A stretch of DNA of 21,481 bases from a virus, in the IMG/VR virus record IMGVR_UViG_3300028191_000285, positions 1 through 21,481 of that record; one strand, given 5' to 3'. Positions 1-21,481 of the stretch are shown in pieces. The notes beneath the pieces were generated by a model, which saw only the letters and a list, made by a program, of their open reading frames with translations, was not told the origin of the DNA and searched no databases. The first letter of the stretch is position 1, and the number at the start of each line of letters is the position of its first letter. The position numbers were made by a program, and so were the translations under genes.

Positions 1-50
1 TTTTTTAAATTTGGTAAGTCTTTTTTAATAAATCTTTTTAGTTTAAAAAT

Positions 51-104
51 CAAGCACGTATTTTTTACGTGTTTGGGCATCAAGCACGTATTTTTTACGT
101 GTTT
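51..104. repeat. Tandem direct repeats, 24 bases x2
   Basis: Two identical 24-base copies lie at 51-74 and 81-104, separated by the 6 bases GGGCAT. Each copy contains CACGTA-TTTTT-TACGTG, which can itself fold as a 6-bp stem with a T5 loop. The end of each unit, TTTACGTGTTT in sense or close to it, recurs in the adjoining inverted repeat, so the whole 51-174 block looks like one repeat family. Two copies with a 6-base gap do not make a CRISPR array. Confidence 0.85.
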
Positions 105-106
105 AA

Positions 107-174
107 AAATTCAAACGAGTAAAATTTACGTGTTTAAAAACAACCAAACACGTAAATTTTACTCGTTTGAATTT
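107..174. repeat. Perfect 29-bp inverted repeat
   Basis: Positions 107-135 and 146-174 are exact reverse complements of each other, separated by a 10-base loop (AAAAACAACC, 136-145). The arms share the ACGTGTTT element with the direct repeats just upstream. Such a stem could act as a terminator for the minus-strand gene at 376-2313, a cruciform binding site or an origin element. There is no clean T-tract adjoining the stem in either orientation, so a simple intrinsic terminator is not assured. Confidence 0.85.
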
Positions 175-375
175 ATTTTTGCTTATGTAAGTCGTTTATT
201 ATCAATGTATTACAGAAGGAACAAATCGTCCTTAATAGAGTATAATATATTATATAATAGTATTGGACCTTAAAGAGAATTAATTATATATAATAGAAAA
301 ATTTCAAAAAAGAAAATCAGTCAGTTAAAATGTTAACTATGAGTTAGAATGCTGTTACGGTTTAGATTATCTAAA

Positions 376-2313
376 TTATTTTAATGCTTTGCCATACTGT
401 GCCATTATTTTAGAGTTCTCTTCCATCCTTATATGAACACCTGCATTTTCATTTCCATATTTAGATTTATAATAATCATTGTTAACTAGATATTCTTTTG
501 AGGCTGGTATCCATTGACCGTTGTTAATTAAATGAGTTGTTTTATACTTTGCTTTGTGATCTCCTCTAAATACACCATCTAACAAAGCTGATTTAACTAT
601 ATTGGGATAACTATCAAATGACGGAAATAACCTTTTGGTTCTATCTATATGGGTATGTAAATCTTTTTGAAACAAAGAAAGTGCCTCATCCTCAGTAATG
701 CCTTTAGAGAAATCTTCATTTGGTAGGATTCTATGACCAATACCTATCGTCATGTTCTCTTCTGTATCATAATATGGCATTAACTTTAAGCCTTCATGTC
801 CTTTAATATAGTCAAATGCCATTTTTGTAAAAGAATCCACTTCATTATTCATTTTTTCTACATAAGGCATAGATTCCTTAACTGGCTCTGTCATTTGAGG
901 ATGATCTGTTCGGGCTATTTGTTTTGCTTGTTCCATTAAATAGGAATCGTTCATAGCAGCTATAACTTGTTCTTCCTTGACTTTCATTTTATCAGATGCA
1001 TTTTTAACTGTAGAGCCACCTAGAATTAAAACTAAAGACGCTATAAGAACTGTAGATAAATTTTCTTTCCACCCTGCCTCTTGGATTATAATACTTGTAG
1101 CTTCAGAATGTTTTTGATACCAATTGGTTTTCTTATTTGCGAATATGTTCTTAATTTGTTTTAGATATTCATCTTCGGGTTCTTTTAACGAGTATTTATT
1201 TTCAACTAATTGTCTGTGTTGAGAAGTTAAGCTTATTCTATCAAAAGCATCTTTAGGGATAGTTAGGGTTAATTCTTGGAGAGATGGAGTGTTAAGCCCA
1301 AAATCTATTATTTCTTCAACATAGGATGTTTTAGGGAGGTTTGCTTGAGAGACCCAAGAAATTAAGAGTTTTATAATGGATGTAGCGATACCAATGTTAC
1401 TTTTTGCAAATAGTTTCATTAATTCTGCGCCCTTTTTATAAGAGAATAGTAAATTCGGATTAAAGTGGGGGTTCTTAGACATCCTATCTGTAACATATTG
1501 CCATAGCCACATTAATTCTTGGTTGTCTATGCCTTTAGATATGTGTTCAATTAGAGATAATATAAGTTGTTGATTATTACTAGATGAGTTAAACTTATTT
1601 AGTAGCATGGTCAATTTTACTTCTTTATTTTCATTTTTAGATAAGTTTTCAAATGCCTGTCTATTCTGTAATGCATCTTCGTCTAATGAATATATAAAAG
1701 ATGAAGCAATGGGGGTAGATAAATCATAAGATGAAGCCATTGTTATAAATTTGTCGCCGGGAGTTTGGGCAATTCTTGATGATAATACCGCACCAGACGA
1801 TTCATTTTCCCATTTCCATCCGTGTTGTAGTAGTTTCATCATTTCTGTTAGGATAGGGCTTTGGCTCATCAATTCCGACGCCATTGACTCGTTAGTTGTA
1901 TAAAATGGGGAATAGCCAGCGTTATATAGGGAACCTTCATTAATGATTTTAGCAACTATATTGGAGGGGGTATTTTTAGCTAATAATGCTACGGCGGGAA
2001 GAACATCTCCCTTAAGGCATATATTTGTTAACACAGGAAAGGAGTATTTAGATATATTTGAATTGGGGTGGTTTAATAAGATGTATAGTAGATTTTTTCC
2101 GACACCGTTTGATTTAAGTAGTATATAGTTAAAGATAATGCCAGACAATTCGGGCATTTCCATTAATACGGCATTTTTAGCTGCGGACTCAAGAACGGGA
2201 TAGTAATTCTTTTTATATGCCTCATGCAGTATATCTTCGGCTTCTGCTAAGTGAGAGCTGTCATTTAAATCTTTTAATAGTTCTTTGCTATTCATTTGGG
2301 TATAAGGTTTCAT
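376..2313 (-). CDS. Large helical protein with C-terminal T4-type lysozyme (GH24) domain
   Basis: 645 residues, the only minus-strand gene. The last ~145 residues form a phage muramidase domain that cleaves peptidoglycan between MurNAc and GlcNAc. The signature HEGLKLMPYYDTEENMTIGI matches T4 lysozyme around its catalytic E11, D20 and T26, giving E507, D516 and T522 here, so the catalytic triad is intact. Residues 1 to ~410 are predominantly helical with HEAT-like composition and match no family I recognise. A hydrophobic stretch at ~419-433 (STVLIASLVLILGG) could be a membrane segment or a buried helix just before the lysozyme. A plain T4 endolysin is ~164 residues, so this is a much larger fusion, perhaps virion-associated or membrane-tethered rather than a simple soluble endolysin. 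The start at 2313 has only a weak upstream AAGGGA, about 20 bases away; a start at the seventh codon is possible. The divergent gap to 2519 would hold its promoter. Confidence 0.85.
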   Translation of the reverse strand: MKPYTQMNSKELLKDLNDSSHLAEAEDILHEAYKKNYYPVLESAAKNAVLMEMPELSGIIFNYILLKSNGVGKNLLYILLNHPNSNISKYSFPVLTNICLKGDVLPAVALLAKNTPSNIVAKIINEGSLYNAGYSPFYTTNESMASELMSQSPILTEMMKLLQHGWKWENESSGAVLSSRIAQTPGDKFITMASSYDLSTPIASSFIYSLDEDALQNRQAFENLSKNENKEVKLTMLLNKFNSSSNNQQLILSLIEHISKGIDNQELMWLWQYVTDRMSKNPHFNPNLLFSYKKGAELMKLFAKSNIGIATSIIKLLISWVSQANLPKTSYVEEIIDFGLNTPSLQELTLTIPKDAFDRISLTSQHRQLVENKYSLKEPEDEYLKQIKNIFANKKTNWYQKHSEATSIIIQEAGWKENLSTVLIASLVLILGGSTVKNASDKMKVKEEQVIAAMNDSYLMEQAKQIARTDHPQMTEPVKESMPYVEKMNNEVDSFTKMAFDYIKGHEGLKLMPYYDTEENMTIGIGHRILPNEDFSKGITEDEALSLFQKDLHTHIDRTKRLFPSFDSYPNIVKSALLDGVFRGDHKAKYKTTHLINNGQWIPASKEYLVNNDYYKSKYGNENAGVHIRMEENSKIMAQYGKALK

Positions 2314-2518
2314 ATTATTTTAGCAGGTATTTCCCTTTATAGTTTTGAAATATATCTTATATAGTAATTCTGATAATGAGTTTAAAATCCTCTAAGGAAT
2401 ATTAAAGCTTTTTAAGGATTATTCACATTACAAGTTAATAAAATAAAGAAAACTTGTATAATGTTAATAACTTAAACATTGAAGACAATAGATTGAACTC
2501 AAACATGGAGTAAATATT
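2314..2518. other. Divergent intergenic region
   Basis: 205 bases separate the minus-strand lysozyme gene from the plus-strand unit starting at 2519. The plus-strand promoter box at 2455-2463 is clear. For the minus strand, TATAAG-like sequence near 2345-2360 is the best candidate but is weak in such AT-rich DNA. No gene or strong terminator is seen. Confidence 0.5.
2455..2463 (+). promoter_or_regulatory. Promoter box P1 (TTGTATAATG family)
   Basis: TTGTATAATG begins at about 2454-2455, with TATAAT at 2457-2462, 62 bases before the start codon of the 2519 gene. The same box precedes five other transcription units in this window. No good -35 hexamer lies 16-18 bases upstream. P1 would drive the 2519 gene, the 58-residue gene, the ATPase and nrdJ. 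Confidence 0.65.
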
Positions 2519-2986
2519 ATGGATGATTATGTAAGGAGTATTAAAGAAGAAGTGAAAACACAAGGGAATATAGAAAAGACTCCTGATACAAACTATAGGA
2601 TATTATTCTCTAAATTTATAGCATCAACCCCAAAAATAAAACTTGAAAGCGTTAATGGAGGTGATGTTTTGTTTTCTATATCTATCAAAGATGTGGAATT
2701 AACATATCAAGAACTTCAAAGATGTAGGATAGAGGTCTATTCTTATTTGGCTGTTAATTTTATGGGAGAATTATTGGTTAGGGAGAATATTGATATATTT
2801 GCAGAAGCCTTAACAAAAGTAGATAAGGATAGGTACTCAGATATAGTTAACGGATTTGAGCATAAAAAGTTTGGACTTAAGATTATGAAGAATAGATTAT
2901 ATTTCTCTTTTCATATTAGTTTAGTTCAATCTATTTTAAATGAAGATTTTCGCAGAGAAGTAAGGCTTAATCTGGAAAAAAGTTAA
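2519..2986 (+). CDS. Unknown 155-residue phage protein
   Basis: I do not recognise a family. The protein is mixed alpha/beta and soluble, with no signal peptide or membrane segment; a central stretch (VLFSISIKDVELTYQELQRC) suggests beta strands followed by a helix. The start is supported by GGAG about 9 bases upstream (atggagtaaatattATG). It is first in the unit read from P1. Its stop codon overlaps the next start in TAATG (2984-2988), so the two are translationally coupled, which suggests related roles, possibly with the ATPase encoded just after. Confidence 0.75.
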   Translation: MDDYVRSIKEEVKTQGNIEKTPDTNYRILFSKFIASTPKIKLESVNGGDVLFSISIKDVELTYQELQRCRIEVYSYLAVNFMGELLVRENIDIFAEALTKVDKDRYSDIVNGFEHKKFGLKIMKNRLYFSFHISLVQSILNEDFRREVRLNLEKS

Positions 2987-3162
2987 TGCCTAAGTTTGAG
3001 AAAATAGATATTAACAAAGAAGAGCAACGAGTAATTGTCTTCGTTCCAAAAGAAGCGGAAATAAATAACCAACAAATGCAAATGTCACCTCCAGTTACAG
3101 AATATGAAAGTAGAAGGTGTGCTGTTGGTAGAAAAGCCATTAAGCAAATTACTGGTAAATAA
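2986..3162 (+). CDS. Small unknown protein, 58 residues
   Basis: A short open frame starts inside the TAATG overlap with the preceding gene and ends with TAA at 3160-3162. Translation begins MPKFEKIDINKEEQRVIVFV and ends VGRKAIKQITGK; the protein is basic and soluble, with no membrane segment. The overlap with the preceding stop, the filled gap before the ATPase gene and the even codon composition support it as a real coupled gene. No family is recognised. Confidence 0.6.
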   Translation: MPKFEKIDINKEEQRVIVFVPKEAEINNQQMQMSPPVTEYESRRCAVGRKAIKQITGK

Positions 3163-3175
3163 TAGGTCTTAAATT

Positions 3176-4372
3176 ATGTTTGAATCAAATGATATTGATG
3201 CAATTGCTATGCCTGATTTCAAAATTAAAGAATCAGCAATACCAAATCTAAAAATAAAATCTCTACGGCTACAAGGGTATAAGGCTTTTGAAGACTATAC
3301 ATTAGATTTTACCAATAAAGACGGAAGTGTAAAAAACTTCTGTTGTTTTTTTGGACCTAATGGATGTGGCAAAACTACAATCCTTAATGCGGTTCAGTTG
3401 GTCTTTTCTAGATTTGAAGGAATGGCAGGTAAGCGTCTAAGAACTTTATTGGGTAAATCAGTAAGACACGATAATTCAGGTGCTGTTAATGGTATTTATG
3501 GAGAGAGTGATTTTCTAGTTACGGCTACCATAAGTGACCCCAATGGAGATTACGAAGTTAGAATTAATAAGGACGGGTTTATTGAGGGGTATGACCACTC
3601 TCAAGATACTAAAAATGTACTTAAAAGAATTTTATACTACACAAGGTTTGATATGGAACTAGATAAATTCCAGTTAGCTAGATCTAAATGGGAGTTATTT
3701 AAAGAGTTGTTTGAAGCGGTTACTGGATTTAAAATTAAAGAGGAAATAGGGCTGTTTGATGAGAGCGAAGATCCCCTACAAGCAGAAATGTTACATAAGT
3801 ATGTCCTTGGCTTTACAGTACATAAGCCGAATGAAATAATTACCCATAGGGAATGTAGTGCAGGGGAGAGAAAGATAATTAAGTCGTTCTCAACGCTATT
3901 AAATCAAGAGTATATTCCAAGGGTAATACTTGTTGATAATATAGCTATGCATGTTGAATCAGGTAGACATTTGGAGTTAATAAAAAGTATGAAAAAATGT
4001 TTTCCAGAGAGTCAAATTTTTGCAACAACACATAGTTACCAAATATCTAAAAATTTTGGAGAAAGAAATCAACTTTTTGATCTAAGATTAATGAACGCTC
4101 CTTGTATAATAAAAAACAAACCATGGAGGTTGTATTGGGTAGATGAAATAAAGGATGCGATACCAAAACTTAGATCTATGTCTACCGTTGATTCTAGGCA
4201 AATTGATAGGATGGTTCAGCATGGAGAGGATTTAGTTAATGAGTGCTTAACTAAAGATAAGTCTTCTAATATAGAATTTAGAGTTAAAATGTTTTTGGCA
4301 GATGTTGTAGGGGCTTATACATCTGATATTTTAGAATACTATAAAAAAGACGAGGGGGGAAGTTTAAAATGA
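3176..4372 (+). CDS. ABC/AAA-type ATPase (RecF/OLD-like, AAA_15/AAA_21 class)
   Basis: 398 residues. The Walker A motif GPNGCGKT is at 60-67, after an SMC/RecF-like N-terminal strand (LRLQGYKAFEDYTLDF). An ABC signature-like SAGER lies at 228-232, Walker B VILVDN at ~250-255 and an H-loop-like TTHS at 284-287. The layout is that of compact ABC ATPases without a long coiled coil. Family members usually end Walker B with D-E, where the Glu activates water; here D254 is followed by N255, so hydrolysis may be slow or use another residue. No nuclease (TOPRIM) domain follows, unlike OLD proteins. Roles known for relatives include DNA repair and recombination, nucleotide-driven switching and defence; the role here is unknown. 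The stop overlaps the nrdJ start in ATGA (4369-4372), so the two are coupled. The upstream AGGT is a weak ribosome site. Confidence 0.82.
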   Translation: MFESNDIDAIAMPDFKIKESAIPNLKIKSLRLQGYKAFEDYTLDFTNKDGSVKNFCCFFGPNGCGKTTILNAVQLVFSRFEGMAGKRLRTLLGKSVRHDNSGAVNGIYGESDFLVTATISDPNGDYEVRINKDGFIEGYDHSQDTKNVLKRILYYTRFDMELDKFQLARSKWELFKELFEAVTGFKIKEEIGLFDESEDPLQAEMLHKYVLGFTVHKPNEIITHRECSAGERKIIKSFSTLLNQEYIPRVILVDNIAMHVESGRHLELIKSMKKCFPESQIFATTHSYQISKNFGERNQLFDLRLMNAPCIIKNKPWRLYWVDEIKDAIPKLRSMSTVDSRQIDRMVQHGEDLVNECLTKDKSSNIEFRVKMFLADVVGAYTSDILEYYKKDEGGSLK

Positions 4373-7300
4373 GTAAAGTATATACAAGAGATGAGGTAGT
4401 AGAAGCCTCAACACAGTATTTTAACGGAGATAAGTTAGCGGCTGGCGTTTTTGCTAATAAGTATTCTCTTAAAAATAGCAAATTAGAATATACTGAAGAT
4501 AATCCCGAAGTGATGCACAAAAGAATGGCTAAGGAGTTTGCTAGGGCAGAAGCTAAGTTTCCTAACCCCATGTCAGAAGAAGAAATTTTTAAGATGTTTG
4601 ATCATTTTAATGAAGTTGTTCCCGGCGGTAGTTCTATGTTTGGATTGGGTAATAATTTTCAAAAGGTAAGTTTAAGTAATTGTTTTGTAATTGATACAGT
4701 TGATAGTTATGGTGGTATCTGTAGAACTGATGAAAGAATAGTTCAGATATCTAAAAGAAGGGGTGGAGTTGGAGTTGATATATCTCCTATTCGTCCTAAA
4801 GGTATGTCCACAAGAAATAGCGCATTTACTACTGATGGTATCGTTGTCTTTATGGATAGATTTTCTAATTCCGCTCGTGAAGTAGCTCAAAATGGGCGGC
4901 GTGGCGCATTGATGATTAGTATATCTGTTCATCATCCTGAGATTATGAATTTTATCAGAGTTAAAAGAGATCTTGAAAAAGTTACAGGCGCAAATATTTC
5001 TGTAAGAGTTACCGATGAATTTATGAAGGCTGTTAAAAAAGATAAACCCTATGAGCAACGTTGGCCTGTAGATTCAGCAACTCCTTCAATGTCCGCAATG
5101 GTAGACGCAAAAGAAGTATGGAATGAAATGATTAAATCAGTTTATCTTTCTGCCGAGCCGGGTATATTATTTTGGGATACTATAATTAGAAATAGTCCCG
5201 CAGATAGTTATGCTCATTTAGGATTTAAAACAACTTCAACAAATCCATGCATTACTGGTGAAACACTTGTATATGTAGCAGATGGAAGAGGGGATGTTTC
5301 AATAAAAGAGCTTGCCGATGAAGGAAAAGATGTTCCTGTATTTTGTTATGATGATAAGGGTAAATTAACTATTGAAACCATGAGACACCCTAGGGTTACG
5401 GGGTATAATGAGCCTATTTACAAAGTAACATTAGACGACGGATCTACCGTTAGGGCTACTGCTAATCATAAGTTCCTAACCTCCGATGGAGAATACAAAA
5501 GGGTTGACGAGATTAAAGAAGGAGAGAGCCTTAAAATACTTACTAAATATGAAGCAAGTATGTCGTCATCTATAAAGGCTGAAAGCGGGAGTAGGTCTAA
5601 AACTTTATATAATTGGCTTACAGATAAATTTAGAGGGACAAGAGGTGAGCATAGGTATATAGCAGAACATGTTAATCAGAGAGAGCTATGTGGTGGAGAA
5701 ATAGTACACCATAAGGATTACAACGGGCTGAATAATAGCCCTGATAATTTAAAGGTAATGGGGTATGACGCACACAATAAATTTCATGCTAGGGATATGA
5801 TGGGTGATAATAATCCTATGCGTAGGGCTAAACATGAATGGTCAGAAGAAAAATGGCAACAATATCATAATACTATGTCTAAAGCTGTTTCGGGAGAGTT
5901 GAACGGTAGGTTTACAGGATTTAGTAATAAGGAGGTTCGAGAACACGCTATAGAATTAACAAAAAATCTTAATCGTAGATTCTCTAAAAGAGATTGGCAG
6001 AAATATGCTCGAAACAATAATCTTCCTATAGAATTTTCTGATTGGAGAAAAGATAATATAGGTTCAGTTTTAAATCTCTCAAAATGGGCATCTATAGAGG
6101 TAGGGATAGAATACGTAGACGAAGATCCCCGCTTGGTTAAAACATTAAAATTAATGATAGAGCAGGGGTACAACTCCTTTATTGACGGTGATAAGGTTTT
6201 TGTTGAGAAGAGTTGCGAAGAGTGTGGTAGTACATTTACAAGAGAACATTTGCAGAGAGAAGTAAGCTTTTGTAGCGGAACATGTGCTAACTTTTATAAA
6301 GATAGACATGGGGTTAATGAAAAAAGAACAGACACTATAAATGCTACTTATAAAAAGAAATCAGATAAAAACAAGCATAAGCAGTTAAAGATATTTACTG
6401 GGCTAAAATTTAACCTAGGTAGAATGCCATTATTAAAAGAGTGGGAGAAGGAATGTAAAAGTAACGGCGTTCCTTGTCGGTTTAAAACTAAATACGGGTT
6501 TGAATCATACAAAAAAGTTAAAGAATCGGCAGAAACGTTTAACCATAGGGTTGTTTCTGTAGAATTAGATGGATATGAAGATGTTTATAATGGAACAGTT
6601 GATAAATTTCATAATTTTTTCATTGGAGGATTTAAAGGGTTGACAAGGCAGAATAATCGTAAGTCGTTGTATGTCAACAACTTAAATTGTGGTGAGCTTC
6701 CCCTCTGCGAAGCCGATTCGTGCAGGCTTATGTCTATCAATTTAATGGCTATGGTAGATGACCCGTTTACAGATAAGGCTAAATTTAATGATGAAAAATA
6801 CAAAAATATCATTAGGAAGTCAATGAGACTAATGGATGATTTAGTTGAACTAGAACTTGAAGCTGTAGATGGCATTATCCAAAAAATAAAAAGCGATCCT
6901 GAGGCTGACAATGTAAAGGGAAATGAATTAAATTTATGGGAACAGGTTAAGGAAAAATGTTCTCAGGGGCGCAGAACGGGATTAGGAGTTACAGCCTTGG
7001 GCGATTGTATAGCAATGCTTGGAATTAAGTATGGAGATAAAGATTCTCTCAAGATGGTAGATAAGATTTATAAAATGCTACGAGACGAATCTTATCGAGC
7101 TTCTATTGAAATGGCTAAAGAACGTGGATCTTTTCCTATTTATGATAGTAAACTAGAAAAGGATAATGAGTTTATTCAGCGCCTCCCCGAAGATATATTA
7201 AAAGACATGAAGAAACACGGTAGGAGGAATATTGGTTGCCTTACTACAGCTCCTTCAGGTTCTATTTCTGTTGTAGCTCAAACATCTTCGGGTTTTGAGC

Positions 7301-8334
7301 CAGTATTTAAAGCTAAGTATGTTCGTAAAAGAAAAATAAGTGAAAGTGAAAACGTAGAGCCTGATTTTGTAGACGAACTCGGAGATAAATGGAAAGAGTA
7401 TGAGGTTCTACACCATGGATTAACTAAATACAAAGAAATTACTGGTAAGGGTTTTGAGGGAAGCCCATATGACGGTGCGCAAGCTAATGAATTAGATCAT
7501 AGTATGAGAGTTAAGATGCAGGCAACAGCAACTAAGTATGTTTGCCATGCTATTTCTTCTACAATTAATCTTCCAAAAGATGTAGATTTTGAAGTTGTTG
7601 AAAGTCTATATATGCAAGCTTGGGAACAGGGCTGTAAAGGGCTAACTGTTTATAGAGAAGAGAGTAGAGATGGCGTTTTAACAAGTTCAGGACATAATAC
7701 AACTAGAACGTGCGAAGATTGCGATGAAGCTGGAAAACAATTTGCTGAATTAGTTAAAGGTGGATTAAGACCTTCAGCTATTATTTTATCTGCTTCTCCT
7801 ACTAGACCAAAGGCTTTAGAATGTGATATTCAAAGAAGTAGGGTTGGTGGTGGAGATTGGATTTTCCTTGTGGGTAAGCTAAATGGACAGCCCTATGAGA
7901 TATTTGGAGGAGACAGTAATGAGTTTGCAATTCCTCATAAATATAAGAAGGGATGGATTGTTAAAAATGGCAAGGTAGATGGAGTTACTCAGTACAACCT
8001 TATTCTTGGATCTTTAGACGATGAGAATGAAAAGCTTGAGTTTAAGGGGATCGCTAAGCATTTCAATAATTATGAATATGGAGCGTTCACAAGGCTCTGT
8101 AGCTTAACAATAAGACATGGTACTCCTGTTAAGTATATCTGCGAACAAATCATTAAGAAAGGCGTAGAAGGGGAGTTATTTAGCTTTCAAAGGGCTATGG
8201 CTAGGGTTCTTAAGAAATATATAGGCGATGATGAAAAAAGCGAGACAGAATGCGAAGAATGTGGCGCAAAAGAAATGGTTTATAGAGCTGGATGTCCTAC
8301 CTGTATGGTCTGCGGTCACTCTAAGTGCGCATAA
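4369..8334 (+). CDS. nrdJ: Class II (adenosylcobalamin-dependent) ribonucleotide reductase precursor with intein
   Basis: 1321-residue precursor; removal of the 480-residue intein (294-773) leaves 841 residues, normal for NrdJ. It reduces ribonucleotides to deoxyribonucleotides using a thiyl radical generated from coenzyme B12, without a small subunit. The N-terminal extein carries SNCFVID (C105, one of the redox cysteines) and RRGGVGVDISPIRPKG. The catalytic loop NPCGE is split: N292 and P293, then C774 (radical Cys) and E776 after the intein, with the second redox cysteine C785 eleven residues on. PSGSISVVAQTSSGFEPVF follows. A TSCPD-type region (RPSAIILSASPTRPKALE) and a Cys-rich tail (CEECGA...GCPTCMVCGHSKCA) are hallmarks of class II enzymes. 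It is coupled to the ATPase by ATGA and followed directly by a terminator, so it ends unit 1. It supplies DNA precursors for phage replication. The enzyme should be inactive until the intein splices. Confidence 0.95.
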   Translation: MSKVYTRDEVVEASTQYFNGDKLAAGVFANKYSLKNSKLEYTEDNPEVMHKRMAKEFARAEAKFPNPMSEEEIFKMFDHFNEVVPGGSSMFGLGNNFQKVSLSNCFVIDTVDSYGGICRTDERIVQISKRRGGVGVDISPIRPKGMSTRNSAFTTDGIVVFMDRFSNSAREVAQNGRRGALMISISVHHPEIMNFIRVKRDLEKVTGANISVRVTDEFMKAVKKDKPYEQRWPVDSATPSMSAMVDAKEVWNEMIKSVYLSAEPGILFWDTIIRNSPADSYAHLGFKTTSTNPCITGETLVYVADGRGDVSIKELADEGKDVPVFCYDDKGKLTIETMRHPRVTGYNEPIYKVTLDDGSTVRATANHKFLTSDGEYKRVDEIKEGESLKILTKYEASMSSSIKAESGSRSKTLYNWLTDKFRGTRGEHRYIAEHVNQRELCGGEIVHHKDYNGLNNSPDNLKVMGYDAHNKFHARDMMGDNNPMRRAKHEWSEEKWQQYHNTMSKAVSGELNGRFTGFSNKEVREHAIELTKNLNRRFSKRDWQKYARNNNLPIEFSDWRKDNIGSVLNLSKWASIEVGIEYVDEDPRLVKTLKLMIEQGYNSFIDGDKVFVEKSCEECGSTFTREHLQREVSFCSGTCANFYKDRHGVNEKRTDTINATYKKKSDKNKHKQLKIFTGLKFNLGRMPLLKEWEKECKSNGVPCRFKTKYGFESYKKVKESAETFNHRVVSVELDGYEDVYNGTVDKFHNFFIGGFKGLTRQNNRKSLYVNNLNCGELPLCEADSCRLMSINLMAMVDDPFTDKAKFNDEKYKNIIRKSMRLMDDLVELELEAVDGIIQKIKSDPEADNVKGNELNLWEQVKEKCSQGRRTGLGVTALGDCIAMLGIKYGDKDSLKMVDKIYKMLRDESYRASIEMAKERGSFPIYDSKLEKDNEFIQRLPEDILKDMKKHGRRNIGCLTTAPSGSISVVAQTSSGFEPVFKAKYVRKRKISESENVEPDFVDELGDKWKEYEVLHHGLTKYKEITGKGFEGSPYDGAQANELDHSMRVKMQATATKYVCHAISSTINLPKDVDFEVVESLYMQAWEQGCKGLTVYREESRDGVLTSSGHNTTRTCEDCDEAGKQFAELVKGGLRPSAIILSASPTRPKALECDIQRSRVGGGDWIFLVGKLNGQPYEIFGGDSNEFAIPHKYKKGWIVKNGKVDGVTQYNLILGSLDDENEKLEFKGIAKHFNNYEYGAFTRLCSLTIRHGTPVKYICEQIIKKGVEGELFSFQRAMARVLKKYIGDDEKSETECEECGAKEMVYRAGCPTCMVCGHSKCA
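5248..6687 (+). other. Intein with HNH homing endonuclease inside nrdJ
   Basis: Residues 294-773 of the nrdJ precursor. It begins CITGETLVYVADG (splicing block A; Cys1) and has block B-like TVRATANHKFLT. It ends with block F-like DVYNGTVDKFHNFFIGG and the terminal YVNNLN followed by Cys+1. The penultimate residue is Leu rather than the common His. The insert interrupts NP/CGE immediately before the catalytic cysteine, which doubles as the +1 splicing nucleophile. Between the splicing halves sits an HNH-type endonuclease region (IVHHKDYNGLNNSPDNLKVM, H447-H448, with HNKFH further on) and a CxxC...CxxxC zinc-finger-like segment (CEECGSTF...FCSGTC). HNH is less usual than LAGLIDADG in RNR inteins. 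All key splicing residues seem present, so it is likely functional. Confidence 0.95.
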
Positions 8335-8354
8335 ATAGTTTAAAATAAAAGGAT

Positions 8355-8392
8355 AAAAACCCACTTTTCTAGAAATAGAAGGTGGGTTTTTT
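8355..8392 (+). terminator. Rho-independent terminator after nrdJ
   Basis: AAAAACCCAC (8355-8364) pairs with GTGGGTTTTT (8382-8391). Inside, TTTCTA and TAGAAG close a GAAA tetraloop, with one bulged T. A T-run (8387-8392) follows the stem. It lies 20 bases after the nrdJ stop and its T-tract runs into promoter box P2, so termination and re-initiation are separated by almost no DNA. Confidence 0.88.
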
Positions 8393-8400
8393 GTATAATG
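8391..8400 (+). promoter_or_regulatory. Promoter box P2
   Basis: TTGTATAATG with TATAAT at 8394-8399, starting in the T-tract of the terminator. The start codon at 8422 is only 28 bases from the TATAAT start, implying a leader of about 15 bases. It would drive the 8422 gene, the NHL protein gene and terL. No recognisable -35. Confidence 0.65.
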
Positions 8401-8421
8401 TATATAGTGAAATGGTGATTT

Positions 8422-9732
8422 ATGAAGATAGAGATAGATAAAATACAAAATAGATATGCTTTTTCCATTAAAAAGAATGATGGAAAAGTATTATATTCTT
8501 CTTCTAAGCAATATTTTTTGATACCGAATATAAAGTCTAGTTATCAATATGCTTGGGAGGCTTATAGGGATGCCAAGAGAATACCTACATATCATATAGC
8601 TAGTGAAGAATTTGTTAATCCAGTAGTTGTAGATGTATCGGCAGAAACAATGCTTGAAGACCACTATACCTTTATCCTAAAAGAATTGAACTTAAAGGCT
8701 AAGGGGGCAGAGGATAAAGAGGAAAGGGATGCTGTTTATGCTGAGATTAAAATGGTAACAACAGAACTCTTAACTATTCAAGAAAATTTAGATGAAGAAA
8801 AAGAAACAAAAAAGATAGATGAGTTAATTAATTATCTAAGAAAAACCACTCAAAAATATTTTCCTGATTTATTGAAAAAAGACAAGCAGGAAAAAGAAGA
8901 GGCGGATGAAGCTTCTCAACAAGAGAGTGAGGATTTGTCTAATCCGCTTGATCCTATGGGAGGAATGGATGGTGGAATGGGCGCACCTATGCCTATGGAT
9001 ATGCCTCAAGGTTCTCCAATGGCTATGGCTTCAAAAAAAATTAAGGATTATGATGACGAATTTGAAAGGAATGTTTTAGAAGATTATGCTGAAAAGGTTT
9101 GTAAAGTTATTCAACAGATTCATCCTGACGCCGTTTGCGATATTAAAGATAGAGCGATACGTGTTTCTGAAAATGAAGAGCCTATTTTATATTTAATGAT
9201 TGACAGTAATTTAATGTTAAATAGTATTGTCCCAAGTGGCAAGATAAGCTCTATTTATCCGTATCATAAATCTTCTTTTTATCAGAAATATTGGAAACCT
9301 ATTGTAGAAAGTGTAGGGCATATAATTATAGATGATTCTGTTCTTTTGGTTCCGGGTAAGACAATGTTACCCGACTTACCCGCTTCTCCTAAGAGCTTTA
9401 CAATTAATGGGTTAAATTTAGAAAAAAATAAAGAAGACAATGTTAATGTTTCTTTTAGGGGCTACGAGAGGGATTCTATATGGCTATTCGAATCAGCAAA
9501 ATCAACAAAGATAAAGGTGGCTGGCGCAGTTTCTAAACATGTAGAGGAAGATTATAGTAATGCGTTAGTAAAATGTATTAATCCGAACTTAAAGTCTATA
9601 TATGATAGGTCGGGCGTAGTGGTTCAAGTACTTCCCGGCACAAATTACATAGAGATTGACGTAGATTATGGAAGGGGCTTGGGCGTCCAGAGAATGTCAG
9701 AAAAAGATATTGAGATAATCTTAGAACAGTAA
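8422..9732 (+). CDS. Unknown 436-residue protein with Met/Gly/Pro-rich linker
   Basis: No family is recognised. Residues ~85-165 are highly charged and probably helical or coiled coil (KEERDAVYAEIKMVTTELL and following). They lead into an acidic stretch and a flexible Met/Gly/Pro-rich linker (NPLDPMGGMDGGMGAPMPMD) at ~175-200. The linker ends in AMASKKIKDYDDE, which resembles the start of an independent protein. The C-terminal ~230 residues look like a folded alpha/beta domain. Ribosome site: GGTGA about 9 bases before ATG. The gene lies two genes before terL in the same unit, so a virion or morphogenesis role is plausible but unproven. No signal peptide or membrane segment. Confidence 0.8.
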   Translation: MKIEIDKIQNRYAFSIKKNDGKVLYSSSKQYFLIPNIKSSYQYAWEAYRDAKRIPTYHIASEEFVNPVVVDVSAETMLEDHYTFILKELNLKAKGAEDKEERDAVYAEIKMVTTELLTIQENLDEEKETKKIDELINYLRKTTQKYFPDLLKKDKQEKEEADEASQQESEDLSNPLDPMGGMDGGMGAPMPMDMPQGSPMAMASKKIKDYDDEFERNVLEDYAEKVCKVIQQIHPDAVCDIKDRAIRVSENEEPILYLMIDSNLMLNSIVPSGKISSIYPYHKSSFYQKYWKPIVESVGHIIIDDSVLLVPGKTMLPDLPASPKSFTINGLNLEKNKEDNVNVSFRGYERDSIWLFESAKSTKIKVAGAVSKHVEEDYSNALVKCINPNLKSIYDRSGVVVQVLPGTNYIEIDVDYGRGLGVQRMSEKDIEIILEQ

Positions 9733-9735
9733 ATT

Positions 9736-10581
9736 ATGAGTTTTAAAATATTAGAGCAAAAATTTGGCACTAGTGTCAAAACAATTATTTTTGAATTAGA
9801 GACGAAAATTAAAGTTAATGATTTTTGTTTTGTTAAAGATAAGGGTTTTATAATAGCAATGGATAATGGAGTATCCTTGTTAACCCATGATAATGACTTT
9901 ATATCATCTTGGGTTGCTCATGTACACAATCCTAAATCTATTTACTTTCAAGAAAAGAATAAAAATGTTTATGTTATTGACGGTTATAGTTCAGTTAAGA
10001 GATTTAGTTTAAATAACCCTTATGCCTTTGAGGTTATGGGAGATAGAGGTAAAGCCACTCTTAATAATTACTTTTCTAAAATAAAAGATAAGGAGTATAT
10101 CGTAGACTGTTCTGCCACTAGTTCGGGGGAAATTTATTTTACAAATGACAAAGTAAATAGGTGTTTTAGGATTAATAACGCAGAAATTGAGGTTTTAGTT
10201 GGTAATGGTAGGTCAGGGTTTTCAATAGCAACAAAATTAGATCAGTGTCAATTAAATGCCCCATCAGGAGTATGTTGTTATAATGGGGACGTATATATAT
10301 CCGATACTCAAAATAAATGCATTAGGATGGTGTCAAAAAATAAAAGCATAAAGACTATTTTTGGTAAGCCTGAGACGAGTGGTGAGGGTGGTTTAGATGC
10401 TCCTTCTAAAATGATTATTAAGGGCAATTTGATATATTTTATAGATAATAACAAGATAAAGTATTCCACTATGGATGCTACAGATACGGGGGTAATATAT
10501 AAACCTCAAGATCCTAAAAACAATATCGTTTCTTTGGATATTGGAAGAGACAAGTTATTATATGTTTTGAGTGAGGTATAA
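9736..10581 (+). CDS. NHL-repeat beta-propeller-like protein
   Basis: 281 residues. A clear NHL-type repeat lies at ~170-200 (LNAPSGVCCYNGDVYISDTQ followed by NKCIRMV). Weaker copies occur before it (HNPKSIYFQEKNKNVYVIDG; SSGEIYFTNDKVNRCFRI) and after it (APSKMIIKGNLIYFIDNN), which suggests a four- to six-bladed propeller. NHL propellers bind protein, glycan or RNA partners and are usually not enzymes. It starts 3 bases after the preceding stop with no good Shine-Dalgarno sequence, so translation may depend on coupling. It lies directly upstream of terL. No signal peptide is visible, so it is more likely a cytoplasmic or virion-surface protein than a secreted one. Confidence 0.75.
   Translation: MSFKILEQKFGTSVKTIIFELETKIKVNDFCFVKDKGFIIAMDNGVSLLTHDNDFISSWVAHVHNPKSIYFQEKNKNVYVIDGYSSVKRFSLNNPYAFEVMGDRGKATLNNYFSKIKDKEYIVDCSATSSGEIYFTNDKVNRCFRINNAEIEVLVGNGRSGFSIATKLDQCQLNAPSGVCCYNGDVYISDTQNKCIRMVSKNKSIKTIFGKPETSGEGGLDAPSKMIIKGNLIYFIDNNKIKYSTMDATDTGVIYKPQDPKNNIVSLDIGRDKLLYVLSEV
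10573..10577 (+). promoter_or_regulatory. Ribosome binding site that sets the terL start
   Basis: GAGGT lies 5 bases before ATG at 10583 (gaggtataaaATG). The longer open frame begins at GTG 10571, which overlaps this site and the stop of the preceding gene and has no site of its own. The start is therefore placed at 10583. Confidence 0.75.
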
Positions 10582-10582
10582 A

Positions 10583-12346
10583 ATGCCGTTTATGAAAAAA
10601 GAAGATAGTGTTCAGAATCCATTATTGGAAGCTATTAATGAAATCAAACGTTCCAGTGATAGTATCTTTAAAAGTGACGAACCAGAAATAATAGATGTAA
10701 TGACATTTTGTAATTCGCCTGAGTATTTGAATCTACCGGGTAGTAATTTTAACCTATTTCTTTCCCAACGAGTAATCCTTAAATGTTTTTATATGAATAC
10801 CAGAGGAAATGAAGGTATTAAGTTAAATAAAGAAGAGTGGGAATGGCTTTATGAGCATGAGGTGGCAGAAGAACGGGATGGACTGACATTTGAAAAGAAT
10901 GGTAGGGCGGTTATAGATAAACTACAAAAGATGGAGAAGGCTGAGGGAGACGATAAGTTTACTTTTAGAGAGTTATGTTTAGTACTTGGCAGGCGTGGTT
11001 CTAAGACAATATTAGCATCTGTTATAACTGCATATGAAATTTATAAACTCCTAGTTATAGGTGATGGAGATCCACATAAATTTTACGGGCTTCCATATGA
11101 TGACGAAATAGCTATCATTAATGTGGCGTTATCTCAAGAGCAGTCTGGTCGTTTATTTGGACAGATACAAGCTCGTATTAGGAATAGTCCATTTTTTAAA
11201 GGTAGGATTGCAAAAGAAACCACAAAGGAAATTCGCTTTTATACAGATAAAGATTTGGAGAAGAAAACTAAAGGAACAATTCTTTCTGTTCCCGGTTCTA
11301 TTTTAATGCTTTGCGGACATAGTAATCCTGATACTCTTCGTGGTTACAGCACTATCCTTATTCTTTTTGATGAGTTGGCGTTCTATGATGATGTTGGTAA
11401 AGTGACAGGACAGGCTTTCTATAATGCTCTAAAACCGTCTTTGGCTAAGTTTAAAGAGTTTGGAGATGGTAGGCTTGTTGAGATATCTTCCCCTAATAAT
11501 ATGAGTGGGATTTTTTATAATATTTTCTTAGATTCTAGAAAAGAAGATAATATTTTGGCTTTACAATTACCCACATGGTGTTCTAATCCAGATATTTCTT
11601 ATGAGGGATTGAGAGTAGATAGACAACGTAATCCAGAGATGTTTTCTATAGAATATGGTGCTCAATGGGCTAAGACATCAGCAATGGGTCCGTTTTTCCC
11701 TGAAGGCTTGATAGAAAGATGTATGAGATTAGACCTAGAACCGCATAATAAACCAATGCCGGGATTTAATTATCATATACATGTTGATCCTGCTAATGGC
11801 GGAGATAGATATGTTTTAGTATTGGTTGGCAAAAAATATTATAAGAATTTAAGGGGACAGAAAAGGAATATGGTGTATTTAGCTAATGTTAAGATTTATG
11901 AGCCTGTTCCGGGGGTAGGATTGCAATTTAATACGATAGACAAGGATGTTTTAAGGATTTGTTCTATTTTTCATCCTATGACAGTATCTTATGACTCATG
12001 GAATTCAATACAGAGTTTACAAATGTTAAGGAGTCATGGGGTTAGGTGTATTCCAACTACCTATAATAGGAACTATAAGCTTAAAATATATCAAAATCTT
12101 TTAGATATGATGTCTTATGCCGAAGGACCTGAGTTGCTTTTGTATGACGATCCTTTGCTTATATTGGAAATGAAAGCCCTTAGAAAGAAACAAATACAAC
12201 GAGGTATGAGTATTGTTAAAGATAAAAACGGGATTGTTAAAACTGATGATATTATAGATTGCTTAGCGGGAGCGGTTTCTATGGCTTCAGGGCATGTTAG
12301 GGCTTCGTTACCTGAACCAGTTTGTGTAGATATGGGATTCCGGTGA
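10583..12346 (+). CDS. terL: Terminase large subunit (DNA packaging ATPase/nuclease)
   Basis: 587 residues from the chosen ATG. It is the motor that pumps phage DNA into proheads and cuts the concatemer, docked on the portal. ATPase domain: Walker A GRRGSKT at 136-142; Walker B ILILFDE with D263 and E264; a downstream SSPNN motif fits the ATPase coupling motif. The RNase H-like nuclease domain has three acidic positions: D402 in HVDPANGG, D471 in SYDSW, and D555/D559 in KTDDIIDCLAGA. All key residues are present and the length is normal for the family. No small terminase subunit could be identified next to it. It is third in the unit from P2; no terminator is evident after its TGA stop. Confidence 0.93.
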   Translation: MPFMKKEDSVQNPLLEAINEIKRSSDSIFKSDEPEIIDVMTFCNSPEYLNLPGSNFNLFLSQRVILKCFYMNTRGNEGIKLNKEEWEWLYEHEVAEERDGLTFEKNGRAVIDKLQKMEKAEGDDKFTFRELCLVLGRRGSKTILASVITAYEIYKLLVIGDGDPHKFYGLPYDDEIAIINVALSQEQSGRLFGQIQARIRNSPFFKGRIAKETTKEIRFYTDKDLEKKTKGTILSVPGSILMLCGHSNPDTLRGYSTILILFDELAFYDDVGKVTGQAFYNALKPSLAKFKEFGDGRLVEISSPNNMSGIFYNIFLDSRKEDNILALQLPTWCSNPDISYEGLRVDRQRNPEMFSIEYGAQWAKTSAMGPFFPEGLIERCMRLDLEPHNKPMPGFNYHIHVDPANGGDRYVLVLVGKKYYKNLRGQKRNMVYLANVKIYEPVPGVGLQFNTIDKDVLRICSIFHPMTVSYDSWNSIQSLQMLRSHGVRCIPTTYNRNYKLKIYQNLLDMMSYAEGPELLLYDDPLLILEMKALRKKQIQRGMSIVKDKNGIVKTDDIIDCLAGAVSMASGHVRASLPEPVCVDMGFR

Positions 12347-12397
12347 AAAAAATAAAGGAAGTTGTTTGTAAAATTTGAAATACAATGTATTGAGAAT

Positions 12398-12408
12398 TGT
12401 GTATAATA
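12398..12408 (+). promoter_or_regulatory. Promoter box P3
   Basis: TTGTGTATAATA with TATAAT at 12402-12407, 41 bases before the start at 12443. It is a two-base-longer variant of the box (TTGTG instead of TTG), shared with P6. The 96-base gap after terL holds nothing else recognisable. Confidence 0.6.
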
Positions 12409-12442
12409 ATTATGATGTGTAAAATTTAGGAGACAAACAAAA

Positions 12443-13717
12443 ATGAGCGAGAAAAAATTTAACTTAAAGAATTACGTTAAGATTAATGGCGATGTCCCTA
12501 TCGGTTCTCGCTTAATGGATGAGCATGGTGATGTTCCTGATGAAGTTACTGAGAAACAATTAGATAAGGATAGAGTTCCTGAAGAAAACGTTACTATTGA
12601 AAAGCTTTTAGAAAAGACTAGGCTTGGTGGAGCAGATATGTTGCCAGAGGGTAGGCTTAATACTGAAACCTCTATGTTTGGTAAATATCGTGATTCTTCT
12701 GCATATGACGGAGATATGAACAAGGTTGAAGAGCAGAGATTAGCTGGTAGTCCTGTAGAAAAGGAAAAATATACAGATTCCTCAGAGACCCCTAAGAAAT
12801 TAAGATGGTGGGAAGATGGAGGCAAAAGTCCTGATGGTTTGAAATTAGCTAATAACAAGAAACCAATTAAAGTTGCTCAGGCATTACAAGATGAAGATTT
12901 TTTTGAGGAAGAAGAAGAAAGTCCAGAAGAGCTTTCTTTTGATAATTCTTGGGAGCGTGTTCCTGAAGTATGGAATGAAGAAGGAGAAGGTGTTCTTCCA
13001 GAAAAAACGAATCCTCTTTTGGGGAATGTAGATGAATTTGATGTTGTTGATAATGGTGACGCATCATTAGGTTCTATGAAGATTAAAGAATCTCATGATT
13101 TAAGCGGACCTATTAAAGGAGTAAGGATGGTACTTACTTATGATCCTGATGCTTTTGATGGAGATGTAGACGCTATTAAAGAAGCAGCCCTTAGTGCGGT
13201 TATATCTCAAAAGCCTCAGTTAGATGGGTTAATATCTTTAGATGATTTTTATGATATAAACGAAAGTGGTGAAGAGGCAACTGTCGTACTTAAGGCTTTT
13301 GGAGATGAATTCGGAGCTGTTGATACATCCGAAGACTCTAATCCATTATTTTCTGAAATGGGATTCTCTCAAGATGATTCAAGCGGGACAATGATATCAA
13401 GCGGGGCAATTAAAGTTAGTGATAAGGCAGACCAAGAGACCGTTGTAAGGGACGCTTTAGATTTTATTAACGATTTACATCCAAGATTAAATGTAACAGA
13501 AGATTCTCTTGATTTGTCTAAAATGAAAACAGGTATTATAGGATTCTTGGTATCTCCTAGACCAATGGGCGGAGATGTAGAAGCAGATGTAGAAGTAGAT
13601 ACGGGTGAGGACTTTGCAATTGACGAAGTTGCTCCCGAAGTTGCTCCTGAAGTCGAACCTGAAGGAGTCTTTGCTCAATCTAAATCTCCAATAAAGACCA
13701 ATGTAAAAAAAAATTAG
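12443..13717 (+). CDS. Unknown acidic protein, 424 residues; possible frameshift donor
   Basis: No family is recognised. Strongly acidic and low in hydrophobic segments. The N-terminal ~130 residues are probably disordered. At 139-146 lies KKPIKVAQ, a peptide recurring in other proteins here, followed by an acidic run. Residues ~205-385 look like a folded alpha/beta region (IKGVRMVLTYDPDAF; DIKE-type helices), and the tail has an APEV repeat. The start is supported by AGGAG (taggagacaaacaaaaATG). The frame ends ...VKKN-TAG over an A9 run. This is the only TAG stop among the genes of the window, and the -1 frame is open through it to 13911, so a longer product is likely (see the separate entry). 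It lies just after terL, where portal or scaffold genes often occur, but no such homology is visible. Confidence 0.8.
   Translation: MSEKKFNLKNYVKINGDVPIGSRLMDEHGDVPDEVTEKQLDKDRVPEENVTIEKLLEKTRLGGADMLPEGRLNTETSMFGKYRDSSAYDGDMNKVEEQRLAGSPVEKEKYTDSSETPKKLRWWEDGGKSPDGLKLANNKKPIKVAQALQDEDFFEEEEESPEELSFDNSWERVPEVWNEEGEGVLPEKTNPLLGNVDEFDVVDNGDASLGSMKIKESHDLSGPIKGVRMVLTYDPDAFDGDVDAIKEAALSAVISQKPQLDGLISLDDFYDINESGEEATVVLKAFGDEFGAVDTSEDSNPLFSEMGFSQDDSSGTMISSGAIKVSDKADQETVVRDALDFINDLHPRLNVTEDSLDLSKMKTGIIGFLVSPRPMGGDVEADVEVDTGEDFAIDEVAPEVAPEVEPEGVFAQSKSPIKTNVKKN
13705..13713 (+). other. Candidate -1 frameshift slippery site (A9)
   Basis: Nine A residues at the end of the 424-residue frame read GTA-AAA-AAA-AAT-TAG. 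This contains the canonical heptamer A_AAA_AAA at 13705-13711. The -1 frame is open only from 13684 onward, so the slippery run sits in the 31-base window where both frames overlap. A weak AT stem (AAAATA/TATTTT) follows about 20 bases later; no strong stimulatory structure is seen. Confidence 0.5.
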
Positions 13718-13911
13718 ACAAAAATAAAGTTAACAAAATATTCAATATTTTTCTTAGTAAATTTGACGACATGTATTTACAACGAGCGAGTAAAGAAATC
13801 CAAGACTTAATAGAAATTGCTAACTTTACCCCCGTTGAAAAACAAAGATTTTTGTCTATGGTTAGGCAAGAGTTAAAATCTCGCCATATACAAATAGACT
13901 CTCTTATTTAA
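13711..13911 (+). CDS. -1-frame extension (66 codons) or separate 46-residue gene
   Basis: In the -1 frame the sequence stays open from the slippery run to TAA at 13909-13911. It encodes KLDKNKVNKIFNIFLSKFDD, then MYLQRASKEIQDLIEIANF and a helical tail ending KSRHIQIDSLI. Slippage would give a fused product of about 489 residues. Alternatively ATG at 13771 starts an independent 46-residue protein, but it has no Shine-Dalgarno sequence and the 20 codons before it read as natural helical protein, which favours the fusion. A single-base assembly error in the A9 run would produce the same picture. No family is recognised. Confidence 0.55.
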   Translation, partial: KLDKNKVNKIFNIFLSKFDDMYLQRASKEIQDLIEIANFTPVEKQRFLSMVRQELKSRHIQIDSLI

Positions 13912-13932
13912 TCTTTTATTATTGTTTAATTA

Positions 13933-13942
13933 TTGTATAATA
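13933..13942 (+). promoter_or_regulatory. Promoter box P4
   Basis: TTGTATAATA with TATAAT at 13936-13941, 42 bases before the start at 13978. A longer reading of the downstream frame would begin inside this box (ATG-less context at 13933), which argues against that longer start. Confidence 0.6.
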
Positions 13943-13977
13943 TTATTAAACGTATTATAGAATTAAGGAGAACAATA

Positions 13978-14811
13978 ATGAAAATAAATATAAAATCTCT
14001 AACCTCAGCTACACTAACCCTGAATTGTTTGGGTAATTATATTATAAGAGGTAGGGAAGTAGCCCCCAATATAGAGATTGCCGAAGGACAGTTGGCAGAA
14101 GTTAAGGTTTTGGAAAGGGCAGGGCTTATTCGTATAGATTATTTAGATATCAAATCTTGTATTGGCGTAGAACAAATTAAGAAGTCCAGAGGCAGACCTA
14201 AGGGGGCTAAAAATAAATCTACATTAGAGGATGAAAAACGTAAAGAAATTGAAGCTAAAGAAAAAGCTAAGCAAGAAACCAAAGATAAACTTAAAAAGAA
14301 GGCAAACGCTGAGACAGACAAGATGACTCGCAATAAGACGGAAGCAGAAGCCGTAACTGATGAGATGGGGTCAAAAGTAGTAGTATGTGTTCCCGGAGGC
14401 AGTGGGGTAGCAATAGGTAAGATGACTAATTCAGTTATAGGGGAAGCAAAGGAATCTATAGGGGCTGATGAGTCTATTCAAGCTATGGAAGATCTTGAGG
14501 CTGAAGAAAAAGCAGAATTAGCTGGGGAAAATGGCGAAGAGGATGAATCTAGAGATAAATGGGTTGTCAAGGAAGAAGATTTAGATCTAGCTGATAGAAT
14601 GGGAGAACAAGCCGTTATATCTAATGGTAGAAAGGCTATAAAGGTAGATATGGTTAACAGTATCCTTCCTAGTGCCGATATCATTAAAGAAAGAAATCCT
14701 TTTATAGATAAAAGTGCATCTAAAGAAGCAACAGAGGAAGATACATCTATAGAGTCATTAACTGGCAATCCCGGCGACAATGAGGAAGAAGACGATTTCT
14801 TGGAGTTATAA
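13978..14811 (+). CDS. AT-hook-containing acidic protein
   Basis: 277 residues from the ATG at 13978, chosen because AAGGAG lies 8 bases upstream (aaggagaacaataATG), while the longer frame overlaps promoter P4. Residues 1-75 form a small beta-rich domain. An AT-hook-like KSRGRPKGAKNK (~70-81; GRP core) can enter the minor groove of AT-rich DNA. It is followed by a long charged helix (KRKEIEAKEKAKQETKDKLK and beyond). The C-terminal half is acidic and probably disordered, ending EEEDDFLEL. The basic hook with a very acidic tail recalls DNA-organising or scaffold proteins, but no family match is claimed. It is apparently transcribed alone from P4. Confidence 0.75.
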   Translation: MKINIKSLTSATLTLNCLGNYIIRGREVAPNIEIAEGQLAEVKVLERAGLIRIDYLDIKSCIGVEQIKKSRGRPKGAKNKSTLEDEKRKEIEAKEKAKQETKDKLKKKANAETDKMTRNKTEAEAVTDEMGSKVVVCVPGGSGVAIGKMTNSVIGEAKESIGADESIQAMEDLEAEEKAELAGENGEEDESRDKWVVKEEDLDLADRMGEQAVISNGRKAIKVDMVNSILPSADIIKERNPFIDKSASKEATEEDTSIESLTGNPGDNEEEDDFLEL

Positions 14812-14849
14812 AAAGGGTTTATTATCTAATTTCTTGAAGAATTATAATG

Positions 14850-14935
14850 TGAGCGTAAAACCCCTACTGCGTAGCAGGTCAACAAAAGCTTGTTGCTTTT
14901 GTTGAAGCCTTCAGGCTAGCGGGGATGTAAGCGAA
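14850..14935 (+). ncRNA. Cloverleaf-like structured segment resembling an IS605/TnpB guide-RNA scaffold
   Basis: CCCC (14861-14864) pairs with GGGG (14921-14924) and encloses three hairpins: CTGC-GTA-GCAG (14867-14877), a perfect 11-bp stem with loop TTGTT (14879-14889 with 14895-14905), and AGCC-TTCA-GGCT (14906-14917). Flanks GAGCGTAAAA and ATGTAAGCGAAC extend the outer pairing imperfectly. No T-tract follows, so it is not an intrinsic terminator, and tRNA features (T-loop, CCA-ready acceptor) are absent. The 3' part AGGCTAGCGGGGATGTAAGC recalls, from general knowledge, right-end hairpins of IS200/IS605 elements and TnpB ωRNA. No tnpB or tnpA is present. A TATAAT at 14843-14848 could start a transcript close to its 5' edge. 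Strand is assumed from that resemblance. Confidence 0.5.
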
Positions 14936-14970
14936 CTACTTAAATAATTTGTAAATATTTTTCATTTTTT

Positions 14971-14979
14971 TGTATAATG
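14971..14979 (+). promoter_or_regulatory. Promoter box P5
   Basis: TTGTATAATG with TATAAT at 14973-14978. TTGTAA at 14949-14954, 18 bases upstream, is the best -35 match of the set. The start codon at 15099 is 126 bases away, so this transcript would have a leader of about 115 bases, much longer than from the other boxes, and that leader holds the folded element at 15022-15055. Confidence 0.65.
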
Positions 14980-14986
14980 ATTTTAG

Positions 14987-15057
14987 ACATTAGGAAGTTA
15001 ATGTTTTAGGTTAATCCTATAGAAGCCCCTAACCTTTAGGTTAGTGGGAGACTTCAC
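14987..15057 (+). promoter_or_regulatory. Structured 5' leader of the protease gene, ωRNA-3'-end-like hairpin
   Basis: The leader contains ACATTA-GGAAGT-TAATGT (14987-15004), TAGG-TTAAT-CCTA (15007-15019) and a long hairpin. In the long hairpin GAAG (15022-15025) pairs with CTTC (15052-15055), CCC with GGG, and CTAACC (15029-15034) with GGTTAG (15039-15044) across a TTTA loop. AGGTTA at 15008-15013 could instead pair with TAACCT at 15030-15035, giving two mutually exclusive folds, as in attenuators and riboswitches. The long hairpin and the trailing GGGAGACTTCAC resemble the 3' end of TnpB guide-RNA scaffolds or IS605 right ends. Whether it regulates or is a transposon scar cannot be told from sequence alone. 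Confidence 0.5.
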
Positions 15058-15098
15058 ATAGAAAAATATAACTTGATTTTTTTGGGAAATAAAGGATA

Positions 15099-16136
15099 AT
15101 GAAAAAGACAGCAATATCATTTACGCCATTTGATAATAGAAACGATAATGGGCAACCATCAATCGGACCTTCTACTCAAAAGTCGATAGTGCCAACAAAT
15201 AATGTTCATACAATACAAGATATTTTAAATGGAAGTCCTTATAAAACACCGGGATCAGGGGGAGACTGGGGTGTTGGAGAAAATTCTCAACCCGGTTCAT
15301 ATAAACCAGAGGGTGCGGATTATAAAAGACAAGAAAGGGACATGTCTATTATTAATAATATGTTGAGAGACAGACCTTCAGCGCATGAAATATGGAGAGT
15401 AAAAGTTCCCGGAGGTTCAAAAGATTTTATGTCTTTTAATACTGCTCAAGAGTATACAACAAAATTAAAAGATAAGGGTATTCGTAGTACATATGTAACG
15501 AGAGTAGCCCAAGTAGATAATAAGACTAAGGTTGTCGCAGCATCGGTAGAAAAGACGTTTATGATAGAATCTATTCACATAGGGAAAGGGGTAAAAGAAA
15601 CAGGAGCTGCTTTCTGCGTTGCTCCAACATATTTTATTACTTGCGCCCATGTTATTAATAATTACGATAAGAATAATATTTCAAACGATACAAGTCGTAC
15701 AGGTGATGTTTTTGTCAATATTCATTTTGGAGAAACAACAAAAAGAGCAACGGTTGTAGATATGGATTTACAGTTAGATATCTCCCTGTTACAATGCGAT
15801 ATAGATGTAGACCCCTTTATTTTAGATATTACTCCTATTGTGGGGCAAGATGTATTGTCTATTGGAAGCCCACACGGATATGAGAATAATGTTTCATCTG
15901 GTATTGTAGGTTCTTTAGATAGAAAGGTTTACGATTACAAAGGCGCTCCTAATTATATGTTCGCCGATATGTCCATATTCCCCGGAAATAGTGGAGGACC
16001 TGTTGTTGATGAAATGAATGGTAAAGTCGTAGGAATGGTAACACTGATAGTATCAAGCATAGGAGGGTTCGGATTAAACGCATGTCTACCGTCTAAATAT
16101 ATACAGGAATTTTGTAGTAGGACTATAAAATTATAA
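15099..16136 (+). CDS. Trypsin-like serine protease (HtrA/DegP-type fold)
   Basis: 345 residues. After a disordered Gly/Pro-rich N-terminus (1 to ~75), a small domain (~80-140) precedes a chymotrypsin-fold protease. The triad is H184 in ITCAHVINN, D227 in LQLDISLLQ and S298 in PGNSGGPVVDE, with the oxyanion glycines in place. GQDVLSIGSPHGYENNVSSG and VGMVTL further match HtrA-like catalytic domains; no PDZ domain follows. No signal peptide is seen, so it would act inside the host or in the virion. Tailed phages normally use other protease folds for capsid maturation, so this could be a prohead or accessory protease, or a host-directed one. Start supported by AAAGG 4 bases upstream. Promoter P5 and the structured leader precede it. 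Confidence 0.88.
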   Translation: MKKTAISFTPFDNRNDNGQPSIGPSTQKSIVPTNNVHTIQDILNGSPYKTPGSGGDWGVGENSQPGSYKPEGADYKRQERDMSIINNMLRDRPSAHEIWRVKVPGGSKDFMSFNTAQEYTTKLKDKGIRSTYVTRVAQVDNKTKVVAASVEKTFMIESIHIGKGVKETGAAFCVAPTYFITCAHVINNYDKNNISNDTSRTGDVFVNIHFGETTKRATVVDMDLQLDISLLQCDIDVDPFILDITPIVGQDVLSIGSPHGYENNVSSGIVGSLDRKVYDYKGAPNYMFADMSIFPGNSGGPVVDEMNGKVVGMVTLIVSSIGGFGLNACLPSKYIQEFCSRTIKL

Positions 16137-16182
16137 CTAGAATAAATAAACAAGTGGCAAATAATAGAATAAGGAGTTAATA

Positions 16183-16647
16183 ATGAGTCATTGGAAGAGC
16201 GGAAAATTAGATTTGAAATGCAGTTTGGCGGTTCTTAGAAGGGCATTGCTTAATATTATGCCTCAGTGGGAACAATTTATGCAAACATCAGACGAAGGTG
16301 GATTGTCCATTCACAATTACTATACCAATAGCGGAATGAAAGGTTATCATTTGAAGATAGCATTGAAGTCTCCCACTGGACAGCAAGCGCCAGGATTTAG
16401 CTATGCAGATATTGGTTTCAAAAGAGAATCTGATGGATCTTGGAGCACAGATATTGATGAATCATATATTCGTTTAGATGAGGTTAAAACATTGCAAGGT
16501 GCCGTAAAAAGAGAAGTTGGTGCTATGAAGGCACAGGCTCAGGCTAGGGCAAAAGGTGGTAAGGTTGTTAGTGTTCAGACTTCTGGTGGAAGAACAAAAG
16601 TCGTTATGGACATTCCTGTAGACGATAAATACAAGATTCATGCTTAA
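16183..16647 (+). CDS. DUF1257 (Ycf35)-like protein
   Basis: 154 residues. The N-terminus MSHWKSGKLDLKCSLAVLRRAL and the core YADIGFKRESDGSWSTDID resemble DUF1257, a family of small proteins starting MSHF and containing an IGF(K/R)...DG(S/T)Y core, found in plastids, cyanobacteria, other bacteria and phages, with no settled biochemical role. The C-terminal third is a basic Ala-rich helix (VGAMKAQAQARAKGGK) and a final strand pair. A strong AAGGAG precedes the start. It lies 46 bases after the protease gene and 32 bases before the next gene. The assignment is from memory of the family pattern, so moderate. Confidence 0.5.
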   Translation: MSHWKSGKLDLKCSLAVLRRALLNIMPQWEQFMQTSDEGGLSIHNYYTNSGMKGYHLKIALKSPTGQQAPGFSYADIGFKRESDGSWSTDIDESYIRLDEVKTLQGAVKREVGAMKAQAQARAKGGKVVSVQTSGGRTKVVMDIPVDDKYKIHA

Positions 16648-16679
16648 TTGCTTGATTTTAGATAATAGGAGTTGATAAA

Positions 16680-17054
16680 ATGAAAATATATAAAGTAGCT
16701 CAAAGCGGAGGAGACGGTGGCGGAATTGAAGCAGGGTTTGTTAGAATACAGTTTGATGCCGGAGAACAAGACCAAAGAACTGAGATCCTTGGACACGGAC
16801 CCGGAACTTCTTGTGGAAGTCAGAATGATTCTCTTTTATTAGAAGATCTTTTGAATATTGAGATTGGCGGGTTTGGAAGTACAGATATTGGTGAGGGTGG
16901 ATTGACTGCTGAGGGGTATAGGGCAAAGCAGAAGAGTAGACCCACGACTGTTAATCCTTCAAAAACTAAGAAAAATAAAGCTCCATTTGGCGGACCATTT
17001 GGAACACAGCAAGAGGATGAGCGCAGGAAGGTTGACTTAGACTTCGGTGTTTAA
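16680..17054 (+). CDS. Unknown Gly-rich small protein, possibly DUF2997-like
   Basis: 124 residues, start supported by TAGGAG (aggagttgataaaATG). It begins MKIYKVAQSGG, with the KVAQ peptide shared by other proteins here. The segment FVRIQFDAGEQDQRTEILGHG followed by TSC and LLLEDLLN resembles DUF2997, a short family often encoded beside DUF1257; the neighbour gene supports this but the match is weak. The C-terminal half is Gly/Lys-rich and probably disordered (PFGGPFGTQQEDERRK). It is the last gene before a strong terminator. Confidence 0.6.
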   Translation: MKIYKVAQSGGDGGGIEAGFVRIQFDAGEQDQRTEILGHGPGTSCGSQNDSLLLEDLLNIEIGGFGSTDIGEGGLTAEGYRAKQKSRPTTVNPSKTKKNKAPFGGPFGTQQEDERRKVDLDFGV

Positions 17055-17076
17055 ATAGCAGATTTACATTTGAAAT

Positions 17077-17107
17077 AAAAAAGCCACCCAATTTGGGTGG
17101 CTTTTTT
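17077..17107 (+). terminator. Rho-independent terminator
   Basis: GCCACCCA (17083-17090) pairs perfectly with TGGGTGGC (17094-17101), flanked by an A-run before and T6 after, the classic intrinsic terminator. The A/T symmetry lets it work on both strands. It ends the protease unit; promoter box P6 begins about 20 bases later. Confidence 0.93.
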
Positions 17108-17125
17108 ATTTTTTTGTAGGGTTTT

Positions 17126-17136
17126 TGTGTATAATA
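17126..17136 (+). promoter_or_regulatory. Promoter box P6
   Basis: TTGTGTATAATA with TATAAT at 17130-17135, just downstream of the terminator and 40 bases before the start at 17170. Same variant as P3. It would drive the 1129-residue gene and the short genes that follow. Confidence 0.65.
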
Positions 17137-17169
17137 TAGAATAATAAGGTTAATAGGTGGAGTAGCTTT

Positions 17170-20100
17170 ATGTTTATCAAAAAAATAGCACAAAATAATG
17201 CGTTTGATACTGACATTAAAAATGAAAGAATAATGTCTTTATTTAAACAAAAGGCTGATAGTGGGCAAATATATTGGAAACCTAACAATCCTTATAAAGA
17301 TACTAATGGGGATGTAATCTATAGTTATTTAGGATATGTTCTTCTTCAGGGACACAAATCTCCTAACCCAAATCAGATTTATTCTTTTAATTTGTCGGTT
17401 ATGTTTTCGGGCGATTGGCATGGTACTTATGAATCTTATATAGATTTGTATCTCAATAAATCAAGGGGCGTGTCAGGAGTAGGAGAAGAAAATATTGGGA
17501 GTTGGGTATTTAGGGATGTTCGAACAATTGAAACATTACTAAAGCCCTTTTTAAAAGCAGAGTTCGGCGTTGATATGCTAAGACTACCTAAAGAGGAAGA
17601 AGCGTATAAACAGAAACAGCAATCATTGTCTGGCATGGGAACAATCAAGAAAAATATAGCAGGTAAAGGAGTTATTGAAGGAATAAGATTAACAAGGCAT
17701 AAAAGTAGTGATTTTGGAGATGCCAAGTCTTTTGAGGTTTATGTTTATCCTGTTGAAGCGCCATTTCAGGGAGAGAAAATATTTGTTACAGCTTACAAAA
17801 TAAAAAATTTAGAAAGACAGTCAGATGAAGGTGAGAAGGTTAAATTTTCAGGAGATTTAGAACAATCTATTGATCAGATGAATGAGTTAATAAGTAGAGC
17901 CAAAGCTAATAAGTACGTAGACGAAACTTCAACACTAGTCCCGTATATTCCATCAAACGCAACTCCCATTAATTATGATTTTGTATTAAGAAGATTTAAA
18001 GAAGGGGAAGTCTCAAACGAAGGGGCAGATGAAAACAGAATAGAGAACCAAGATCCTCCGCAAATAAATATAAACACTTTCGGAGGAACAAACAAAGACA
18101 TAAAAATAGCTCAAAATTTTGAAGGTTATTATTCTGGTGATGTTCCCAACTATGCTGTTCAAAACTTAGGAACAGGGGCTGTAGATGCCTCTCAAGTTTC
18201 ATCTATGTTTGGCAAGGCTGATGATGCAATAAGACTTGTTAATGAGTTTAATTCGTCTTTGCTTAGTACTGTATCGTTTATTTTTAATTTTTCAAAGGGT
18301 GGGGCATATGGAGTTTATTTATCCGAGTTAGACAGGGCTATTAAAACTAAAGCTCTTCAGAGAAAATTAGAGGCTTCTGGATATAGGGTAGAAAATGAAG
18401 ATGGAATGCTTAGGGCTTATCCCACCAAAGAAGAGAAGTCCTCGGAGCAAATACAACAAGATATAGATACTATATATGCCGATTTAGAATCTAAGGGTGG
18501 AACTGCTTTTGGAATAAATATGAATAGCGTTTTAAATGCAGCTAAACAGGATGCTATGTCGGCTCAGTCAGAAGATCCTAATATATGGGAATGGATGGCT
18601 ATGTTACACTTGGGTGGTACAATCGTTCATGAGGCTGTTCATGCTAAAGGGAATCATGATGAAGGTCCTTCTGAGAATGCCGAAGCCGCTTTCACTTCTT
18701 GGGCATTACCTAAAATTAACCAACAATATATGCAGTCCTTAGAAACACAAGGTAAGGGTGAAATGTTCGCTCCCATAATTATAGGGACAGGAACAAGAAG
18801 CGCCGCTAAACAAGTGACATGGTATAAAAAAGCTCAATATAGTAATTACGCTCCTCAGGCACTTAATGGAGGGAAAGCGACAGGATCGGATTTATCAGGA
18901 AGAGCGGGTGAATATAAACCTCAAGAAGGAATGGCAGATTGGGGTTTATTAGCTCAGCAGGATCAAAATATTCCATTAGAAGAGAAACTAGGTAGAGGAT
19001 TTATGTCTCCTATTCCTCAAGACCTAGATCAAGAACACGACAGTTATGAAGAGCAGTTAAGAAAGTATACTAGGGAGGACGAAAGACATGCTCATGATGC
19101 TACTATGGAAGACCTATTATCACGAGACTATGACGATGAAAATACCCCTTATAAGTCTATAGAAGAATTATTAGATGAAAGAAGACCTAAACCCTTAATG
19201 ATTCCCCTTGATAGGACAGCTTCAAATAATATGATTAAAACAGCAACTTTATTTGGATGGATGAATAATTTAGAAATATCGGATGGTTCAACTATTCCGG
19301 GGTTATCAGATAGAGTTATGCCTTGGGAAGATGGAGAGGAAGATTTTGCTTGGACTGAAAAAGATATAAGAAGTCAACCCCGATATAACCCCGAATATGA
19401 TATTAAAGGCTTTTATTATAGGTGGATAGACCCAAGACTTAAGCCCCAATTATTTGATGATATGACAAGGGATTATTCGGGGACACATCCTGCTAAGAGA
19501 TTCGCTTCTGAGGGTAAAAATGTCTCTCTAACTAAAGTATTCAATATTCTTACTGTAGCTAAAAGAAAGGTGGCAAGAGGTAATATCCATGCCACTAGGT
19601 TTGTTATGTCAGAAGATATATTAAAATTGGTTGAAGATGTATTAGAATCTAATTCTGATGTTAGCCTTATGGTAAAATACATAAGAGAGGATAAGAATAC
19701 AAATGATGATGTTTATGCAGTTTGGATTTATTCTAAGGGAATTAGCGAATCCAAAGTTAGAATGGCGGAAGATATATTCTCAAAAGGTGGAGATGTAGAT
19801 GAGGATATGTTTGAGGAATTATTTAATGTTAAATCTAAAAAAGAACAGACAATAAAAACCATCATCACTAATGCTAAGAAAATTTGTAAAGAGTATAGTA
19901 TTGAAGATGTTTATTTGGTGGGGGGCTATCCAAGGGCAATAGCGGCTGGAGAACCCATATATACTGTTGAAGATTTAGATTTTAGTGGAGCATGGCCTAA
20001 CCAAAGTATAAAAGTAGGCGGATTGTTAGCTGAGAGATTGGGAGTGAAAAATGCTCAAATTTATCATAGAACAATGACACTCTCGTTTGTATATAAGGGA

Positions 20101-20559
20101 ATTAAGGTTGATTTTAAGGGTAATTTTTCTCCTATTGAAATAAGAAAACAAATGAGAGATAACGATATAGCAACAACTCCCCTTAATATGGACATCTATA
20201 ATAGGGATTTCACTGTCAATATGCTTGTTTATGACATTAATAAGGATGAAGTTTTTGATATTTCTGGAGAATCTATTAAAAACTTAAACTCAAAAATTAT
20301 AAGAACCTATTTTGACCCTGATTATATATGTAGGCAAAATCCCTTAATTATAATGAGGGCTTTGAAATTTAAAATGAGGGGCTATAAAATAGATCCAGAT
20401 TTAGAAAGAGCAATGATAATGAATTCCCCACTATTATTTGATGGGAGATATTCGGATTCAAGAATTTTAATGGCTAGAGGAGTTATTGAGGAAGGAGGCT
20501 CTGATTTAGCCGATGAATTATTTAATGAGTACGGATTAGACAAAATAAAGGAGTATTAA
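17170..20559 (+). CDS. Multi-domain protein: unknown N-terminus, HExxH zincin-like region, CCA-adding-type nucleotidyltransferase
   Basis: 1129 residues; GGTGGAG 7-8 bases upstream sets the start. Residues 1 to ~305 start MFIKKIAQNN and match no known family. From I311 (IKIAQNF) a second module carries HEAVH at 487-491, followed by ENAEAAF with E502/E505, a zinc-metalloprotease pattern resembling ImmA/IrrE-type zincins. A third segment opens with TWYKKAQ (550-556) and is acidic and probably disordered. A fourth starts near M688 (MIKTATLFGW). Its C-terminus (~905-1110) is a class II CCA-adding/poly(A) polymerase head and neck: LVGGYPRA (917-923), D935-L-D937, a third acidic residue D981 in KVDF, and NRDFTVN (1011-1017), followed by IIRTYFDPDY and IIMRALKFKMRGYKI. 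The metal-binding aspartates are intact, so it can probably transfer nucleotides; target (tRNA ends, other RNA, protein or small molecule) unknown. Such a fusion in one phage protein is unusual. Confidence 0.8.
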   Translation: MFIKKIAQNNAFDTDIKNERIMSLFKQKADSGQIYWKPNNPYKDTNGDVIYSYLGYVLLQGHKSPNPNQIYSFNLSVMFSGDWHGTYESYIDLYLNKSRGVSGVGEENIGSWVFRDVRTIETLLKPFLKAEFGVDMLRLPKEEEAYKQKQQSLSGMGTIKKNIAGKGVIEGIRLTRHKSSDFGDAKSFEVYVYPVEAPFQGEKIFVTAYKIKNLERQSDEGEKVKFSGDLEQSIDQMNELISRAKANKYVDETSTLVPYIPSNATPINYDFVLRRFKEGEVSNEGADENRIENQDPPQININTFGGTNKDIKIAQNFEGYYSGDVPNYAVQNLGTGAVDASQVSSMFGKADDAIRLVNEFNSSLLSTVSFIFNFSKGGAYGVYLSELDRAIKTKALQRKLEASGYRVENEDGMLRAYPTKEEKSSEQIQQDIDTIYADLESKGGTAFGINMNSVLNAAKQDAMSAQSEDPNIWEWMAMLHLGGTIVHEAVHAKGNHDEGPSENAEAAFTSWALPKINQQYMQSLETQGKGEMFAPIIIGTGTRSAAKQVTWYKKAQYSNYAPQALNGGKATGSDLSGRAGEYKPQEGMADWGLLAQQDQNIPLEEKLGRGFMSPIPQDLDQEHDSYEEQLRKYTREDERHAHDATMEDLLSRDYDDENTPYKSIEELLDERRPKPLMIPLDRTASNNMIKTATLFGWMNNLEISDGSTIPGLSDRVMPWEDGEEDFAWTEKDIRSQPRYNPEYDIKGFYYRWIDPRLKPQLFDDMTRDYSGTHPAKRFASEGKNVSLTKVFNILTVAKRKVARGNIHATRFVMSEDILKLVEDVLESNSDVSLMVKYIREDKNTNDDVYAVWIYSKGISESKVRMAEDIFSKGGDVDEDMFEELFNVKSKKEQTIKTIITNAKKICKEYSIEDVYLVGGYPRAIAAGEPIYTVEDLDFSGAWPNQSIKVGGLLAERLGVKNAQIYHRTMTLSFVYKGIKVDFKGNFSPIEIRKQMRDNDIATTPLNMDIYNRDFTVNMLVYDINKDEVFDISGESIKNLNSKIIRTYFDPDYICRQNPLIIMRALKFKMRGYKIDPDLERAMIMNSPLLFDGRYSDSRILMARGVIEEGGSDLADELFNEYGLDKIKEY

Positions 20560-20560
20560 T

Positions 20561-21028
20561 ATGCCTATACCTATTAGAGCAATACCAGATCATACAATAG
20601 AGGATAAGAATAATTCTGGAGTAGATTATTCCTTTCTTACTAATTACTTTACAGCCAAGCCTAGCAATAAAAAGATAGTAACAGCAAGTAATCAGGATGC
20701 ATCTTTATTATTTGAAATATGGCGCAAAGGGGAAAAGGCTAAAAATGGAGACAGCATTAAGGTGGCTGATTGCAAAATAAATAATCAAGAAATCCTTAGA
20801 CTTAAAACAATGGGATTAATTACAGGTGGAGCAGATACCATTAAAATAACAGAAAGGGGCAAAAGAGTTATAACGGTTATGGCTTTAGGTGAAGTTAATA
20901 AGTTTGAAAAGAGTAAACAAAATAAGCCATATAACGAAATTTTAGCTGGACTATCTAAAAAAGATAAACCCGGATATAGAATACCTAAATTTGCCGCTAG
21001 CTCTTCAAATAACCTAAGATTGGGATAA
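20561..21028 (+). CDS. Winged-helix-like small protein
   Basis: 155 residues with a good ribosome site (AAGGAG before tattaatATG), one base after the preceding stop. Residues 1-45 are extended and include KKIVTASNQ, a form of the recurring K-x-A peptide. The central part (INNQEILRLKTMGLITGG, then IKITERGKRVITVM) has the helix-turn-helix-plus-wing pattern of winged-helix proteins, where a gene-silent polar tail (KPGYRIPKFAASSSNN) follows. It may bind DNA or serve as a protein-protein adaptor; no specific family can be named. Confidence 0.65.
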   Translation: MPIPIRAIPDHTIEDKNNSGVDYSFLTNYFTAKPSNKKIVTASNQDASLLFEIWRKGEKAKNGDSIKVADCKINNQEILRLKTMGLITGGADTIKITERGKRVITVMALGEVNKFEKSKQNKPYNEILAGLSKKDKPGYRIPKFAASSSNNLRLG

Positions 21029-21032
21029 TATA

Positions 21033-21317
21033 ATGGGTAAACCACAAGTCATTTATGCAGAGGTAACATCTCGTCAGCTTCGTCAGATAGAGGTTGATGG
21101 CGATTTGCAGTTCTGTTTTCCAGAGGGAGTAACCATGGAAAGAAAATGGGGGTCTAAGGGATTTACTTTGACTTGCGATAATGAGAGTGTTTCAGATGTA
21201 TTAGTATCAGGATTAGATAATACAGGGCTTTCTTGGCAAATGGTTGATGAGTTTCCTAAGTTAGAAGACGAAGAAGAAGAGCAACCTAAGTGGTATAAGA
21301 CAAAGGGTGGTTTTTAA
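21033..21317 (+). CDS. Unknown 94-residue protein
   Basis: No family recognised. A compact beta-rich domain (QLRQIEVDGDLQFCFPEGVT; WGSKGFTLTCDN) is followed by an acidic linker EDEEEEQPK and the end WYKTKGGF, again WYK-type. Only a weak ribosome site (TTGGGATAATATA) precedes ATG. Its TAA shares bases with the ATG of the next gene (TAATG, 21315-21319), so the two are coupled. Confidence 0.65.
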   Translation: MGKPQVIYAEVTSRQLRQIEVDGDLQFCFPEGVTMERKWGSKGFTLTCDNESVSDVLVSGLDNTGLSWQMVDEFPKLEDEEEEQPKWYKTKGGF

Positions 21318-21481
21318 TGTGGTATAAAGAATCACAATCTAATATTAGTATTCCTGCCCTTTACAATCCGGTTAGATCAACTAAATACGTTATAGAGTAT
21401 AATCTAGAGAATCGTCAGGGAACTAGTAGGAAATATTATACCATTAGGGTGTATGATTATGAAGACGGAAATTATTCTGTT
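21317..21481 (+). CDS. Unknown protein, 5' part only (cut by window end)
   Basis: Open from ATG at 21317 to the last base, 55 codons without a stop. It begins MWYKESQSNISIPALYNPVR, and the opening WYKxxQ peptide is close to the internal WYKKAQ of the 1129-residue protein. A beta-rich continuation (YYTIRVYDYEDGNYSV) follows. Coupling by TAATG to the preceding gene supports the start. The product cannot be assigned from this part. Confidence 0.6.
   Translation, partial: MWYKESQSNISIPALYNPVRSTKYVIEYNLENRQGTSRKYYTIRVYDYEDGNYSV

Follow-up and report, generated by a model that had tools for sequence, protein, structure and literature searches.

A head-cluster protein of uncultured huge phages joins a probable zincin module to an eroding CCA-type nucleotidyltransferase fold and bears a recurrent short motif at its module borders

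Results

P0001 Is an Intact Fusion Conserved in Uncultured Phages

What might a phage protein do that carries both an HExxH peptidase-type motif and the fold of a tRNA enzyme, and is the joining of the two real? This question is raised by P0001, a long ORF in the window, by which we mean the whole 21,481-nucleotide stretch of viral DNA that was analyzed. A preliminary description had read its product as a fusion of an HExxH zincin-like module with a CCA-adding/poly(A)-polymerase-type nucleotidyltransferase. The ORF is continuous, with HEAVH, ENAEAAF, GG (residue 918), DLD, D981 (within KVDFKG), and RDF (from residue 1012) all placed as described, and the joining of the HExxH module and the CCA/poly(A)-polymerase-type fold in one intact ORF is confirmed. 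Family libraries recognized no family in P0001 outside PF01743. The layout is as follows.

17170..20559, + strand: whole P0001 ORF, 1129 aa, free of internal stops, with eight homologs
17176..17193, + strand: N-terminal motif IKKIAQ (aa 3-8), the same kind of tag as in the MNWYKKAQ/MKIYKIA ORFs of related contigs
17200..17574, + strand: optional N-terminal predicted alpha/beta domain (about aa 11-135), AF2 model mostly at pLDDT 63-81
18100..18114, + strand: internal motif IKIAQ (aa 311-315), inside a predicted disordered linker
18142..18789, + strand: zincin-like module (about aa 325-540), with a separate AF2 model
18628..18663, + strand: HEAVH (aa 487-491) with G494 and E498, the predicted zinc site, invariant in 9/9
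18820..18837, + strand: internal motif WYKKAQ (aa 551-556), A555 and Q556 invariant in 9/9
18838..19527, + strand: predicted disordered region (aa 557-786), which includes conserved stretches such as FGWMNNLEISDGSTIPGL
19234..19248, + strand: internal motif IKTAT (aa 689-693), KxA kept in most homologs
19528..19833, + strand: small alpha/beta domain (aa 787-888), AF2 model, with a lone weak structural match (2guk, Z 8.2)
19834..20556, + strand: class II nucleotidyltransferase head and neck fold (aa 889-1129), matching PF01743 and 4wby
19972..19980, + strand: DLD (aa 935-937), the catalytic motif of CCA/PAP enzymes, intact here
20335..20349, + strand: QNPLI (aa 1056-1060), at the position of the EDxxR base-selection motif

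Searching the viral contigs with the P0001 sequence alone gave no match. Relatives were reached via TerL, which led to three close ones, and then by profile and tag-pattern searches, giving eight homologs on uncultured phage contigs that are 30-52% identical to the window protein. Alignments with n = 9 comprise the window protein and these eight. The homologs are of 1,164 (G003), 971 (G002), 994 (G004), 1,235 (G017), 794 (G018, of which G015 is a near-copy), 811 (G014), 787 (L073), and 1,087 aa (L076), and the N-terminal alpha/beta domain is missing from four of them (G004, G018, G014, and L073). No homolog was found in the bacterial and archaeal genome contigs searched, and when cultured-phage records were searched by tblastn with the zincin module and with the middle region, no usable match was returned. 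The clade is known from metagenomic contigs alone and, since the contigs of the P0001 relatives reach 296-476 kb, it is a clade of huge phages.

The search for the same architecture in metagenomic phages, which the preliminary description had called for, thus found the two modules fused rather than in separate ORFs, within a single ORF in 9/9. The nucleotidyltransferase of the G002 homolog is degenerate and cut short; this may reflect an assembly error at the 3' end, against which it can be said that the next gene begins 29 bases past the stop and that the GG region is separately deleted. Metagenomic contigs being the sole source, one might suspect a chance fusion without function or an assembly artefact, but nine contigs, the most divergent at 30% identity, show the same order and the neighbors are conserved, so that we consider this explanation extremely improbable. 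A gene-fusion artefact was rejected because the architecture is common to all nine contigs.

P0001 Lies in a Conserved Head Gene Cluster

The genes around P0001 keep the order TerL-p424-p292-HtrA-p154-p124-P0001-p155b, with some small genes unrecognized in more distant loci. Two of these neighbors in the window are the following.

15099..16136, + strand: HtrA-like trypsin-fold serine protease (PF13365, E = 4.4e-23), a conserved neighbor by synteny
20561..21028, + strand: p155b, 155 aa, directly downstream of P0001 in all homologous loci

Downstream of p155b in G003 come a DUF192 protein, two AAA ATPases, the portal, an 1,800-aa protein with a maturation-protease domain, and the capsid protein. 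P0001 thus sits in the head cluster, upstream of the portal, maturation-protease, and capsid genes, and from this position its delivery with the virion is plausible.

Several other features of this neighborhood were recorded. The HtrA-like protease, which adjoins P0001 in all homologous loci, is a second candidate processor of head proteins. The two AAA ATPases of the G003 head cluster (L012:283-6192) are large, with 673 and 1,199 aa, and unusual there, while the G003 portal protein (L012:8951-11248) has a DUF559 endonuclease-like domain at its C terminus. Between p124 and P0001, a perfect hairpin (GCCACCC-AATTT-GGGTGGC, window 17077-17107) is flanked by A and T runs and is likely a terminator, although it was not picked up by the pattern scanner. 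A TATAAT-like string stands after the hairpin, ahead of the P0001 start.

The HExxH Module Is Probably a Zincin

H487, E488, H491, G494, and E498 are invariant in all nine aligned proteins. Modeled separately with AlphaFold, aa 317-549 gave a confident prediction, at a pLDDT of 84.6 and a pTM of 0.82, with HExxH on a predicted helix (aa 472-492) and E498 at the start of the next one (aa 498-526). E498 is the predicted third zinc ligand in this metal-free model. E505 was also considered for that role; it is Gln in two homologs and E498 was preferred.

Structural realignment placed YbeY (1xm5) and a zincin-like metalloprotease (3e11) at the top, with Z of 7.1-7.9. The top five matches are all YbeY or zincin-like (Z 5.8-7.9), and another HExxH domain ranks eighth. 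The likeness is weak, with about 10-18% identity and additional helices, and Z values under 8 lie below the comfort level of the tool. The YbeY site consists of three His. Foldseek searches against the PDB and viral models gave no significant match, sequence searches of Pfam, PHROGs, NCBIfam, and the PDB returned noise only, and no relevant Pfam match for this part was obtained up to an E value of 10 in any of the nine members. Since the motif and the top structural matches agree but Z remains below 8, the zincin fold predicted from sequence and model is probable, not certain. The structure prediction suggested earlier for each module came out clearly for the nucleotidyltransferase (Z 20.9) and as a weak match for the zincin.

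A tRNA-Enzyme Fold Is Losing Its Catalytic Residues

The C-terminal assignment is firmer. PF01743 (PolyA_pol) matches aa 914-1045 with an E value of 2.2e-9 and 38.2 bits (cut-off 23), and aa 889-1129 of the AlphaFold model match the structures of CCA-adding enzymes, with 213 residues aligned to 4wby at Z 20.9. Like class II CCA-adding enzymes and bacterial poly(A) polymerases, the window protein has the head and neck fold with GG, DLD, and RDF. Unlike class II CCA enzymes, the family has no EDxxR nucleotide-selection motif (0/9; the window protein has QNPLI, and the others having that region show xNPxx or CKPSS), and P0001 is without an RNA-binding body or tail, ending after the neck with no match to PF12627 or PF13735. 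The catalytic Asp residues are lost in most homologs. DxD is intact in three of the nine proteins (DLD in the window protein and G014, DID in L073), which also keep the third carboxylate; it is altered in G003 (EMD), G004 (NLD), G017 (KLE), G018 (ELE), and L076 (EIE) and lost in G002, and these six do not have the set of three. These findings show that the catalytic residues of the nucleotidyltransferase are eroding across the P0001 family.

How does this bear on the proposal, made in the preliminary description, that the C-terminal nucleotidyltransferase is active on RNA 3' ends and, by repairing or tailing tRNA or host RNA, counteracts defenses that cut tRNA? The fold, the PF01743 match, and the intact DLD, D981, and RDF of the window protein speak in its favor, as does the fact that jumbo phages carry CCA enzymes for RNA repair (PMC7824862). 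However, relatives encode separate enzymes of this kind: in G002, a 668-aa protein combines PolyA_pol with RNA-binding and HD domains and has an intact DDPLR, and G014, G015, G017, and G018 have further separate ORFs that resemble tRNA nucleotidyltransferases. In addition, no tRNAs or Rfam families were found within the window, which thus has no tRNA of its own to serve as cargo of a CCA enzyme. With DxD mostly lost, EDxxR absent, the body and tail missing, and separate CCA-type enzymes in relatives, a role of P0001 in RNA tailing or RNA-end repair appears unlikely from its sequence, and we give the active-enzyme explanation clearly less weight than the other functional alternatives weighed below. 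Activity may persist where the three carboxylates are kept, in the window protein, G014, and L073. The P0001 family is a clear case of a tRNA-enzyme fold that is losing catalysis inside a phage head-cluster protein, and it warns against annotating such proteins as "tRNA nucleotidyltransferase."

A Short Motif Recurs at the Module Borders of P0001

A motif of the form phi-K-x-A-[Q/S/T] is found at the N terminus of P0001 (MFIKKIAQ) and at three internal module borders (IKIAQ, WYKKAQ, and IKTAT), so that the zincin module is bracketed by copies at aa 311-315 and 551-556. The second and third copies lie in predicted disorder in the AF2 model and are more conserved than their flanks, with a pairwise identity for the third of 0.64 compared to 0.29 and 0.32 on either side. 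Two homologs without the N-terminal module, those of G004 and G018, have their own Met exactly at the second motif (MKIHKIGQDYQGFYSGDVPE and MKIIKVSQDYGGYYSGDAPE, respectively), and the N terminus of the G017 homolog reads MNWYKKAQ. Two homologs lack the second motif, and some have the fourth in weak form or not at all. The idea that P0001 is a polyprotein later split into separate enzymes, one of the roles suggested at the outset, gains unexpected support from these conserved motifs at module borders; cleavage there is a prediction from sequence.

The motif extends well beyond P0001. Among 263 ORFs of related contigs, phi-K-x-A-[QST] past residue 45 was observed 70 times against 19.5 ± 4.3 in shuffled sequences, counts in which homologous sites recur and are non-independent and for which ORFs were called mechanically. 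Permuted and single-change versions were close to expectation, with the partial exception of the Asp version (30 vs. 16.5), and unrelated phage contigs, used as a control, had 5 matches against 4.5 expected. The matches are concentrated in the P0001 family, p424, and long head proteins, with none in RNR, AAA, or HtrA. In the 1,800-aa protein, versions of the motif lie on both sides of a strongly conserved predicted head-maturation-protease domain (about aa 30-235). Those of G002 read GLVKLASG and FMVKTASI, and on each side two of the four orthologs have a strict match.

At N termini, the tag (MNWYKKAQ, MKIYKIA) is present in 26 of the 263 ORFs, compared to 0.4 expected, and these fall in 20 clusters whose bodies have no mutual similarity. 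A DNA pattern that encodes MxWYKxA gave 26 matches, spread over 17 records, and its reversed control gave 0; since synonymous codons vary among the matches, selection acts on the peptide. Runs of small tagged ORFs with unrelated bodies are found in G002 (L008:4570-8683) and G004 (L025:1324-2619), their starts reading MNWYKKA[QSTK] or nearly so, and one of these ORFs has a P-loop kinase-like start. The literature searched yielded no mention of WYKKA-type tags.

P0001 May Be a Precursor Cut at Its Internal Motifs

Our preferred reading, to which we assign a probability of about one half, is that P0001 is a multi-module head-cluster precursor that is cut at KxA[QST] by the maturation protease and packaged. 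The phi-K-x-A-[QST] motifs would be the sites recognized by the phage head-maturation protease. P0001 would be directed to the prohead and split near aa 8, 315, 556, and 692 (these positions being guesses) into about four pieces, which would be packaged into the head. The freed zincin might then cleave head proteins of the phage or a protein of the host, and the nucleotidyltransferase fold would have mostly a structural or nucleic-acid-binding function and not one in tailing tRNA.

More tentatively, and with rather less confidence than in the reading just given, we propose for the clade as a whole a tag of new specificity for head targeting and cleavage, similar to the T4 capsid targeting sequence. 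P0001 would then be a true polyprotein of tagged units, its zincin and pseudo-nucleotidyltransferase translated as one chain and cut at retained internal tags, and the tag would mark about a tenth of the proteins examined. In T4, the capsid targeting sequence is a 10-residue tag common to unrelated internal proteins, from which the prohead protease cuts it off (PMC9026906). The phi-K-x-A tag is likewise very short, N-terminal, on unrelated proteins, and with a simple putative cleavage motif, and as in T4 a head-maturation protease is encoded in the same gene cluster. The proteases of T4, phiKZ, and SPN3US, the last of which has a giant-phage version of the T4 system, cut after Glu, at xE motifs (PMC9026906 and PMC10052503), whereas phi-K-x-A-[QST] has no conserved Glu and has internal copies in one long protein. 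If the proposal is true, the tag would allow one to tell from sequence alone which of the many unknown proteins of these huge phages enter the head and, probably, are injected at infection, it would show where precursors are cut, and a non-glutamate cleavage specificity would be added to the head-maturation proteases.

Three other explanations deserve to be weighed against the maturation-protease reading. The zincin might itself be the processing enzyme, cutting the flanking KxAQ motifs to free itself and the other modules. Its bracketing by two motifs fits well, and autoprocessing has been proposed for the zincins of polyvalent proteins such as P1 DdrB (PMC5512222), but the motif also occurs in many head proteins and around a separate maturation protease, which therefore fits better and leaves autoprocessing by the zincin unlikely. 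The motif might also remain uncut and work as a short linear docking or targeting motif for a scaffold, portal, or host partner, with P0001 persisting as a multivalent scaffold. Conservation within disordered linkers would suit a docking peptide equally well and internal copies may allow multivalent binding. Placement at domain borders, flanking of the protease domain, and homologs that start at the motif are nonetheless more typical of cleavage or of module joining, and we regard docking, too, as an improbable account.

Alternatively, P0001 could be an injected effector whose zincin cleaves a specific host protein and whose remainder is delivery machinery. The invariant HExxH, the location in the head cluster, and the precedent of polyvalent proteins (PMC5512222) are in line with this idea, but nothing in the data indicates a host target and the conserved synteny of the head cluster points to a function within the particle, so that we place it on the same low footing as autoprocessing and docking.

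Comparison with Polyvalent Proteins

The preliminary description knew of no described precedent for this protein, a claim that has to be narrowed. According to Iyer et al. (2017, PMC5512222), no domain is commoner in phage-type polyvalent proteins than the zincin peptidase, and processing of these proteins before or after packaging is proposed. Multidomain polyvalent proteins with zincins, and others with Pol-beta nucleotidyltransferases, are described there; this domain pair and order was not found in the passages of the study that were consulted. Like P1 DdrB and N4 virion RNA polymerase (same source), P0001 is large and multidomain, has unrelated catalytic-type folds and a zincin module, and comes from a phage of the terminase-portal type, with processing proposed. 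Several unrelated catalytic-type domains are indeed present in one polypeptide of a terminase-portal phage, the zincin part being recognized by its motif and a weak fold match. P0001 differs from the polyvalent proteins covered there in its zincin sequence (no Pfam match) and in the KxA[QST] repeats at its borders. Moreover, the polyvalent nucleotidyltransferases in that source are minimal Pol-beta domains, mainly on firmicute conjugative elements, whereas P0001 has a CCA-type head and neck. Overall, the interpretation offered in the preliminary description is partly supported.

Other Features of the Window and Related Contigs

Elsewhere in the window (4369-8334), the large subunit of ribonucleotide reductase carries an intein of ~480 aa (Pfam Intein_splicing, with a weak HNH), which is missing at the same site in those relatives that cover the site. 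The TerL of G004 (L015:7691-10549) has a 367-aa insertion near the equivalent of residue 477 of the window TerL, possibly an intein. In G017 (L066:9196-12121), two neighboring ORFs begin almost identically (MEERKENWYRVEKKEIIQRKGYNRIIECSNSS) and look like a tandem duplication.
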